A stretch of DNA of 64,000 bases, taken from positions 142,445 through 206,444 of the forward strand of contig NZ_DF967986.1 in the NCBI RefSeq assembly GCF_001047075.2. Direction: 5' to 3'. A program made the translations under genes and the position numbers. The stretch is from Fructobacillus ficulneus (GTDB lineage: Bacteria > Bacillota > Bacilli > Lactobacillales > Lactobacillaceae). Position 1 is the stretch's first letter; each line of letters opens with the position of its first letter. Below are positions 1-64,000 of this stretch, piece by piece. The notes under the pieces were generated by a model. It was not told the DNA's origin, did not search any database, and saw nothing but the letters and a program-made list of their open reading frames with translations.

Positions 1-618
1 AAAATTAACAGTCGGATTAGCTTGTGCTGAAGTATCAGCAGTGAAGTAATTTAACTTATGGTGATTTGTCATTGATGCCACTAAAGAGCTTGGGAATGAC
101 ACAACTTTGTTATTAAAGCTTTGAACGGCATTGTTATAGACCTTGCGCTCGTAGGTTACGCGATTATTGACCCCTTCGAGTTGAACCATTAATGTTTGAA
201 TTTGATCAGATGACTTTAAATCAGGATAGTTTTCGTTAATCGTTGAAACCATCAAATTGAAAGCCTTATCTTGGCTTTGCATTGCAGCCGTTTTTTGATC
301 TTGATCATTAGCATTGGCATAGCTTTGCTTGGCCTGGTTGTACTGAGTTCGCGCGTCGGCAATTTTACCGTAGATGGCTGATTCTTGTCCTTGAGCACCC
401 TTAACGGCATTGACTAAGTTGGGAATTAAATCCGCACGGTTTTGCAAAGCTGTTTGAATGCCACCGGTAGCAGCATCAACATCTTGCTCTTTGCGTGAAA
501 GGCCATTGGCAGAAGAAATGAAGCCAGCAACTAAAATAATTAGGACGAGGGCAATGGCTCCGCTCACTTGCCAAGCTCGTTTTTTATAAAAGGGAATTGG
601 TTCGTTGATAATTGTCAT
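1..618 (-). CDS. lemA: LemA family protein (3' end outside window)
   Basis: The reading frame starts at the ATG complementary to 616-618 and runs off the left edge, leaving 206 codons. The product begins with a short basic segment and one hydrophobic helix (about residues 15-35), then a long helical region with the LemA-type stretches DLIPNLVNAVKGAQGQE and NENYPDLKSSDQI. LemA proteins are membrane-anchored helical-bundle proteins of unknown exact role. They are often encoded beside TPM-domain proteins, as here (the TPM gene lies 66 bp upstream on the same strand). Family assignment is firm, function is not known. Confidence 0.85.
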   Translation of the reverse strand, partial: MTIINEPIPFYKKRAWQVSGAIALVLIILVAGFISSANGLSRKEQDVDAATGGIQTALQNRADLIPNLVNAVKGAQGQESAIYGKIADARTQYNQAKQSYANANDQDQKTAAMQSQDKAFNLMVSTINENYPDLKSSDQIQTLMVQLEGVNNRVTYERKVYNNAVQSFNNKVVSFPSSLVASMTNHHKLNYFTADTSAQANPTVNF

Positions 619-684
619 TGTGGTTATCCTTTACTATTAGTAATGCTATTCTAACGGGAAATTACTGGTCTGACAAGGTAAGTC

Positions 685-1605
685 TTAGAAATCGGACCCA
701 CCACCACCAAAGTCACCGCCGCCACCAAAGTCGTCACCACCAAAATCATCACCGCTAAAATCGGACCCGCCGAAGTCACCGCCACCGAAATCATCATGGT
801 CATAATAATCATTGTCGTGGTAACGCGGCCCTGAAAAAAGATCCGATAAAAGCCAGCCGGTGAAAAACCACCCTAAGCCAGATCCTTGGCGACGATTTTG
901 ATTTTGGTCTTGATAGGTAAAGCTGTTAGAACCGTCACCGGTTGATTCTTGGTAAGAACGGCGCTTCATTGATCGCCAGACCAGGAAGATAAACAACAAG
1001 AGAACTAACAATAAAGTACCACTGATGATGTCACTAGCCGTGCTAGAAGATTGTCCTTGCTTCTGTGCTGTCGTCGGCAAAGTTTGGGATACCTCCTTAA
1101 AGAGGCTTTGTAGCCCTTGGTTAATTTGGTTAGGGTCAGAAGACTTTAAGGCTGTTTGGTTGGCCTTTAACAATTGATAAATCTTACCATCAGGTAGGGA
1201 GGATTCCGCTCCTGTGCCAGTTACCACTCGGACGTTATTTTGCCCGTTATTTTTAGCAAAAACAATGATGACGCCGTTATCTTCACCTTTTTTACCAGCA
1301 TGCCAAACCGATCGCAGGGTCAAATCATTGGTGAAATCGCGAATGGATTGGCCATCAGTGTTATTAACTGTTAGGACAGCAACCTGTGGCTGTTCCTTCG
1401 TGTTTTTAAAATTTTGCTCTTGCTTTAAAATTAAATCCTTTGTTTGGGACGTAAGGATCTTAGCTGAGTCGGTTACCACAAAATTAGAGCTTGGTTTGAT
1501 TGTGTTGGGATTTTCAGCGTGGGCAATTTTGAAATTAATGCCTGCTGTGAAGGCAAAGAAGACAGTAATTGCGATTAAAACGGATTGAATTTTAATTTTT
1601 TTCAT
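685..1605 (-). CDS. TPM-domain (YgcG-type) membrane protein
   Basis: A 306-residue protein with an N-terminal signal peptide (hydrophobic residues about 7-28, ending near AHA). A TPM domain of about 140 residues follows, with the typical VVTDSAKILTSQ start and GKKGEDNGVIIVFAKNNGQ core. Then come a linker, one transmembrane helix (about 193-211) and a Gly/Asp/Phe-rich low-complexity tail made of repeated GGDFG units. This architecture is that of the YgcG family, exported and membrane-anchored, often paired with LemA as here. TPM domains have been linked to phosphatase or repair functions in other systems, but nothing here shows a reaction. The Gly-rich tail is usual in this family. Confidence 0.8.
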   Translation of the reverse strand: MKKIKIQSVLIAITVFFAFTAGINFKIAHAENPNTIKPSSNFVVTDSAKILTSQTKDLILKQEQNFKNTKEQPQVAVLTVNNTDGQSIRDFTNDLTLRSVWHAGKKGEDNGVIIVFAKNNGQNNVRVVTGTGAESSLPDGKIYQLLKANQTALKSSDPNQINQGLQSLFKEVSQTLPTTAQKQGQSSSTASDIISGTLLLVLLLFIFLVWRSMKRRSYQESTGDGSNSFTYQDQNQNRRQGSGLGWFFTGWLLSDLFSGPRYHDNDYYDHDDFGGGDFGGSDFSGDDFGGDDFGGGGDFGGGGSDF

Positions 1606-1667
1606 AGGGGCAATTCCTTTAAACCTCTGACCTGATGAGAGTTTCGTTGTTTATGGTGTATGGAACC

Positions 1668-2546
1668 TTAGTTATTACCAGTGCTGCTTTGCTGAGAGCG
1701 GTCTAAGGTTGGCCGTTTATCACGAGAATTATTGAGGATTAATTCGTTAATTAAGTTCACTACATCAGGGTTTTCAGGAAGGTTGGAATGCTGAGCATTT
1801 TCTCCGGACACAGTGGTCTGGGTATATTTGGCAACACTCTTTTGGAAAACATACTTACCTGATAAGACAGACTGAACAGGTACGATACCATCATCGGTAT
1901 AGTCCTCGGAACCGGCTACTGAGTAGACGACTAAGTCACTTGGTAGGTTGTCAGAATTATTAATCATATCGGTCAGCATTGTTGTGCGCTTTGTTGTTGA
2001 TGTTTCTGAAAAATTAAAGGGTGAACCAAGTGTCATGAGGGTCTTAATGTGGAAGTTGGTTGAATTGTAATAATTCTCAAGGTAATGTGTCCAAATCAAT
2101 CCACCGTTAGAATGACCAACTGCTGAGAAGTTTCGGAAATAGTACTTTTTTTGTAAGCTAGTCATTACCTTGGAAAGGCTTTCGCCATCGGCCTTAATCG
2201 TTGGATAGTTATCCTGGTTTCTTTCAAAACCAACAACGATGAAGGGACGACGGTTTTCACTTGAAAGGTGACCAGAATAACTTAAGGTACCGTCTTCCTT
2301 CACTAGGACCTTTAGAACAGAATGGACGTTCTTGCCTCGTTCTTTAGCATTAATGGTAGCAAAGAGGTCATCAAAACGATTGACCGAAGCACTTGAGCCG
2401 GGAACGAAAATCACGGGATCGATTTTAGACCGTTGAATTGCTCGGTCATTATGGTGTTCAGACTGCATCCAGGAATGGGCAGAAAAAGCAGTGACAATGG
2501 TGATAAAAATGGCTAAGATGAAAATGAATTTTGAGCTTTTAGCCAT
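1668..2546 (-). CDS. Extracytoplasmic alpha/beta hydrolase, DUF915-like
   Basis: A 292-residue protein with an N-terminal signal or anchor helix (about 6-24). The alpha/beta hydrolase features are the oxyanion-hole region PVIFVPGSSAS, the nucleophile elbow GHSNGG (Ser about residue 145), an acid-containing segment DDGIVPVQS and a late His (NAQHSNLP). This pattern fits the DUF915 group of secreted or membrane-anchored serine hydrolases common in lactic acid bacteria, whose substrates are mostly unknown. Its start overlaps the 3' end of the upstream EIIC-like gene by 8 bp, so the two are translationally linked. Confidence 0.8.
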   Translation of the reverse strand: MAKSSKFIFILAIFITIVTAFSAHSWMQSEHHNDRAIQRSKIDPVIFVPGSSASVNRFDDLFATINAKERGKNVHSVLKVLVKEDGTLSYSGHLSSENRRPFIVVGFERNQDNYPTIKADGESLSKVMTSLQKKYYFRNFSAVGHSNGGLIWTHYLENYYNSTNFHIKTLMTLGSPFNFSETSTTKRTTMLTDMINNSDNLPSDLVVYSVAGSEDYTDDGIVPVQSVLSGKYVFQKSVAKYTQTTVSGENAQHSNLPENPDVVNLINELILNNSRDKRPTLDRSQQSSTGNN

Positions 2547-3759
2547 GATTTTCCTCCTGTGCTAAGAGACTTTTGACAAAGGGCCAGTAGATGCAGATTG
2601 CTCCTAATAAGACGATAAATGAAACGAGCAATGACCGCCATGGTGTTTGGCTCGCCAAGAAGCCAAGGAGTAGATGAGGTGATCCGTTGGGAACGGAGAA
2701 AACAACTGGTCGAATGAAACCAACTTTAATGGCGACACTGGCAGCTAGAGACCCCCAAAGGGAACTCAAAATCATTGGAACGAGTGTTAATGGACGGAAG
2801 AAAAGGGGCAAGCCGTATGCCATGATTTGATTATTATCAAAGAGGGTTGGGATGAGAGTCCACAAGCCAATGCGACGATTTTCTTTGTTACGAGATAACA
2901 AGAGAAGAAGAGCGAGGGCTAGCGTGGCCCCAACACCACCAATTAAGGCAGATGATGTTATAACAGAATAAATGTTTTGCGGCTGTGGTAAGGTTGCCAT
3001 AACCGATTGATATACAGAATTTAAATTAGCATTAACTTGAGCCAAATCTGTTGCGCCAGTCGTTAAATCAAGAGGAATACTGATGCCAAGAACAAATAGA
3101 ATTGGTGTTAAAACGGCTACGATGGCAAGACTATAGAAGTGAGCGAAAAAATCAGAAGAGAAAAAAGTCGTATAGGTTCCCTGTGAGAGGATGAAGGGCA
3201 TGTTAGCATGTAGGTATGTGACCGCAATACTGATAAGAGCGGCCCAAATTAGATAACCAAATCCCATGTCAGGTAAGTGATTTTTAGTTATTTTGGTTAA
3301 GCCAAGATAAGATAAGTTAACTAGGTAAGCAATTAGCAAAGCTAGACCCATATGCAATGTGAGTTGACCTTGGTTCGAGACTGTTAAAAAGGCCTGCATC
3401 AAAACCAAGCCAAAGTTTACGGTTACGGGCAACAAAGTGTCGCGGTCATTATCGAGGTGTTCACCAAGGTATTTTTTTGTCCAAATAGCCACGACAAAGG
3501 TCACAACTAAGTAATCTAAGATGTTCGTAATTCCCTGGGTCAGGAATGGAGTCCTCAACGCCTTGGAATGATAACGAAATAGAACAGTTGTGAAAAAAGC
3601 ATCTGGTGCTAAAAAGAGTTTACTAAAGAGTCGCCAATAGGTGTCAATAATCACTAGAGGTAAAACTTGTTTAAATGAAAGAAAAAGATTTTTAATTGGC
3701 GATAAAGATAGCCAAGCGTGATCTAAGCGTTGAAGTTTGTGAAAAACCTTCGTTGCCAT
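2539..3759 (-). CDS. PTS EIIC-like membrane protein, degenerate (lactose/cellobiose family)
   Basis: A 406-residue protein with about ten hydrophobic segments, resembling the lactose/cellobiose EIIC permease fold. It has the GGVGATLALAL segment and the late FDNNQIMAYGLPLFFRP segment (about 307-323). In true EIICs of this family the latter reads FN-x-NEP-x-x-FGLP and its Glu binds the sugar. Here the position is Gln311 followed by Ile312, so the NEP triplet is lost. No EIIA or EIIB gene is nearby; the downstream overlapping gene encodes a secreted hydrolase. It may have lost transport function or moved to another membrane role. The family relation is good, the function is open. Confidence 0.7.
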   Translation of the reverse strand: MATKVFHKLQRLDHAWLSLSPIKNLFLSFKQVLPLVIIDTYWRLFSKLFLAPDAFFTTVLFRYHSKALRTPFLTQGITNILDYLVVTFVVAIWTKKYLGEHLDNDRDTLLPVTVNFGLVLMQAFLTVSNQGQLTLHMGLALLIAYLVNLSYLGLTKITKNHLPDMGFGYLIWAALISIAVTYLHANMPFILSQGTYTTFFSSDFFAHFYSLAIVAVLTPILFVLGISIPLDLTTGATDLAQVNANLNSVYQSVMATLPQPQNIYSVITSSALIGGVGATLALALLLLLSRNKENRRIGLWTLIPTLFDNNQIMAYGLPLFFRPLTLVPMILSSLWGSLAASVAIKVGFIRPVVFSVPNGSPHLLLGFLASQTPWRSLLVSFIVLLGAICIYWPFVKSLLAQEENHG

Positions 3760-3778
3760 GTTAATATTCCTCCTAATA

Positions 3779-3795
3779 CTGCCGAAAACCGGCAG
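3779..3795. repeat. Inverted repeat between the divergent EIIC-like and dlt units
   Basis: A perfect 6-bp inverted repeat, CTGCCG - 5 nt - CGGCAG, lies 20 bp upstream of the EIIC-like start codon and just before the dlt -35 region. On the minus strand it would fold in the 5' leader directly upstream of the ribosome binding site. It could be an operator or a leader hairpin; it has no T-tract on either side. Confidence 0.4.
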
Positions 3796-3796
3796 A

Positions 3797-3825
3797 TTAC
3801 TGAAAAAAAGATATTGTGCTATAAT
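3797..3825 (+). promoter_or_regulatory. dlt operon promoter
   Basis: TTACTG (3797-3802), a 17-nt spacer and TATAAT (3820-3825), with an extended -10 TG at 3817-3818. It lies about 80 bp upstream of dltX and in the right direction. No other comparable promoter is seen in the intergenic region on this strand. Confidence 0.65.
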
Positions 3826-3844
3826 AGTAAAAGTGTTTTACTAT
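3824..3844. promoter_or_regulatory. Perfect 9-bp inverted repeat overlapping the dlt -10 and start site
   Basis: ATAGTAAAA - GTG - TTTTACTAT, both arms identical, starts in the last bases of the dlt -10 hexamer and covers the expected transcription start. This placement is that of a repressor operator. A 5' end hairpin in the mRNA is the alternative. Confidence 0.45.
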
Positions 3845-3906
3845 ACTCTGTTAGTAATATGCCAACAATTATAACACTAACCGAATAAATTTGGGGGCAC
3901 CACGCA

Positions 3907-4047
3907 ATGTTCAAGCGGTTCATAACCAGGCCTTGGGTAACGTTTATCGTTAAAACCTTGGTCTACTTTTTAATCATTTTAGCCTTGATTTATCTGTACG
4001 GCTATTCCGGGGTAACCGGAGGCCACTTCATTTATAACGAATTCTAA
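3907..4047 (+). CDS. dltX: DltX, small membrane protein of the dlt operon
   Basis: A 46-codon gene beginning MFKRFITRPW and ending FIYNEF, the hallmark C-terminus of DltX (DUF3687). It has one transmembrane helix (about residues 12-32) and lies immediately upstream of dltA, 18 bp away, as in other Firmicutes. DltX is needed for D-alanylation of teichoic acids, and its conserved C-terminal peptide is thought to work in D-Ala transfer with DltB, DltC and DltD. At this length it is easily missed by gene finders. Its length, the C-terminal motif and its position make the call secure. Confidence 0.93.
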   Translation: MFKRFITRPWVTFIVKTLVYFLIILALIYLYGYSGVTGGHFIYNEF

Positions 4048-4065
4048 TATAAGAGGAAGCGACAA

Positions 4066-5595
4066 ATGATTGACAACATTATTACTTATATCGATAACTA
4101 CGCAGCACAAAATCCCGATAAGTTAGCCTATGATGAGATGGGTAAGCTTAATACTTACGGTGATTTAAAAACCTATTCCGATTCATTGGCTGCTTTTTTG
4201 GATGAGCAAGATTTGCCCGAAAAAGCTCCAATCATGGTCTTTGGTGGTCACCAATTTGAAATGGTTGCAGCCTTTATGGGGGCTTTGAAGTCCGGTCACG
4301 CCTATGTGCCAGTTGATAAGGACTCAGCCAAGGATCGAATTGACAATATTCTAGAAATTGGTCAACCAGCAGCGGTGATTGCTTTAGATGAATTGCCAAT
4401 GGCAATTGATTCAGTTCCCGTTTTCCAGGGAGCTGAATTAGACCAAATTTTTAAGGCCAATCGTTCTTACGAAATGACCCATGCGGTTGAAGGTGACGAT
4501 AATTACTACATTATCTTTACTTCTGGAACAACTGGAAAGCCTAAGGGTGTCCAAATCTCACATAACAATGCCCTTTCATATTTGAACTGGTATTACTCTG
4601 ATGACTTTAAGTTGGAAGAAAATCAAAACGTTTTGGCCCAAGTCCCTTACTCATTTGATGTTTCCGTAATGGCTTGGGGTGGTGCACTGTTGTCTGGTGG
4701 GGTGATGAAAGCCTTACCAAAGGTAGTAGCCGATGACTTTAAGCAGTTGTTTGCCGCTTTGCCAACCTTTGATTTGAACTTGTGGGTTTCAACGCCATCA
4801 TTTGCAAACGTGGCATTGCTAAGTCCTGATTTTACAGGTGAAAATTATCCTAACCTTAAAAAGTTTGTTTTCTGTGGAGAAGTTTTGACTTCAACAACTT
4901 CAAAGAAGTTGCGCGAACGCTTCCCTAATGCAGAAATTTACAACACTTATGGTCCAACCGAAGCGACAGTTGCCGTTTCTGGTTTGCAAATCACCGACGA
5001 AGTTTTGGCTAAGTACGATAAGCTTCCAATCGGTTACATGAAGGCAGATATGACTGCTACAATAATGGACCCCGATGGTTTGGCTTTGCCACAAGGCGAA
5101 GCTGGTGAATTGGTCTTGTCAGGGCCAGCCGTATCAAAGGGTTACTTGAACAATCCTGAAAAGACTGCTGCAGCCTTCTTGGATGTTGCTGGTCAACCGG
5201 GTTACCGAACAGGTGACTTAGGCTTCATGGATGAAGACGGTCTTTTGCACTACAAGGGTCGTGCCGACTTCCAAATTAAGCTTCATGGTTTCCGAATCGA
5301 ATTGGAAGAAGTTGCTCAACACTTGCAACAATCACAATGGGTCGAACAAGCTGCGGCTGTTCCACGTTATGATGCCGATGGTGAAGTGAAGCAAATGTTG
5401 GCTATCGTTGTGCCAAAAGAAAATGATTTTGAAAAGCCAATGGACTTAACGAATGCCATTAAGGCCGACTTAAAGGACATTATCATGGATTACATGATGC
5501 CATCACGATTTATTTATCGTGATGCAATGCCTTTGACGCCAAATGGGAAAGTCAACCTCAAGGGCTTGATTGCTGAGGTGAACGGTAATGCCTAA
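4066..5595 (+). CDS. dltA: D-alanine--[D-alanyl carrier protein] ligase
   Basis: A 509-residue adenylate-forming enzyme. The P-loop-like core TSGTTGKPKG (about 152-161), the NTYGPTEATVA motif, GYRTGDLG and the late lysine in NGKVNLKG are all present. DltA activates D-Ala with ATP and loads it on the phosphopantetheine of DltC in the cytoplasm, the first step of D-alanylation of (lipo)teichoic acids. The start has a clear Shine-Dalgarno site (AGAGGAAG). The gene overlaps dltB by 8 bp, consistent with translational coupling. Confidence 0.97.
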   Translation: MIDNIITYIDNYAAQNPDKLAYDEMGKLNTYGDLKTYSDSLAAFLDEQDLPEKAPIMVFGGHQFEMVAAFMGALKSGHAYVPVDKDSAKDRIDNILEIGQPAAVIALDELPMAIDSVPVFQGAELDQIFKANRSYEMTHAVEGDDNYYIIFTSGTTGKPKGVQISHNNALSYLNWYYSDDFKLEENQNVLAQVPYSFDVSVMAWGGALLSGGVMKALPKVVADDFKQLFAALPTFDLNLWVSTPSFANVALLSPDFTGENYPNLKKFVFCGEVLTSTTSKKLRERFPNAEIYNTYGPTEATVAVSGLQITDEVLAKYDKLPIGYMKADMTATIMDPDGLALPQGEAGELVLSGPAVSKGYLNNPEKTAAAFLDVAGQPGYRTGDLGFMDEDGLLHYKGRADFQIKLHGFRIELEEVAQHLQQSQWVEQAAAVPRYDADGEVKQMLAIVVPKENDFEKPMDLTNAIKADLKDIIMDYMMPSRFIYRDAMPLTPNGKVNLKGLIAEVNGNA

Positions 5596-6799
5596 TCTCC
5601 AACCATATGCTGATCCAACTTATTTTATCTACCTGTTGGTTGCTTTGGTGCCGTTAGCGATTGGTTTGTACTTTGGGAAGCGAATCGTTTGGTATGAAAT
5701 TTTAGTTTCATTAGCATTTATCTTTTTAATTTTTGATACTGGTCACTATGTTAAACAGGGAATTGCCATTCTGGTTTACAGTATTTGGCAATTCTTGTTA
5801 GTTTCTGGATATTCAGCTTATCGTAAAAAAGCCAATGCGGCTTGGGTCTTTTATTTGATGGTGATTTTGTCCATCTTACCAATTACGATGGTTCGCCTTG
5901 GTGCAATTGGAATTTACAAACCAGAATTCACATTGCTTGGCTTCCTGGGAATTTCTTATTTGACCTTCCGGTCAACGGGAATGATTATTGAGACTCGTGA
6001 TGGTGCCATTAAAGAATTTAAACCAGTTATGTTCTTGCGGTTTATGCTCTTTATGCCAACGTTGTCATCAGGTCCAATTGATCGTTATACTCGATTTGCT
6101 AAAGATGCTAGTTCTGTCCCAGAACGAGCTAAATACTTAGACTTATTGAACCAAGCTGTCAAATCTTTGTTCCTAGGTTTTGTTTACAAGTTCATCTTGT
6201 CTTACTACTTTGGTCAAATTATTTACCCATTCTTCCAACATTTGGCACTCAATGATAATCATCACGGCTTTTCTTGGTGGTTGATTGGGGTTGCCTACTC
6301 ATATGGAATGTATTTGTTCTTTGACTTTGCGGGTTACTCACGTTTTGCCTTAGCGACATCGTACATTATGGGAATTGATTCACCAATTAACTTTAACCAA
6401 CCATACAAGGCGAAAAACATTAAAGACTTCTGGAACCGTTGGCACATGTCATTGTCATTTTGGTTCCGAGACTTTGTCTTTATGCGCTTTGTCTTCTTGA
6501 TGTTGAAGAAGAAGTGGATTAAGAACCGTAACACAGTTTCAACTCTTGGCTATTTTGTTAACATGATGGTCATGGGGCTTTGGCACGGACTAACTTGGTA
6601 TTACATTGTCTATGCCCTGATGCATGCATCGGGAATGGCAGTCAATGATGCCTGGTTACGCTTCAAAAAGAAGCACCGTGATCAAATTCCACATAATAAA
6701 TTTACGGAATGGTTTGCCATTGTTGTGACTTTCCACTTCGTGATGCTAACATTTTTGGTTTTCTGTGGTTTCCTAGATACCTTCTGGTTCCACAGCTAA
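5588..6799 (+). CDS. dltB: D-alanyl transfer membrane protein, MBOAT family
   Basis: A 403-residue polytopic membrane protein of the MBOAT family. The segments FWNRWHMSLSFWFRDFVF and MGLWHGLTWYYIVYALMH carry the conserved Asn/His pair of the family, the His in GLWHG being the presumed catalytic one. DltB passes the D-alanyl group from DltC across the membrane toward teichoic acid. The gene is in the standard dltXABCD order, overlapping dltA by 8 bp and separated from dltC by 15 bp that hold an AAAGGAGAAA ribosome binding site. Confidence 0.96.
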   Translation: MPNLQPYADPTYFIYLLVALVPLAIGLYFGKRIVWYEILVSLAFIFLIFDTGHYVKQGIAILVYSIWQFLLVSGYSAYRKKANAAWVFYLMVILSILPITMVRLGAIGIYKPEFTLLGFLGISYLTFRSTGMIIETRDGAIKEFKPVMFLRFMLFMPTLSSGPIDRYTRFAKDASSVPERAKYLDLLNQAVKSLFLGFVYKFILSYYFGQIIYPFFQHLALNDNHHGFSWWLIGVAYSYGMYLFFDFAGYSRFALATSYIMGIDSPINFNQPYKAKNIKDFWNRWHMSLSFWFRDFVFMRFVFLMLKKKWIKNRNTVSTLGYFVNMMVMGLWHGLTWYYIVYALMHASGMAVNDAWLRFKKKHRDQIPHNKFTEWFAIVVTFHFVMLTFLVFCGFLDTFWFHS

Positions 6800-6814
6800 T
6801 AAAGGAGAAATATA

Positions 6815-7051
6815 ATGGACGTAAAAGCAGGCGTATTAGAAGTTTTGAACAATATCATTGGCGAAGACTTGTCTTCACAAATGGATGAAGATTTATTTGA
6901 CTCTGGTTTGTTGGACTCAATGGCAACAGTTGAATTGTTGTTGGATTTGGAAGGAAAGTTTGGTATTCAAGCTCCTGTTTCAGAATTCAACCGTGAAGAC
7001 TGGAACACAGCTAACAAAATCATCGCTAAAGTTGAATCATTGATGGGATAA
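6815..7051 (+). CDS. dltC: D-alanyl carrier protein
   Basis: A 78-residue acidic acyl-carrier-like protein. The phosphopantetheine attachment Ser is in GLLDSMATVELLLDLE (about residue 35). It carries D-Ala from DltA to DltB. AcpS, which installs the phosphopantetheine on carrier proteins, is encoded just after the operon. The ribosome binding site AAAGGAGAAA is strong, as expected for a carrier made in excess over its enzymes. Confidence 0.96.
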   Translation: MDVKAGVLEVLNNIIGEDLSSQMDEDLFDSGLLDSMATVELLLDLEGKFGIQAPVSEFNREDWNTANKIIAKVESLMG

Positions 7052-7057
7052 AACCTC

Positions 7058-8341
7058 ATGACGGATAAGAAAAAATTATGGCAGATCTTTGGTCCAGTGC
7101 TGGTGGCCCTGGCACTTGTCGGCCTGGTCTTTTTTCTGCCTTTTTCGCTGGGTAACTACAACCAGCAAGACTTAAAACAAGCATCGGTTTCATTTTCTGC
7201 AAACATCGTTAAGGGTGAGGCAGTTAAGAATGCGGCCTTTAACGATAAAAAAGTAAATTATATTCCATTCTTTGGTTCATCAGAACTTTCACGAATTGAC
7301 TCACTACACCCATCTGTTTTGGCGGAAAAGTACAAGCGTTCATACCGTCCGTTTATGTTGGGAAAAGCCGGTTCGGAAACGATGATTCATTTCTTAGATA
7401 TGCAAGAAATGCCAAAGTCTCTTAATCACAAAAAGGCTGTCTTCGTAATTTCACCACAGTGGTTTACGAAAACAGGATCAACTGCAGCTTTTTCAGTTTT
7501 CTACTCACCTTTGCAGGTGGTGGACTGGTTGTTGAATATGGATCAACCAAGTCAAACTGACCAATTCATGGCCCAGTCATTGTTGAAGCAAAGTTTGGTA
7601 CGTGATAAGCCAATGTTTAACCGGATGTTGCATAATGTCGAGGATGGCAATGGCCCAAGTAAGGCCGATAAGTCAGCTTTGCGTTTGCAACGACGAGCAT
7701 TGGTCCGTCAAGATGAACTCTTTTCAAACGTTAAGGCAGTTAATAACTATAGCCGCGTTTTGAAAGCGGCTAAGTCTTTGCCAAATCAATACAACCATCA
7801 AACGTTGGATCAATTAGGATATAACGAAGGGGCGGCTAACACTAAGTCGAACCGTTTCCACATCAAGAACTCTTTCTATAACACACGTGTTAAGGCTGAA
7901 GTGAAGTCATTGAAGAACTCTCAGGTTGACTATGATTATCGTCAGTCTGTGGAATATTCATATCTTCAAACGGTTTTGGCTAACTTTGCTAAGGAACATA
8001 CGGATGTAGAATTTGTTATTACTCCGGTTAACCAGCGCTGGGCAAAGTATACTGGCTTGTCAGATACGATGTACTACCAAGCAGTTGACAAAATTAAGTA
8101 CCAACTTCAAAGCCAAGGATTTAATAATATTGCTGACTTGTCTCACCGTGGTGGTGAACAATACTTCATGCAAGATACGATTCACCTTGGTTGGCGTGGT
8201 TGGTTGGCCCTTGATCAGTATTTGAACCCATTCTTGTCAGGTTCATACAAGGATAACGATTATACGATTAATAACCGTTTCTTGTCTGAAGATTGGCAAA
8301 ACTTCAAACCGCAGGACCAAGCACCACAAACATTTTCATAA
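7058..8341 (+). CDS. dltD: D-alanyl-lipoteichoic acid biosynthesis protein DltD
   Basis: A 427-residue protein with one N-terminal transmembrane helix (about 10-28) and a large external domain. The SGNH-type features are FFGSSELSR (Ser nucleophile), the VITPVNQRW segment and the terminal DTIHLGWRGW (Asp/His). DltD is the outer-face component of D-alanylation. It follows dltC by 6 bp, and the operon ends with a strong intrinsic terminator directly after it. Confidence 0.95.
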   Translation: MTDKKKLWQIFGPVLVALALVGLVFFLPFSLGNYNQQDLKQASVSFSANIVKGEAVKNAAFNDKKVNYIPFFGSSELSRIDSLHPSVLAEKYKRSYRPFMLGKAGSETMIHFLDMQEMPKSLNHKKAVFVISPQWFTKTGSTAAFSVFYSPLQVVDWLLNMDQPSQTDQFMAQSLLKQSLVRDKPMFNRMLHNVEDGNGPSKADKSALRLQRRALVRQDELFSNVKAVNNYSRVLKAAKSLPNQYNHQTLDQLGYNEGAANTKSNRFHIKNSFYNTRVKAEVKSLKNSQVDYDYRQSVEYSYLQTVLANFAKEHTDVEFVITPVNQRWAKYTGLSDTMYYQAVDKIKYQLQSQGFNNIADLSHRGGEQYFMQDTIHLGWRGWLALDQYLNPFLSGSYKDNDYTINNRFLSEDWQNFKPQDQAPQTFS

Positions 8342-8346
8342 GAAGT

Positions 8347-8387
8347 AACTGGTTAGCGACATTCTGTGTCGCTAACCAGTTTTTTTG
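8347..8387 (+). terminator. Intrinsic terminator of the dlt operon
   Basis: A perfect 15-bp stem AACTGGTTAGCGACA / TGTCGCTAACCAGTT with loop TTCTG, followed by a T-tract. It starts 6 bp after the dltD stop codon. Confidence 0.93.
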
Positions 8388-8394
8388 TTAAAAT
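8386..8394 (+). promoter_or_regulatory. Extended -10 promoter of acpS, implying a leaderless mRNA
   Basis: TG-T-TAAAAT at 8386-8394 places the expected +1 at 8401, the A of the acpS ATG. No Shine-Dalgarno sequence lies in the 14 bp before the ATG. The promoter sits at the tail of the dlt terminator. Confidence 0.45.
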
Positions 8395-8400
8395 AAAGCT

Positions 8401-8790
8401 ATGATAATCGGAATTGGTAATGACATGGAATCGATTAGCCGAATTGAAGGAGTTTTAAAACGGCGACCTAATTTCTTGTCAACAATCTTAACCCCAGCTG
8501 AAATGGCAGCAGCTGAAGAACGAACAGGTAGGCACTACCTGGAATTTGTGGCGGGTCGATTTTCGGCCAAAGAGGCGTATTCCAAAGCTCTTGGGACTGG
8601 AATTGGCAAGACTGTCTCATGGAAAAATATGACTTTACTCAATAACAAGGCAGGCCAGCCATTGATGCGTGTTGATGGTCAAAAAAATCGCATACTTGTT
8701 GCGATTACTCACAGTGGTGACTTTGTTAGCACAATTGTGGTAATTGAAAAGAAGCCTTGGTACCAGCGCGTCTTCAGAACTTTTATTTAA
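8401..8790 (+). CDS. acpS: Holo-[acyl-carrier-protein] synthase
   Basis: A 129-residue 4'-phosphopantetheinyl transferase of the AcpS type. The GIGNDMESISRIE start contains the metal-binding Asp, and the second signature FVAGRFSAKEAYSKALGTGIG contains the conserved Glu and Lys. It transfers phosphopantetheine from CoA to apo-ACP and apo-DltC, which fits its position between dlt and alr. No ribosome binding site is visible and the promoter suggests a leaderless transcript. It is followed by alr 16 bp downstream, the usual acpS-alr pair of Firmicutes. Confidence 0.95.
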   Translation: MIIGIGNDMESISRIEGVLKRRPNFLSTILTPAEMAAAEERTGRHYLEFVAGRFSAKEAYSKALGTGIGKTVSWKNMTLLNNKAGQPLMRVDGQKNRILVAITHSGDFVSTIVVIEKKPWYQRVFRTFI

Positions 8791-8806
8791 AGAAAAGAGA
8801 AGTAAG

Positions 8807-9946
8807 ATGGTTAAAAATGATTTGTTTTTTAAACGCGGTGCAGCCTTTTTTCGGTCGGAATCGGCCCTAGTACATAATGCTAAAACTATCATGGAACACG
8901 CCCATGCTACACGGCTAATTGCAGTTATTAAGGCAAACGCCTACGGCCACGGTGCGGTTTGGGCGGCTAATGTTTTGTCAAAAAAATTAGCAGTTCATGA
9001 TTTTGCAGTGGCGACTTTAGATGAGGGAATCACAGTACGTGAACAGTTATCAAGCCAACAAAATCAAATTTTATTATTAGGTGTTCAAAATCCGGCAATG
9101 GCTGATGTAATGGCCCAGCATGAATTATCAGTGGCAGTGGGATCGATGGACTGGCTTTTAACGGCTAAAAATCAGCTAGATCAAGTAGATAGCATTCAGC
9201 CACTAAAAATACACTTAGCCATCGATACAGGTATGGGACGAATGGGTGCTCGAACTAAGGAAGACTTATCTTCAATGTACGAGTTTGTATTGTCTGATTC
9301 AAAGTTTGAATTTGCCGGAGTCTTTACGCATTTTGCGACTGCAGATGATAATAACCAGGCTTATTATGATCAACAAAAGGCTGATTTCTTGGGAATGGTT
9401 AAGTCAGTTGGAATAGACGAAAGATATTGGCATTTAGCTAATTCCGGGTCGGCTCTTTACCATCAAAATGAAATTTATACGGACACGATTCGTGTCGGTG
9501 CGGCCCTTTACGGGTTTAATTCGGCTCACCCAGATAGGGAGACGATGGTTCCATTGCAGCCAGTGGGGGCTTTCCAGGGAAAGATTTGGTCGGTTCACAA
9601 ACTATTGGCAGGACAAGCAGTTTCATATGGAGCGACATATGTTGCCTCTGAAGACCAGTGGATTGGAACAGTTCCGGTTGGCTATGCAGATGGCTATCAC
9701 CGGAACCTTTCTGGAATGACAGTTTTAATCAATGGTCAGAGGCAAAAAGTTTTGGGAAGAGTTACAATGGACCAAATCATTGTTTCTTTGCCTGGACCGG
9801 TTGCACTGAATACTAATGTGACCCTATTCGGCACTGACGGCCAAGAAAAGATTAGTCTTGAGACTTTGGCTGACTACGGACAGACCATTCCACATGAAAT
9901 CTTGACAGAAATTGGAACGAGAATTCCTAGAGTTGATGTAGAATAA
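8807..9946 (+). CDS. alr: Alanine racemase
   Basis: A 379-residue PLP enzyme. The PLP-binding lysine is in VIKANAYGHGA and the catalytic Tyr in AVSYGATYVA; GMGRMGAR and RVGAALYG are also typical. It interconverts L- and D-Ala, feeding both peptidoglycan (Ddl) and the Dlt pathway. The frame is open further upstream to 8744, but the ATG at 8807 is preceded by AAGAGAAG and avoids a 47-bp overlap with acpS, so I take it as the start. The mazF gene follows. Confidence 0.96.
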   Translation: MVKNDLFFKRGAAFFRSESALVHNAKTIMEHAHATRLIAVIKANAYGHGAVWAANVLSKKLAVHDFAVATLDEGITVREQLSSQQNQILLLGVQNPAMADVMAQHELSVAVGSMDWLLTAKNQLDQVDSIQPLKIHLAIDTGMGRMGARTKEDLSSMYEFVLSDSKFEFAGVFTHFATADDNNQAYYDQQKADFLGMVKSVGIDERYWHLANSGSALYHQNEIYTDTIRVGAALYGFNSAHPDRETMVPLQPVGAFQGKIWSVHKLLAGQAVSYGATYVASEDQWIGTVPVGYADGYHRNLSGMTVLINGQRQKVLGRVTMDQIIVSLPGPVALNTNVTLFGTDGQEKISLETLADYGQTIPHEILTEIGTRIPRVDVE

Positions 9947-10005
9947 GGTCAGCAAGAAATTAAGTAGTAAAACGGGCGATATTGCCCATACATAAGAGGA
10001 TAAAC

Positions 10006-10371
10006 ATGACAGCAGATTACGAAAACGTTCGCCGCGGCGATGTTTTTTATGCCGACTTAAAACAAGGAATCGGTTCAGAACAATCCGGTTTAAGACCAGT
10101 TTTGGTTGTTCAAAATGATATTGGCAATCAAAATGCACCGACAACTATTGTTGTTGCAATCACTTCGAAGCTAGCTAAGCCAAAGTTACCAACACATATT
10201 GTCTTACCAGCTGAAGTGAGTGGAATTAAGCGTGATTCCATCATCCTAGCAGAACAAATTCGGACAATTGATAAGCATCGTCTGCGTGATCGGATTGCCC
10301 ACATAGATCAGCATTCTGCTCTTTTAAAGGGTGTTGCTAAGGCATTGAAGATCAGTGTTGGCTTAGGATAA
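10006..10371 (+). CDS. mazF: MazF/PemK family endoribonuclease toxin
   Basis: A 121-residue protein with the MazF core: RRGDVFYADL, GSEQSGLRPVLVVQND (the Arg and Ser/Glu of the active site), VVAITSK (catalytic Thr region) and a late KRDSIILAEQIRTIDK. It is a sequence-specific mRNA interferase family, close in length to B. subtilis NdoA. The ATG at 10006 has the ribosome binding site AGAGGA. In Bacillus the antitoxin gene lies directly upstream between alr and the toxin; here only 59 bp separate alr and mazF and no antitoxin-sized frame fits. Confidence 0.9.
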   Translation: MTADYENVRRGDVFYADLKQGIGSEQSGLRPVLVVQNDIGNQNAPTTIVVAITSKLAKPKLPTHIVLPAEVSGIKRDSIILAEQIRTIDKHRLRDRIAHIDQHSALLKGVAKALKISVGLG

Positions 10372-10405
10372 AATTGATGATTAGCTTTAATATGTCCTTA
10401 ATCTG

Positions 10406-10435
10406 TTGTTGCTAAAGTAATCGTATTGATACACT
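10406..10435 (+). promoter_or_regulatory. Candidate promoter of the two-component operon
   Basis: TTGTTG (10406-10411), an 18-nt spacer and TACACT (10430-10435) preceded by TG-A. It lies 36 bp upstream of the response regulator start, which has an AAAGGAGAAGG ribosome binding site. Confidence 0.4.
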
Positions 10436-10471
10436 GAGTAAAAAAGACGATGCGTCTAAAGGAGAAGGTAA

Positions 10472-11170
10472 ATGGCCAAAGCAATTAAAATTTTATTAAT
10501 TGAAGATGATCAAAACCTGGCTGATAATATCGTCGGTTTTTTGGAAGATTTTGCTGATGTAACAGCTGTCACTGACGGTTTAGATGGTGAATACGAAGGG
10601 AAAGAAGTCCCTTATGATTTGATTATTTCTGATTTAATGCTTCCGGGTGAAAACGGTTTAGAGATTATTAAACATTTGCGTGAAGATAAGGTTGATACAC
10701 CAGTTTTAATACTGACAGCTAAAGCTTCATTAGATGATAAAATTGAAGGCTTTAACGTTGGAGCAGATGACTATTTGACTAAGCCCTTTCACCGTGAAGA
10801 ACTCTTGGTTCGTGTCAAGGCTCTTTTGCGTCGAACTGGCGTTTATTCGGAAGATAATACCATCACAGTTGGTGAACTCACGATTAACTTAGAAAATCGT
10901 GGCGTTCAAGTCCACGGTCAAAGTGTTAAGTTGGTTGGTAAAGAGTTTGATATTTTAACCTACTTGGGACAAAATAAAAACATCATTGTGACCCGTGATC
11001 AAATTTTTGACCGAGTATGGGGAATCGATTCAGATACAACGATCAACGTTGTTAATATTTATTTGAATAATTTACGACGGAAACTGGAATCCGTTGGGCA
11101 GGGAGGATTAATTAAGACACTCCGTAACATCGGCTTTATTCTTGAGGTGCCGGATGCCAAGACTGATTAA
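10472..11170 (+). CDS. ciaR: OmpR-family response regulator, CiaR-like
   Basis: A 232-residue regulator with a receiver domain (about 1-120): acidic pocket LIEDDQN, phospho-acceptor Asp in LIISDLMLPGENG, Thr in LILTAKA and Lys in LTKPF. A winged-helix DNA-binding domain follows, ending TLRNIGFIL. The highest resemblance I recognise is to CiaR of streptococci. The operon context supports this: the partner kinase overlaps it by 17 bp and an HtrA protease gene, a classic CiaR target, follows directly. The exact ortholog name is inference. Confidence 0.8.
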   Translation: MAKAIKILLIEDDQNLADNIVGFLEDFADVTAVTDGLDGEYEGKEVPYDLIISDLMLPGENGLEIIKHLREDKVDTPVLILTAKASLDDKIEGFNVGADDYLTKPFHREELLVRVKALLRRTGVYSEDNTITVGELTINLENRGVQVHGQSVKLVGKEFDILTYLGQNKNIIVTRDQIFDRVWGIDSDTTINVVNIYLNNLRRKLESVGQGGLIKTLRNIGFILEVPDAKTD

Positions 11171-12470
11171 TCGTAAACAACAAATTGATAATTTTTCGAC
11201 CTTAGCCCTTGGTTTATTAGTAATTTTCGGTTTTTTAGCTGGAGTTATTTTTTGGGTTTATACCTTTACTATCTACAACAGTTCAGACCGCGTTATCAAT
11301 CAATACGTTGAGTACTACCAACAAAATAATTGGCTTAATGATAACGGCTTAAAAATTCAAAAAAGTTCAAATGGCGGTGATTTTCGTCGAATGCCTGAAG
11401 ATTATCGAGGTAACTTTGTTTATTTTGATGACAAGGGAAAACAAATTGAAAATGCTAATCCCAATAACGGGTCTAAGACTGTTGTCACTCGGCGATTAGG
11501 GGTGAAATTTGATAAGAGCGACTTGGACATTGCACCACGAACCATTCATGTTAATAAAACCTATCTGCGGGTAGTTGCAGTAAAGTTCAAAGCCAATACT
11601 GTTCTTGTACCGGATGGTCAGGGGTTGAAACCGGCGACTTATGGCTACGTCTATGTCGATGTAACGGATACGGTTTTGAATTTGAAAAAGTTCCAAGATG
11701 TGATGTTATGGTCCTTTGTATCAGCGTTCATTTTCGCGCTGTTCTTTGCCTTTTTCATTGCTCGTCAAAGTATGAAGCCAATCTTAAAGGCTTGGGACCA
11801 ACAGCAGGACTTTGTCAATAATGCCGCTCACGAATTAAGGACGCCAATGTCAGTTATTCAGGGGAAGCTGGAAACAATGTTAACGAAGCCTGCAGACTCA
11901 ATTCGAGATCAGTCCGAAGCAATTATATTGTCACTGTCCGAAGTTCGTCGGCTAAATTCGTTAACGAACAATATGTTAACTCTGGCAAAAACAGGGTCAA
12001 ACATGACTACGATTGAAAAAGAAAAAACGGATTTGAACAAATTTTTGCCCCAAATCATGTCACCATATATTGAAATGGGTGAAATTTCAGATAAGAACGT
12101 CCAAATCAAAAATCTTGTTAAACAACCTGTTTTTCTTGACCAAAAACGTATTCATCAATTGTTAGTTTTGCTAATGGATAATGCCCTGAAGTATTCTGAT
12201 GAGGGAGCTAGTGTCTTAGTGACGGCCGTTGTCGAAAAACGCCGGTTAATATTATCCGTAGCGGACACGGGCCGTGGCATTTCTGCCGATGCAAAAAAGC
12301 ATATCTTTGACCGTTTTTATCGTGAGGATAAGACCGGAAACCGTGAAACTGGTGGAACTGGCCTTGGGCTGTCAATTGCTGAGTGGATAGTCGCTGCTCA
12401 TAATGGTAAGATTACCGTAAGTGACAATGAACCACACGGAACAATTTTTAAGATTTCTTTGCCATTGTAG
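11154..12470 (+). CDS. ciaH: Sensor histidine kinase, CiaH-like
   Basis: A 439-residue membrane kinase with two transmembrane helices (about 15-38 and 180-204) flanking an extracytoplasmic sensor domain of about 140 residues. The H-box is FVNNAAHELRTPMS, the N-box LLMDNALKYS, G1 VADTGRGIS and G2 GGTGLGLSI. The ATG at 11154 lies inside the regulator gene and has GAGGTG nine bases upstream, so translation is coupled. An in-frame TTG at 11142 is less likely. It phosphorylates the upstream response regulator; the signal is unknown. Confidence 0.85.
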   Translation: MPRLINRKQQIDNFSTLALGLLVIFGFLAGVIFWVYTFTIYNSSDRVINQYVEYYQQNNWLNDNGLKIQKSSNGGDFRRMPEDYRGNFVYFDDKGKQIENANPNNGSKTVVTRRLGVKFDKSDLDIAPRTIHVNKTYLRVVAVKFKANTVLVPDGQGLKPATYGYVYVDVTDTVLNLKKFQDVMLWSFVSAFIFALFFAFFIARQSMKPILKAWDQQQDFVNNAAHELRTPMSVIQGKLETMLTKPADSIRDQSEAIILSLSEVRRLNSLTNNMLTLAKTGSNMTTIEKEKTDLNKFLPQIMSPYIEMGEISDKNVQIKNLVKQPVFLDQKRIHQLLVLLMDNALKYSDEGASVLVTAVVEKRRLILSVADTGRGISADAKKHIFDRFYREDKTGNRETGGTGLGLSIAEWIVAAHNGKITVSDNEPHGTIFKISLPL

Positions 12471-12511
12471 GTTTTGAAGACTAAAAATACAGTAGGAAGG
12501 TAAAGCGACAA

Positions 12512-13369
12512 ATGATTTTTAGAAGAAGGCATGCCTTAGCAATTATCATGGCCATGGCTTTTACAATTGGAGCTATCCTTGTTTGGGCTGGGTCATTACC
12601 AAATTCGTGGTATCAGGACAAACTGTCACAAGCCACACATACTAATGCAGCTGGGACAGCAACTGTTGCGGCGACAGCCTATAAAAGTTCTGACCAAGCG
12701 ATTGCGGCCTATAATCAAGTGAAAGATTCTGTTGTTACAGTTCAGAACTTGCAAAAGTCAGCCTCATTGGATGATGGGGTTTCTGCTTTTGATAATCAAA
12801 ACAAAGATAAGCAACAAACTGATTATCAAACGGCTTCTCAAGGTTCGGGAGTTGTTGTTAAGATTAATAATGGCACTGCAAATGTCGTGACTAATAATCA
12901 CGTCATTGAGGGGTCTGATAGTATTCAAGTCGTTGATGCTAATGGCCAAAAAGCAGAGGCAAAAGTGATTAAGGTTGATGCTGCTAAAGATTTAGCGCTG
13001 ATTCAGGTTAAATCAACAGCCTTTAAGCAGGTTGCTAAATTTGCAGATAGTAGCACTCTTAAATCCGGACAACAAATTATGGCGCTTGGTTCCCCACTAG
13101 GAACGGCCTATGCATCAACTATGACAAAGGGGATAATTTCTGCCCCAAGTCGTAACTTGACGGCTGCTCAAACCAATAACCAAAGTATTCAAGTTATTCA
13201 AACGGATGCTGCCATTAACCCAGGTAATTCGGGTGGCGCATTGATTAACCTAGACGGTGAAGTGGTTGGAATCAGTTCGGCAAAGATTTCGGCTAGTGCT
13301 GCCGATACGACGATTGAGGGAATGGGTTTTGCCATTCCATCTAATACCGTGGCAGCCTTTCTTAAATAA
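12512..13369 (+). CDS. htrA: HtrA/DegP-like serine protease lacking a PDZ domain
   Basis: A 285-residue protein with an N-terminal membrane anchor (about 8-27), a low-complexity linker and a trypsin-like domain. The catalytic triad is His130 (TNNHVIEG), Asp160 (KDLALIQV) and Ser240 (NPGNSGGAL). The protein stops right after GMGFAIPSNTVAAFLK, the point where a PDZ domain normally starts, so it is about 100 residues shorter than typical HtrA. A terminator follows at once and no PDZ remnant is visible downstream. It lies 41 bp after the histidine kinase, probably in one operon, which suggests envelope-stress control. Confidence 0.9.
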   Translation: MIFRRRHALAIIMAMAFTIGAILVWAGSLPNSWYQDKLSQATHTNAAGTATVAATAYKSSDQAIAAYNQVKDSVVTVQNLQKSASLDDGVSAFDNQNKDKQQTDYQTASQGSGVVVKINNGTANVVTNNHVIEGSDSIQVVDANGQKAEAKVIKVDAAKDLALIQVKSTAFKQVAKFADSSTLKSGQQIMALGSPLGTAYASTMTKGIISAPSRNLTAAQTNNQSIQVIQTDAAINPGNSGGALINLDGEVVGISSAKISASAADTTIEGMGFAIPSNTVAAFLK

Positions 13370-13382
13370 AATCAAATGAAAA

Positions 13383-13408
13383 GACGAGCTATTCAGCTCG
13401 CCTTTTTT
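13383..13408 (+). terminator. Intrinsic terminator after htrA
   Basis: Stem CGAGCT / AGCTCG with an ATTC loop and the tail CCTTTTTT, 13 bp after the htrA stop codon. Confidence 0.85.
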
Positions 13409-13427
13409 GTTAGAATGTAATTAGGAT

Positions 13428-13757
13428 TTACTTTAAGGTATTGGCATACCAATCTTCAACTTGCTTTGGAGCCAAACGTTCTCCATGGCCAATTTGGTCT
13501 ACTTTTTCACCATCAATAAATAGGACAAATGATGGAATGCCACGAAGACCATACTTTTTAGCAACTTCTAAGTTGTCATCGCGGTTGGCATCAATCCAAC
13601 CAGCACTTTTAGTAACTTCGTCTTTGATGTTTTGCACAAATGGCTTGATAACTTTGCAGTCACCACACCAGTCTGCTGACAAGAACATGAGCTGTCGGCC
13701 GGGTTGGTCAATAAAGCTTTGAATCTCTTCATCTGTGTGTTTTTCTTCGTGGTACAT
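13428..13757 (-). CDS. Thioredoxin-family protein with WCGDC active site
   Basis: A 109-residue thioredoxin-fold protein with the active site SADWCGDCKVIKPF and the cis-Pro loop RGIPSFVLF. The CGDC dipeptide differs from CGPC of main thioredoxins and occurs in a group of lactic acid bacterial thioredoxin-like proteins. No signal peptide is seen, so it is cytoplasmic, and thiol-disulfide exchange is expected. The ATG at 13757 has a strong GGAGGTC site. The frame is open further upstream, but that part lies beyond the promoter and overlaps the divergent gene. Confidence 0.88.
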   Translation of the reverse strand: MYHEEKHTDEEIQSFIDQPGRQLMFLSADWCGDCKVIKPFVQNIKDEVTKSAGWIDANRDDNLEVAKKYGLRGIPSFVLFIDGEKVDQIGHGERLAPKQVEDWYANTLK

Positions 13758-13781
13758 GATTGACCTCCAATCTTTTGACTT

Positions 13782-13790
13782 AGTATAGCA
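13782..13790 (-). promoter_or_regulatory. Extended -10 promoter of the thioredoxin-like gene
   Basis: On the minus strand the sequence reads TGC-TATACT, 25 bp before the start codon. Confidence 0.6.
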
Positions 13791-13852
13791 TATTCGACTC
13801 AAAAATAAAATTGGACTAGTTGTAATTTTAGGACAGTAAAGGATAAAAGATA

Positions 13853-14605
13853 ATGACATTGATTCATAATTTCTACAAAGATTACCAACCAATCGTCTCA
13901 CAAGAACGAATAAAGTCAGAAGCATTATTTCAACAAGGCGAACCAGCTGGACGACGGGTCTCTTATCAATCATTGGTAAACCACAGCCAGGACCAAGAAG
14001 GATTTAAGACCTTGGTTGAATATGCTGATGAGATGCAAAAGCAAAGTCAACAACCCGTGCTCTTTCATTTACGGGCTGGGGATGTTACCCCCACTAATTT
14101 AGTTCAAACAATGACGATGTTTAGAGAACACGGACTAGAAAACTTACTAATTATTTCTGGTGATCAGATGCGGCTGGCAGATGGTTATTCATCAGCCATC
14201 TCATTATTAGAGGCAGTTCAGGTGGCTGAGATTACTGGTTTTGATTTGGCAGCGACGCTCGACGTCAACCAGGTCAAGACGCAGGGATTAAAGGCAGTTG
14301 TTCAACAGGCGTTAGCCAAGGAGGGGGCCGGGGCAAAAGTTCTGATAACGCAGGTCTTTTTCCACATTGAAGACTTCTTACTTGTTCAAGATGCACTCCG
14401 AGAAGCCCAGTCGAAAGTATCATTAGTAGCGGGTATTATGGAGAACCCGAATCCGAAACAACTGGCTTGGGTAAAAAATGTTTTACACGGTGAGGTACCA
14501 GAGGAATGGTTACAAGATCCTGTCCAGGAGACGAACCGCTTAGTTGCGGCTTTAACAGCCCATCAAGCCGCGGGAATTCATTACTTCGCTCAACCGAAAA
14601 ATTAA
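13853..14605 (+). CDS. Methylenetetrahydrofolate reductase-like protein (MetF family), divergent
   Basis: A 250-residue protein that matches the MetF barrel in its second half: LLIISGDQM (Asp of the LRGD motif), then AGAKVLITQVFFHIEDF and a PGI-like VAGIMENPNPKQ. MetF reduces methylene-THF to methyl-THF with FAD. The N-terminal FEFFPP motif with the catalytic Glu of E. coli MetF is not present; the corresponding segment reads NFYKDYQPIVSQERIK. The protein is also shorter than the usual 280-300 residues. It is either a divergent reductase or a family member with another folate or flavin role. No methionine synthesis gene is nearby. Confidence 0.6.
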   Translation: MTLIHNFYKDYQPIVSQERIKSEALFQQGEPAGRRVSYQSLVNHSQDQEGFKTLVEYADEMQKQSQQPVLFHLRAGDVTPTNLVQTMTMFREHGLENLLIISGDQMRLADGYSSAISLLEAVQVAEITGFDLAATLDVNQVKTQGLKAVVQQALAKEGAGAKVLITQVFFHIEDFLLVQDALREAQSKVSLVAGIMENPNPKQLAWVKNVLHGEVPEEWLQDPVQETNRLVAALTAHQAAGIHYFAQPKN

Positions 14606-14612
14606 AAACGTG

Positions 14613-14667
14613 AGCATAAGTGACCAATTCGCTCGACAAATTTGTTACTTATGCTATTTTTCTTTTT
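14613..14667 (+). terminator. Intrinsic terminator after the MetF-like gene
   Basis: AGCATAAGT / ACTTATGCT form a 9-bp stem around a 25-nt loop, followed by ATTTTTCTTTTTTT. The long loop lowers certainty. Confidence 0.6.
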
Positions 14668-14723
14668 TTATTAGGTCTTTCGGTGTACAATTGATTGATT
14701 ATTACAGACGACGGAGAACACTT

Positions 14724-16568
14724 ATGTTACGAAATTTGAAGCGGATTTTAATTGGTAAACCGCTGAAAACACTGGAAGCATCTGACCAAGCCTTATCAAA
14801 ATCAAAGGCACTGGCTTTGCTGTCTTCTGATGCTCTTTCTTCAGTAGCTTACGGGACGGAGTCGATTACGGCCGTTTTGTTGGCTGGTGGGGCAGTAGCC
14901 CTCTGGTTACAGCTACCGATTGCATTGTTAATATTATTCTTATTGGCTGCGATTGTTTTGTCATACCGGCAAATCATCCATGCCTATCCAAATGGTGGAG
15001 GGGCCTACACGGTGGCTAGCACCAATTGGGGGCCCAAGGTTGGCTTGGTAGCTGGGGGATCACTCTTAGTTGACTATATGCTAACGGTGGCTGTTTCGGC
15101 TTCCGCTGCTGCTGATGCCATTACTGCGGCCGTCCCATCATTACTATCGTTGGCTGTTCCAATTTCTATTATCATTATTTGTATTTTGACCACGATGAAC
15201 CTGCGCGGATTGCGTGAATCAGCCAACTTCTTGATGGTGCCCGTTTACTTCTTTATCGTGGTGATGGCAATTACGGTCTTTTACGGTCTCTATCAAGCGG
15301 CGACTGGTGCGATTCCGATGCACGCAGCAGCTAAAATCGGAACTGATTTTTCAGGCTTGACGATCATCTTCTTCTTGCGGGCCTTTTCATCTGGTTCATC
15401 TTCATTGACCGGAGTGGAAGCAATTTCCAATGCCGTACCAAACTTTAAGGCACCAAAGGAGAAGCACGCCGCCAGTACCTTGACGATGATGGCTTTGATT
15501 TTAGCAACTTTCTTTATGGGGATTACTTTCCTTTCTTATTGGTATGGAATTCGACCAAACGGCCATTCAACAGTCTTGTCGCAAATTGCCGCAATTACTT
15601 ATGGTGGTCATGGCTTTTTCTTTTACCTCGTCCAAGTTGCGACTGCTTTGATTTTGGCTGTGGCTGCTAATACCGGCTTTTCCGCCTTTCCCGTTTTGGC
15701 CGTTAACTTGGCCAAGGATAAGTACTTACCACACCTCTTTATGGACCAAGGTGATCGGTTGGGCTATTCCAATGGAATTTTGTCGCTTTCAATGGGAGCT
15801 ATCATTTTAACGATGATTTTCCATGGCTCGACGGATGCTTTGATTCCTTTATATGCTGTTGGTGTCTTCGTACCTTTTACCTTGTCACAATCAGGGATGA
15901 TTATTCACTGGTCTCGTTTACGACCAAAGTTTTGGTGGGCCAAGGCCACGATTAACTTTATTGGGGCCTTTATGTCTGCTAGCTTGGTGGTAGTTTTGTT
16001 TGCTACCCGTTTGGCTCACGTCTGGCCTTACTTGATTATTATGCCAATCGTCATTACGATTTTCTTGAAAATTAAGCAGCACTATACGTCCATTTCCAAG
16101 CAGCTTCGCTTGCAAGCTTTGGATAAGGTTGATCATGAACGACAACGCTATGAAGGGTCAACAGCGATTGTTTTGGTATCTAACCTGACCCAGGTGACGG
16201 CCGAAGCGATTGATTACGCCGATTCGATTGCCGACCAGGTCGTGGCGATGCACGTTTCCTTTGATATTAATCCAGAAAAGGAAGCAAAGATTGCTAAGCA
16301 ATTTGCCGACAATTTCCCGGATGTGCGCTACGTTGATGTTCATTCGGCTTATCGATCAATCGCTAAGCCAGTGATTGGTTTTGTCACTAAGGTCTCCAAG
16401 CAGTCTGAAAAAATTAACTACTCAACGACGGTTATTTTGCCTCAGTTCGTACCGAAGAAGCCTTGGCAGCATATTCTGCATAACCAATCTTCTCTGAGGT
16501 TGAAGGCCGCCTTGTCGGCGATGGATAACATCTCAATTTCAACTTACTATTACCATTTATCAGAATAA
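14724..16568 (+). CDS. kimA: KimA-type potassium importer (APC superfamily)
   Basis: A 614-residue protein with about 12 transmembrane helices and a cytoplasmic C-terminal domain of about 140 residues of the universal-stress-like kind. The N-terminal segment KALALLSSDALSSVAYGTES is characteristic of the KimA/YdaO group. Members are proton-coupled high-affinity K+ importers, and in several Firmicutes they are inhibited by c-di-AMP. The ATG at 14724 has ACGGAGAA upstream; the longer frame starting at 14610 would run through the preceding terminator. No ydaO-type riboswitch fits in the 118-bp upstream gap. A c-di-AMP-binding CbpB homolog is encoded at 35.3 kb. Confidence 0.8.
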   Translation: MLRNLKRILIGKPLKTLEASDQALSKSKALALLSSDALSSVAYGTESITAVLLAGGAVALWLQLPIALLILFLLAAIVLSYRQIIHAYPNGGGAYTVASTNWGPKVGLVAGGSLLVDYMLTVAVSASAAADAITAAVPSLLSLAVPISIIIICILTTMNLRGLRESANFLMVPVYFFIVVMAITVFYGLYQAATGAIPMHAAAKIGTDFSGLTIIFFLRAFSSGSSSLTGVEAISNAVPNFKAPKEKHAASTLTMMALILATFFMGITFLSYWYGIRPNGHSTVLSQIAAITYGGHGFFFYLVQVATALILAVAANTGFSAFPVLAVNLAKDKYLPHLFMDQGDRLGYSNGILSLSMGAIILTMIFHGSTDALIPLYAVGVFVPFTLSQSGMIIHWSRLRPKFWWAKATINFIGAFMSASLVVVLFATRLAHVWPYLIIMPIVITIFLKIKQHYTSISKQLRLQALDKVDHERQRYEGSTAIVLVSNLTQVTAEAIDYADSIADQVVAMHVSFDINPEKEAKIAKQFADNFPDVRYVDVHSAYRSIAKPVIGFVTKVSKQSEKINYSTTVILPQFVPKKPWQHILHNQSSLRLKAALSAMDNISISTYYYHLSE

Positions 16569-16571
16569 GTA

Positions 16572-16604
16572 AAAAGCGTCGACCTCATAGAGGTCGGCGC
16601 TTTT
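16572..16604. terminator. Bidirectional terminator between kimA and gatD
   Basis: AAAAGCGTCGACCT - CATAG - AGGTCGGCGCTTTT, 14 bp with G-T wobble, T-tracts on both strands, located between convergent genes. Confidence 0.9.
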
Positions 16605-16621
16605 GATTTGTCATTATAAAT

Positions 16622-17353
16622 TTAGAAGGTTTCGGCGGGAATTTGGTCAAGTTTGCCTTGCCAGTCAACTTCCGGATACTTGCGCGCCAGAGTTGTTGCC
16701 AGAACGCGCTTAGCTAAGTTGCCGTTACGAGTAAAGACGGGGCCGTGGAAGTATGAACCGAAGACGTTGTGGTAAATCACACCCTCGGTCTTGTCCATAC
16801 CGTTGTTCCCTTGACCGGTCGTCACGTTACCAAGGGCCTTTTCATCCTTACCAAGGAAGGTTCGACCTTGATGGTTTTCAAAGCCGTGGTATTCTTCACC
16901 AGTCTCGTTGTTTTTGATAACGATATCACCGGTCAAGCGGCTACCCTTGAGTGTCTTGACTTCTTCGGCGGTCATGTTGGTGGTGTAGTGGTCCATCACC
17001 CCGATGCCGTCGACCTTTGATCCGTCGGCCATTTCCATGTAGTGGCCTAACAATTGGAAACCACCACAGACGGCGAGAAGGGGACCGTCGTTTTCGATGT
17101 AAGTCTTGAGGTTGTCAGCCTTGGCCTTTAAGTCATGAGCCACGATGGTCTCTTCATAATCTTGACCACCGCCGAAAAGGACGAAGTCATACTTTTCAGG
17201 GTCGAAGTCATCACCGAGGGAAACCAGCTGGTCGTCGATTTCCACACCGATTTGCTTGGCGTAGTAGCGGAGAGCGATGATGTTACCGTAATCGCCATAA
17301 GTGTTCATTAAGTCACCATATAGGTGGGCTAGGTTCAATTGATAGTCAGCCAT
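16622..17353 (-). CDS. gatD: Lipid II isoglutaminyl synthase, glutamine amidotransferase subunit GatD
   Basis: A 243-residue class I glutamine amidotransferase. The nucleophile Cys is in LLAVCGGFQLLGHY (about residue 96) and the catalytic His in YFHGPVF. With MurT it amidates the alpha-carboxyl of D-Glu in lipid II, giving D-isoglutamine; GatD supplies ammonia from glutamine. The gene touches murT (shared base at 17353) and is read after it in the usual murT-gatD order. Confidence 0.95.
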   Translation of the reverse strand: MADYQLNLAHLYGDLMNTYGDYGNIIALRYYAKQIGVEIDDQLVSLGDDFDPEKYDFVLFGGGQDYEETIVAHDLKAKADNLKTYIENDGPLLAVCGGFQLLGHYMEMADGSKVDGIGVMDHYTTNMTAEEVKTLKGSRLTGDIVIKNNETGEEYHGFENHQGRTFLGKDEKALGNVTTGQGNNGMDKTEGVIYHNVFGSYFHGPVFTRNGNLAKRVLATTLARKYPEVDWQGKLDQIPAETF

Positions 17354-18711
17354 TAATATTCCTCCTTAATGTAACCTTTATTCTTCAAGACAGCGCGAAT
17401 TTGGAGCATGGCGGTATAGGTCGCTGCCAGGTAAACCTTTTTAGTTGGGGCTTCTTCAATCGCCTTTAAGATATCTTCCGTCTTTTGATAAGTTCCGGCC
17501 AAATCAAAGCCAGCCATCTTCAAACGAACGGTGACATCCTTGTAGCGTTGACCGCCGGTGGAAATGGATTGGAGGTTTGAGTCGTGCAATCGTTCAAATT
17601 CGGCATCCCAAATCCAAGAAGTATCAATCCCATCCGCGTAGTTAGCGTTGAGCATGGTAATCAAGGTAAAGGGATTCTTCTCCGTTTGCATCATGTCGAT
17701 GACGGAGTTAGTACCAACCGGATTTTTAATCAACAAGATGGTAACAGCCTTATCACCAACCTTAATGGTTTCTTGGCGGCCAAAGACCTGCTTGTCTTCT
17801 TCAAAAGCGGTTTTGATTTGCTCGGGGCTAACACCAAAGACTCGGCCAACTGTATAAGCAGTTAGGGCGTTATAGATGTTGTAGAGGCCACCGATACTAA
17901 TTTGGAAGGGATGACCATCGATTGAAAAGCTTGATGACGTTGGGGTCAATTCACCCAAGTCAGTCACGGCGTAATCCAACTTGGGGCGTTTGAAGCCGTC
18001 TGTTGTTGAGAAGTATTGGCCGAGGTTGGCGTAGGTGATGAAGTTATAGTGCAGAACGGAGTTGTCTGTAGGTGACAGGATTCCATCGGTGTTAGTTGGG
18101 GCCTTGAGGTCCTGGTAGTCGGCCGGTTGAACGTGGTCAAAGCCGTAGTAAATGCGGTCGTTGTCATAGCGACCACGGGCGAAGATTGGTGAGTCGGCAT
18201 TGGTAATGACCTTAGCGTCTGGTGCGACATTAATGCCGTCAATAATCTTGTCGTAGGTGCTGTAGATTTCACCATAGCGGTCGAGTTGGTCGCGGAAGAG
18301 GTTCGTTAAGACAAAGTACTTGGGTTCGATTGCTTTAGCAAGGCCTAAGACATTGGCTTCATCAACCTCCAAGACGGCGACGGGTTTCTTACCATTTGGT
18401 GAAGGCTTAACTTTGGTAGTTAGGAGTGTGCCTACAATCCCTTGGACCATGTTTGATCCGGAAGGGTTAGTGACCACTGAATACCCACCGGCCTTCAAAA
18501 CTCGGGTGATCAGGGCGGTGGTCAGGGTTTTTCCATTGGTTCCCGTGACAATCACCAAATCAAATTCTTTTTCGATGGTGTGTAAAACTTCCGGGTCGAT
18601 ACGGACGGCTAATTTGCCGGGTAAAGAAGTTCCTCCGCGTTTTAAGACTGAGCGTAGGATAAAGTGACTACTTTGGGCCGTTAATTTGGCCAAATGACTT
18701 TTTAATGACAT
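17353..18711 (-). CDS. murT: Lipid II isoglutaminyl synthase, Mur ligase-like subunit MurT
   Basis: A 452-residue Mur ligase-like protein. The ATP-binding loop is VTGTNGKTLTTALI (about 55-68), with VLEVDEAN, and a C-terminal DUF1727 domain (NANYADGIDTSWIWDAEFE). MurT activates the D-Glu carboxyl of lipid II with ATP while GatD supplies ammonia. The segment that normally holds a Cys4 zinc ribbon is present in length (about 209-240), but its four Cys are replaced by Ser213, Asp216, Ser235 and Asp238. The whole protein has no Cys. The surrounding sequence is well conserved, so this is not a damaged gene. Confidence 0.95.
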   Translation of the reverse strand: MSLKSHLAKLTAQSSHFILRSVLKRGGTSLPGKLAVRIDPEVLHTIEKEFDLVIVTGTNGKTLTTALITRVLKAGGYSVVTNPSGSNMVQGIVGTLLTTKVKPSPNGKKPVAVLEVDEANVLGLAKAIEPKYFVLTNLFRDQLDRYGEIYSTYDKIIDGINVAPDAKVITNADSPIFARGRYDNDRIYYGFDHVQPADYQDLKAPTNTDGILSPTDNSVLHYNFITYANLGQYFSTTDGFKRPKLDYAVTDLGELTPTSSSFSIDGHPFQISIGGLYNIYNALTAYTVGRVFGVSPEQIKTAFEEDKQVFGRQETIKVGDKAVTILLIKNPVGTNSVIDMMQTEKNPFTLITMLNANYADGIDTSWIWDAEFERLHDSNLQSISTGGQRYKDVTVRLKMAGFDLAGTYQKTEDILKAIEEAPTKKVYLAATYTAMLQIRAVLKNKGYIKEEY

Positions 18712-18805
18712 AAAAAAGTCCCCCTTTTTCTAAACCCCTATTTTACCATGTGTTTTGTTAATTTTCCCTAAAATGGTCTAGGTAGTCGAGTTATAGGTTA
18801 AAAAT

Positions 18806-18814
18806 TGTTATAAT
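18806..18814 (+). promoter_or_regulatory. Extended -10 promoter upstream of tdk
   Basis: TG-T-TATAAT, 38 bp before the GTG start of tdk, on a strand divergent from murT. No good -35 hexamer is visible. Confidence 0.5.
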
Positions 18815-18852
18815 AAACTTAACTCAACCAAGGAATAAAGTGAGGCAAAGAA

Positions 18853-19443
18853 GTGGCACAACTGTACTTTGAATACGGCGCAATGGGCTCAGGTAAATCA
18901 ATCGAGATTTTAAAAGTTGCTCATAATTACGAAACTCAAGGCAAAAAGGTCTTGTTGCTAACCCCATTGATTGACGACCGCGATGGCGTGGGGGTAATTG
19001 CCTCACGAATTGGTTTGAAAAGACCGGCCACAGTGGTCAGTGAAACTGATAATTTATTTACGATGATTGAAACTGCTAAAAATGAAAAGCTAGCAGCAAT
19101 TTTAGTCGATGAAGCTCAGTTTTTAACAAAAGACCAAGTTGATCAGTTAGCCCAGGTTGTTGATGACCTGAATTTGCCAGTCATGACCTTCGGTTTGAAG
19201 CAAGATGCTTTTAACCATCTCTTTGTCGGCTCACAGCGGTTGTTAGAAATTGCTGATAAATTAGAAGAAATGAAAACAATCTGTTCATTTTGCGGGAAAA
19301 AAGCGATAACCCAATTGCGGATTGCGAACGGCCAACCCCAGTACACGGGTGCCCAGGTGCAAATTGGCGGGGATGAATCTTACCTGCCAACGTGCCGGTA
19401 CCACTGGCACCACCCAATTTTAACTATGATACCACAGCCTTAA
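18853..19443 (+). CDS. tdk: Thymidine kinase
   Basis: A 196-residue type II thymidine kinase with Walker A GAMGSGKS (about 8-15), Walker [10 protein letters not shown] and lasso-domain zinc ligands in CSFCGKKA and LPTCRYH (three Cys and one His). It phosphorylates thymidine to dTMP for salvage. The start is GTG with GAGGCAAAGAA upstream. It is followed 9 bp later by prfA, an arrangement (tdk-prfA-prmC-sua5) common in lactic acid bacteria. Confidence 0.96.
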
Positions 19444-19452
19444 GGAGACATT

Positions 19453-20529
19453 ATGGATCCAATTTTTTCACAACTACAAGCGGTTGTTGACCGTTATGAC
19501 GAACTTAACCAGATGCTGGCTGATCCAGATGTGATGGGAGATTCCAGACATTATATGGAACTCTCAAAGGAAGCCGGTGGTATTCGTGAAACGGTGGAAA
19601 CCTTTAAACATTACCAGCAAGTTGTTGACGGCTTGTTAGAGGCAGAAGAACTTTTGGGTGATGCCGAAATGGGTGATTTGGCCAAGGAAGACGTTGCTGC
19701 TCTGCGCCCAGAAAAGGCGGCCCTTGAGGACCAACTGAAAGTTTTGATGTTACCAACGGATAAAAATGATGATAAGAATATCATTATGGAAATTCGTGGG
19801 GCAGCCGGTGGGGATGAATCTTCCCTCTTTGCTGCGGACTTATTAAACATGTACCGTCGTTATGCCGAAAATCAAGGCTGGTCATTGCAAATTGTTGATG
19901 AAACCACGACTGAAGTCGGTGGGTACAAAGAAGTCGTCGTGATGATTGTCGGCAATAACGTCTTCTCCAAATTAAAGTTTGAATCGGGGGCTCACCGGGT
20001 TCAGCGAGTACCGTCTACTGAAACACAGGGACGGGTTCATACTTCGACTGCAACTGTGGGGGTCATGCCTGAATTTGAAGAAGTCGATGCCGATAGTTTG
20101 ATTGATCCAAAGGATGTTCGTGAAGATGTTTACCGGTCTTCTGGGGCTGGGGGTCAGCACGTTAACAAGACCTCATCAGCCATCCGCTTGACCCACGAAC
20201 CAACTGGCATCACGGTCGCCATGCAAGACGAACGGTCTCAGCAACAAAACCGGGCTCGAGCGTGGAAAATTTTGAATGCCCGTGTTTACGACCATTTTGC
20301 TCAAGAAAACGAGGCCGAATACGCGCAACAACGGAAAACGGCTGTTGGGTCTGGGGCCCGATCAGAACGGATTAGGACCTATAACTATCCGCAAAACCGG
20401 GTGACTGATCATCGAATTGGTCTGACCTTGAATAAGCTGGACCGGATTATCGCTGGAGACTTGGGTGAAATTATTGACGCTTTGGTTTTGGCCGAACAAA
20501 CAGCCAAGTTGGCTGATTTAACTGATTAA
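19453..20529 (+). CDS. prfA: Peptide chain release factor 1
   Basis: A 358-residue class I release factor with the GGQ motif in [11 protein letters not shown] and a PxT-type codon-recognition region (VPSTETQGR). It terminates translation at UAA and UAG. The Gln of GGQ is methylated by PrmC, whose gene begins 2 bp downstream. Length and sequence are standard. Confidence 0.97.
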
Positions 20530-20531
20530 TT

Positions 20532-21479
20532 ATGGTAAACACTAATCAAGGAAAACGCCCGTCACAAAATAATGGCCGACCAGGAATTAAGATTTCTTTG
20601 CTGGAAGCACGGAAGTGGGCCATTAGCGAATTAACAACCGCTGGCTTTGAAATAGAAGAAGCGACGGATAATGTTGATTTCTTATTGACCGGGGCCTTAA
20701 ACGTTAATTACGGCATGTTGCGGGCTAATTTGTCCCGGCAAATGCATCCCTGGTTGGCCGAACGTTGGCCAACTTGGATTGCTGGTCTGCTAAAGTCGGT
20801 GCCTGCCCAGTACCTTTTGGGCCAAGCCCCCTTCTACGGTGAGGAATTCTATGTTGATGACCGGGTTTTGATTCCGCGGCCGGAGACGGAATTATTGGTG
20901 GAATGGATTCTGTCAGATTTAAAAAATGAAGCTGCAGCTAACCATCACGAACTTGGGCCAACAGTCCTAGACATTGGCACTGGATCTGGAGCGATTATCT
21001 TGACCTTGGCCAAGCAGTGGCCCAACCTACGCGGAATCGGGGCCGACTTATCTCAGGATGCCTTGGTAGTTGCTCAAAAGAACCGCGACAAGTTTGATTT
21101 GGCGGGTCGAGTTGGTTTGGTTGAATCAGACCTCTTTACTGCCCTTGAAGGACAACGGTTTGACGTGATTGTTTCCAACCCACCTTATATTCGTCCTGAT
21201 GCCCAGTCTGAAATGGATGTGTCCGTTCAGACCTATGAGCCTGAAATGGCCCTGTACGCAGATGACAACGGCCTGGCCCTGTACAAACAAATGGCCCAGG
21301 GATTGGCTGACCACCTTAATCCGGGTGGGGGAGCCTACTTTGAAATTGGTTATGACCAGGGACCAGCCCTGGTGGCCGTTTTCCAAGCGGCTCTTCCGGA
21401 TGCAGACGTAACATTAAAACAAGACCTAGCTGGTTTAGATCGAATGATTCAGGTACGATTAAAAAATGAAAACAACTGA
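20532..21479 (+). CDS. prmC: Release factor glutamine methyltransferase
   Basis: A 315-residue SAM-dependent methyltransferase with the SAM loop VLDIGTGSGAI and the catalytic NPPY in VIVSNPPYIRP. It methylates the GGQ Gln of release factors. The N-terminus carries about 20 extra polar residues (NTNQGKRPSQNNGRP) before the usual helical domain. The ATG at 20532 lies 2 bp after prfA, so it is probably coupled. A start nearer ISLLEAR would be family-length but lacks a start codon. Confidence 0.94.
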   Translation: MVNTNQGKRPSQNNGRPGIKISLLEARKWAISELTTAGFEIEEATDNVDFLLTGALNVNYGMLRANLSRQMHPWLAERWPTWIAGLLKSVPAQYLLGQAPFYGEEFYVDDRVLIPRPETELLVEWILSDLKNEAAANHHELGPTVLDIGTGSGAIILTLAKQWPNLRGIGADLSQDALVVAQKNRDKFDLAGRVGLVESDLFTALEGQRFDVIVSNPPYIRPDAQSEMDVSVQTYEPEMALYADDNGLALYKQMAQGLADHLNPGGGAYFEIGYDQGPALVAVFQAALPDADVTLKQDLAGLDRMIQVRLKNENN

Positions 21480-22476
21480 TTTAAAAAATACACCAAGTGA
21501 TATTAGCCAAGCGGCTGACCTAATTAAGGACGGCGAAGTCGTGGCCTTCCCGACGGAAACAGTTTATGGTTTAGGCGCTGATGCAACTAATGATGAAGCG
21601 GTTCAAGCCGTCTTTACCGCTAAGGGTCGACCAGCCGATAATCCATTGATTATGACGGTTGGTGACGCCAGTCAAATTGAGCCCTATGTCCAAGTCAACC
21701 ATGCTGCCCGGCAATTGATGAATACTTTTTGGCCGGGATCATTGACGATGATTCTGCCCATTAAGCCAGATATGGTTTCAATGCTGGTAACCGGTGGTTT
21801 ACAAACGGCAGCGGTTCGGATGCCGGCTAATGATGCCACTCGGGCCATGATTCGTCAGGCTGGAGTGCCAATTGTGGGCCCGTCGGCTAACCTATCTGGT
21901 AAACCATCACCCACCACCGCTGCTCACGTTCACCACGATATGGACGGTAAAATTGCGGCAGTTTTGGATGATGGGCCAACTCAAGTCGGAGTTGAATCCA
22001 CGGTCCTTGATTTGACGGCAGACCAACCGACCATTTTGCGGACGGGGGCGATTTTGCCGAAGATGATTAGTGTTGTCTTAGGTAAGCCGGTCATTGATGG
22101 AACCAGTGAAAAAGCTTTGGCTGCAGACCAAGTGCCCAAGGCACCTGGAATGAAGTATCGGCATTATGCACCTGATAAGGAAGTTGTCATCTTTGATCCA
22201 TTAGATTGGCAGGACCTGCAAGGTCAACTTCAAGTAGGGGATGCTGTGATGGCTCAGGACCAACTTTTAGGGAATCTCGGAAATCAAGTGCCATCGTGGT
22301 CATTAGGAACGGATTTAACCTCGGCTAGTGAAAACCTATTTGCTGGGTTACGGTACTTTGACGACCAGGAAGCCACTGTTAAGATTTATGTCCAGGCGAT
22401 GCCAGATATCGATTTGGGTCGAGCATATAATAACCGACTCGGTAAGGCCAGCGCTGGTCAGCATTTTACGTTGTAA
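21466..22476 (+). CDS. Threonylcarbamoyl-AMP synthase (Sua5 type)
   Basis: A 336-residue protein with an N-terminal YrdC domain (VAFPTETVYGLGADA, KGRPADNPLI, SANLSGKPSPT) and a C-terminal Sua5 domain after GMKYRHYAPD. It makes threonylcarbamoyl-AMP from Thr, bicarbonate and ATP, the first step of t6A synthesis on tRNA. It overlaps prmC by 14 bp. TsaB and TsaD, the other t6A proteins, are encoded 0.5-3 kb downstream. It corresponds to ywlC of B. subtilis. Confidence 0.95.
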   Translation: MKTTDLKNTPSDISQAADLIKDGEVVAFPTETVYGLGADATNDEAVQAVFTAKGRPADNPLIMTVGDASQIEPYVQVNHAARQLMNTFWPGSLTMILPIKPDMVSMLVTGGLQTAAVRMPANDATRAMIRQAGVPIVGPSANLSGKPSPTTAAHVHHDMDGKIAAVLDDGPTQVGVESTVLDLTADQPTILRTGAILPKMISVVLGKPVIDGTSEKALAADQVPKAPGMKYRHYAPDKEVVIFDPLDWQDLQGQLQVGDAVMAQDQLLGNLGNQVPSWSLGTDLTSASENLFAGLRYFDDQEATVKIYVQAMPDIDLGRAYNNRLGKASAGQHFTL

Positions 22477-22491
22477 TAAAAGAGATTAACC

Positions 22492-22520
22492 TTGCTATTT
22501 TGTAAGCGCTTTGATAAACT
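22492..22520 (+). promoter_or_regulatory. ptsH promoter with a cre box in the spacer
   Basis: TTGCTA (22492-22497), a 17-nt spacer and TAAACT (22515-22520). The spacer contains TGTAAGCGCTTTGA (22501-22514), which matches the CcpA cre consensus TGWAANCGNTNWCA at all but one position. Binding there would block RNA polymerase, so carbon catabolite control of ptsH is inferred. Confidence 0.6.
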
Positions 22521-22558
22521 AAATTTGAATAAAAGACTTTTCCAAAAGGAGAATTATT

Positions 22559-22828
22559 ATGGCAGAAACACAAGAGTTTAACATCATTTCCGAAACAGGG
22601 ATTCATGCCCGTCCAGCAACACTTTTGGTTCAGGCAGCTTCTAAGTTTGTTTCAGAAGTTACCTTGTCATACCAAGGTAAAGAAGTTAACTTGAAGTCAA
22701 TCATGGGTGTTATGTCACTTGGTGTCGGTCATGGTGCTGACGTAACGATCAAGGCCGATGGTGATGATGCCAAAGAAGCTTTGGCCGCTGTTGCTAAGGT
22801 GATGAAGGATGAAGGATTGGCTAAGTAA
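22559..22828 (+). CDS. ptsH: Phosphocarrier protein HPr
   Basis: An 89-residue HPr with the phospho-His in [14 protein letters not shown] (His about 16) and the regulatory Ser in [13 protein letters not shown] (about 47). It carries phosphate from EI to EII proteins and, phosphorylated on Ser, is the CcpA corepressor. A strong AAAGGAG ribosome binding site is present. Unlike most Firmicutes, ptsI does not follow: a terminator and then tsaB come next. Confidence 0.97.
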
Positions 22829-22866
22829 AGCTGATTTTCGTCAATGTGATTAAATTTTATTTTTCT

Positions 22867-22889
22867 AGTCGCTTATTGCGGCTTTTTTT
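22867..22889 (+). terminator. Intrinsic terminator after ptsH
   Basis: AGTCGC - TTATT - GCGGCT followed by a T-tract (one G-T pair). It makes ptsH a single-gene unit. Confidence 0.75.
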
Positions 22890-22980
22890 GTTTAAAACAA
22901 GAATATTTTCTAGTAAAATGTAAGAAAAAGGAACCGGTTGGAGACTGTTTGTCAGGACTTGACCATTCATTGGGGGTTTT

Positions 22981-23760
22981 ATGAAAATTTTATTGATTGA
23001 TACAAGTAACCAACCCTTGTTTGTGGGTCTAGCTGACGGTGATGAAATCGTGGAAAGTTTTGCCACTGACAAAGTTAAGAATCATTCGATTGATTTGTTA
23101 CCGGCGATTAAAAATGCTTTAGCCAGCCAAGGGTGGACGTTACAAGATTTGGATCGAATTGCGATTGCCAAAGGGCCCGGTTCATTTACTGGATTACGAA
23201 TTGGCGTGACGGTCGGAAAAGTCTTGGCTGATACTTTGCAAAAGCCATTAGTGGCCATTTCATCTTTACATAGTCTTGCTAAACAAGTCCAAACTGCCAA
23301 AGACCAAAAACTGGTAGTTGCAGAAAACGCAGAACTGAACCAACATCCTTGTCAGCTTAATCAAAATACTGTTATTTTAGCCCTCTTTGATGCTCGCAAT
23401 AATAATGTCTTTGCGGGGGCATATCTAGCGGACACAACAGTCTTGGCTGATGGCCATTATCCTCTTGAAGAGGTTTTGGACTTGGTAAACCAAGTTGCTG
23501 AGCCGGTTGTTGTAGTTGGCGATGGGGCACATTTTACCGATCAGATTAACGAAGCCTTAGCCAACCAAGCGGTCACAATTTTGGATCATAATCAATCGTT
23601 GCCAAATGGCCGAGGCCTCTTGGACTTGGCGAAAGAAGCAGAAGTGGTTAGCAATATTGCTGATTTGACGCCTTCTTACTTACGGAAAACTCAAGCCGAG
23701 CTAAATTGGGAACAAAATCATCAAGAGGGGCAGGATAAACCCTATGTTTTTGAAGTTTAA
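22981..23760 (+). CDS. tsaB: tRNA t6A biosynthesis protein TsaB
   Basis: A 259-residue ASKHA-fold protein with IDTSNQPLFVGL at the N-terminus and the typical AIAKGPGSFTGLRIG segment. TsaB forms the scaffold with TsaD for threonylcarbamoyl transfer to A37 of ANN-decoding tRNAs. It overlaps the first acetyltransferase gene by 17 bp, so the tsaB-rimI-rimI-tsaD unit is tightly coupled. Confidence 0.94.
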   Translation: MKILLIDTSNQPLFVGLADGDEIVESFATDKVKNHSIDLLPAIKNALASQGWTLQDLDRIAIAKGPGSFTGLRIGVTVGKVLADTLQKPLVAISSLHSLAKQVQTAKDQKLVVAENAELNQHPCQLNQNTVILALFDARNNNVFAGAYLADTTVLADGHYPLEEVLDLVNQVAEPVVVVGDGAHFTDQINEALANQAVTILDHNQSLPNGRGLLDLAKEAEVVSNIADLTPSYLRKTQAELNWEQNHQEGQDKPYVFEV

Positions 23761-24295
23761 AAAAAATAAAAAAGAACCATTAGTTGCTCAAACCTTGATT
23801 GATTTTCCTAGTGAAGTATTTGTGGCTGGGGGAGAAGAATTAAATTTAAGAGAAGCAACAATCGCTGATATACCAGGTTTAGTTGCGATTGAGGAAGCTG
23901 TTTATAATGGTTATGCCCCTTGGATTTCGCGCGATTTTTACCATGAATTGACACAGGAAAAGGACCGCCTTTATTTAGTCGCACAGAAAAAAGACCAAGT
24001 TATCGCCTTTATCGCCTTAGTCAGGCGAGACCTAGCGGCTGATTTACATATTGCTAATTTGGCCGTCTTACCGATTTGGCAAGGGCGGTCAATTGGCTCA
24101 TATTTGATTAACACGGCGAAGGCAATTGCTCGTGAAGTTGGTCTGGGCTCAATTTCCCTCGAAGCACGACGGTCCAATGATGGCGCTTTGTCCCTTTATG
24201 ATCGGCAAGGATTTATGGTAGTCGATGTGATTGCCAACTATTATGTTGATAATCGGGAAGATGCGATTTCGATGGTGTTAGACCTTGAACATTAG
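23744..24295 (+). CDS. rimI: GNAT acetyltransferase, RimI-like (first copy)
   Basis: A 183-residue GNAT protein with an N-terminal extension of about 30 residues before the domain (NLREATIADIPGLVAIE). The acetyl-CoA loop is LPIWQGRSIGSYL and the C-terminus is RimI-like (SLEARRSNDGALSLYDRQGF). RimI acetylates the N-terminus of ribosomal protein S18 in E. coli; the substrate here is unknown. It lies in the usual RimI position between tsaB and tsaD. Confidence 0.82.
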   Translation: MFLKFKKNKKEPLVAQTLIDFPSEVFVAGGEELNLREATIADIPGLVAIEEAVYNGYAPWISRDFYHELTQEKDRLYLVAQKKDQVIAFIALVRRDLAADLHIANLAVLPIWQGRSIGSYLINTAKAIAREVGLGSISLEARRSNDGALSLYDRQGFMVVDVIANYYVDNREDAISMVLDLEH

Positions 24296-24701
24296 ACATG
24301 CGACAATTGAAGATGCTGAAAATATTCATCGATTAGCCGTGGCGGCTTTTGGTCAAGATCAGGTGCCACTCGCGTTGATTAACCAGCAACTGCAGGCGGG
24401 TCGAGTTGTTTATTTGATGGCCGATGATTTGTCTGCCTTCCTTTCATACCGCACGGTGATTGACGAGACCGATATGGCCTTTATTGCGGTCAGTCCTGAC
24501 CATCAAGGTCAAGGAGCTGGCCAACAACTATTGTCAGCTTTTTTTGCTGAGGTCCAGCCAGGTAAAATCTTTTTAGAAGTTGCTGAAAATAACCACGTTG
24601 CCCGGCATCTGTATGAAAAGAACGGTTTTCAAATTTATGCCAGGCGTGAAAATTACTATCATGACGGTCAAACCGCCATTTTAATGGAGAAAATACTATG
24701 A
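24285..24701 (+). CDS. rimI: GNAT acetyltransferase, RimI-like (second copy)
   Basis: A 138-residue GNAT protein ([19 protein letters not shown] acetyl-CoA loop; [20 protein letters not shown]) that is RimI-like. The start is TTG at 24285, inside the end of the previous gene (11-bp overlap). An in-frame stop lies just upstream, so no other start is possible. It overlaps tsaD by 4 bp. This copy has the compact family length, so it may be the canonical RimI and the preceding one a paralog. Confidence 0.82.
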
Positions 24702-25717
24702 CGACCTTAATCGCCTTTGAATCGAGTGCCGATGAAACTTCAGTGGCCATTGTGAAAGATGGTCGGACAGTCTTGAGTAATGCTGTTGCCACTCAAATTA
24801 ACTCTCACCAACGCTTTGGTGGCATTGTTCCCGAAGTTGCCTCACGCCATCACTTGGAATGGATTACGAAAACATTGGATATTGCTTTGGCCGATGCCGA
24901 TATTGCGGTTGAAGATATCGATGCCGTGGCGGTGACCTATGGACCGGGCTTAGTTGGTTCATTACTAGTTGGTTTGATGGGTGCTAAGACTTTTGCTTTA
25001 GCCCATGATTTGCCTTTGATTCCAGTTAATCATTTAGCCGGCCATATCGCGGCTGCTAACTTTAATCAGCCAATTATCTATCCGGCCCTGGCTTTGATGG
25101 TATCCGGGGGACACACCGAATTAGTCCTGATGAACCATGCCAATGATTTTCAAATTTTGGGTGAAACTTTTGATGATGCTGCTGGGGAATCATATGATAA
25201 GGTTGGTCGACTTTTAGATTTACCATATCCTGCTGGAAAGGCAATCGATGAGATGGCTCAAAAAGGCCAAGTAACGATTGCTTTTCCTCAGGCAATGGCT
25301 AAAGAAGCTGGTTATAATTTTTCATTTTCAGGTCTGAAGTCCGCAGTGATTAACCAAGTTCATAATGCTGAACAACGTGATGAAACGATTAATCCAGAAG
25401 ATTTGGCTGCGTCTTTCCAAGCGGCGGTCATCAAGGCCTTGGTAGAACGGACGGGGCGGGCCTTACGTGATTTTCCCGTGAAATCATTTGTCTTAGCAGG
25501 TGGGGTTGCCGCAAACTCCGGTTTGCGATCGGCCTTAGCAGAATTGCTGGAAGACTTTCCAGAGACTGAATTTATTCCTGTCCCTAAGCAATATACGGGC
25601 GACAATGCTGCCATGATTGGGGCAGCTGGCTATTGGAATTTTCAGGATGGCATCTTTGCTGATTTGGACCTCAATACTAACCCGGGCTTAGACTTTCCCT
25701 TAGCTAATCTTGATTGA
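24698..25717 (+). CDS. tsaD: tRNA N6-adenosine threonylcarbamoyltransferase
   Basis: A 339-residue ASKHA-family enzyme with the metal-binding motif HLAGHIAA (HxxxH type), [10 protein letters not shown] and [13 protein letters not shown]. TsaD transfers the threonylcarbamoyl group to A37 of tRNAs with TsaB and TsaE. It starts within the ATGA overlap of the upstream gene and ends the unit. Confidence 0.97.
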
Positions 25718-25773
25718 TTTATTTTGTTGATTTTGTGAAAACTGAGCGAATTAACTAGTAAACCCTAAAACTA

Positions 25774-25782
25774 TGCTATAAT
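25774..25782 (+). promoter_or_regulatory. Extended -10 promoter of rex
   Basis: TG-C-TATAAT, 36 bp before the rex ATG. Single half-sites resembling the Rex consensus (TTGTGAA at about 25734, TTCACAA at about 25796) flank it but do not form one proper palindrome. Confidence 0.55.
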
Positions 25783-25818
25783 AAAAATAATTTAATTCAC
25801 AAGGCGAATGGAGAAGTT

Positions 25819-26466
25819 ATGGACGAACAAGCGAAAATTCCTAGAGCAACCGCTAAGCGGTTGCCAATTTATTACCGTTATTTAACTTTTTTAAACGATG
25901 CTGGCACTAATCGGATTTCTTCAGCTGAATTGGCGGAAGCAACGAAGTTTGATGCGGCAACTATTCGCCGTGATTTTTCTTACTTTGGTGCTTTGGGTAA
26001 ACGAGGCTATGGCTATGATGTTGAAGCTCTCCTCGAATTTTTCGCCAAGGTCCTAGACCAAAATTCATTGATTAATGTTGCTTTGATTGGTGTTGGTCAT
26101 CTTGGTCAAGCTCTCTTAAACTTTAATTTTCATCAATCATCAAACATGCGGATTGCTGCAGCTTTTGATATTAATGAAAACCGCGGCCGCATCCTTTCTG
26201 GTGTGCCAATTTATGATATGAGTGAACTGGAAGAACAAATTAAAGCCCAACGGATTAACATTGCTATCTTGACGGTTCCCCAAGAAGTTGCACAAGAGAT
26301 TACGGATACGCTGGTAGCTGCTGGAGTGAAGGGGATTATGAACTTCACGCCGTTGCGTGTTTCTGTGCCAAAGGGTGTTCGCGTTCAAAATGTTGATTTG
26401 ACGAATGAACTGCAGACTTTGGTTTACTTTATTCAAAATTACGCTTCGATTACGACGGGAAAGTGA
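25819..26466 (+). CDS. rex: Redox-sensing transcriptional repressor Rex
   Basis: A 215-residue repressor with an N-terminal winged helix ([26 protein letters not shown]), a Rossmann NADH-binding domain ([12 protein letters not shown]) and the C-terminal domain-swap helix ([11 protein letters not shown]). Rex senses the NADH/NAD+ ratio and represses fermentative and alcohol dehydrogenase genes in Firmicutes. The zinc alcohol dehydrogenase at 34 kb is a logical target, but I see no clear Rex operator there. Confidence 0.95.
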
Positions 26467-26470
26467 AACG

Positions 26471-27511
26471 ATGACGGTCCTAGATTTAACTGATACACAA
26501 CAGGTTGAAAGATACCAAGATTTTGTCAAAACCAATCCTCGTGGCCAAGTTACCCAAGATCCACTATGGGGTGATTTGAAAGCCAATTGGGGCCATTTGT
26601 ACCTTTACCATGAAGATGAAGCAGGTCGAATTGATGCGGCCATGGCGCTATTGACGATTGAGGCCGTACCAGGTAAACTCTTGGCCTATTGTCCCAAGGG
26701 ACCGGTTGTTGACCCGCAACGAATTGACCTGGTTAAGGCCATGGTTCAGGAAGCTTTGGAAAACTTACCAGAAAATGTTTTCTTAGTGCGAATGGATCCG
26801 GAAGTTCTTTATAGTCAAGAACTTGACCAAGCCTACAAAACAGCCGGATTTGTGACACGAAACGTGCAGATTGAAAACATGCACGGCAATATTCAACCCC
26901 GTAAAAACGTGGTTCTTTACTATGATGGCCGCGGTGATGGGGCAGAGCCAATTACCGATGAAGCTTCTTTGATGAAACACTTTAAGAGTGACTATCGTAA
27001 CCAGGTTCGTCGAGCCATTAAGGATGGCGTTACGGTAACTAGTGGTCAAAGTAAGGAAGACATCGATGCTTTCTTTGCGACTTATACGATGATGGCTCAG
27101 GCTCAAGGAATTACCCACCGTCCGATTGACTACTTCTATCGAATGCAAGAACTATGGGCTGGTTCTGACTATTTCCGCGTCTTTTTAGCCCATTATGACG
27201 GCCAAGTGATTGCGGCCGGAATTGGTTTTGCCTACGGCGAAAAGATTTGGTATATGTACGCTGGGTCAAACCGACAGTACGCTAAGCACTATGGGCCTTA
27301 TTTGGTTCAATGGGAAATGCTCAAGTGGGGCTTGTCAATGAATAAGGTTGCCTACGACTTTGGTGGCGTTGGTGATTTTGACCATAGTGATGGTTTGTAT
27401 AAGTTTAAACACGGCTTTGCCTACCATGACCCCCACGTTGAATATATTGGGGAATTGGATTGGGTTGTTGACCAATCCGGTTATGAAAAATATTTAGAAC
27501 AATTTGCCTAG
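26471..27511 (+). CDS. FemX/FemAB-family peptidoglycan cross-bridge aminoacyltransferase
   Basis: A 346-residue protein of the Fem family: QDPLWGDLKANWG, YCPKGPVVDP, FKSDYRNQVRRAIKDGVTV and the C-terminal YDFGGVGDF segment. These enzymes add an amino acid from aminoacyl-tRNA to the Lys of lipid II, starting or extending the interpeptide bridge. The ATG at 26471 lies 4 bp after the rex stop codon. The frame is open further upstream, but that part overlaps rex. Whether it adds the first residue (FemX/MurM-like) or a later one cannot be read from the sequence. Confidence 0.88.
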   Translation: MTVLDLTDTQQVERYQDFVKTNPRGQVTQDPLWGDLKANWGHLYLYHEDEAGRIDAAMALLTIEAVPGKLLAYCPKGPVVDPQRIDLVKAMVQEALENLPENVFLVRMDPEVLYSQELDQAYKTAGFVTRNVQIENMHGNIQPRKNVVLYYDGRGDGAEPITDEASLMKHFKSDYRNQVRRAIKDGVTVTSGQSKEDIDAFFATYTMMAQAQGITHRPIDYFYRMQELWAGSDYFRVFLAHYDGQVIAAGIGFAYGEKIWYMYAGSNRQYAKHYGPYLVQWEMLKWGLSMNKVAYDFGGVGDFDHSDGLYKFKHGFAYHDPHVEYIGELDWVVDQSGYEKYLEQFA

Positions 27512-27549
27512 TCGACAAGAGTAGCCACTAGCAGTTGCTGGTCGACTAG
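27508..27549. repeat. Inverted repeat over the femX stop codon
   Basis: CTAGTCGAC (27508-27516) and GTCGACTAG (27541-27549) are perfect 9-bp arms around 24 nt that can fold further. No T-tract follows, so it is not an ordinary terminator; an mRNA processing or stability element is possible. Confidence 0.4.
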
Positions 27550-27573
27550 CAAGGAGACATTGAAAGGCAGTGC

Positions 27574-28407
27574 ATGACGATTAAAATGATTGCTTCAGAT
27601 ATGGACGGAACGTTTTTATCTGGGGAAGACTCTTATAATGAAGAACGGTTTGCCAAAGATTTGGCACAGTTAAAAGAAAAAGGAATTCGCTTCGTGGCGG
27701 CTTCAGGCCGACAAGTAGCAAATTTGAAAAAATTATTTGAACCAATGAAAGCCCATGGACTTTTTGATCAAATTGATTTTGTTAGTTCCAATGGTTCGGT
27801 CGTGACAGCGGCAGGACAAGAATTATATGCTGTTTATTTATCAGCGGACCAAATTCGGAAAGTAATTGACTGGAATGCCCTAAACCCAAAATCAGCGGAT
27901 AACGTGATTGTGCTGGCGGGTGTTAATGGAACCTATATTTCCAACCATGTTAGTCCTGAATTTAAAGATATGTTGTCAATGTTTTATCCCAACGTGACTC
28001 AAGTTGAAAAACTTCTCGAAATTGATGACAAGATTTTAGGCGTTTCCTTTGTTTGGCCACACGAAGAGGTCCAGGAACATGTTGCTGAAATTGAAAAGCT
28101 TTTTGGTCACGAAATTCATGTGACGGGTTCTGGCTTTGGTTCAGTTGATGTTTTGCCAAAGAATGTTGATAAGGCTGCTGCCTTAGAAGTCTTGCAGGAT
28201 TACTATAATGTTGGTGACCACGAACTAATGGTTTTTGGTGATAATACAAACGATTTAGAGATGCTGACTAAGTACGATAATGCTTATTTGATGCCGAATG
28301 CGTCAAAAATTATGCATGAGGCCAATGCTCACCATCAGTTAGCAGTGAAGGCAAATGTTAATGACGGCGTTCTAGCAACTATCGAAGAAAAATTTGACCT
28401 AAACTAA
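27574..28407 (+). CDS. HAD-superfamily phosphatase, Cof type
   Basis: A 277-residue HAD hydrolase of the Cof/YidA type (class IIB cap). Motif I is ASDMDGTFLSG, motif II VAASGRQ, motif III Lys in LPKNVDKAAAL and motif IV FGDNTNDLEML. These are promiscuous sugar-phosphate or flavin-phosphate phosphatases; the substrate is not predictable here. Confidence 0.92.
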   Translation: MTIKMIASDMDGTFLSGEDSYNEERFAKDLAQLKEKGIRFVAASGRQVANLKKLFEPMKAHGLFDQIDFVSSNGSVVTAAGQELYAVYLSADQIRKVIDWNALNPKSADNVIVLAGVNGTYISNHVSPEFKDMLSMFYPNVTQVEKLLEIDDKILGVSFVWPHEEVQEHVAEIEKLFGHEIHVTGSGFGSVDVLPKNVDKAAALEVLQDYYNVGDHELMVFGDNTNDLEMLTKYDNAYLMPNASKIMHEANAHHQLAVKANVNDGVLATIEEKFDLN

Positions 28408-28437
28408 AAGGAACGACTCGGTTGAGTCGTTCCTTTT
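28406..28437. terminator. Bidirectional terminator between cof-like and FUSC-like genes
   Basis: AAAAGGAACGACTC - GGTT - GAGTCGTTCCTTTT, a perfect 14-bp stem touching both convergent stop codons. Confidence 0.92.
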
Positions 28438-28921
28438 AGTTTGTTTCCTTAGTAGGCATTCCGAAGCGGTTAACGATGATGGCGAAGATGACACCAACGA
28501 AAGTATCGAGAATCCGTAAGAAAACATAATCGATGGTTGCATCCATAGGAATGTTTAAGGCAATTAGTAAGAGGGCTGCCAGGCCACCGATGATTCCCTG
28601 ACTGCAATTCATCATGTTCAAAATCACGATGGTACCGATGACACAGAGGGGAATGACGAAAGTTGCCGTCCACGAATTGTGGTGGGTTGTTTCGCGCAAG
28701 ATGTAGTAGAGCAATGAAAAAAATCCGCCGACACTGTTCGAAGCTAGTCGGATTTTAGCAAAGTGCAAAGTGTTGTCCCAACTCTCCCGCAGTGCAAAGA
28801 CTGCGGCAATTGCGGGAACTGAAGCTGAACGGTCAGTAAAATGATAGGCCATTAAGATCAACATCACGACAATGGCAGTTTTCACCGTCCGCATGCCAAC
28901 GTGGATCTGTAATTTTTTCAT
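28436..28921 (-). CDS. FUSC / aromatic acid exporter-like membrane protein
   Basis: A 161-residue protein with four or five hydrophobic helices. It resembles the N-terminal membrane half of the aromatic-acid-exporter/FUSC family (GMRTVKTAIVVMLILMAYH, AVFALRESWDNTLHFAKIRL). The start at 28921 has CAGGAG upstream; a longer frame lacks a ribosome binding site. The cytoplasmic domain found in longer members is absent. Substrate unknown. Confidence 0.7.
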   Translation of the reverse strand: MKKLQIHVGMRTVKTAIVVMLILMAYHFTDRSASVPAIAAVFALRESWDNTLHFAKIRLASNSVGGFFSLLYYILRETTHHNSWTATFVIPLCVIGTIVILNMMNCSQGIIGGLAALLLIALNIPMDATIDYVFLRILDTFVGVIFAIIVNRFGMPTKETN

Positions 28922-29006
28922 GATGAACTCCTGTTTTCTTATTCCTATTAAGAGTATCATAGAAAGTAAAGATTACACATAATTGTAATAAAAAAGTGAG
29001 GAAAAA

Positions 29007-29750
29007 ATGATTAAAAATGAAGTCTTGAATCAGTTGCACGATCACCAGTCAGTTCGGTCCTTTACAGACCAACCAGTAACCGATGAAGAGGTTGAAAGCA
29101 TTTTTTCTGCCGCCTTTGCGGGACCAAACATGCAAAACTTCCAGCCGGTAACTTTTATTGAAATCACTGACCAGGATTTGAAAAAAAGAGTGACCGAGAA
29201 GGTTCACATGAAGTATATTGAGTCAGCTACCCGGTACTTCGTAGTAGCGGTGGATTGGCACAAGGTTCTATTGAACCAAGATGCTGAAACTCGTAAGGTT
29301 ATTGAAAATCGGATTGAACATTACCAATACCTTGAAGGCGGCATTGTCTCTGCTTCCATTGCTTTGGGACGGGCCCAAGTCGCGGCCGAATCAATGGGCA
29401 TTGGTTCAGTAACGATGGCTGGAGCTATGGGAGCCTTTGAACTCTATGAAGAGGAATTAGACCTTCCAAAGTATGTTAAGCCCATCATGGGCTTCTCATT
29501 GGGGTATCCGGCTCAACTGCCAGGAGTTAGACCAAAGCTTCCATTGGAAGGATCCATTATGACTGATAAGTATGATGATGACCAAATGAAGGCTGCTATT
29601 CGTGATTACGATCACACGATGACGGAGTACTTTGCAGGGCGTGATATTGATAGCAATTGGACTAAGCACAACGCTGACCTCTTTAACAAAATTCCGGCTA
29701 ACCCGGCCTTATCACAGTATCCTAAGGATAAGGGCTTTAATTTGAAATAA
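29007..29750 (+). CDS. Nitroreductase-family oxidoreductase (NfsA/FRP-like)
   Basis: A 247-residue flavin reductase-like protein: HDHQSVRSFTDQPVTDEEV (FMN phosphate-binding Arg region), AFAGPNMQNFQPVTF, AESMGIGSVTMAGAMGAF and PIMGFSLGYPAQLPGVRPKLP. This matches the NfsA/FRP group of NAD(P)H-dependent FMN reductases. The physiological electron acceptor is unknown; a role in NAD(P)H reoxidation is possible in a heterofermenter. Confidence 0.88.
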   Translation: MIKNEVLNQLHDHQSVRSFTDQPVTDEEVESIFSAAFAGPNMQNFQPVTFIEITDQDLKKRVTEKVHMKYIESATRYFVVAVDWHKVLLNQDAETRKVIENRIEHYQYLEGGIVSASIALGRAQVAAESMGIGSVTMAGAMGAFELYEEELDLPKYVKPIMGFSLGYPAQLPGVRPKLPLEGSIMTDKYDDDQMKAAIRDYDHTMTEYFAGRDIDSNWTKHNADLFNKIPANPALSQYPKDKGFNLK

Positions 29751-29765
29751 GGATTTTCATCACCT

Positions 29766-29808
29766 AAATCGTCTTGATTGCGAATGGCAATCGGGGCGAT
29801 TTTTAATT
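29766..29808 (+). terminator. Intrinsic terminator after the nitroreductase gene
   Basis: AAATCGTCTTGATTGC - GAATG - GCAATCGGGGCGATTT pairs over 16 bp with wobble pairs, then a short T-tract. Confidence 0.85.
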
Positions 29809-29826
29809 TGTTAAATTTTAAAATAG

Positions 29827-29854
29827 TTGACATCGGGTATGAAAATGCTATACT
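29827..29854 (+). promoter_or_regulatory. groESL promoter
   Basis: TTGACA (29827-29832), a 16-nt spacer and TATACT (29849-29854) with an extended TG-C. It is directly followed by the CIRCE operator. Confidence 0.9.
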
Positions 29855-29863
29855 AAAGTCAGA

Positions 29864-29890
29864 TTAGCACTCTTGCTATATGAGTGCTAA
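29864..29890. promoter_or_regulatory. CIRCE operator (HrcA binding site)
   Basis: TTAGCACTC - 9 nt - GAGTGCTAA matches the CIRCE consensus exactly. It lies just downstream of the groES -10, so HrcA repression of groESL is expected. Confidence 0.97.
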
Positions 29891-29916
29891 AAACAGAAAA
29901 ACGGAGGTAATGTTTC

Positions 29917-30201
29917 ATGTTAAAGCCCTTAGGAGACCGAGTAATTGTTCGCGTCGCTGCGCAAGGTGAAAAAGAAATTGGTGGAATTGTTTTGGCCGCT
30001 AATACTCAAGAAAAGCCATTGACTGGTGAAGTTGTTGCGACAGGGTCGGGACGGATCACAGATGCTGGTCAAACCTTGGAATTAACGGTTAAAACTGGCG
30101 ATCAGGTTTTGTTTGATAAGTTTGCTGGCCAAGAATTGTCTTACCAAGGACAAGACTACTTAGCCCTACATGAAAAAGACATTATTGCGATTGTTGACTA
30201 A
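29917..30201 (+). CDS. groS: Co-chaperonin GroES
   Basis: A 94-residue GroES with the N-terminal [11 protein letters not shown], the mobile-loop region [19 protein letters not shown] and the C-terminal EKDIIAIV. It caps the GroEL ring. It has a strong ACGGAGGTAA ribosome binding site and lies 65 bp before groEL in the same unit. Confidence 0.98.
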
Positions 30202-30242
30202 GCAAAGGAATTAACTTTGTTTTGTCGGTTAAATATTATTAA

Positions 30243-31889
<1,647 letters not shown>

Positions 31890-31918
31890 ATCACTGGTAA
31901 AATAATGTTTTAAAAAAA

Positions 31919-31952
31919 TAGAGGTAGTCCAATTTGGGATTACTTCTTTTTT
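31919..31952 (+). terminator. Intrinsic terminator after groEL
   Basis: AGAGGTAGTCC - AATTT - GGGATTACTTCT with G-T pairs and a T-tract. Confidence 0.75.
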
Positions 31953-31957
31953 GGTTG

Positions 31958-31966
31958 TGCTAAAAT
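31958..31966 (+). promoter_or_regulatory. Extended -10 promoter of the DUF3290 gene
   Basis: TG-C-TAAAAT, with the expected start about 13 bp before the ATG at 31986; the short leader contains the ribosome binding site GGAGG. Confidence 0.5.
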
Positions 31967-31985
31967 AAGAGCATGGAGGCTTGAT

Positions 31986-32429
31986 ATGACATTTTATAGC
32001 GTTGATTACCTATCCAAACAAAACACTTTAACAAATACGATTGTGACCTTACTACTGGCTCTTACTTTTGTTCTATTGGCAGCGGGATTAGTGGCCACTT
32101 TTCGTCACCGGTTCAATACCCGGTACCGGGATTTGACCATCATTGCTTTTTTGATGTTTTTATTTTTTGCCGGAGTTCAGTTCACGAATTTACAAAGTAC
32201 GAATACTAAGAATGCCCAACAAACACAGATGAGTAATTTTGTGAAATCTTATGTTCGTAACGAAAAAATTAAAAATGACGGTGTGTCCTTCAATTCGACT
32301 TCCCTTGTTGATGGCATGATTGCTAAAGAGGGTAGCAAGTATTATCAAATAGGTTTGGCCAAGGATGGTCAGTCCTACTCACGGACGCAAGTTTACTTGA
32401 TTAACGCGAAGGTCGAGGTCAAAGAATGA
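31986..32429 (+). CDS. DUF3290 family membrane protein
   Basis: A 147-residue protein with two transmembrane helices (about 18-40 and 52-70) and a soluble C-terminal domain (SLVDGMIAKEGSKYYQIGLAKD), as in the DUF3290 family. Members are typically encoded directly before a DUF421 gene, as here, where the two overlap by 4 bp. The function is unknown. Confidence 0.8.
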   Translation: MTFYSVDYLSKQNTLTNTIVTLLLALTFVLLAAGLVATFRHRFNTRYRDLTIIAFLMFLFFAGVQFTNLQSTNTKNAQQTQMSNFVKSYVRNEKIKNDGVSFNSTSLVDGMIAKEGSKYYQIGLAKDGQSYSRTQVYLINAKVEVKE

Positions 32430-33085
32430 GTATCTATTATCCAATTATCTTAAAATTAGGAATTGGTCTCTTAGCCCTAATTGTTCAAATTAATATTTCC
32501 GGGAAGGGGAATTTGGCGCCATCAAATGCCTTGGACCAAGTTCAAAATTATGTCTTGGGTGGTATTATTGGTGGAACGATTTATTCAGAGACGATTACCG
32601 TTTTTCAGTTTATTTTGGTCTTAATCATTTGGACCTTCTTAGTAATGTTGCTTAAATTTTTAAAGGAACATAACCATATCGCTAAAAAAATCATTGATGG
32701 AACACCTTCGATTGTGATTGAACGCGGAAAGGTTAATGTTGATGCGGTTGTGATGGCTGGTCAATCCGCCTCTGATTTAATGTTTAAGCTCCGTGAACAG
32801 GATATTTATGATATTTCCAAAGTTAAGCGTGGCGTCCTGGAACAAAACGGACAGCTAACAGTAATTGAGTACGGCGATCAAAATCCAAAGTACCCCATTA
32901 TTTATGATGGTCAAGCCAACATGGATGTCTTGGATGCGATTGACCAAGATGAAGATTGGTTGGAAGACCAGGTTGTGGCTGCCGGTTACTCAGGCGTTTA
33001 TGACATTTTCATTGGTGAGTACATCCAGGGAGAAATTCGCTTAACCCCGTATAATCAAAATTCAAGTAACAAGCGGGGCAAATAG
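32426..33085 (+). CDS. DUF421 (YetF-like) membrane protein
   Basis: A 219-residue protein with three N-terminal transmembrane helices and the DUF421 cytoplasmic domain: KIIDGTPSIVIERGKVN, then LMFKLREQDIYDISKVKRGVLEQNGQL. It resembles B. subtilis YetF/YdfS-type proteins, whose role is unclear (spore or membrane related in Bacillus, but widespread in non-sporeformers). It is coupled to the DUF3290 gene. Confidence 0.85.
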   Translation: MSIYYPIILKLGIGLLALIVQINISGKGNLAPSNALDQVQNYVLGGIIGGTIYSETITVFQFILVLIIWTFLVMLLKFLKEHNHIAKKIIDGTPSIVIERGKVNVDAVVMAGQSASDLMFKLREQDIYDISKVKRGVLEQNGQLTVIEYGDQNPKYPIIYDGQANMDVLDAIDQDEDWLEDQVVAAGYSGVYDIFIGEYIQGEIRLTPYNQNSSNKRGK

Positions 33086-33103
33086 CCCCAGAAGGGACAC
33101 CTC

Positions 33104-33781
33104 TTGCAAGTAGAAAAAATCGTGAATCGTTTACGGGCGAGCAATATCTGGCAATTTTTAATGCCGGTCTTACTTGGCCCAGCATATTCGTGGTGGCGGT
33201 ACCACCGGTTTTCATTTGTGAACAGTCTGGCTTTGGTGATAGCTGTAATCCTTTTAAAGGTTATCTGGACTTGGATTTGGACTAAAAAATCTATTGCTGA
33301 CCGGCCCTTGACTCAGATTAACTGGTTGATTGATTTATTACTACCATACCTGTTAGTAGTCATCCAAATTTGGTTGAATACTGGCTTTCAAATTACTGGT
33401 GGGTTCTTGGTCGTTTGGTTTGGTGTTGCTTGGCCAATGATGTTACTGGCTTTAGCTATCCACCTAGCACCGGATGTCCGAAAATTCCGTTCTGAGGATT
33501 ATAATTCCGAGGAAATGGGTCAGGTTCAAAGGCGGGCCGTGATTACACGACCGGTGTTCTTGGCTCTACCGGTTTTGGCCTATGGTGAAATCCTATTGTT
33601 GACTCTTTCTGGCTATATGCCACTACTAGCTTGGTCTTTAGTGGTCTTATTCCCACTGGTATTTGCACAGGCACTGGCAGTCGGGCTAGAATCTGATTTA
33701 GATAAATCGGCTGATTTGCCAATTCGCAATGTTTTTTTAACGGGAGCGGCCTTGATTTTAGTGCTCTTAGTAGCGGGTTAA
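33104..33781 (+). CDS. Unrecognised polytopic membrane protein
   Basis: A 225-residue protein with about six hydrophobic helices separated by short basic loops (NRLRASNIWQF, WRYHRF, RKFRSEDYNSEE). I do not recognise the family. The start is TTG at 33104 with AGAAGGGA upstream; no ATG or GTG fits. It follows the DUF421 gene by 18 bp and ends the unit, so it probably acts with these two membrane proteins. Confidence 0.7.
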   Translation: MQVEKIVNRLRASNIWQFLMPVLLGPAYSWWRYHRFSFVNSLALVIAVILLKVIWTWIWTKKSIADRPLTQINWLIDLLLPYLLVVIQIWLNTGFQITGGFLVVWFGVAWPMMLLALAIHLAPDVRKFRSEDYNSEEMGQVQRRAVITRPVFLALPVLAYGEILLLTLSGYMPLLAWSLVVLFPLVFAQALAVGLESDLDKSADLPIRNVFLTGAALILVLLVAG

Positions 33782-33814
33782 GATTGGAAAATATCGGTAA
33801 ACGAGTAAAAGCTT

Positions 33815-33856
33815 AATTTACGAGAGATAAAATTCACGTAAATTGGCTTTTTTTTT
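33815..33856 (+). terminator. Intrinsic terminator after the three-gene membrane unit
   Basis: AATTTACG - 14 nt - CGTAAATT followed by GGC and ten T. Confidence 0.75.
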
Positions 33857-34004
33857 GAATACTTTTTTAATACTGACGGTGTATTGTCTTAAATAGGCAA
33901 TGAATATGTCATTAGTTAACAAATTGTAAAAGAAACGATTTATCATTTGCTGAAGAATAATGCATAATGGACCTGTATCAACTGACAATAATAGGAGTAA
34001 AAAA

Positions 34005-35120
34005 ATGCCACAAAAGATTAAGGCATCAATTGCTTATGGTGTTGGTAAGGGCTTTTCACAAGCCGAAGAAATTATCATTGATGATCCTAAGGGTGCAGAA
34101 GTCTTAATCGATATTCAAGCCTCAGGACTTTGTCATTCAGATTTGCACTTGGTAGAAGATGACGACGATTTATTCTCATTCCCAGCCGTCATTGGTCACG
34201 AAGTTTCAGGAATTGTTGAAGCTGTTGGTCCAAATGTTTCTGGTTTTAAAGTTGGTGACCACGTTGTTGCCTCTTTGGAACAAGTCTGTGGTCATTGTGC
34301 CAACTGCTTGAACGGTCAACCACAATCATGTACTCAGCAATATGAATGTGTTCGTGCTGAAGATGAAGCTCCCCGTTTGAGCTTCCCTGATGGCCGTGCC
34401 ATTACTCAAGCATTTGGTGTTGGTGGTTTTGCTGAAAAGGCATTGATCCATGAAAACCAATTGGCCGTGGTCAATAATGAAATTCCATTTGACCAAGCTG
34501 CATGTATCGGTTGTGCTACGATTACTGGTGCCGGTGCTGCAATTAACTCAGCCAAGGTACGTCCTGGTGACTCAGTCGCTGTGATTGGAACTGGTGGTAT
34601 CGGTTTGAACATGATTGCTGGTGCTAACATTGCTGGTGCAAGCAAGATTATCGCTATCGACGTTTTTGACAACAAGTTGGAGTTTGCCAAGAAGTTTGGT
34701 GCAACCCATACTATCAACTCAAAGACAGAAGACCCAATCGCTGCTGTTCGTGAAATCACGAATGGTGGGGTTGATGAAGCCTTTGAAGCCATTGGCTTCC
34801 CAGCCACAATGAAGCAAGCTTGGGATATGTTGGGTGTCGGTGGAACGGCTTATATGATTGGCTTGGCTAAGCCTGATGCAACCGTTGAACTTGAAATCAA
34901 CCCAGTTGACCTACTTGTTCACCAACGTGGCTTTAAGGGTGTTTGGATGGGTTCAACGAACATCAAACACGATATTCCAATGTATGCAGACTTGGCTGTT
35001 GAAGGTCGCTTGAACATGCATGACTTGATTAGCCAACACATCCACTTGAACGACATTAACAAGGGCTACGAACAATTGGTTCGTGGTGAAGTTATTCGTT
35101 CTGTGATTACAACATTTTAA
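34005..35120 (+). CDS. Zinc-dependent alcohol dehydrogenase
   Basis: A 371-residue class III-like medium-chain dehydrogenase. The catalytic zinc ligands are in GLCHSDLHL and GHEVSG, and the structural zinc Cys4 is in CGHCANCLNGQPQSC. The Rossmann motif GTGGIGLN is followed by IAIDVF, whose Asp favours NAD(H). It probably reduces acetaldehyde or other aldehydes to regenerate NAD+. Codon bias is strong (AAC, TTG, GAC), suggesting high expression. The ATG at 34005 has AGGAG; an upstream in-frame start at 33960 lacks one. It stands alone between terminators. Confidence 0.92.
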   Translation: MPQKIKASIAYGVGKGFSQAEEIIIDDPKGAEVLIDIQASGLCHSDLHLVEDDDDLFSFPAVIGHEVSGIVEAVGPNVSGFKVGDHVVASLEQVCGHCANCLNGQPQSCTQQYECVRAEDEAPRLSFPDGRAITQAFGVGGFAEKALIHENQLAVVNNEIPFDQAACIGCATITGAGAAINSAKVRPGDSVAVIGTGGIGLNMIAGANIAGASKIIAIDVFDNKLEFAKKFGATHTINSKTEDPIAAVREITNGGVDEAFEAIGFPATMKQAWDMLGVGGTAYMIGLAKPDATVELEINPVDLLVHQRGFKGVWMGSTNIKHDIPMYADLAVEGRLNMHDLISQHIHLNDINKGYEQLVRGEVIRSVITTF

Positions 35121-35235
35121 TTTATAAATCAAAAAATAACTAGTATTCAAATCGTTCTTCTGCTGTCAGTAGAGGGGGGATGGTGAATGCTAGTTTTTTA
35201 ATTTGCAGATGAATATAATAAAAGCTTACTGTTAA

Positions 35236-35278
35236 CATAAAAAAAGTCCTAGACCGTGTGATGGGGTCTAGAACTTTT
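35236..35278 (-). terminator. Intrinsic terminator of cbpB
   Basis: AAAAGTCCTAGACC / GGTCTAGAACTTTT with one mismatch. On the minus strand a T-tract follows, 4 bp after the cbpB stop codon. It may also stop adh transcription from the other side. Confidence 0.75.
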
Positions 35279-35281
35279 GCT

Positions 35282-35932
35282 TTACATAAATTGGTCAAGG
35301 TTTTCAACCGATTGAACTTGGTAGCGCTTGCGTTCAAGTTTCGTAATAATTTTACGTAAAACGGGTGAATCAATTGTTAAGGGTAGGGTGTAGAGAATTG
35401 ATTTTGGTGCCGTCTTTTCAATTTGAATTGACAGAACAGATTCAATGTTAGTATACCGGGTGATAACCTTGGTAATTTGTTGGAGATTTCCCCGCTCTTC
35501 TTGCTTAGTTTTAACGGCTAAGGATACACCGCCCTTTTGGAGGGACCAAGACTGGGAAAGCAAATCCATTAATGATGAATGGGTTAAGACACCAACGAAA
35601 TGGTGGGCATCATCAACGACTGCGATATATGGTAGGTCACGAATTGCGAAGAATAACTCGTAAAAGTCGGCCGAGTTGGAAATAAACTTGGTTGAGTTTC
35701 GCATCACGGATGTTGCTTTTTTACTGGTATCCCCATTACGGCTCACGTATTCATAGACGTGTTGACGGTAGATATTTCCTCGGAAAAGGTGGCCAGTTGA
35801 ATCAAGAATTGGAATTGTCCGAATGTGGTCTGATTCTTTACTTTCAAAAAGGTTGTAAACTTCTTGAATCGTTGTATCTTCGCTGATAGTTAGCAATTGA
35901 TTTTTAGGAATGATCAATGACTTTGGGAACAT
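35282..35932 (-). CDS. cbpB: CBS-domain protein, CbpB-like c-di-AMP receptor
   Basis: A 216-residue protein with two CBS domains (about 10-70 and 75-135; DHIRTIPILDSTGHLFRGNI and PYIAVVDDAHHFVGVLTHSSLMDLLSQS) and a C-terminal ACT-like part (SVLSIQIEKTAPKSIL). This is the CbpB/YkuL layout. In Bacillus and Listeria CbpB binds c-di-AMP and influences (p)ppGpp synthesis. The binding specificity here is inferred from the family. It is monocistronic. Confidence 0.75.
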   Translation of the reverse strand: MFPKSLIIPKNQLLTISEDTTIQEVYNLFESKESDHIRTIPILDSTGHLFRGNIYRQHVYEYVSRNGDTSKKATSVMRNSTKFISNSADFYELFFAIRDLPYIAVVDDAHHFVGVLTHSSLMDLLSQSWSLQKGGVSLAVKTKQEERGNLQQITKVITRYTNIESVLSIQIEKTAPKSILYTLPLTIDSPVLRKIITKLERKRYQVQSVENLDQFM

Positions 35933-35998
35933 GAATTGCCTACCTTTATAAAAGTTGTCTCTTTGGTCTATCCTAACATATTTTCAAGAAAACTTGCG

Positions 35999-36007
35999 TG
36001 TTATAAT
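35999..36007 (+). promoter_or_regulatory. Extended -10 promoter of the pth-mfd unit
   Basis: TG-T-TATAAT, 45 bp before the pth ATG. Confidence 0.55.
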
Positions 36008-36052
36008 GAAAGGAATAGTATATTAAATCAGATTGTTTGAAAGGAAACACCG

Positions 36053-36619
36053 ATGAAATTTATTTTTGGTCTAGGAAACATAGGAGCGAGCTACGATCAA
36101 ACCAGGCATAATATCGGTTTTATGGCTTTAGACCACTTTGCGGCCAGCCATAATGCTAGCTTTGTGCCAACTAAGTTGTTTGCTTCAGCTGCCAAGGTCC
36201 AAATCAATGGTGAAATCGTTTGGTTGGTCAAGCCAAGCACGTTCATGAATGACTCAGGTCAAGCCGTCCGGGCCTTTTTGGATTTTTATGGTGGAGATGT
36301 CGATGATATCTTGGTCTTGGCAGATGATATGGACTCGAACTTTGGTAAAATCCGTTTTCGGGCCAAGGGCTCAGCCGGAGGTCACAACGGGTTAAAGTCC
36401 ATCATGGCCCACACTAAGAGTCAAGAATTTTTGCGACTCAAATTTGGGATTGGTCATCCTGACCATGACCACCAATCAGTGGTTAACTATGTCTTGGGTA
36501 AGTTTTCTAAAGAGGATTTGGCTTTTTGGGATGATGCCTTTGATAAAGTCGATCAAGCAATGGTTGATTGGATTGGTGGTGCAACGCCAGCCGAACTTAG
36601 CAACCAATATAATGGGTGA
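36053..36619 (+). CDS. pth: Peptidyl-tRNA hydrolase
   Basis: A 188-residue hydrolase with the catalytic His in TRHNIGFM, KPSTFMNDSG, the Asp in DDMDSNFGKIR and AGGHNGLKSI. It frees tRNA from peptidyl-tRNA. The N-terminal signature reads GLGNIGASYDQTRHN, with Ile in place of the usual Pro of GNPG. It is followed 3 bp later by the presumed start of mfd, the standard pth-mfd order of Firmicutes. Confidence 0.96.
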   Translation: MKFIFGLGNIGASYDQTRHNIGFMALDHFAASHNASFVPTKLFASAAKVQINGEIVWLVKPSTFMNDSGQAVRAFLDFYGGDVDDILVLADDMDSNFGKIRFRAKGSAGGHNGLKSIMAHTKSQEFLRLKFGIGHPDHDHQSVVNYVLGKFSKEDLAFWDDAFDKVDQAMVDWIGGATPAELSNQYNG

Positions 36620-36622
36620 AAG

Positions 36623-39600
36623 ATTACGTTAGCAAATTTTTTAGCACAAAAAGAAGTTATTCAAAATATTAATCGTCAACAAGAAGCCGGTCAACGCCAG
36701 CTTTTTTTGGGTATTAACGGTGCAGCGAAGGCAGCTTCCTTGGCCGCCTTATACGCGGATAAGCCTCAGCCAATCTTAGTATTGACTGACACTCAAGGTC
36801 ACTTGGATGACTTAGCAACTGATTTGTCGGGCTTAGTCGCTGAAAATGATCTTTATAGTTTTTCGGCCGAAGAAGCCTTAGCCACTGAGTTAGCCATTTC
36901 TTCGAATTCATTAATTACGGACCGAGTGATGGCCTTAACCGCTTTGAGTCAAGGTCAACCCGGCATTTATTTGGCTAATTTGGCTGCCTTTACCCGCTTT
37001 GAACCAACAGTTGAAGACTTTTTAGCTAGTCAGCTGGATTTAAAGGTCGGGGAAAGTTATGACTTTGCTAAATTAAAGGCAGCCTTGTTAACCTTGGGCT
37101 ACCACCTGGTATCCCGAGTTGAAAGCCCAGGAGACTTTGCCCAACGCGGATCAATTATTGATTTTTTCCCACCAATGAATGACCAACCCTACCGGCTTGA
37201 TTTTTTTGATGATGAATTAGATGTGGTTAAGACCTTTGACCCGGCTACTCAAAAGAGTGCTGCCAACTTAAGCGAGGTCCAGGTTTTACCAGCGACAGAC
37301 TTTGTGATTGATGCCGACCGGTACCAAAAAGGTAAAGACCAGCTTGAAACAACATTCAAGGAATACCGCCAGGGGCTAGCGGGTGTTGAAAAGAAGCATG
37401 CGACAGAAGGGTTCGACCAGACTCAACAGGCATTAAATGAAGGTCGGCGGGATCAGACAATTTTGCCCTATGCTCAAACCTTTTATCCGGAAAAAACGAC
37501 GGTCCTCGATTACCTACCAGCAACAGGGCTGTTGGTAGTTGATGAATACGCCCGTATTCAGGAAAGTGAATTATCACAAAAAAACCTTGATGAAGATTGG
37601 CGAGACCAGCAGGTCAAAAACTACCAGTTATTGCCAACGATGGGGCTTCAGGCTGAATTGGGAGAGATTCTCAGCCGAGTTAAGCAAGCGGAACTCTATA
37701 TTGCCAATTTCCAGCGTGGCCTAAATCGGTTAACTTTTCAGCACTTAACCGAGATTACTTCACGACCAGCCAACCAGTATTATGGTCAAATTCCGGCTAT
37801 CTTACCTGACTTACAATTTGGACAAGACCGAGGTTTAACGGTGGTCATGTTGATTGCAGAGCAAACTCGGGCCGAAAACTTCGTGGCAGCATTGGCTGAC
37901 CACGACTTACAGGTACCGATTAACCGCGAAATTCACCCTAACCAGGTCCAAGTTGTGATTGGATCACTCGGTGCCGGTTTTGAATGGCCGAAGGAGCACT
38001 TAACGGTCTTGACCGAACGGGAACTCTTTGACCAAGCACGGAAGCCGGTTGCTCGGCGAACTCGTAAAATTGCCAATGCCGAACGGTTGAAGTCTTATAA
38101 CGAACTTCAAGTTGGCGACTACGTTGTTCATTTGAACCATGGAATTGGTCAGTACCAGGGCTTGGAAAGCCTGGAAGCCGATGGTGGCAAACAGGATTAC
38201 TTGGTGATTGCCTACCAAAAGAATGCCAAGATTTTCTTGCCGGTTACCCAGTTGAACTTGATTCAAAAGTATATTGGCGGGTCTGATGCAGGTAAGAAGC
38301 CGAGAATCAATAAGCTTGGTGGAACGGAATGGCACAAGACTAAGGCTCAAGTCCAAAGTAAGATTGAAGACATTGCCGATGACTTGCTCGACTTGTACGC
38401 CCAACGAGAAGCTAAGCAGGGCTATGCTTTTCCACCGGATGATACTGCTCAATTAAAGTTTGATACGGCCTTTGCCTATCCGGAAACACCGGACCAAATC
38501 CGCAGTATCGAAGAAATCAAAGCGGATATGCAAAAAATTCGGCCAATGGACCGACTTTTGGTGGGGGATGTTGGTTTTGGTAAAACTGAAGTGGCCTTAC
38601 GAGCCATTTTTAAGGCTGCTCATGCGGGGAAGCAGGTCGCCTTCTTAGCGCCAACGACCATCTTGGTTCAGCAGCATTATGAGACACTAGTCGAACGGTT
38701 CGCTGATTTTCCAGCGATTCGAATCGGCCATTTGTCCCGTTTTCAAACGGCAGCGGAAAATAAAAAAACCATCCAGGCTCTAAAGGACCACGAAATTGAT
38801 ATCGTGGTCGGCACCCACCGCCTCCTTAGTGCCGATGTTGAATTTGCTGATTTAGGCCTTTTGGTCATTGACGAAGAACAACGATTTGGGGTCAAGCACA
38901 AAGAGAAGCTGAAGCAAATCCGAACGGATGTTGATGTTTTGACCTTAACGGCAACACCAATCCCAAGAACGCTGAACATGGCGATGGTTGGGGCCCGGGA
39001 CCTATCCGTGATTGAAACGCCACCGTTGAACCGGTATCCAATCCAAACCTATGTGGTTGAACTGGATTGGACCCTGGTCCGGGATGTGATTAGTAAGGAA
39101 CTAGCCCGCAACGGGCAGGTCTTTTATTTGCATAACCGGGTGGCTGACTTGGAACGGATTGCCGATCAAATCCAAGATCTTGTGCCAGAAGCGCGAGTGG
39201 CTGTTATTCACGGTCAGATGTCGGAAGTGCAACTTGAAAGCATTCTCTATGCCTTTTTGAATCAAGAATTTGATGTCTTAGTGACGACAACCATTATTGA
39301 AACAGGGGTCGATATTCCCAATGCCAATACCTTGATTGTTGATAACGCCGACCACATGGGACTATCCCAGCTTTACCAACTTCGAGGCCGAGTTGGTCGG
39401 TCAGCACGGTTGGCCTACGCCTACTTTACCTATCCCTTTACGCGAACACCGAGTGAAGAGGGGCAAAAGCGGTTGGAAGCCATCCGTGACTTTACCGAAT
39501 TGGGGTCCGGCTTTAAGATTGCCATGCGTGACCTTTCAATTCGGGGAGCTGGTGATTTGTTGGGAAAGCAGCAACACGGCTTCATTGATTCCGTTGGGTA

Positions 39601-40168
39601 CGACCTCTATACTCAAATGTTGAAGGAAGCAGTGGCTCGCAAGCAGGGCGAAGATGTTCCAGACTCTACTAATACTGAACGAACGGACGCCGAATTGATT
39701 CTAGGTGTCTTGGCCTTTTTGCCAGACGACTATGTTGAGGATTCTGCTGAAAAGATTGAGCTATACCGTCAAATTCGACAGGCACAAAGTGATGAAGACT
39801 TTGAAAATGTTGAAAGCGATTTGATTGACCGCTTCGGTGACTTTCCAGATGAAGTTGGCCGACTCCTCTTGGTTTCAAGAATCAAAAATTTGGCTGATCA
39901 AGCCGAAGTTAGTCAAATCAGACGACAGAAAAACAAAGTCACAATTCGCTTTGCCGAGTCAATGACCAGCAGGCTAGCGGGTGAAACAATTTTTGCTGCT
40001 TTGCAAGACGTCCCTTATAAGGCTGTCGTTGATGGCAAGCAGGCAGAATTGGCTGTGACCTTGACCATTGATTTGAAGGAAGAATCAGCTTACTGGTTAA
40101 ACAACCTCCGTAATTTTCTCTTAGTTATTTTAGACCTCACAAAAAAGGATGAAACAGATGCGAATTGA
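36623..40168 (+). CDS. mfd: Transcription-repair coupling factor Mfd
   Basis: About 1181 residues if read from 36623. The UvrB-like N-terminal half is followed by the RNA polymerase interaction domain (YVVHLNHGIGQYQGLE), the translocase motor with Walker A GDVGFGKTEVAL, DEEQRFG and TATPIPRTLNM, and the C-terminal TRCF domain. The first ATG/GTG/TTG in frame is TTG at 36707, but 28 in-frame codons upstream of it encode TLANFLAQKEVIQNINRQQ and QRQLFLGINGAAKA, which fit the family N-terminus. The only possible initiator there is ATT at 36623, 3 bp after a GGTGA that includes the pth stop codon. The start is therefore uncertain; the gene is not. Confidence 0.93.
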   Translation: MTLANFLAQKEVIQNINRQQEAGQRQLFLGINGAAKAASLAALYADKPQPILVLTDTQGHLDDLATDLSGLVAENDLYSFSAEEALATELAISSNSLITDRVMALTALSQGQPGIYLANLAAFTRFEPTVEDFLASQLDLKVGESYDFAKLKAALLTLGYHLVSRVESPGDFAQRGSIIDFFPPMNDQPYRLDFFDDELDVVKTFDPATQKSAANLSEVQVLPATDFVIDADRYQKGKDQLETTFKEYRQGLAGVEKKHATEGFDQTQQALNEGRRDQTILPYAQTFYPEKTTVLDYLPATGLLVVDEYARIQESELSQKNLDEDWRDQQVKNYQLLPTMGLQAELGEILSRVKQAELYIANFQRGLNRLTFQHLTEITSRPANQYYGQIPAILPDLQFGQDRGLTVVMLIAEQTRAENFVAALADHDLQVPINREIHPNQVQVVIGSLGAGFEWPKEHLTVLTERELFDQARKPVARRTRKIANAERLKSYNELQVGDYVVHLNHGIGQYQGLESLEADGGKQDYLVIAYQKNAKIFLPVTQLNLIQKYIGGSDAGKKPRINKLGGTEWHKTKAQVQSKIEDIADDLLDLYAQREAKQGYAFPPDDTAQLKFDTAFAYPETPDQIRSIEEIKADMQKIRPMDRLLVGDVGFGKTEVALRAIFKAAHAGKQVAFLAPTTILVQQHYETLVERFADFPAIRIGHLSRFQTAAENKKTIQALKDHEIDIVVGTHRLLSADVEFADLGLLVIDEEQRFGVKHKEKLKQIRTDVDVLTLTATPIPRTLNMAMVGARDLSVIETPPLNRYPIQTYVVELDWTLVRDVISKELARNGQVFYLHNRVADLERIADQIQDLVPEARVAVIHGQMSEVQLESILYAFLNQEFDVLVTTTIIETGVDIPNANTLIVDNADHMGLSQLYQLRGRVGRSARLAYAYFTYPFTRTPSEEGQKRLEAIRDFTELGSGFKIAMRDLSIRGAGDLLGKQQHGFIDSVGYDLYTQMLKEAVARKQGEDVPDSTNTERTDAELILGVLAFLPDDYVEDSAEKIELYRQIRQAQSDEDFENVESDLIDRFGDFPDEVGRLLLVSRIKNLADQAEVSQIRRQKNKVTIRFAESMTSRLAGETIFAALQDVPYKAVVDGKQAELAVTLTIDLKEESAYWLNNLRNFLLVILDLTKKDETDAN

Positions 40169-40430
40169 TAAATTTTTGAAGTTATCACGGATTATTAAGC
40201 GCCGAGCAGTCGCTAAGGACTTAGCAGACCAAGGACGAATCGAAATTAACGATAAGCGGGCCAAGTCTGCCGCTAATGTCAGCACCAACGATTTGATTAC
40301 GATTCACTTTGGTAATAAGACGATTGTTGTTAAGGTGTTGAAGCTAGCCGAAATTGTCAAAAAGGACGAGGCAGCCGAAATGTATGAACTAGTTTCCGAA
40401 AGTTATGAGCAGGATAAGGAAAATGAATAG
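40158..40430 (+). CDS. rqcP: S4-domain RNA-binding protein RqcP (YabO)
   Basis: A 90-residue S4-domain protein beginning MRIDKFLKLSRIIKRRAVAK, typical of RqcP/YabO, a ribosome quality control factor that works with RqcH in C-terminal Ala tailing of stalled peptides. The ATG at 40158 lies 8 bp after AAGGATG and gives the family N-terminus; an ATG at 40149 adds three residues. It overlaps the end of mfd. Confidence 0.9.
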   Translation: MRIDKFLKLSRIIKRRAVAKDLADQGRIEINDKRAKSAANVSTNDLITIHFGNKTIVVKVLKLAEIVKKDEAAEMYELVSESYEQDKENE

Positions 40431-40529
40431 GGATTGTTACGATAAAGTTAAATTTATTTAAAGCTTTGCGATTGAGTCTTGCATGTCTTGTGAACATATG
40501 ACAAAATAAAAGTCATGAGGAGTAAGACG

Positions 40530-40922
40530 ATGGCAGAAAATAGTCGACGACAATCTAATATTCGACCATTGAACCCGCGGATTGCTCAACAAATCGTGGC
40601 TTCGGATGCCAAGCGTGAGGCAGGTCACAAGCATTTCAAACGGGCCCATCGTTTACGACGGAAGCGCATCATTGGGGCCGGTCTTGCTGTGGCTTGTGTC
40701 TTCTTGGTCCAACTTGTTTTGGGTCAAGTCCGCTTGCACGCAGCTAATCAAACGCTCAATAAAACTGAATTAACTTTGCAAAAAACGCAAAAGGATAACC
40801 AAGATTTGCGTAAAAAGTCGGAGCAACTAAAAGACCCGGCTTACTTACAACAAATTTTGCGTGATAAGTATGGGTACTCTCGCAAGGGTGAGATTATTTA
40901 TAATTTACCAAATCAATCCTGA
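40530..40922 (+). CDS. divIC: Septum formation initiator DivIC
   Basis: A 130-residue bitopic protein. The cytoplasmic basic N-terminus (KHFKRAHRLRRKR) is followed by one transmembrane helix (about 52-70), an extracytoplasmic coiled coil (LNKTELTLQKTQKDNQDLRKK) and the typical end DPAYLQQILRDKYGYSRKGEI. DivIC works with FtsL and DivIB in the divisome. The start at 40530 follows GAGGAGT. The mfd-rqcP-divIC-tilS-hpt-ftsH order is the common Firmicutes one. Confidence 0.92.
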   Translation: MAENSRRQSNIRPLNPRIAQQIVASDAKREAGHKHFKRAHRLRRKRIIGAGLAVACVFLVQLVLGQVRLHAANQTLNKTELTLQKTQKDNQDLRKKSEQLKDPAYLQQILRDKYGYSRKGEIIYNLPNQS

Positions 40923-40932
40923 TGATTGCTTG

Positions 40933-40955
40933 AGCCACCAATTTGGTGGCTTTTT
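40933..40955 (+). terminator. Intrinsic terminator between divIC and tilS
   Basis: AGCCACC - AATTT - GGTGGCT with TTTTT. It ends directly before the tilS start region, so tilS is expressed by read-through or a separate promoter. Confidence 0.8.
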
Positions 40956-40973
40956 ATGTGGACCGGACTAAGA

Positions 40974-42290
40974 ATGACTAATAAAATTGCACACACAATC
41001 AAAAATGAGACTTGGCCTGAAAAAGTTGTTTTGGCGGTATCGGGCGGGCTTGATTCAACAGTGCTGCTGGCCGCCTTTCACCAATTTGCACCCACAGTCA
41101 GCGTTGTTGTGGCCCATGTGAACTATCAGCTGAGACCTGAAGCTGATGGGGATGCAGCCTTTGTTGAGAAAATGTCTGAAAAATATGGCCTGCCCTTTTA
41201 CCAAAAAACGGTTAGTACTAAAAGCCAGACTGGCGTCGAAGAATGGGCTCGGCAAGTACGTTACCAATTTTTTGACGAAATTGCTCAAAAAACAGGGGCA
41301 ACCCAAGTCGTCTTAGCCCAGCACCAAGATGACCAAGTCGAAACGTTATTACTGCAACTCATTCGGGGTGGGGTTAACCAGCCCAAAATCGGTATGGTAG
41401 CGAATACTGGTTACTATCGTCGGCCATTTTTAGGGTTAACCAAAGCAGACTTAAAGGCGTATGCAATAAGCGCGAATCTTAATTGGCGGGAAGATTCAAC
41501 GAATGCAGACCCGACCTATACGGGCCGAAATAAATTACGAAACGAAATTATTCCAGCTTTAGCGACCATTAACGCCAAAGCTGTCAGCCACTTGGCGGAA
41601 TTTGCTCAAGTCGAACAGCAAAAACAAAGGCTATTGTCGGAACAGGTGGAAACTTATTTGCCCAGCTTTAAGGAAGATTATCAAAGTGTGCCATCGTCTT
41701 GGTGGCAACAAATCCTCAATGCTTATTTACGGAAAGCCGGAGCTTATCAAGTAAAGAACCGGTCGATTGATGATTTTTTGGAACTTCTGCATAACCAACA
41801 AAAACCGAATGGCCAGGTTAACCTGGGGAATGGTTTTGTCTTGGTCAAGGAATACCAAAAAATTAAACTTTTAAATGAACAAAATGCCCAAAAAATTCAA
41901 AAAAATGGCCGAAAGGCTAAAGGACTTGTGTTAAAATTAGACCAATGGCAATTTTTTGACCAAGGAAAACTCCAGTGGGCAAGTCAAAAGCCGGGACAAG
42001 CTGATCAAATCTTAGTATTACCAGATGATATAACTGGTGATTTGGAACTGATTCAGGCTCAACCGGCGGATAAAGTTCCACTGCGAGTTGGCAGCAAAAC
42101 AGTCAGAAGGCTGTTGATTGATCAAAAAATACCGGTCGCAAACCGAGCTAAAACATGGTTGTTGAAAGACCAAAATGATCATGTTTTGGCTGTCTGGTTA
42201 GGCCAATCGTCCTGGTATTGCCCAGGGGATTGGCACCGTCCGAAGATAGCTAAGCAATGGGTAGTATGGCGAATTGAGGAAAATCAGTGA
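40974..42290 (+). CDS. tilS: tRNA(Ile)-lysidine synthetase
   Basis: A 438-residue N-type ATP pyrophosphatase with the P-loop AVSGGLDSTVL, AHVNYQLRPEADGD and AQHQDDQVETLLLQLIRGG. It converts C34 of tRNA-Ile(CAU) to lysidine so that it reads AUA. Candidate starts are ATG 40974 and ATG 40956. The first gives the usual family N-terminus; neither has a strong ribosome binding site, and longer starts would lie inside the terminator hairpin. It overlaps hpt by 4 bp. Confidence 0.94.
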   Translation: MTNKIAHTIKNETWPEKVVLAVSGGLDSTVLLAAFHQFAPTVSVVVAHVNYQLRPEADGDAAFVEKMSEKYGLPFYQKTVSTKSQTGVEEWARQVRYQFFDEIAQKTGATQVVLAQHQDDQVETLLLQLIRGGVNQPKIGMVANTGYYRRPFLGLTKADLKAYAISANLNWREDSTNADPTYTGRNKLRNEIIPALATINAKAVSHLAEFAQVEQQKQRLLSEQVETYLPSFKEDYQSVPSSWWQQILNAYLRKAGAYQVKNRSIDDFLELLHNQQKPNGQVNLGNGFVLVKEYQKIKLLNEQNAQKIQKNGRKAKGLVLKLDQWQFFDQGKLQWASQKPGQADQILVLPDDITGDLELIQAQPADKVPLRVGSKTVRRLLIDQKIPVANRAKTWLLKDQNDHVLAVWLGQSSWYCPGDWHRPKIAKQWVVWRIEENQ

Positions 42291-42823
42291 ATAACGATAT
42301 TGAAGAAGTGCTGTTTAATCAAGAACAGATTAACGAAGCGGCCGTGCGGTTGGGCCAAACGATTACCAAGGATTACGCAGGTCGTAAGCCTTTGGTGCTG
42401 TCCGTGTTAAAGGGTGCCTACCTGTGGACAGCGGATGTCATTCGTGAAATTGACCTCTACGTTGATTTAGAATTTATTAAAATTTCTTCTTATCATGGTG
42501 GGGTTACTTCATCCAATGATATTCAATTGGTTACTGACATTCAATCTGACGTGAAGAACCGCGATGTCTTGATTTTAGAAGATATTGTTGATACTGGTCA
42601 GTCTTTGCAATATTTGAAGGACTTGTTGAAAGACCGGGGGGCAAATTCTGTGCAGGTCGCAACTTTCTTGGATAAAAAAGAGGGCCGGAAAGTTGAAATT
42701 GAAGCTGATTATGTTGGCTTTGATGTCCGCAATGAATTTGTTGTTGGTTATGGACTAGATTATGCTGGTGTCTACCGCAACTTGCCTTACGTTGGCATTT
42801 TGAAAAAAGATATTTATAGTTAA
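42287..42823 (+). CDS. hpt: Hypoxanthine phosphoribosyltransferase
   Basis: A 178-residue purine salvage enzyme with the PRPP motif VLILEDIVDTGQSLQYL and the flexible-loop SSYHGGVTSS. It makes IMP or GMP from hypoxanthine or guanine with PRPP. The start is GTG in a GTGA overlap with the tilS stop codon, so translation is coupled. In the tilS-hpt-ftsH arrangement, as in B. subtilis. Confidence 0.96.
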   Translation: MNNDIEEVLFNQEQINEAAVRLGQTITKDYAGRKPLVLSVLKGAYLWTADVIREIDLYVDLEFIKISSYHGGVTSSNDIQLVTDIQSDVKNRDVLILEDIVDTGQSLQYLKDLLKDRGANSVQVATFLDKKEGRKVEIEADYVGFDVRNEFVVGYGLDYAGVYRNLPYVGILKKDIYS

Positions 42824-42887
42824 ACGTAGTTTAATTTTCGAAAACTATAATAATTGCAGAAATTTTAAACAAGAATGAGGATTTCCG

Positions 42888-44969
42888 ATGAAAAAAAATA
42901 ATGGTGGTTTCTTCCGAAGCTCCTTTCTCTATGTCATCATTTTCTTGGCAGTTATTGCTGGAATATACTCCTTAGTTGGTGGATCAGGAAGTGGCAGCAA
43001 GTCACTGTCATCATCTGAATTTGTTCAGCAATTGTCTGATAAAGAAATTGATTCATTTACGATTCAGCCTGGCAACGACGTCTATACTGTTTCTGGAACA
43101 TATAAGTCAAGCCACAAAGCTGACTCAAGTAAGAGTCAGGGCATTAATGGCCTGCTTTCAGGTAAGACAGAAACGACAAAGTTTAGTACTTCTGTCTTGC
43201 AAAATGATTCTTCTTTGAAGCAAATCACGGATTTGGCCAAGAAGACTAATACTGATATGACAACTAAGGGTGCTGCATCATCTGGCTTCTGGTTGAACTT
43301 GATTATTTCAGTTGTACCTTTGCTCTTGATTGTTGGTGTCTTCTACTTGATGATGTCACAATCTAGTGGTAAGGGTGGCCAAGGCGGCATGATGGGATCC
43401 TTTGGAAAGTCAAAGGCTAAGCCATCTGACCCCAAGGATAACAAGGTTCGCTTTGAAAACGTTGCCGGTTCTGATGAGGAAAAAGAAGAATTGGTCGAAG
43501 TTGTTGAATTCTTGAAGGCCCCAAAGAAGTTCGTTGATATGGGTGCCCGGATTCCAAAGGGTGTCTTGCTTGAGGGACCTCCCGGAACTGGTAAGACATT
43601 GTTGGCCAAGGCCGTTGCTGGTGAAGCATCTGTGCCATTCTTCTCAATGTCTGGATCAGACTTCGTGGAAATGTTTGTTGGAGTTGGGGCATCACGTGTC
43701 CGCGACTTATTCGAACAAGCCAAGAAGGCTGCTCCTGCCATCATCTTTATTGATGAAATTGATGCCGTTGGTCGCCGTCGTGGCTCTGGTGTCGGTGGTG
43801 GTAACGATGAACGTGAACAAACTTTGAACCAAATCTTGATCGAAATGGATGGATTTGAAAACTCAGAGGGTGTTATCATTTTGGCATCAACTAACCGTTC
43901 TGACGTTTTGGACCCAGCTTTGCTTCGTTCTGGTCGTTTTGACCGAAAGATTTTGGTTGGTTCACCAGACGTTAAGGGCCGTGAAGCTATCTTGAAGGTT
44001 CACGCTAAGAACAAGCCATTAGCACCGGAAGTTGATTTGCAAGCAATTGCTCATCAAACTCCAGGTTATGTCGGGGCCGATTTGGAAAACTTATTGAACG
44101 AAGCAGCCTTGTTGGCCGCCCGTCGAGATAAGAAGTTAATTGATTCAGCTGATTTGGATGAAGCTGAGGACCGAATTTTCCAAGGACCTGCTAAGGCTAA
44201 CCGGGCCATGTCCGAGTTGGAACGGAAGACAACCGCCTTCCACGAAGCTGGTCACGCCTTAGTTGGTTTGGTTCGCTCGAATGCATCCGTTGTTCGAAAG
44301 GTTACTATCGTTCCTCGTGGTCGCATTGGTGGTTATGCCTTGATGACGCCAAAGACTGACCGTTATAATATTCGTTACTCCGAAGCTAAGGAACAATTAG
44401 CTGGTTTGATGGGTGGACGAGCTGCCGAGTTGGCAACATTTAATGAGGCCTCTTCAGGGGCAGCTAATGATTTCCAACAAGCAACGAATTTGGCTCGCCA
44501 AATGGTAACTGCTTATGGGATGTCTGAAAAGTTGGGTATGGTTCAATTAGAAGGAAATGCTTCTGTTGGCTATAGCGAACAAGGTGGTTCTCAGGGTTAC
44601 TCTGATGAAACTGCTGCATTGATTGATGAAGAAGTTCGTCGCTTTACGCGCGAAGCCTTCGAAGATGCAACTAAGATTTTGACTGAAAACAAGGAAAAGC
44701 TGGCACAAATTGCCAACGCCTTGCTCGAAGTTGAATCATTGGACGAAAAGCAAATTAAGGACATCTACGAAACTGGTCACTTCACTAAAAAAGGTGAAGA
44801 GGGCGAGGAAGACGCTAAGTCATACGATGAAACTAAGGCAGCTTTGAACCATAAAGAAGACGAAGTTGAAGAAGCTGAAGAGAAGGGTGCAGAAAACCCA
44901 ACGAAGCCACTTGATCAAGATAATGACCAAGCGGAAGCAGCTGATGATACACCGGATTCTGATAAATAA
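42888..44969 (+). CDS. ftsH: ATP-dependent zinc metalloprotease FtsH
   Basis: A 693-residue membrane protease with two transmembrane helices (about 12-30 and 128-148) around a small external domain. The AAA module has [21 protein letters not shown] and a second region of homology ending in SGRFDRKI, and the zinc site is HEAGH. The C-terminus is a long acidic tail ([14 protein letters not shown]...), usual in lactic acid bacteria. It degrades misassembled membrane proteins and regulators. A -10 TATAAT lies at 42846-42851. Confidence 0.97.
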
Positions 44970-44976
44970 GTTTGAT

Positions 44977-45005
44977 AAAAAGTTGGCTTAGGCCGGCTTT
45001 TTCTT
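44977..45005 (+). terminator. Intrinsic terminator after ftsH
   Basis: AAAAAGTTGGC - TTAG - GCCGGCTTTTT with a continuing T-tract. Confidence 0.85.
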
Positions 45006-45045
45006 TTACAATAATAAAAGATGAATTAAAAGGAAAAAGGAACAT

Positions 45046-45996
45046 ATGGCAGATCAACTAATCAAAGTAATTACCAAGGATAAGGCTTTCCGAGCCTTTG
45101 CCATTGATGGCACACAATTAGTGGCTAAGGCTGCTGAAGCCCACAATGCCTCACGAATTGCGACCGTCGTCTTGGGTCGGGCTTTGTTAGCGACAGAAAT
45201 CTTAGCTCAAGCAATTTTGAAGGGCGAGGAACGGCTTGGCGTTCAAATGGATGGCCGTGGGCCAATCGGTAAGGTCGTGACTGAAGCTAACGCCCATGGG
45301 GCTGTTCGTGGATATGTCACCAACCCACAGCTGGAACCAATCGTTAATGATGAAGACCAATTAAATATTGCTGGAGCTGTTGGAAACCATGGCTCTTTCC
45401 AGGTGACCAAGTTAGCACCCTACTCAAAGCCATATATTGGTCAATCAATTATTGTTTCGGGTGAAATTGGTGATGATTTTACCTATTACTTGACTCAATC
45501 AGAACAAATCCCATCCGTAATTGGTGTCGGTGTGACAATGAACGCTGACGGGACTGTTGCCCAAGCTGGTGGATTTTTAGTCCAAGCCTTACCTGGCACT
45601 ACTGATGCTCAGTTAGATGATTTGGACCAAAAGCTTAAGCAAATGAAACCTCTTGCTGAATTGTTGGCAGAGAAGAAGGGACCATTGGTTATTTTGGACA
45701 ACTTGATTGGCCAAGGAAACTATACATCATTGGATTCGGTCTCTGTTGGTTTGGCAGCCGAACCAGCCAAGGATGCCTATGCCGAAATGTTGGCGACATT
45801 GCCTTCCCATGAAGTCCAGGCAATGATTGACGAAGACGGCGGGGCCGAGGTAGTTGGTCGGTTCTCAGGGAAAAAACACTACTTTGAAGCAGCTGAATTA
45901 GAAAAGATTTTAAAAACAGTATTGGAACGTGAGGCTCGGGCAGAAGAAGGTGATGAGACAGACCAAGACCAAGATGACTCAAAGGACAACAAATAA
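45046..45996 (+). CDS. hslO: Hsp33-family chaperone without the redox-switch cysteines
   Basis: A 316-residue Hsp33 homolog. The N-terminal substrate-binding domain is well kept (VLGRALLATEILAQ, VQMDGRGPIGKVV, NHGSFQVTK, SEQIPSVIGVGV), as is the end of the C-terminal domain (EVQAMIDEDGGAEVV, then HYFEAAELEKIL). Known Hsp33 proteins hold zinc with Cys-x-Cys and Cys-x-x-Cys in this C-terminal domain. Here the positions of the second pair read Gly271 and Ser274, the region of the first pair contains only Val/Gly/Ala/Glu/Pro, and the protein has no Cys anywhere. It is placed between ftsH and lysS, the usual hslO position. Confidence 0.93.
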   Translation: MADQLIKVITKDKAFRAFAIDGTQLVAKAAEAHNASRIATVVLGRALLATEILAQAILKGEERLGVQMDGRGPIGKVVTEANAHGAVRGYVTNPQLEPIVNDEDQLNIAGAVGNHGSFQVTKLAPYSKPYIGQSIIVSGEIGDDFTYYLTQSEQIPSVIGVGVTMNADGTVAQAGGFLVQALPGTTDAQLDDLDQKLKQMKPLAELLAEKKGPLVILDNLIGQGNYTSLDSVSVGLAAEPAKDAYAEMLATLPSHEVQAMIDEDGGAEVVGRFSGKKHYFEAAELEKILKTVLEREARAEEGDETDQDQDDSKDNK

Positions 45997-46001
45997 GTCT
46001 T

Positions 46002-46036
46002 AAAAGGGCGAAACCAAGCGGTTTGCCCCTTTTGTC
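46002..46036 (+). terminator. Intrinsic terminator after hslO
   Basis: AAAAGGGCGAAACC - AAGC - GGTTTGCCCCTTTT (one mismatch) with a short T-tract. Confidence 0.75.
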
Positions 46037-46049
46037 TAGGCCAAGCATT

Positions 46050-46058
46050 TGTTATACT
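46050..46058 (+). promoter_or_regulatory. Extended -10 promoter of lysS
   Basis: TG-T-TATACT, 48 bp before the lysS start codon. Confidence 0.55.
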
Positions 46059-46100
46059 AAAACAAGATAAATAAGCGAATTTTCGCCAACAGGAAGGTAG

Positions 46101-47591
<1,491 letters not shown>

Positions 47592-47616
47592 TTTAATCAA
47601 ATTAATTAAAAAAGTG

Positions 47617-47645
47617 TTGACGTGCTGAGCCAGCTATTGTATACT
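47617..47645 (+). promoter_or_regulatory. Promoter of tRNA-Asn (first copy)
   Basis: TTGACG, a 17-nt spacer and TATACT, 25 bp upstream of the tRNA. Confidence 0.85.
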
Positions 47646-47670
47646 TATCTAGTTGAGCAAAGCACATCAT

Positions 47671-47743
47671 TCCGACTTAGCTCAGTTGGTAGAGCACCTG
47701 ACTGTTAATCAGGTTGTCGCCGGTTCGAGCCCGGCAGTCGGAG
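47671..47743 (+). tRNA. tRNA-Asn(GTT), copy 1
   Basis: A 73-nt cloverleaf: acceptor TCCGACT/AGTCGGA, D-arm GCTC...GAGC, anticodon stem CCTGA/TCAGG with loop CTGTTAA (anticodon GTT), T-arm GCCGG-TTCGAGC-CCGGC and discriminator G. CCA is not encoded. It is identical to the copy at 51473-51545. Confidence 0.97.
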
Positions 47744-47750
47744 TTTTGAA

Positions 47751-47784
47751 AGGAAGCAAGAATTTATTCTTGCTTCCTTTTTTT
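47751..47784 (+). terminator. Intrinsic terminator after tRNA-Asn copy 1
   Basis: AGGAAGCAAGAA - TTTA - TTCTTGCTTCCT, a perfect 12-bp stem, then T7. Confidence 0.93.
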
Positions 47785-47920
47785 ATGCTATTTTACACTT
47801 TAAAATCTAATTTTAATTTAATTTTATCCTTTTAATCATTGCTAAAACAGCATGAAACGACTATAGTAAATACAACGTTTAGAGTCACTTTAGTGTGTGA
47901 AGAGGTAAGAGGGCAATAAA

Positions 47921-49180
47921 ATGGAAATAGTTGATTCAACTCAATCGGGGCATCTTGGTTTGGAATATAGTAAGCAACAGCAGTTAACCTTTTGGTCGAC
48001 AACAGCCGGGTTCTTTTTAGAAAATATTGACGTGATGTTTGTCTCATTGACCCTATCGTCGATGATAGCTGCCTTTCACATTAGCAACTTTGCGGGGGGC
48101 TTGGTGGCAACCATTTATACCTTTGGTAGTCTCTTAGGTGGTTTGGTTTTCGGTATGGTTGCTGATCGAATTGGTCGAGCTAAGGTTTTCGTTTGGACAC
48201 TCTTTATCGTGGCCTTTGCAACTGTTGGTATGTTTTTTGCTAATAATATTGAAACGGTTTATCTCTTTCGTTTTATCGTTGGAATCGGAATTGGAGCCGA
48301 ATATGGAACCGGGGTAGCTTTAGTTGCTGAATCGTTTTCTGGAAAAGAAATGGGTCGGCTGATGGCTTTAATTCAGGTTGGCTGTGAAGCCGGATCTGCA
48401 ACAGCAGCTTTAATTGCTGCAGTTATTATTCCGGTCCTTGGTTGGCATGCAGTTTTCTTATTCGGTCTTTTGCCAGTTGTCTTTGCTTTTTTGATTCGCA
48501 TCCATTTGCGCGATAGTAGCAGTTTTGCTGAGCAAAAGCAGAGACGTGCGGAGCGAAAAGAATCTGCAAGCGAACGTCTGCCAATTATAGCTGTTTTTAA
48601 AACGCCGCAGTTAGCTCTACAGACCGTTGGTTTGAGTTTAATGATGATGGTCCAGGCAGGTGGTTATTATGGTTTGATGAACTGGTTACCCAAGATTTTG
48701 CAAAAGAAACTGGGAATTTCGACTTCATCATCATTACTTTGGATGATTGCTACCTTATTCGGTATATCAGTTGGTATGTATGTCTTTGGTATTTTGTTTG
48801 ATAAGTTGGGCGCCCGTAAGTCATTTGGAATTTACTTGTTGGTTGGAGCTGCCTCAGTCTACGCTTTGCTCTTTGCCCGAGATGGTTTGACATTGCTATT
48901 AACATTAGTATTTGTTGGCTTCTTTACTAGTGGGACCTATGGTGGTTTTGGAGTTGTCACGTCACGCCTATATGGAACTGAGGCACGAGCAACGGCAAAT
49001 TCAGTTGTTTCTTCGGTTGGAAAAGTACTTGGTGGTTTTTTCCCGACAATTATTGGGTTGATGATGGACAAGACATCCTTGTCAGTTGTTATGATGTTTT
49101 TCTCTGGAATTTACCTCTTTTCCTTTGTGGTCATGCTCTTAATGCCGGCATTTAAAAATCAAAAATTACAGACAAAATAA
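47921..49180 (+). CDS. MFS transporter (first of a tandem pair)
   Basis: A 419-residue major facilitator with 12 predicted helices and the loop 2-3 motif GMVADRIGRAKVF. An Asp lies in the first helix (ENIDVMFVS), and the late NWLPKIL segment resembles the aromatic acid:H+ symporter and related organic acid transporters. The substrate is not predictable. It is a clear paralog of the next gene, but its codon use is mixed (TTA, CTT, ATT, CAG) whereas the second copy has highly expressed-type codons. A ribosome binding site AGAGGTAAGAGGG is present. Confidence 0.85.
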   Translation: MEIVDSTQSGHLGLEYSKQQQLTFWSTTAGFFLENIDVMFVSLTLSSMIAAFHISNFAGGLVATIYTFGSLLGGLVFGMVADRIGRAKVFVWTLFIVAFATVGMFFANNIETVYLFRFIVGIGIGAEYGTGVALVAESFSGKEMGRLMALIQVGCEAGSATAALIAAVIIPVLGWHAVFLFGLLPVVFAFLIRIHLRDSSSFAEQKQRRAERKESASERLPIIAVFKTPQLALQTVGLSLMMMVQAGGYYGLMNWLPKILQKKLGISTSSSLLWMIATLFGISVGMYVFGILFDKLGARKSFGIYLLVGAASVYALLFARDGLTLLLTLVFVGFFTSGTYGGFGVVTSRLYGTEARATANSVVSSVGKVLGGFFPTIIGLMMDKTSLSVVMMFFSGIYLFSFVVMLLMPAFKNQKLQTK

Positions 49181-49186
49181 GGTGAT

Positions 49187-49213
49187 AACCAGGATCAGGT
49201 CCTGGTTTTTTCT
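49187..49213 (+). terminator. Intrinsic terminator after the first MFS gene
   Basis: AACCAGGA - TCAGG - TCCTGGTT followed by T-rich sequence. Confidence 0.85.
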
Positions 49214-49345
49214 TTGTCTTGCAAATTATTCACTTTCTTTACGATTTGCTGAAAATTTGTCATAAATTTAATCTTGTCAAGGTTAGAAAATCCGGCTATG
49301 ATAGTCAATAGTGATTTGTCAATCCCGACAACACTGGAGAAATAA

Positions 49346-49387
49346 ATGGCGACCGTGATCGTCAATTTTGAAAGGAAGTTTTTTTAG
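49346..49387 (+). CDS. Putative 13-codon leader ORF before the second MFS gene
   Basis: ATG at 49346 has its own CTGGAGA ribosome binding site and encodes MATVIVNFERKFF. It stops with TAG one base before the ATG of the MFS gene (TAGTATG), and the AAAGGAAG ribosome binding site of the transporter lies inside it. Reinitiation or translational coupling is suggested. It could be chance, as the ORF is very short. Confidence 0.4.
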   Translation: MATVIVNFERKFF

Positions 49388-49388
49388 T

Positions 49389-50642
49389 ATGGCAGATATT
49401 ACCTTTGCGCAAAAAAATGAAGCTTTGCGCCACAAGCACTTTAGTAAGAATCAGAAGTTGACCCTCTGGTCAACGACTGCAGGATTTGGTTTGGAGAACA
49501 TGGACGTGATGTTCATTTCCTTCGCCCTTTCCTCAATCATCGCCTCATTGCACATCAGTAACTTTGCTGGTGGTTTGTTGGCAACAGTCTTTTCCTTAGG
49601 GTCATTGGCAGGAGGCCTATCCTTTGGACTCTTGGCTGACCGGTTTGGCCGGGCCCACATCTTTACTTGGACTTTGGTGATTGTGGCCTTCGCCACAGCC
49701 GGAATGTACTTTGCCCATAACATTTGGACTTTGTATGCTCTCCGCTTTATCGTTGGTGCCGGAACTGGGGCTGAATATAGTGCTGGTGTGACAATGGTTG
49801 CCGAAGCTTTTGAAGGCAAGAAGATTGGCCGCTTGATGTCAATCGTACAAATCGGTGGCCAGGGTGGATCAATCATTGCCGCCTTAGCAGCTGCCTACAT
49901 GATTCCTCACTTCGGTTGGAACTCATTGTTCTTAGTTGGTTTGATTCCAGTCATCTTCGCCTTCATCATTCGTTTGAACTTGAAGGATAGTGACGAATTC
50001 GAACAAGCTAAAGAAGCACGTGAAGCTAAAATTGTTGAAACACCAAAGGTCCCAATGGCTGAAGTCTTTAAGACACCGGCCTTGGCCTTGCAAACAATTG
50101 GTTTAATCTTGATGATGATGGTGCAAACTGGTGGTTACTATGGTTTGATGAACTGGTTGCCAAAGATTATGCAAAAGCAATTGCACCTTTCAGTTTCATC
50201 TTCATCAATGTGGATGATTGCCACAATCGTGGGAATGTCTTTGGGAATGTATGCCTTTGGAACAATTTTGGATAACTTTGGTCCACGTCGCGCCTTTGGA
50301 ATTTTCTTATTGGTCGCTGCGGCAGCAGTTTACCTCTTGCCAATGGCTAACAACGCCTTCAGCTTATTGTTGATTACCATGATGGTTGGATTCTTCTCAA
50401 ATGGTATGTACGGTGGTTACGGTGTGATTGTTTCACGCTTGTACGGGGTTGATATTCGAGTAACAGCGAACTCAGTTGTTTCATGTACTGGAAAGCTTTT
50501 GGGTGGCTTCTTCCCACCATTGGTTGGTCTAATGATGGATAAGACTTCATTACCAGTTGTGATGATGTTCTTTTCAGCCATTTACCTCTTCTCATTTGTG
50601 ATCATGATGTTGATCCCAGCCTTGAAGAAATTAGAAGCTTAA
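49389..50642 (+). CDS. MFS transporter (second of a tandem pair)
   Basis: A 417-residue major facilitator, paralogous to the preceding gene over its full length (shared LTxWSTTAGF, ISNFAGGL, GGYYGLMNWLPKI and LLGGFFP segments). It has the DRFGRAHIF loop motif and 12 helices. Codon bias is strong (TTG, GAA, AAC, CCA), like eno and groEL, so high expression is inferred. The ATG at 49389 is chosen because the AAAGGAAG site precedes it; a TTG at 49368 would lie before that site. The substrate is unknown. Confidence 0.85.
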   Translation: MADITFAQKNEALRHKHFSKNQKLTLWSTTAGFGLENMDVMFISFALSSIIASLHISNFAGGLLATVFSLGSLAGGLSFGLLADRFGRAHIFTWTLVIVAFATAGMYFAHNIWTLYALRFIVGAGTGAEYSAGVTMVAEAFEGKKIGRLMSIVQIGGQGGSIIAALAAAYMIPHFGWNSLFLVGLIPVIFAFIIRLNLKDSDEFEQAKEAREAKIVETPKVPMAEVFKTPALALQTIGLILMMMVQTGGYYGLMNWLPKIMQKQLHLSVSSSSMWMIATIVGMSLGMYAFGTILDNFGPRRAFGIFLLVAAAAVYLLPMANNAFSLLLITMMVGFFSNGMYGGYGVIVSRLYGVDIRVTANSVVSCTGKLLGGFFPPLVGLMMDKTSLPVVMMFFSAIYLFSFVIMMLIPALKKLEA

Positions 50643-50654
50643 TAAATTAACGAT

Positions 50655-50689
50655 AAAGAAAAAAGACGTTCACGGCGTCTTTTTTCTTT
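50655..50689 (+). terminator. Intrinsic terminator after the second MFS gene
   Basis: AAAGAAAAAAGACG - TTCACGG - CGTCTTTTTTCTTT. Confidence 0.85.
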
Positions 50690-50754
50690 GTTTTTAATTC
50701 ATGTTGATAAAGAGTGGTCATTGACAAGGTTATCACCGGGTGAGAACCATTGTT

Positions 50755-51324
50755 TTATTTAACAACGGCAAAACCACCAGTCCAACCAATTTGTTCACGG
50801 GCAGCAAGGGTTAATTGTAAGAACCCTAAGGCTTCTAGTTCTTGTGCGCGGCTAAGGGAACCTGCATCAAGAACGGTGAGGTCGCTGCCAGTCAGGGCTT
50901 TTGTTAGCAAGTCTTTGCCGGTTTGGTCGTCGCCGGCAGTTAAGACGGTCGTTTGGTTAGGTCCTACCTTACCAGTTGCTAAAGTGGCGGCAAAGGTTGT
51001 ATTGAAAGCCTTTAGAACCTTAGTATCTGGTAAGAGTTCTTGAAGCAGACTAGTGGCTGAACTGGCAGCAGGAACTTCCAAACTGTCAAAGGTTTGAAAA
51101 TTAACTGGGTTAGTAGTTTCAAAGACGGTCTTACCAGTCAGTGCTGTCTTGTATTTCTCAGCGATGCTGGTCAAGGCCGCGTAGGGAACGGCTAAAACAA
51201 CTAGGTCTGCTAGGTCAGTTGCTGGTGTTTCTGATGTGACGTAGGCCACTTCATTGCCTGCTTTTTCGAATTGGGATCCGATGGCTGATCCCATGTTGCC
51301 TTTACCAAATATTGTGATTTTCAT
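50755..51324 (-). CDS. NADPH-dependent F420 reductase-like oxidoreductase (NPF fold)
   Basis: A 189-residue Rossmann protein beginning MKITIFGKGNMGSAIGSQFEKAG, with VVLAVPYAAL, the ETTNPVNF segment and a late KAFNTTFAATLATG. This matches the small NADP oxidoreductases related to F420-dependent reductases and to the N-terminal domain of 6PGDH-like proteins. Lactic acid bacteria lack F420, so another acceptor must be used; the real reaction is unknown. Confidence 0.8.
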   Translation of the reverse strand: MKITIFGKGNMGSAIGSQFEKAGNEVAYVTSETPATDLADLVVLAVPYAALTSIAEKYKTALTGKTVFETTNPVNFQTFDSLEVPAASSATSLLQELLPDTKVLKAFNTTFAATLATGKVGPNQTTVLTAGDDQTGKDLLTKALTGSDLTVLDAGSLSRAQELEALGFLQLTLAAREQIGWTGGFAVVK

Positions 51325-51415
51325 GTGATTCTCCTTTGCTGCCTATTTGCCGTCATTTTAATCTTAAAAGGTGACCAAGTCAAAAAGAGATTGCCGAGCT
51401 TTTATTAAAAAACAA

Positions 51416-51444
51416 TTGACACTTTCTTTAGAAAATGGCATAAT
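51416..51444 (+). promoter_or_regulatory. Promoter of the tRNA-Asn/tRNA-Thr unit
   Basis: TTGACA, a 17-nt spacer and CATAAT (51439-51444), 28 bp upstream of the first tRNA. Confidence 0.85.
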
Positions 51445-51472
51445 ATAATAGTTGTTTTGAACAACTAGTTAT

Positions 51473-51545
51473 TCCGACTTAGCTCAGTTGGTAGAGCACC
51501 TGACTGTTAATCAGGTTGTCGCCGGTTCGAGCCCGGCAGTCGGAG
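51473..51545 (+). tRNA. tRNA-Asn(GTT), copy 2
   Basis: Identical in all 73 nt to the copy at 47671-47743, with anticodon loop CTGTTAA. It is followed 7 bp later by tRNA-Thr. Confidence 0.97.
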
Positions 51546-51552
51546 TTACTTC

Positions 51553-51625
51553 GCCGATGTAGCTCAGTTGGTAGAGCGCGGGTATCGTAAACCTGAGGTC
51601 GAAGGTTCGAAACCTTTCGTCGGCA
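51553..51625 (+). tRNA. tRNA-Thr(CGT)
   Basis: A 73-nt cloverleaf: acceptor GCCGATG/CGTCGGC, anticodon stem CGGGT/ACCTG with loop ATCGTAA (anticodon CGT, reads ACG), T-arm GAAGG-TTCGAAA-CCTTT and discriminator A. Confidence 0.96.
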
Positions 51626-51629
51626 TCAA

Positions 51630-51671
51630 AAAAAACGTTACGAATTCATTATTGGATTCGTGACGTTTTTT
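51630..51671 (+). terminator. Intrinsic terminator of the tRNA unit
   Basis: ACGTTACGAAT (51635-51645) / ATTCGTGACGT (51656-51666), flanked by A- and T-tracts. Confidence 0.85.
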
Positions 51672-51697
51672 GTTTACTATTCAGGGGATTGAAAAAT

Positions 51698-51858
51698 AAA
51701 AAAGGAAGACTTTAAGGTCTTCCCGACAGATCGAAGCTAGTTAGTTGGCTGAGCATGGAGAGAGTGAGTGGGGTTATTCATAATTGATATGGACATCGGA
51801 AACATGTTTAGCAAACTAACTAGTTAGGTTCATTAGAAAGGCCTTCGACAACCCTTCT
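51698..51858 (-). ncRNA. Structured small RNA, candidate 6S RNA
   Basis: This occupies most of a 447-bp gap without a gene (51626-52072). On the minus strand an extended -10 (TGC-TATATT) predicts a start near 51858-51860. The RNA would end at a perfect 7-bp hairpin GGAAGAC/GTCTTCC (51704-51723) with a T-tract. In between, 21-nt arms at 51803-51823 and 51737-51757 pair at 18 of 21 positions, TCGAAG (51843-51848) pairs with CTTCGA (51731-51736), and the 5' ACAGA pairs with TCTGT near the 3' end. On the 5' side about 19 nt are unpaired. A rod of about 160 nt with a central bubble is the layout of 6S RNA; no coding frame fits. The identity as 6S is inference. Confidence 0.6.
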
Positions 51859-51864
51859 GTCTAT

Positions 51865-51873
51865 AATATAGCA
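51865..51873 (-). promoter_or_regulatory. Extended -10 promoter of the small RNA
   Basis: Read on the minus strand: TGC-TATATT. No good -35 hexamer is seen, as for other extended -10 promoters in this window. The rest of the gap (51874-52072) holds only short A/T-rich hairpins and the acetyltransferase leader. Confidence 0.5.
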
Positions 51874-52072
51874 CCGAAAAAGGTGATACAGAGTGGATAA
51901 TATTCTGATTTGGAATATTCTTAAAATAAGAGTAATTGTTGAATGTATTTCCGTGCAAAAGGAGTAAAAGATTAGTTAATTTTACGTTGGTTTCCAGTCA
52001 GATAAAGGAATCTTGAACTTTAGCAGTAATTTTAGTATTCTAAACTGAATTAAACAAGTGAAGGTAAGAAAT

Positions 52073-52516
52073 ATGTGGCAAGCAAAAAAGTTTGATGACT
52101 TAACTAATCGAGAGCTTTGGGGTATTTATCGAGCCCGGATGAGCGTCTTTGTTGAAGAGCAGAAAATCATGTACCAGGATGTGGATGAAGTTGATTTGCA
52201 AGCAATCCATGTTTTTTATGAAAAGGATGGTCAAATTTTGGCTTATGGACGGGCTTTTGCCAAGGACGATAGCGTTCTTTCATTTGGTCGCGTTCTAACG
52301 GTCCAGGAAGCCCGTGGTCAGGGATTGGGGAAGGAATTAGTTCAACAGCTCTTAGCTGCGTTAACGGCCCATTTTGGCCAGGAAACGATTGAAATCGAAG
52401 CTCAAGAACATGCTGTTGGTCTCTATGAACGTTTTGGCTTTCAACCGGTAGGTGAAGTCTTCTTAGAAGTTGGCGTTCGCCACCTGAAGATGGTGAAAGC
52501 TAATCAGAAAAGTTGA
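52073..52516 (+). CDS. ElaA-like GNAT acetyltransferase
   Basis: A 147-residue GNAT protein of the ElaA kind: LWGIYRARMSVFVEEQKIMYQDVDEVD at the N-terminus, the acetyl-CoA loop ARGQGLGKELVQ and the C-terminal YERFGFQPVGEVFLE. The substrate is unknown. The ATG at 52073 is chosen; an in-frame GTG at 52058 would place the GAAGGTAAG site inside the gene. Confidence 0.85.
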   Translation: MWQAKKFDDLTNRELWGIYRARMSVFVEEQKIMYQDVDEVDLQAIHVFYEKDGQILAYGRAFAKDDSVLSFGRVLTVQEARGQGLGKELVQQLLAALTAHFGQETIEIEAQEHAVGLYERFGFQPVGEVFLEVGVRHLKMVKANQKS

Positions 52517-52522
52517 ACTAAA

Positions 52523-52553
52523 TAAAAAAACCAGGTCAATTGACCTGGTTTTT
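52523..52553. terminator. Bidirectional terminator between elaA-like gene and tRNA-Leu
   Basis: AAAAAACCAGGTCA - AT - TGACCTGGTTTTTT, a near perfect palindrome between convergent genes. Confidence 0.9.
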
Positions 52554-52564
52554 TATGTTGACTA

Positions 52565-52650
52565 TGCGGCTGGCGGGAGTCGAACCCGCACGTCCTAAAG
52601 CGGACACAGGATCCTTAATCCTGCGCGTCTGCCAATTCCGCCACAGCCGC
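52565..52650 (-). tRNA. tRNA-Leu(AAG)
   Basis: An 86-nt class II tRNA: acceptor GCGGCTG/CAGCCGC, anticodon stem CAGGA/TCCTG with loop TTAAGGA (anticodon AAG), a long variable arm (TGTCCGCTTTAGGACGT) and T-arm GCGGG-TTCGACT-CCCGC, discriminator A. An A at wobble position 34 is rare in bacteria outside tRNA-Arg(ACG). Confidence 0.95.
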
Positions 52651-52775
52651 AACTTATTACAACTATCAAAGTTTATCGAGAAAACAGGCGTTTGTCAAGA
52701 AGTTTTCTATATTGTTCATTTTATTCGGTTTTATGGTTCATTTTTGATAAAATAGAGAAAGAACGGAGAATATCG

Positions 52776-53117
52776 ATGAAGCTATTTAATTGGTCGAACA
52801 AAAAAGACCAGCAAGACAATGAAATCCAGACGCAGGTAGATTTCCTGCAAGCTGAAAATGATCAGCTCTTGGACCAGGTTGAGTCCTTAAAGCTCGACCT
52901 CAGTGAAGCCCAAACCGAAATTACGCACTTGCGTGAAACGATTCACCGGTCGCAATTTCAGCGAGGTTTAGTTAAAACGGGAATAGGACTCGCTATTTTA
53001 TTTATTTCCTATGGCCTATTAATCCTCCTTGGTGAGCAAAATTCAAACTTACCATGGCTTTTATTGATTGAAGCCGCCTTTATCTTTATGATGTTAAATC
53101 GGGGTGGGGACAAATGA
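52776..53117 (+). CDS. Small coiled-coil membrane protein, unrecognised
   Basis: A 113-residue protein. A polar start is followed by a coiled coil (about 18-60, DFLQAENDQLLDQVESLKLDL...) and two C-terminal transmembrane helices (about 72-90 and 93-108). The start at 52776 follows CGGAGA. It overlaps tpiA by 4 bp, so the two are cotranslated. I do not recognise the family; a membrane scaffold is conceivable, but nothing shows a function. Confidence 0.7.
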   Translation: MKLFNWSNKKDQQDNEIQTQVDFLQAENDQLLDQVESLKLDLSEAQTEITHLRETIHRSQFQRGLVKTGIGLAILFISYGLLILLGEQNSNLPWLLLIEAAFIFMMLNRGGDK

Positions 53118-53884
53118 GTGGAAAGCTACGACGGCCATTTGTTTTAGCCAACTGGAAAATTAATATGGCTCCTGATGAAGTTGGCCCATATTTGCAGACA
53201 GTTTTGCCAGCCCTGGCCGATGAAAGCCGGGTTGAAGTGGGAATTGCTGCCCAAGACCTTTACCTTGGTCAAATGCTTGCTGCTACTCAAGCTAGTCCAT
53301 TGACGATTGTTGGTGAGAATACCCATTGGGAAGACCAAGGCGCCTTTACCGGTGAAACATCACCGAAGGCCTTGGCCCAAATGGGGGTCGAATACGTGTT
53401 AATCGGCCATTTTGAACGGCGGAAGTTCTTTAATGAGACGGATGAGACCGTTAATTTGAAAACGTTGGCTGCATTGCGGAATGGGCTAAAACCAATTGTG
53501 GACCTAGATGAAGATTTAAGTGCCTATAGTCATTTGGCCCCTGACCAAGTGATTTTGAGTCAGTTAGAAGCGGCTTTACGGGGCGTGACTGCTGACCAAT
53601 TAGCCGAAATCACCGTCGCCTATGAACCAACCTGGGCCATTGGGTCCGGTGAGGCGGCTTCGGCCGACCAAGCCCAAGAAGCAGCAGCCTTGATTCGCCA
53701 AAGCTTGACCAACTTATATGGACAAGACTTGGCACAGAAAATTCGTATTTTGTATGGCGGATCAGTCACACCTGATAATGCCCCGGCTTTTTTCTGCCAG
53801 AAAGACATTGATGGTATTCTGGTTGGTAAGGCTGCTTTGGACCCTCATAAATTCTTAAAATTAGTTAACCAGGCTCAAGATTGA
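53114..53884 (+). CDS. tpiA: Triosephosphate isomerase, divergent
   Basis: A 256-residue TIM barrel with the catalytic Lys15 (LANWKIN), His99 and Glu171 (VAYEPTWAIGSG) and the phosphate-binding YGGSVTPDN and DGILVGKAAL. Several invariant neighbours differ: GHSERR reads GHFERR (Phe100 next to the catalytic His), the CVGE turn reads DLDE, and the loop-6 hinge GTGK reads GSGE. It interconverts DHAP and GAP. Heterofermenters obtain GAP from phosphoketolase, so less flux through this step is expected. Codon bias is weak compared with eno just downstream. Confidence 0.88.
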   Translation: MSGKLRRPFVLANWKINMAPDEVGPYLQTVLPALADESRVEVGIAAQDLYLGQMLAATQASPLTIVGENTHWEDQGAFTGETSPKALAQMGVEYVLIGHFERRKFFNETDETVNLKTLAALRNGLKPIVDLDEDLSAYSHLAPDQVILSQLEAALRGVTADQLAEITVAYEPTWAIGSGEAASADQAQEAAALIRQSLTNLYGQDLAQKIRILYGGSVTPDNAPAFFCQKDIDGILVGKAALDPHKFLKLVNQAQD

Positions 53885-53938
53885 AAATTTTCTCAGACAA
53901 TTGGTACAATCAGTTGGCTAAGTTACAAAGAGGGCTAG

Positions 53939-53974
53939 ATTCGTATTCAATTTAACGAATAAGGGTGTTATAAT
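53939..53974 (+). promoter_or_regulatory. eno promoter with inverted repeat
   Basis: An extended -10 TG-T-TATAAT ends at 53974. A second TATAAT lies at 53986-53991. The repeat ATTCGT - 10 nt - ACGAAT (53939-53960) covers the -35 zone and could be an operator. Confidence 0.5.
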
Positions 53975-54020
53975 TTACTTGGTTTTATAATTTATCGACC
54001 ATAACAAAAGGAGAGCATAA

Positions 54021-55349
<1,329 letters not shown>

Positions 55350-55360
55350 TTTTTAAATTA

Positions 55361-55383
55361 AAGACGCCTTCGGGCGTTTTTTT
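55361..55383 (+). terminator. Intrinsic terminator after eno
   Basis: AAGACGCC - TTCG - GGCGTTTT with a T7 tract and a UUCG loop. Confidence 0.93.
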
Positions 55384-55438
55384 GTGCTCTTTTACGTATA
55401 ATAATTGGTAAGCAAAGCTACTTAGGAGGACATGACAA

Positions 55439-55999
55439 ATGAAGACGCGGTGTCGGTGGGTGCATGACCTGCCAGAAGATGACTTAATGGTGGCCTACCA
55501 TGACCAAGAATTTGGCCAGCCTGTGCATAACAATCAAAAACTTTTTGAGTTATTAACCTTGGAACTTTTTCAGTCCGGCCTGAGCTGGCGGACGGTCTTG
55601 AATAAGCGAGCTAACTTCCAAGCGGCCTTTGCCGATTTCGATGTTGATCAAGTCGCGACCTTTGATGACCAAGACCGCGACCGACTTTTAGCAGACGCGG
55701 GAATTATCCGCAACCGAATGAAGATTGATGCGACAATCAATAATGCCAAGGTGATTAAGGCCTTGGCGGAGTCTGGGACAAGCTTTGCTGATTTGGTCTG
55801 GGAGCTAACTGACGGTGAAACTGTTACCGTTGGTGCTGGGCCTGCGGAAAAGGTTCCTGCTCAAAATCAGTTATCCCAAGACTTTAGTAAGAAATTGAAG
55901 AAAGCTGGTTTTAAGTTTGTTGGTCCGGTAACGATGGAATCCTTTTTGGAAGCAGTCGGTGTGCAAAATGCTCATGACTTAGACTGTGACTTCCGTTAA
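55439..55999 (+). CDS. tag: DNA-3-methyladenine glycosylase I
   Basis: A 186-residue Tag homolog beginning TRCRWVHDL and containing YHDQEFGQP, FELLTLELFQSGLSWRTVL and a C-terminal NAHDLDC. The zinc ligands expected from E. coli Tag (an N-terminal Cys, a His in YHD and a C-terminal His-x3-Cys) are all present. It removes 3-methyladenine from alkylated DNA. Monocistronic. Confidence 0.93.
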   Translation: MKTRCRWVHDLPEDDLMVAYHDQEFGQPVHNNQKLFELLTLELFQSGLSWRTVLNKRANFQAAFADFDVDQVATFDDQDRDRLLADAGIIRNRMKIDATINNAKVIKALAESGTSFADLVWELTDGETVTVGAGPAEKVPAQNQLSQDFSKKLKKAGFKFVGPVTMESFLEAVGVQNAHDLDCDFR

Positions 56000-56043
56000 G
56001 AGTGTACGGGCGTTCCAGCCTAACCAAGATTAATTTAGAAAAC

Positions 56044-56077
56044 AAAAAAGACCTAACAAGTAATTGTTAGGTCTTTT
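56044..56077. terminator. Bidirectional terminator between tag and tRNA-Arg
   Basis: AAAAGACCTAACAA - GTAA - TTGTTAGGTCTTTT, a perfect 14-bp stem between convergent units. Confidence 0.92.
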
Positions 56078-56092
56078 AACGTTATTTCTTAG

Positions 56093-56164
56093 TGCGCGAT
56101 CCGGGAGTCGAACCCGGATTGCAAGAACCGGAATCTTACGTGCTATCCATTACACTAACCGCGC
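56093..56164 (-). tRNA. tRNA-Arg(CCG)
   Basis: A 72-nt cloverleaf: acceptor GCGCGGT/ATCGCGC, anticodon stem TAAGA/TCTTG with loop TTCCGGT (anticodon CCG), T-arm TCCGGG-TTCGACT-CCCGGA, discriminator A. Confidence 0.95.
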
Positions 56165-56182
56165 GAACTAGATAATTATAAC

Positions 56183-56818
56183 CTACTTTGCTGGAATTTC
56201 CAAGTAAGTTTCGCCAATTTTTTTAAAGATTATTTTACCGGCAAAACGATTGGTGAGGTCTTCTTCAAAGCGATCGATTGCCTCTGGAGCGACTGCTACT
56301 TCGTGATGGACGGCGGTATCAAAGTTAGTTGCAAAGAGAGGATAACCTTCTTGGTTAAGCCAATAAGTTAATTGGTCGTTGTTTTGATAATCAATGGTAA
56401 TTTCGATTTTTTCCCGCCAAAGTCGTTCGACGAGACCAACGGCATCAAGGCCTTGAGCAACCGTTCCAGCATAGGCGCGGATTAAGCCACCGGCTCCAAG
56501 TTTAATTCCACCAAAATACCTGGTTACGATAGCTAGGACGTTATGAATTTGGCGCTTTTGTAGAACTTCCAGCATCGGTACTCCGGCTGTTCCAGAGGGT
56601 TCGCCGTTGTCGGAATAGCGTTTGATTTCATCGTTATCCCCCAAGACATAGGCAAAGACGTTGTGGGTAGCCTTATAGTGTTCCTTGTTAATTTGGTCGA
56701 TTAGGGTTTTGGCCTGGTCTTCACTTTCAATGCGAAAGAAATTAACAATGAAGTCTGATTTTTTGATTGTTTGTTGCCAGGAAGCTGATTCCGGGGCAAG
56801 TAAGTAAAATGGTTCCAT
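56183..56818 (-). CDS. YigZ/IMPACT family protein
   Basis: A 211-residue protein with the UPF0029 signature (HNVFAYVLGDNDEIKRYSDNGEPSGTAGVPML and TRYFGGIKLGAGGLIRAY) and a C-terminal DUF1949 domain. Related to the eukaryotic IMPACT/GCN2-binding proteins; the bacterial role is not settled. It is divergent from comFA, the yvyE-comFA arrangement known from other Firmicutes. Confidence 0.92.
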   Translation of the reverse strand: MEPFYLLAPESASWQQTIKKSDFIVNFFRIESEDQAKTLIDQINKEHYKATHNVFAYVLGDNDEIKRYSDNGEPSGTAGVPMLEVLQKRQIHNVLAIVTRYFGGIKLGAGGLIRAYAGTVAQGLDAVGLVERLWREKIEITIDYQNNDQLTYWLNQEGYPLFATNFDTAVHHEVAVAPEAIDRFEEDLTNRFAGKIIFKKIGETYLEIPAK

Positions 56819-56856
56819 AGTCCGTATTATATCATGATGACCAAAAGGAGGAAATC

Positions 56857-58125
56857 ATGATTGAACGCAGCAACTTATATGGTCGGTTAGTAACTTGGCC
56901 GAAAACAGAGCCTTTGCCAGTTGATTGCTCAGTTATGCCAACTTTCATTGGCAAGCGTTGCCAACGCTGTGGACAAGATAATCGGGCAGCATTGCCTGGA
57001 AACCACTGGTACTGCCTGGCTTGTTTGAAACTCGGGCGAGTTTCAACTCGGGATGTTTTGCTATTTTTACCGGAGCCCAATGACTTTCCTCCAGTTGCAC
57101 CAATGACCTGGCGCGGACAATTAACCAGCCGGCAGGCCACTGTCAGTCAAGACCTAGTGCAGTCCTACCAAGACCACCGCGACCACTTGGTCTGGGCGGT
57201 CACGGGAGCTGGGAAAACCGAGATGCTTTTTCCAGTGATTGACTGGGCTTTACACCACCGGGGACGGGTGGCAATACTATCTCCCCGGGTCGACGTTGTT
57301 TTAGAGTTAGCCCCACGGTTGCAGGCGGCTTTTTCTACTCCAATCCAAGTCTTGCATGGCCAAGAACGAATCCCCTATCATTACCGGCAATTAGTCTTAG
57401 CCACAACCCATCAGGCACTGCGGTTTCGTCAGGCCTTTGATTTGATTGTGGTTGATGAGGTCGATGCCTTTCCCTTTCGAGGTGATGAAGCTTTAGCCTA
57501 TGCAGTTAGTCAGGCGAAGAAGAAAGAGGGAATGGTTGTTTATTTGACAGCAACACCGACCCCAGACTTGTTAAAACGAGTAAAGCACGGTCAACTGCGC
57601 CAGTCATACTTACCGCAACGGTTTCATGGCGGGGCATTACCATTGATTCAAGTTGTCAGGGTAGGTGATTGGCGAAAACGGTGTCCGCGTCGACTAGCAG
57701 AAGCGGTTAAACATTGGCAAGACACAAAAACGCCGTTTTTGATTTTTGTACCAGAAATAAAGGACCTGGTACTGGTGGAAAAATACTTGCAAGACTTTCC
57801 CACACTTAAAGGTGCTACCGTGTACTCGCAGGACCCTGACCGAGCCTTGAAGGTGGTTAAACTTCGACGAGGTGACTACCAATATCTGATTACCACGACC
57901 ATTCTTGAACGAGGGGTAACGGTGCCTGGATTGGAAGTTGCTATCCTGGGTGCCGATGAGGGCACGTTTTCAACTGCGGCCCTGGTCCAAATTGCAGGTC
58001 GGGTTGGCCGGTCTAAGGACCGACAAGATGGACTCGTCTTAGCGTTAGTGCAGGAGCAAACATTGCCTTTACGAAGGGCACAACAGCAAATTGCGGCCCT
58101 AAATCAAAAGGCTCAAGGCCACTAA
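56857..58125 (+). CDS. comFA: Competence protein ComFA, DNA-uptake helicase-like ATPase
   Basis: A 422-residue superfamily 2 ATPase with an N-terminal zinc-finger-like Cys4 (CQRCGQ, CLAC), Walker A AVTGAGKTEML (about 115), the DEAD-box-like VVDEVDAFP, TATPTP and the late GRVGRSKDRQDG. ComFA helps pull single-stranded DNA through the membrane during transformation. It is intact and followed 10 bp later by comFC. Natural competence is not demonstrated by this alone. Confidence 0.94.
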   Translation: MIERSNLYGRLVTWPKTEPLPVDCSVMPTFIGKRCQRCGQDNRAALPGNHWYCLACLKLGRVSTRDVLLFLPEPNDFPPVAPMTWRGQLTSRQATVSQDLVQSYQDHRDHLVWAVTGAGKTEMLFPVIDWALHHRGRVAILSPRVDVVLELAPRLQAAFSTPIQVLHGQERIPYHYRQLVLATTHQALRFRQAFDLIVVDEVDAFPFRGDEALAYAVSQAKKKEGMVVYLTATPTPDLLKRVKHGQLRQSYLPQRFHGGALPLIQVVRVGDWRKRCPRRLAEAVKHWQDTKTPFLIFVPEIKDLVLVEKYLQDFPTLKGATVYSQDPDRALKVVKLRRGDYQYLITTTILERGVTVPGLEVAILGADEGTFSTAALVQIAGRVGRSKDRQDGLVLALVQEQTLPLRRAQQQIAALNQKAQGH

Positions 58126-58135
58126 AGGAGAAAGC

Positions 58136-58867
58136 ATGACCTGTTTACTATGCCAAAAGACATTGGAGGCTCAACTAAGTTTTGCTGATCGGATTCTGGG
58201 ACGAACAAGTCCGACCGAGTTGGTCTGCCAAAAATGTCGTGATTCCTTTGTCACCATTAAAGGCCTGACCTGTCGTGGTTGTGGCCGACCACTTACGCCT
58301 GAGATTGATCGTGGAGAAGATGGGACAATCTGCTTTGAATGCCAATTCTGGCTGAACCGACTCGGCTATCTCTTAGGTCATCAGGCCCTCTATGAATATG
58401 GGCCAGAACTGAAGCTGTACATGGCGGCCTATAAGTTTATGGGGGACTACCGCCTCAATATTATTTTTCGAGAGAAAATGCGGCGATTTATCAAAAGGAT
58501 TTGCCAGCAGCAAAAGATTGACTTGATTGTGCCAATTCCGGTGAGTCAGAAACGGTTCAATCAAAGGGGATTTAACCAGGTCCAACCATGGCTACCCAAG
58601 ATCGCCCAAAATCTTTTAATCGTTGATTTGGCAAACAAGGTGGATCAATCAAGTTTAGACCGCCATGCCCGTCTACACAGTCCGCAACCGTTTCGATTAA
58701 GTGAGGACTGTGGTCCTAAAATTAAAAATCGTCGAGTTCTGTTGGTGGACGACATCTATACAACCGGACGGACATTGTATCATGGTGCTGAGTGCTTTTA
58801 TCAGTTAGGGGCTGCGAAGGTTAGTTCGCTTTCGTTGGTCAGGTCTGGGGATGTCGATGACGGGTGA
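58136..58867 (+). CDS. comFC: Competence protein ComFC, phosphoribosyltransferase-like
   Basis: A 243-residue protein with an N-terminal double zinc-finger region (CLLCQKT, CQKCRD, CRGCGRP, CFECQF) and a C-terminal PRTase domain with VLLVDDIYTTGRTL. ComFC (ComF/GntX family) is needed for transformation and works with ComFA. It is complete and in an operon with comFA. Confidence 0.94.
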   Translation: MTCLLCQKTLEAQLSFADRILGRTSPTELVCQKCRDSFVTIKGLTCRGCGRPLTPEIDRGEDGTICFECQFWLNRLGYLLGHQALYEYGPELKLYMAAYKFMGDYRLNIIFREKMRRFIKRICQQQKIDLIVPIPVSQKRFNQRGFNQVQPWLPKIAQNLLIVDLANKVDQSSLDRHARLHSPQPFRLSEDCGPKIKNRRVLLVDDIYTTGRTLYHGAECFYQLGAAKVSSLSLVRSGDVDDG

Positions 58868-58911
58868 GAACCTGGTATACTAGGAATGGAAAAACAAAGG
58901 AGTATTCGCAA

Positions 58912-59136
58912 ATGTCCCCCATCGTAACGCTCGCGATTAACGTCGTGTCAATCTATTTTGTCTTTTATTTGCTGCAACCGGTTGATTTTACTAAAATCAT
59001 GCCCAAAAATCCGAACCAAGCAGCGATATTAAAAGTGGTGATCGCAACCATTCTTGGCTTCTTATTAGCAACTGCTATGATTAGTCTGGTTTCGGCTGCA
59101 CAAGAAATTCCGAATACGGTTTTAAAGCTGTCTTAA
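58912..59136 (+). CDS. DUF1146 family small membrane protein
   Basis: A 74-residue protein with two transmembrane helices (about 5-22 and 41-62), of the DUF1146 (YwzB-like) family. The ATG at 58912 has AAAGGAG upstream. In many Firmicutes it is encoded directly before an mreB/mbl gene, as here. Function unknown. Confidence 0.8.
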   Translation: MSPIVTLAINVVSIYFVFYLLQPVDFTKIMPKNPNQAAILKVVIATILGFLLATAMISLVSAAQEIPNTVLKLS

Positions 59137-59171
59137 AAGATTTATAAGACTACGCCGAAACTGGTCAAGTA

Positions 59172-59180
59172 TGGTATAAT
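59172..59180 (+). promoter_or_regulatory. Extended -10 promoter of mbl
   Basis: TG-G-TATAAT, 73 bp before the mbl ATG. Confidence 0.55.
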
Positions 59181-59253
59181 TTAAAAGATTGTAGGGTACT
59201 ATGCCTAGAATTTATTGGCCCTACTGAACATGAATTTTGGAGAAATAATAACC

Positions 59254-60237
59254 ATGGCAAAAGATATTGGAATTGATTTAGGAACCGCCAACGTTTTGAT
59301 TTATGTTGAGGGCGAAGGCGTTGTCCTGAATGAACCTTCCGTTGTCGCCGTTGACGACAAGACTGACCGCGTTTTGGCCGTTGGTGCCGAAGCTTATCGG
59401 ATGGTTGGTCGAACTCCCGGAAATATCCGGGCCGTTCGTCCTTTGAAGGATGGAGTCATCTCTGACTTCGATATTACCGAAGCAATGTTGACTTACTTCG
59501 TTAACAAGTTGAATGTAAAGGGCTTTATGTCAAAGCCTAACATTATGATTTGTGCCCCAACTAATATTAGTGAAATCGAACGTAAGGCAATTATCCAAGC
59601 GGCTGAAAAAGCTGGTGGAGCAAAGGTCTACTTAGACTACGAACCAAAGGTTGCTGCAATCGGTGCTGGCCTTGATATTTTCAAGCCAGTTGGTTCAATG
59701 GTCATCGATATGGGTGGGGGAACTTCAGATATCGCCATCTTGTCATTGGGTGATATCGTGGTTGCTGAATCAATTCGCGTTGCCGGTGATCGTATGAACA
59801 TCGATATCGTCAACTACTTGAAGCGTGAACATGGCTTGGTAGTTGGAGAACGTTCAGCTGAAACCATTAAGATTGAAATTGGATCTGCTTTGCAGTCTGA
59901 TGATCCAAAGACAATGACCGTTCGTGGTCGCGATAACTTTGAGGGGATGCCTCAAACAATCACAGTTAACGCTAACGAAATTGAATCTGCCTTGCATGAT
60001 ACATTGGTACAAATCGCCGATGCAGCTCACTTGGCACTTTCAAAGTTGCCACCAGAATTAGCAGCTGACATCATTGATCATGGTGTGATGTTAACTGGTG
60101 GTGGTGCCTTGTTAGAAGGATTGGACAAGTTTATGGCTGACCGCTTGAACGTCCCAGTCTTTGTTTCAGAATCACCATTGGACAACGTGGCCAAGGGAAC
60201 AGGGGCATTGTTGGAACACATGATGTCTAAGAAGTAA
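59254..60237 (+). CDS. mbl: Actin-like rod-shape protein (MreB/Mbl family)
   Basis: A 327-residue bacterial actin: phosphate loops DIGIDLGTANVLIY and VIDMGGGTSDIAIL, the adenine-binding LTGGGALLEG and a late SPLDNVAKGTGALLE. It forms membrane-associated filaments that guide wall elongation. The start at 59254 gives the family N-terminus; in-frame starts 14 codons or less upstream are weaker. The DUF1146-mreB-DUF2969-rodA order marks it as the Mbl-like copy of lactic acid bacteria. A cell with Mbl and RodA should show lateral wall growth. Confidence 0.93.
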   Translation: MAKDIGIDLGTANVLIYVEGEGVVLNEPSVVAVDDKTDRVLAVGAEAYRMVGRTPGNIRAVRPLKDGVISDFDITEAMLTYFVNKLNVKGFMSKPNIMICAPTNISEIERKAIIQAAEKAGGAKVYLDYEPKVAAIGAGLDIFKPVGSMVIDMGGGTSDIAILSLGDIVVAESIRVAGDRMNIDIVNYLKREHGLVVGERSAETIKIEIGSALQSDDPKTMTVRGRDNFEGMPQTITVNANEIESALHDTLVQIADAAHLALSKLPPELAADIIDHGVMLTGGGALLEGLDKFMADRLNVPVFVSESPLDNVAKGTGALLEHMMSKK

Positions 60238-60246
60238 GGAGTTGGC

Positions 60247-60456
60247 ATGAGCAAAAAAAATCAGAGCTTTGGTGTTTCTTTAGTAACTAAGGACGACCAA
60301 ATCCAGGTTTTGGTTGATAATCAACCAATTGGCAAAATCGAACAAAATCAGGGGAGCTATACTGGTGTTTTAGGTAAGCAAGTTGTTATTGCGACCGCTC
60401 AGTCAACTGATGAAGCCTTGCAAGCAATTTTGGCCTCATTTAATCTCTACCATTAA
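60247..60456 (+). CDS. DUF2969 family protein
   Basis: A 69-residue protein (SKKNQSFGVSLVTKDDQIQVLVD... DEALQAILASFNLYH) of the DUF2969 family, a lactobacillales protein encoded between mreB and rodA. No signal or membrane segment; function unknown. It is 9 bp after mbl, with a ribosome binding site AAGGAGTTGG. Confidence 0.85.
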   Translation: MSKKNQSFGVSLVTKDDQIQVLVDNQPIGKIEQNQGSYTGVLGKQVVIATAQSTDEALQAILASFNLYH

Positions 60457-60469
60457 TTTTTTAAGAGAA

Positions 60470-60529
60470 TCCTTTGCTCCGGCAGGGGGTTTATGTACAT
60501 ATTATGCTTTAAATTTATTCTGCAAAGGA
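60470..60529 (+). promoter_or_regulatory. Candidate hairpin sequestering the rodA ribosome binding site
   Basis: TCCTTTGC (60470-60477) is the exact complement of GCAAAGGA (60522-60529), which contains the AAGGA ribosome binding site of rodA. In between, a 24-codon frame starts at ATG 60493 after CAGGGGG and runs over the stem and the rodA start to 60567. Confidence 0.35.
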
Positions 60530-60538
60530 AGATTCATC

Positions 60539-61750
60539 ATGCAACGAATCGCATCACACAAAACTGACCGCCCATCAGCTTCTGAGTTGGACTGGGGAAT
60601 GATTTTGATTTTAATTTTGCTGATGTTAATCGGCTTGTACTCGCTTTACTTTGCGATTTTAAATGGTGGCAAAGATGCTTCGCCAATTAAGGCAGTGGTC
60701 ATGCAAATGGCTTATTGGATTGCGGGGGGAGTCATGATTGCTGTAATCATGCGCTTTGATGCTTTCCAACTTTGGCGGTTAGCACCGTTTGCTTATGCTT
60801 TTTCTTTTGTTTTACTGATTGCCGTTTTAATTTTCTATAACCGAGCCTTGTATGCCAATGCCGGTGCCAAGTCTTGGATTGTTTTGGGACCAATATCGAT
60901 TCAGCCAGCTGAATTCGTTAAGCCGGCCTATATCTTGATGTTGTCAAAGGTCGTGGCCAACCACAACCGGTTGAACCCAGTCCACCGAGTGGACTCGGAT
61001 TGGCTTTTACTTGGCAAGATTGCAGGTTGTTTCCTGCCAATTGCTTTTTTGATTGCTTTGCAAAACGATTTGGGAACTTTACTAGTCTTCTTGGCGATTA
61101 CAGCTGGAATCGTTGTTGTTTCTGGAATCACTTGGCGCATCCTTGGACCAATCTTTGCTTTCGCCGGTGCCGTTGGTTCTGCCATGATTTTTTTGGTCGC
61201 ATCAACAATCGGTCGAAATATTTTGAGCGGTTTAGGTTTTCAAACTTATCAGTTTGCTCGAATTGATGCCTGGTTGCATCCGGGTCAAGATACTTCCAAC
61301 ACTGGCTACCAAACCTATCAGAATTTGAAGGCTATTGGTTCTGGTCAGTTGTGGGGCTCTGGATTTGGAAACATGAAGGTCTTTGTGCCGGTTCGTGAAT
61401 CCGACATGATTTTTTCAGTCATGGGTGAATCCTTTGGTTTTGTTGGTGGTGCTTTCTTAATTCTTTTGTACTTCTTGCTGATGTATCGAATGATTAAGGC
61501 AACGTTTAAAGCCCGGAATGGTTTTTATGCCTACATTGCGACCGGGGTAATCATGATGGTCCTATTCCACGTTTTTGAAAACGTCGGAATGAATATCGGT
61601 TTGTTACCATTGACGGGAATTCCGCTCCCCTTCATTTCGCAGGGAGGTTCATCTTTGGTCTCAAATATGATTGGAGTCGGCTTAATCATGTCGATTTCCT
61701 ACCAGCAACAAAGTCGGACATTTAACGATTCGAATGAATTTAATTTGTAA
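60539..61750 (+). CDS. rodA: Peptidoglycan glycosyltransferase RodA/FtsW (SEDS family)
   Basis: A 403-residue SEDS protein with ten hydrophobic helices. GAKSWIVLGPISIQPAEFVKPAYI carries the conserved Asp/Glu surroundings, with NDLGTLLVFLAIT, ESDMIFSVMGESFGF and the end GIPLPFISQGGSSL. It polymerises lipid II in the elongation machinery. The company of mbl points to RodA rather than FtsW. The ATG at 60539 follows AAAGGAAGATTC; longer starts lie in a region with no ribosome binding site. Confidence 0.92.
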   Translation: MQRIASHKTDRPSASELDWGMILILILLMLIGLYSLYFAILNGGKDASPIKAVVMQMAYWIAGGVMIAVIMRFDAFQLWRLAPFAYAFSFVLLIAVLIFYNRALYANAGAKSWIVLGPISIQPAEFVKPAYILMLSKVVANHNRLNPVHRVDSDWLLLGKIAGCFLPIAFLIALQNDLGTLLVFLAITAGIVVVSGITWRILGPIFAFAGAVGSAMIFLVASTIGRNILSGLGFQTYQFARIDAWLHPGQDTSNTGYQTYQNLKAIGSGQLWGSGFGNMKVFVPVRESDMIFSVMGESFGFVGGAFLILLYFLLMYRMIKATFKARNGFYAYIATGVIMMVLFHVFENVGMNIGLLPLTGIPLPFISQGGSSLVSNMIGVGLIMSISYQQQSRTFNDSNEFNL

Positions 61751-61758
61751 GGAGAAGT

Positions 61759-62748
61759 ATGGAAGAACTTGCAGAAATTCATGAAAAAATAAAGATTCTA
61801 CTAGATCAGCTCCGCAACGGTGATATTTATGAGTCACTGCCAGAGCTACTCTATGTTTTAAAGGAAAATGTTGATCTCAATCCCGCCGAACCAACACCCC
61901 GTCCCCATGATTCAACCATGGCTCTTGAGCAAATGCATGTTTATCAGGAAGCTTGGTCGGACAATGAAGGTGAAGACCAGCAGTTGATTTCAGATTCTGA
62001 CTTAAGATTTTTTGTTCACCAACTGGCTTCGCCAAGTGCAAAAATCCGCGATACCGGCACGTTTTTCTTTTTAGGCAATGCCATTCAAAGTGGCCATTTA
62101 AATAGTGATCAAATGGCCTGGCTCACTGCCGAATTGATTAACGACGAAATTTTACTGTGTCAAATTTTAGAGGAAGAAAACGATGGAGCTTATGGTCGTT
62201 CGTTTTCTGTAGCACTTTTGTCAATTTTGTTGACGGTTGACCAACAACTGGCAGAACCATTCATTTCAGTCCAGCTAAAAGTGGCTATCGTAGAACAAAT
62301 CAGTTTGTTTGCCTTGTTAGAAGTTGATACGCGAGGCTTTGTTCCGGGTCATGGTTGGGTTCATGCCTTTACCCATTTAGCTAATGTCATGGGAACTATT
62401 TTTGATCGCACAGATATTCCCAGAGCGAATAAGCTCTTCATGGTAGCATGTCTGATGACAAACTTCCGGCACCTGAATACTGCCCTGACAATGGGTGAAA
62501 TTGGTCGGTTAGTTGGTGTTATTTTGAAGCTTACTCAAAAGCATAGCCTATATGCTGAGTATTTCTTGCTCTCATTAAAGCTTTGGCGCCAAGACCTGGT
62601 GAATGAACCATTTGCCCAAACGCGGTCAAGGTGGCAAAAGTTGTATATCCGGGTTGATTTTTTCCAACAAATTTTAGCCTACGGTCCTGAAGAAGTCCCT
62701 GAAAAAATTTGGGCATATGTTCAGGAGACCAAAAATTATTTATCTTAA
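61759..62748 (+). CDS. DUF2785 family protein
   Basis: A 329-residue soluble, mostly helical protein. GRSFSVALLSILLTVDQ and DTRGFVPGHGWVHAFTHLANV match the DUF2785 family, whose members have helical repeats and a conserved Arg-Gly...Gly-Trp-x-His segment. The function is unknown. It follows rodA by 8 bp, with AAGGAGAAG, so it is probably cotranscribed. Confidence 0.75.
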   Translation: MEELAEIHEKIKILLDQLRNGDIYESLPELLYVLKENVDLNPAEPTPRPHDSTMALEQMHVYQEAWSDNEGEDQQLISDSDLRFFVHQLASPSAKIRDTGTFFFLGNAIQSGHLNSDQMAWLTAELINDEILLCQILEEENDGAYGRSFSVALLSILLTVDQQLAEPFISVQLKVAIVEQISLFALLEVDTRGFVPGHGWVHAFTHLANVMGTIFDRTDIPRANKLFMVACLMTNFRHLNTALTMGEIGRLVGVILKLTQKHSLYAEYFLLSLKLWRQDLVNEPFAQTRSRWQKLYIRVDFFQQILAYGPEEVPEKIWAYVQETKNYLS

Positions 62749-62756
62749 CCAATTAA

Positions 62757-63982
<1,226 letters not shown>

Positions 63983-63983
<1 letters not shown>

Positions 63984-64000
63984 TGATTAATAAAATAAAT
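63983..64000 (+). CDS. Possible start of the next gene (cut by window edge)
   Basis: ATG at 63983 shares its A with the ddl stop codon (TAATG) and is open to the window edge (MINKIN). A TAATG junction is typical of coupled genes, but six codons cannot identify the product. Confidence 0.3.

Follow-up and report, generated by a model that had tools for sequence, protein, structure and literature searches.

The chaperone Hsp33 has lost all four cysteines of its zinc-thiolate switch in a clade of the Lactobacillaceae that comprises Fructobacillus, Convivina, Leuconostoc, Oenococcus and the genera coded here as g18 and g39. This loss happened once, in the common ancestor of the clade, and the former switch domain is still under selection. 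The zinc finger of DnaJ was lost as well, and the clade proteins that we sampled are depleted in cysteine. We place somewhat more trust than doubt in one explanation for the whole: a single loss of the zinc switch in the course of a retreat from cysteine, after which Hsp33 was kept as a chaperone opened by unfolding.

In the window, the whole 64,000-nucleotide stretch of Fructobacillus ficulneus DNA that was analysed, hslO lies on the forward strand at positions 45046-45996 and encodes 316 residues with 0 cysteines. The protein matches profile PF01430 with 244.6 bits against a cut-off of 21.4, and this is the single match in the genome, which is 89% complete. On the HslO equivalog profile NF001033 it reaches 251.4 bits, barely above the cut-off of 244, and a Pediococcus control Hsp33 scores 381.9 bits. 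The nearest named relatives are the proteins of Fructobacillus pseudoficulneus and F. tropaeoli, with 82-85% identity. The upstream and downstream neighbours, which we take from the look of their sequences to be ftsH (42888-44969, forward strand) and lysS (46107-47591, forward strand), were used as tree markers. This neighbourhood is as in cysteine-bearing Lactobacillaceae: among 171 hslO loci plus the window, some of the loci being incomplete, an ftsH-like frame is found in 166 of 172 sequences and a lysS-like frame in 151 of 172, where presence in the locus and not gene order was scored. By its profiles, predicted fold and neighbourhood, the window protein is an HslO ortholog by descent. A scan of the window for CtsR operators gave 2 sites with 2 mismatches, none near hslO and at chance level, and a scan for promoters and terminators gave nothing exceeding shuffled sequence.

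The window protein is like the redox Hsp33 of E. coli and B. subtilis in homologous sequence, three-part architecture and predicted fold. Unlike them, the clade protein is without all four of the cysteines that bind zinc and form disulfides. We placed the domain borders on the alignment used for the dN comparison. The N-terminal chaperone core covers residues 1-182 (45046-45591) and is followed by the linker, residues 183-233 (45592-45744), which is helical in the AlphaFold2 prediction. The former redox-switch domain, residues 234-289 (45745-45912), is conserved and predicted to be folded, with all of its zinc ligands gone, and the acidic C-terminal tail, residues 290-316 (45913-45993), is poorly predicted at its end (pLDDT below 50 for 305-316); all of these lie on the forward strand. 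In place of the C-x-C and C-x-x-C ligands of a redox-regulated zinc Hsp33, the protein has A238 (codon gcc, 45757-45759), P240 (cca, 45763-45765), G271 (ggt, 45856-45858) and S274 (tca, 45865-45867), also on the forward strand. These features set it apart from the redox-regulated zinc Hsp33 proteins, to which it does not belong, and since it contains no cysteine, activation through an intrachain disulfide by an oxidant is impossible. The sequence-only reading had seen that the protein lacks cysteine, naming positions 271 and 274 correctly, and was right that the thiol switch and the known zinc site are lost, as all four ligand positions are replaced. Its view that the chaperone and C-terminal framework is kept is supported as well.

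The loss extends over the whole clade. We examined the zinc positions in 197 Hsp33 rows, 75 of them from the clade, with some species present from two sources and the window entered twice. Four rows were unreadable because a frameshift splits the gene, namely L060 and L137 (Leuconostoc fallax) and, outside the clade, L139 and L140. None of the 73 readable clade rows (47 distinct sequences) has cysteine at any of the four positions. Outside the clade, all four cysteines are present in 118 of 120 readable rows and three in the other two (L172 and L227), so chance is not the explanation of their absence in the clade. Among the 73 readable clade rows, 59 have no cysteine in the entire open frame, which may extend upstream of the start codon, and 14 carry one or two at other places in it. 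The four positions read A-P-G-S in 54 rows, which make up the entire Fructobacillus-Leuconostoc-Convivina part, and P-x-D-T in the 10 rows of g18, seven of these being P-I-D-T; in the nine Oenococcus rows they are mixed, with leucine at the second place. The names of g6, g16, g29 and g39 come from identical or clustering sequences of named records, and g18 is probably Weissella, by elimination, with Periweissella not located. A zinc site rebuilt from other ligands was considered and rejected on sequence grounds, as the four columns, to which the search was confined, hold no conserved set of His, Asp or Glu; g18 and part of the Oenococcus rows have Asp as the third of the four residues, which was judged insufficient.

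In a sample of 251 genomes of the family, an Hsp33 match is present in 44 of 44 clade genomes, each examined individually, with the gene of G007 being broken. Among the 207 non-clade genomes, 200 have a match, of which 47 were read (two of them split) and the others are known by score alone. We found no Hsp33 match in G009, G048, G079 and G106 (g9), G105 and G155 (g8) and G165 (g24), and all of these have a DnaJ zinc finger. The match is also absent from 81 of the 199 genomes of the phylum sample. None of 25 low-scoring Hsp33 genes from outside the family (11 and 14 genes, with the low or partial scorers G543 and G502 left out) is missing more than one of the four cysteines; most non-clade genes are known by score only, and a high-scoring lineage without cysteines could have escaped. 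One partial and separate loss was seen in L172 (genome G275, family code f5, genus code g58), which reads C-Y-C-C with tyrosine at the second zinc cysteine, and the Hsp33 fragment L227 reads C-C-F-C. In L139 (G158) and L140 (G002), hslO lies in two overlapping frames with the cysteines in the second piece, which points to a frameshift or an assembly error.

The sequence-only reading had proposed to date the loss by comparing hslO among relatives, and this places it on the stem of the whole clade. A tree made by a quick method from 104 rows of FtsH only calls for two changes of the trait, and one is also compatible with that tree. On a tree from FtsH, LysS and the Hsp33 core (38 rows, careful method), from which the linker and C-terminal columns of Hsp33 were omitted, the trait changes once, on a branch with support of 100/100, and the single change recurs in 100% of 200 bootstrap trees. 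Since there is one change on a supported branch, the loss is assigned to the stem of the former Leuconostocaceae. Thus, the cysteines of Hsp33 were lost once, in the common ancestor of the clade.

The domain that held the zinc has not been released from selection. Because most pairs show saturation at synonymous sites (median dS 1.66-2.96 in four cysteine-less genera), we compared dN between domains, in 33 rows taken from the 73 of the clade and in 27 rows with cysteines. The ratio of C-terminal to core dN is 1.80, 1.25, 1.25 and 1.29 in the four cysteine-less genera, while four genera with cysteines give 2.47, 2.68, 1.25 and 2.17. Because the ratio is not above that of the relatives, the C-terminal domain is no freer to change without its cysteines, and relaxed selection or decay of this domain is unsupported by the dN ratios. 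Omega of the domain is 0.058 in three Leuconostoc pairs and 0.049 in one Oenococcus pair, the only pairs for which it could be computed. Ten residues, K242, Y245, T251, L252, P253, D264, G266, F273, F280 and L285, are present in 33 of 33 cysteine-less rows. Among these, Y245, T251 and P253 are fixed in the cysteine-less rows, whereas the 27 relatives vary there or have phenylalanine at 245.

The predicted structure agrees with a domain that is still folded. With an alignment of cysteine-less proteins only (29 rows, thus shallow), AlphaFold2 gave a mean pLDDT of 84.6 for the window Hsp33, with values of 86-96 for the ten-residue blocks between residues 231 and 290 and with helices in the linker, though such a model cannot demonstrate stability without metal. 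The Pediococcus control with four cysteines has a mean of 91.9 and 86-92 in the same C-terminal blocks, so that the domain is predicted with no less confidence in the cysteine-less protein. Residues 139-153, which include several invariant positions, fall below 50 in the window model and not in the control; our guess is that this is an effect of the shallow alignment. In a VIA-align comparison, the window model matches B. subtilis Hsp33 (1vzy) with Z 33.1 and an rmsd of 2.8 over 288 residues, the match spanning 2-293, and matches 1vq0 with Z 31.2 over 286 residues. Among the chains listed by the fold search, none apart from Hsp33 entries is above Z 5.1, which makes the search uninformative on other folds. 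As judged from the alignments, purifying selection still acts on the former switch domain, which is predicted to be folded in the closed arrangement.

We give next to no credence to the idea that the missing cysteines are an artefact, that is, a sequencing error, a decaying pseudogene or a hidden second hslO, and for the clade this idea is refuted. It could draw on the incompleteness of the window genome and on the relative L. fallax (L060 and L137, genome G007), in which hslO is broken. However, the loss is repeated in 44 genomes and in named records, in open frames with low dN and with one gene per genome. The sequence-only reading had itself named a sequencing error as a possible fault, and A-P-G-S in 12 of 12 sampled genomes of the genus of the window (its own counted) and in all ten of the named Fructobacillus records speaks against this. 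Nor did the second, cysteine-bearing hslO that it had allowed for turn up, as there is one match in the window genome and one in each other clade genome except G007, whose two matches are pieces of one frameshifted gene; of these other 43 genomes, 41 are 91-100% complete, while G168 is at 65% and G189 at 68%. In G007, dnaJ and clpX are broken as well, which points to assembly errors there, and the broken genes of L. fallax are more likely sequencing errors than real losses. A real protein without cysteine could still sense oxidants, through N-chlorination of lysine or arginine or through oxidation of methionine. HOCl makes E. coli RidA a chaperone by N-chlorination (PMC4284807), and K276 is present in 30 of 33 cysteine-less rows and R or K277 in 29 of 33. 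But cysteine-bearing proteins have K277 just as often (25 of 27), and we regard a switch of this kind as very improbable.

Two further readings concern the state in which the clade protein is held. In E. coli Hsp33, four zinc thiolates are reported to stabilise the linker; oxidation frees the zinc, the linker unfolds and the client surface is exposed, and one mutation that destabilises the linker activates the protein and makes it constitutive, replacing oxidation (PMC4735815). By analogy, the linker of the clade protein might never be locked without zinc, and Hsp33 would be a constitutive holdase with unfolding clients always bound. The linker is the fastest-evolving part of the protein in Fructobacillus (linker/core dN 3.34) and g18 (2.33), but the ratios are equally wide in cysteine-bearing genera (1.62-3.30). 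Moreover, a domain that locks nothing should drift, yet the C-terminal rate is not raised, and in the model the domain is folded and the linker helices are formed. We therefore consider constitutive activity unlikely. A shade less probable again, in our view, is a protein locked in a form like the reduced one and kept for unfolding EF-Tu for proteolysis, not for holding clients. Only reduced E. coli Hsp33, with its switch domain folded, is described as binding and unfolding EF-Tu (PMC8614738), and a permanently folded domain, as modelled, would fix this state. However, the core and the linker are conserved as well, and nothing singles out the EF-Tu function. On the alignments and the model, a protein that is closed by default and opened by unfolding fits better than one that is always open. 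The sequence-only reading had suggested altered regulation, either constitutive or by another signal, for which it named acid, bile and hypochlorite as candidates: the loss of thiol switching stands, and constitutive activity is possible, though not favoured given the purifying selection and the predicted closed fold.

DnaJ was included as a control for a second zinc-thiolate chaperone, and an intact finger had been expected. In the window genome, no DnaJ zinc finger scores above the cut-off; the weak match sits in a frame that we take to be UvrA-like. The only DnaJ_C match in this genome is a 310-residue frame with 0 cysteines directly after a DnaK-like frame (dnaJ, L184, G000:C28:226512-226970), and it has no zinc finger. 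In an alignment of DnaJ proteins, 19 of 19 intact clade proteins have no CxxCxGxG motif and 10 of 10 outside proteins have four; one further clade row, L212 from G007, comes from a broken gene, and no DnaJ_C match was obtained for G168. Thus, the clade DnaJ is without the four CxxCxGxG motifs of a class A (type I) DnaJ. Across the 251-genome sample, a DnaJ zinc finger over the cut-off is found in 0 of 44 clade genomes as against 206 of 207 others, and the one exception, G174, is an assembly that is 76% complete. A wholesale loss of zinc-cysteine proteins is contradicted by the ClpX zinc finger, which 29 of 30 genomes have, G168 again being the exception, and by the UvrA-like frame of the window genome, which retains its CxxC pairs. 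Since ClpX keeps its finger, zinc fingers were not generally lost. Hsp33 is reported to pass clients to the DnaK system (PMC7423844). In E. coli, deletion of the cysteine-rich segment 144-195 of DnaJ weakens refolding of oxidised rhodanese, and thioredoxin partly compensates (PMC4428491). Oenococcus oeni has been reported without hrcA, clpE, mcsA and mcsB (PMC6305308).

The clade is also poor in cysteine. Around hslO, cysteine makes up 0.125% of residues in the clade versus 0.286% in cysteine-bearing lineages. Away from hslO, each of 10 clade genomes (loci L258-L277 and L298-L317) and 10 other Lactobacillaceae was sampled with four stretches of 20 kb whose coordinates were fixed; the genomes were picked for a long first contig and frames of at least 200 residues were counted, so that these are samples and not whole proteomes. 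Cysteine is at 0.186% in the clade (0.10-0.31 per genome), with 283 of 491 frames free of it, and at 0.438% in the other Lactobacillaceae (0.23-0.65 per genome), with 159 of 483 frames free of it. The difference over genomes has a Mann-Whitney p of 0.0006, and of 60 reciprocal best pairs, 32 have fewer cysteines on the clade side and 4 have more; such p values overstate the evidence because genomes and pairs share descent, and the contrast is one clade against its relatives. Cysteine is the sole amino acid far off between the two groups (ratio 0.42), all others being at 0.91-1.14. Ten more distant Bacillota treated in the same way are at 0.631% (range 0.29-1.16), with some other Lactobacillales at 0.29-0.39%. 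There is overlap, as the Lactobacillaceae G027 (0.23%) and G153 (0.27%) lie within the clade range. Thus, low cysteine is graded and not unique to the clade, and it does not by itself bring the losses, because G153 keeps both the four Hsp33 cysteines and the DnaJ finger. The window, at 0.287%, is near the top of the clade range, and 31 of its 51 frames of at least 150 residues are cysteine-free. Two adjacent frames at 56857-58122 and 58136-58864, which presumably encode ComFA and ComFC from their resemblance, carry paired CxxC motifs in this cysteine-poor genome.

A published comparison of 23 bacteria gives a median of 0.91% cysteine and names Deinococcus radiodurans as the low outlier at 0.667% (PMC10642813). 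Our clade samples, at 0.10-0.31% in frames of at least 200 residues, resemble this species in being cysteine-poor and appear to lie well below any bacterium of that comparison, which is rough because small proteins are omitted, our figures come from samples and other Lactobacillaceae are below 0.667% as well. With confidence just short of even, we suggest that the clade shed cysteine from its proteome, took thiol-zinc chemistry out of the Hsp33-DnaJ axis, kept both proteins, and now has in Hsp33 a metal-free stress switch. The sequence-only reading, which had one window, missed that DnaJ has lost its zinc finger too and that cysteine is depleted throughout the clade.

These observations suggest the following course of events. 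The zinc-thiolate switch was lost once, in the ancestor shared by Fructobacillus, Convivina, Leuconostoc, Oenococcus and g18, probably as one step of a broader turn away from cysteine in which DnaJ also lost its zinc finger; DnaJ belongs to the foldase machinery that receives the clients of Hsp33. In a cysteine-poor proteome, few proteins should unfold through thiol oxidation, and a thiol sensor would be of little use; both thiol sensing and thiol repair by chaperones may lose their value when proteome thiols are scarce. Hsp33 would have been retained because other functions, independent of thiols, remain. The former switch domain, as far as the model can tell, may fold without metal, cap the linker and keep it docked. 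The oxidation step cannot occur in the clade Hsp33 because there are no thiols, and heat, acid or ethanol would instead unfold the linker and expose the chaperone surface. We infer that opening is probably brought about by unfolding stress of this kind. Scarcity of cysteine is the cause that we favour for the two losses; because both lie on one branch, their link with it is a single event and may be coincidence.

The four cysteines of Hsp33 have been termed absolutely conserved in a 2016 paper (PMC4735815). A 2020 analysis of 1579 Hsp33 homologs describes them as highly conserved, with fewer than 10 lacking the second (PMC7423844). These partial losses, like those in L172 and L227, affect one of four positions and are not clade-wide as far as that analysis and our rows show. 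A similar case is the alga Chlamydomonas, whose Hsp33 no longer binds zinc and is described as more readily affected by unfolding conditions, among them mild heat (PMC7423844, citing Segal and Shapira 2015); it lost one cysteine, while the bacterial clade lost all four. Among DnaJ proteins, CbpA, DNAJB and the E. coli 144-195 deletion are zinc-less like the clade DnaJ, a correspondence by motif only (PMC4428491). The loss in the clade differs from these in being clade-wide and in affecting the only DnaJ_C protein of the window genome, directly after dnaK. In titles and abstract openings on Hsp33, DnaJ and cysteine content for these genera, from a search that covered few subscription journals, we found no report of either loss or of the depletion.

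Members of this clade are important in wine, dairy, kimchi and insect guts, settings in which survival is decided by stress from acid, ethanol, sulfite and heat. Textbooks present Hsp33 as the redox-regulated chaperone. A clade in which both the protein and its switch domain were retained while the chemistry was dropped is a natural case of separation of function. It shows that Hsp33 does selectable and testable work that is independent of thiols and of the zinc site. The co-loss in DnaJ and the depletion of cysteine suggest a cause, namely few oxidisable thiols, that can be compared in other cysteine-poor lineages. If the metal-free switch and the thiol-free axis are real, the clade has, by nature and since ancient times, a form without thiols of a chaperone pathway believed to depend on them. 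In these food bacteria, part of the protein-rescue system appears to work without cysteine chemistry. In the window, downstream of lysS, the frames at 47921-49180 and 49368-50642 are neighbouring, similar-looking genes for membrane transporters, whose products we take to resemble major facilitator proteins and which perhaps arose by tandem duplication.
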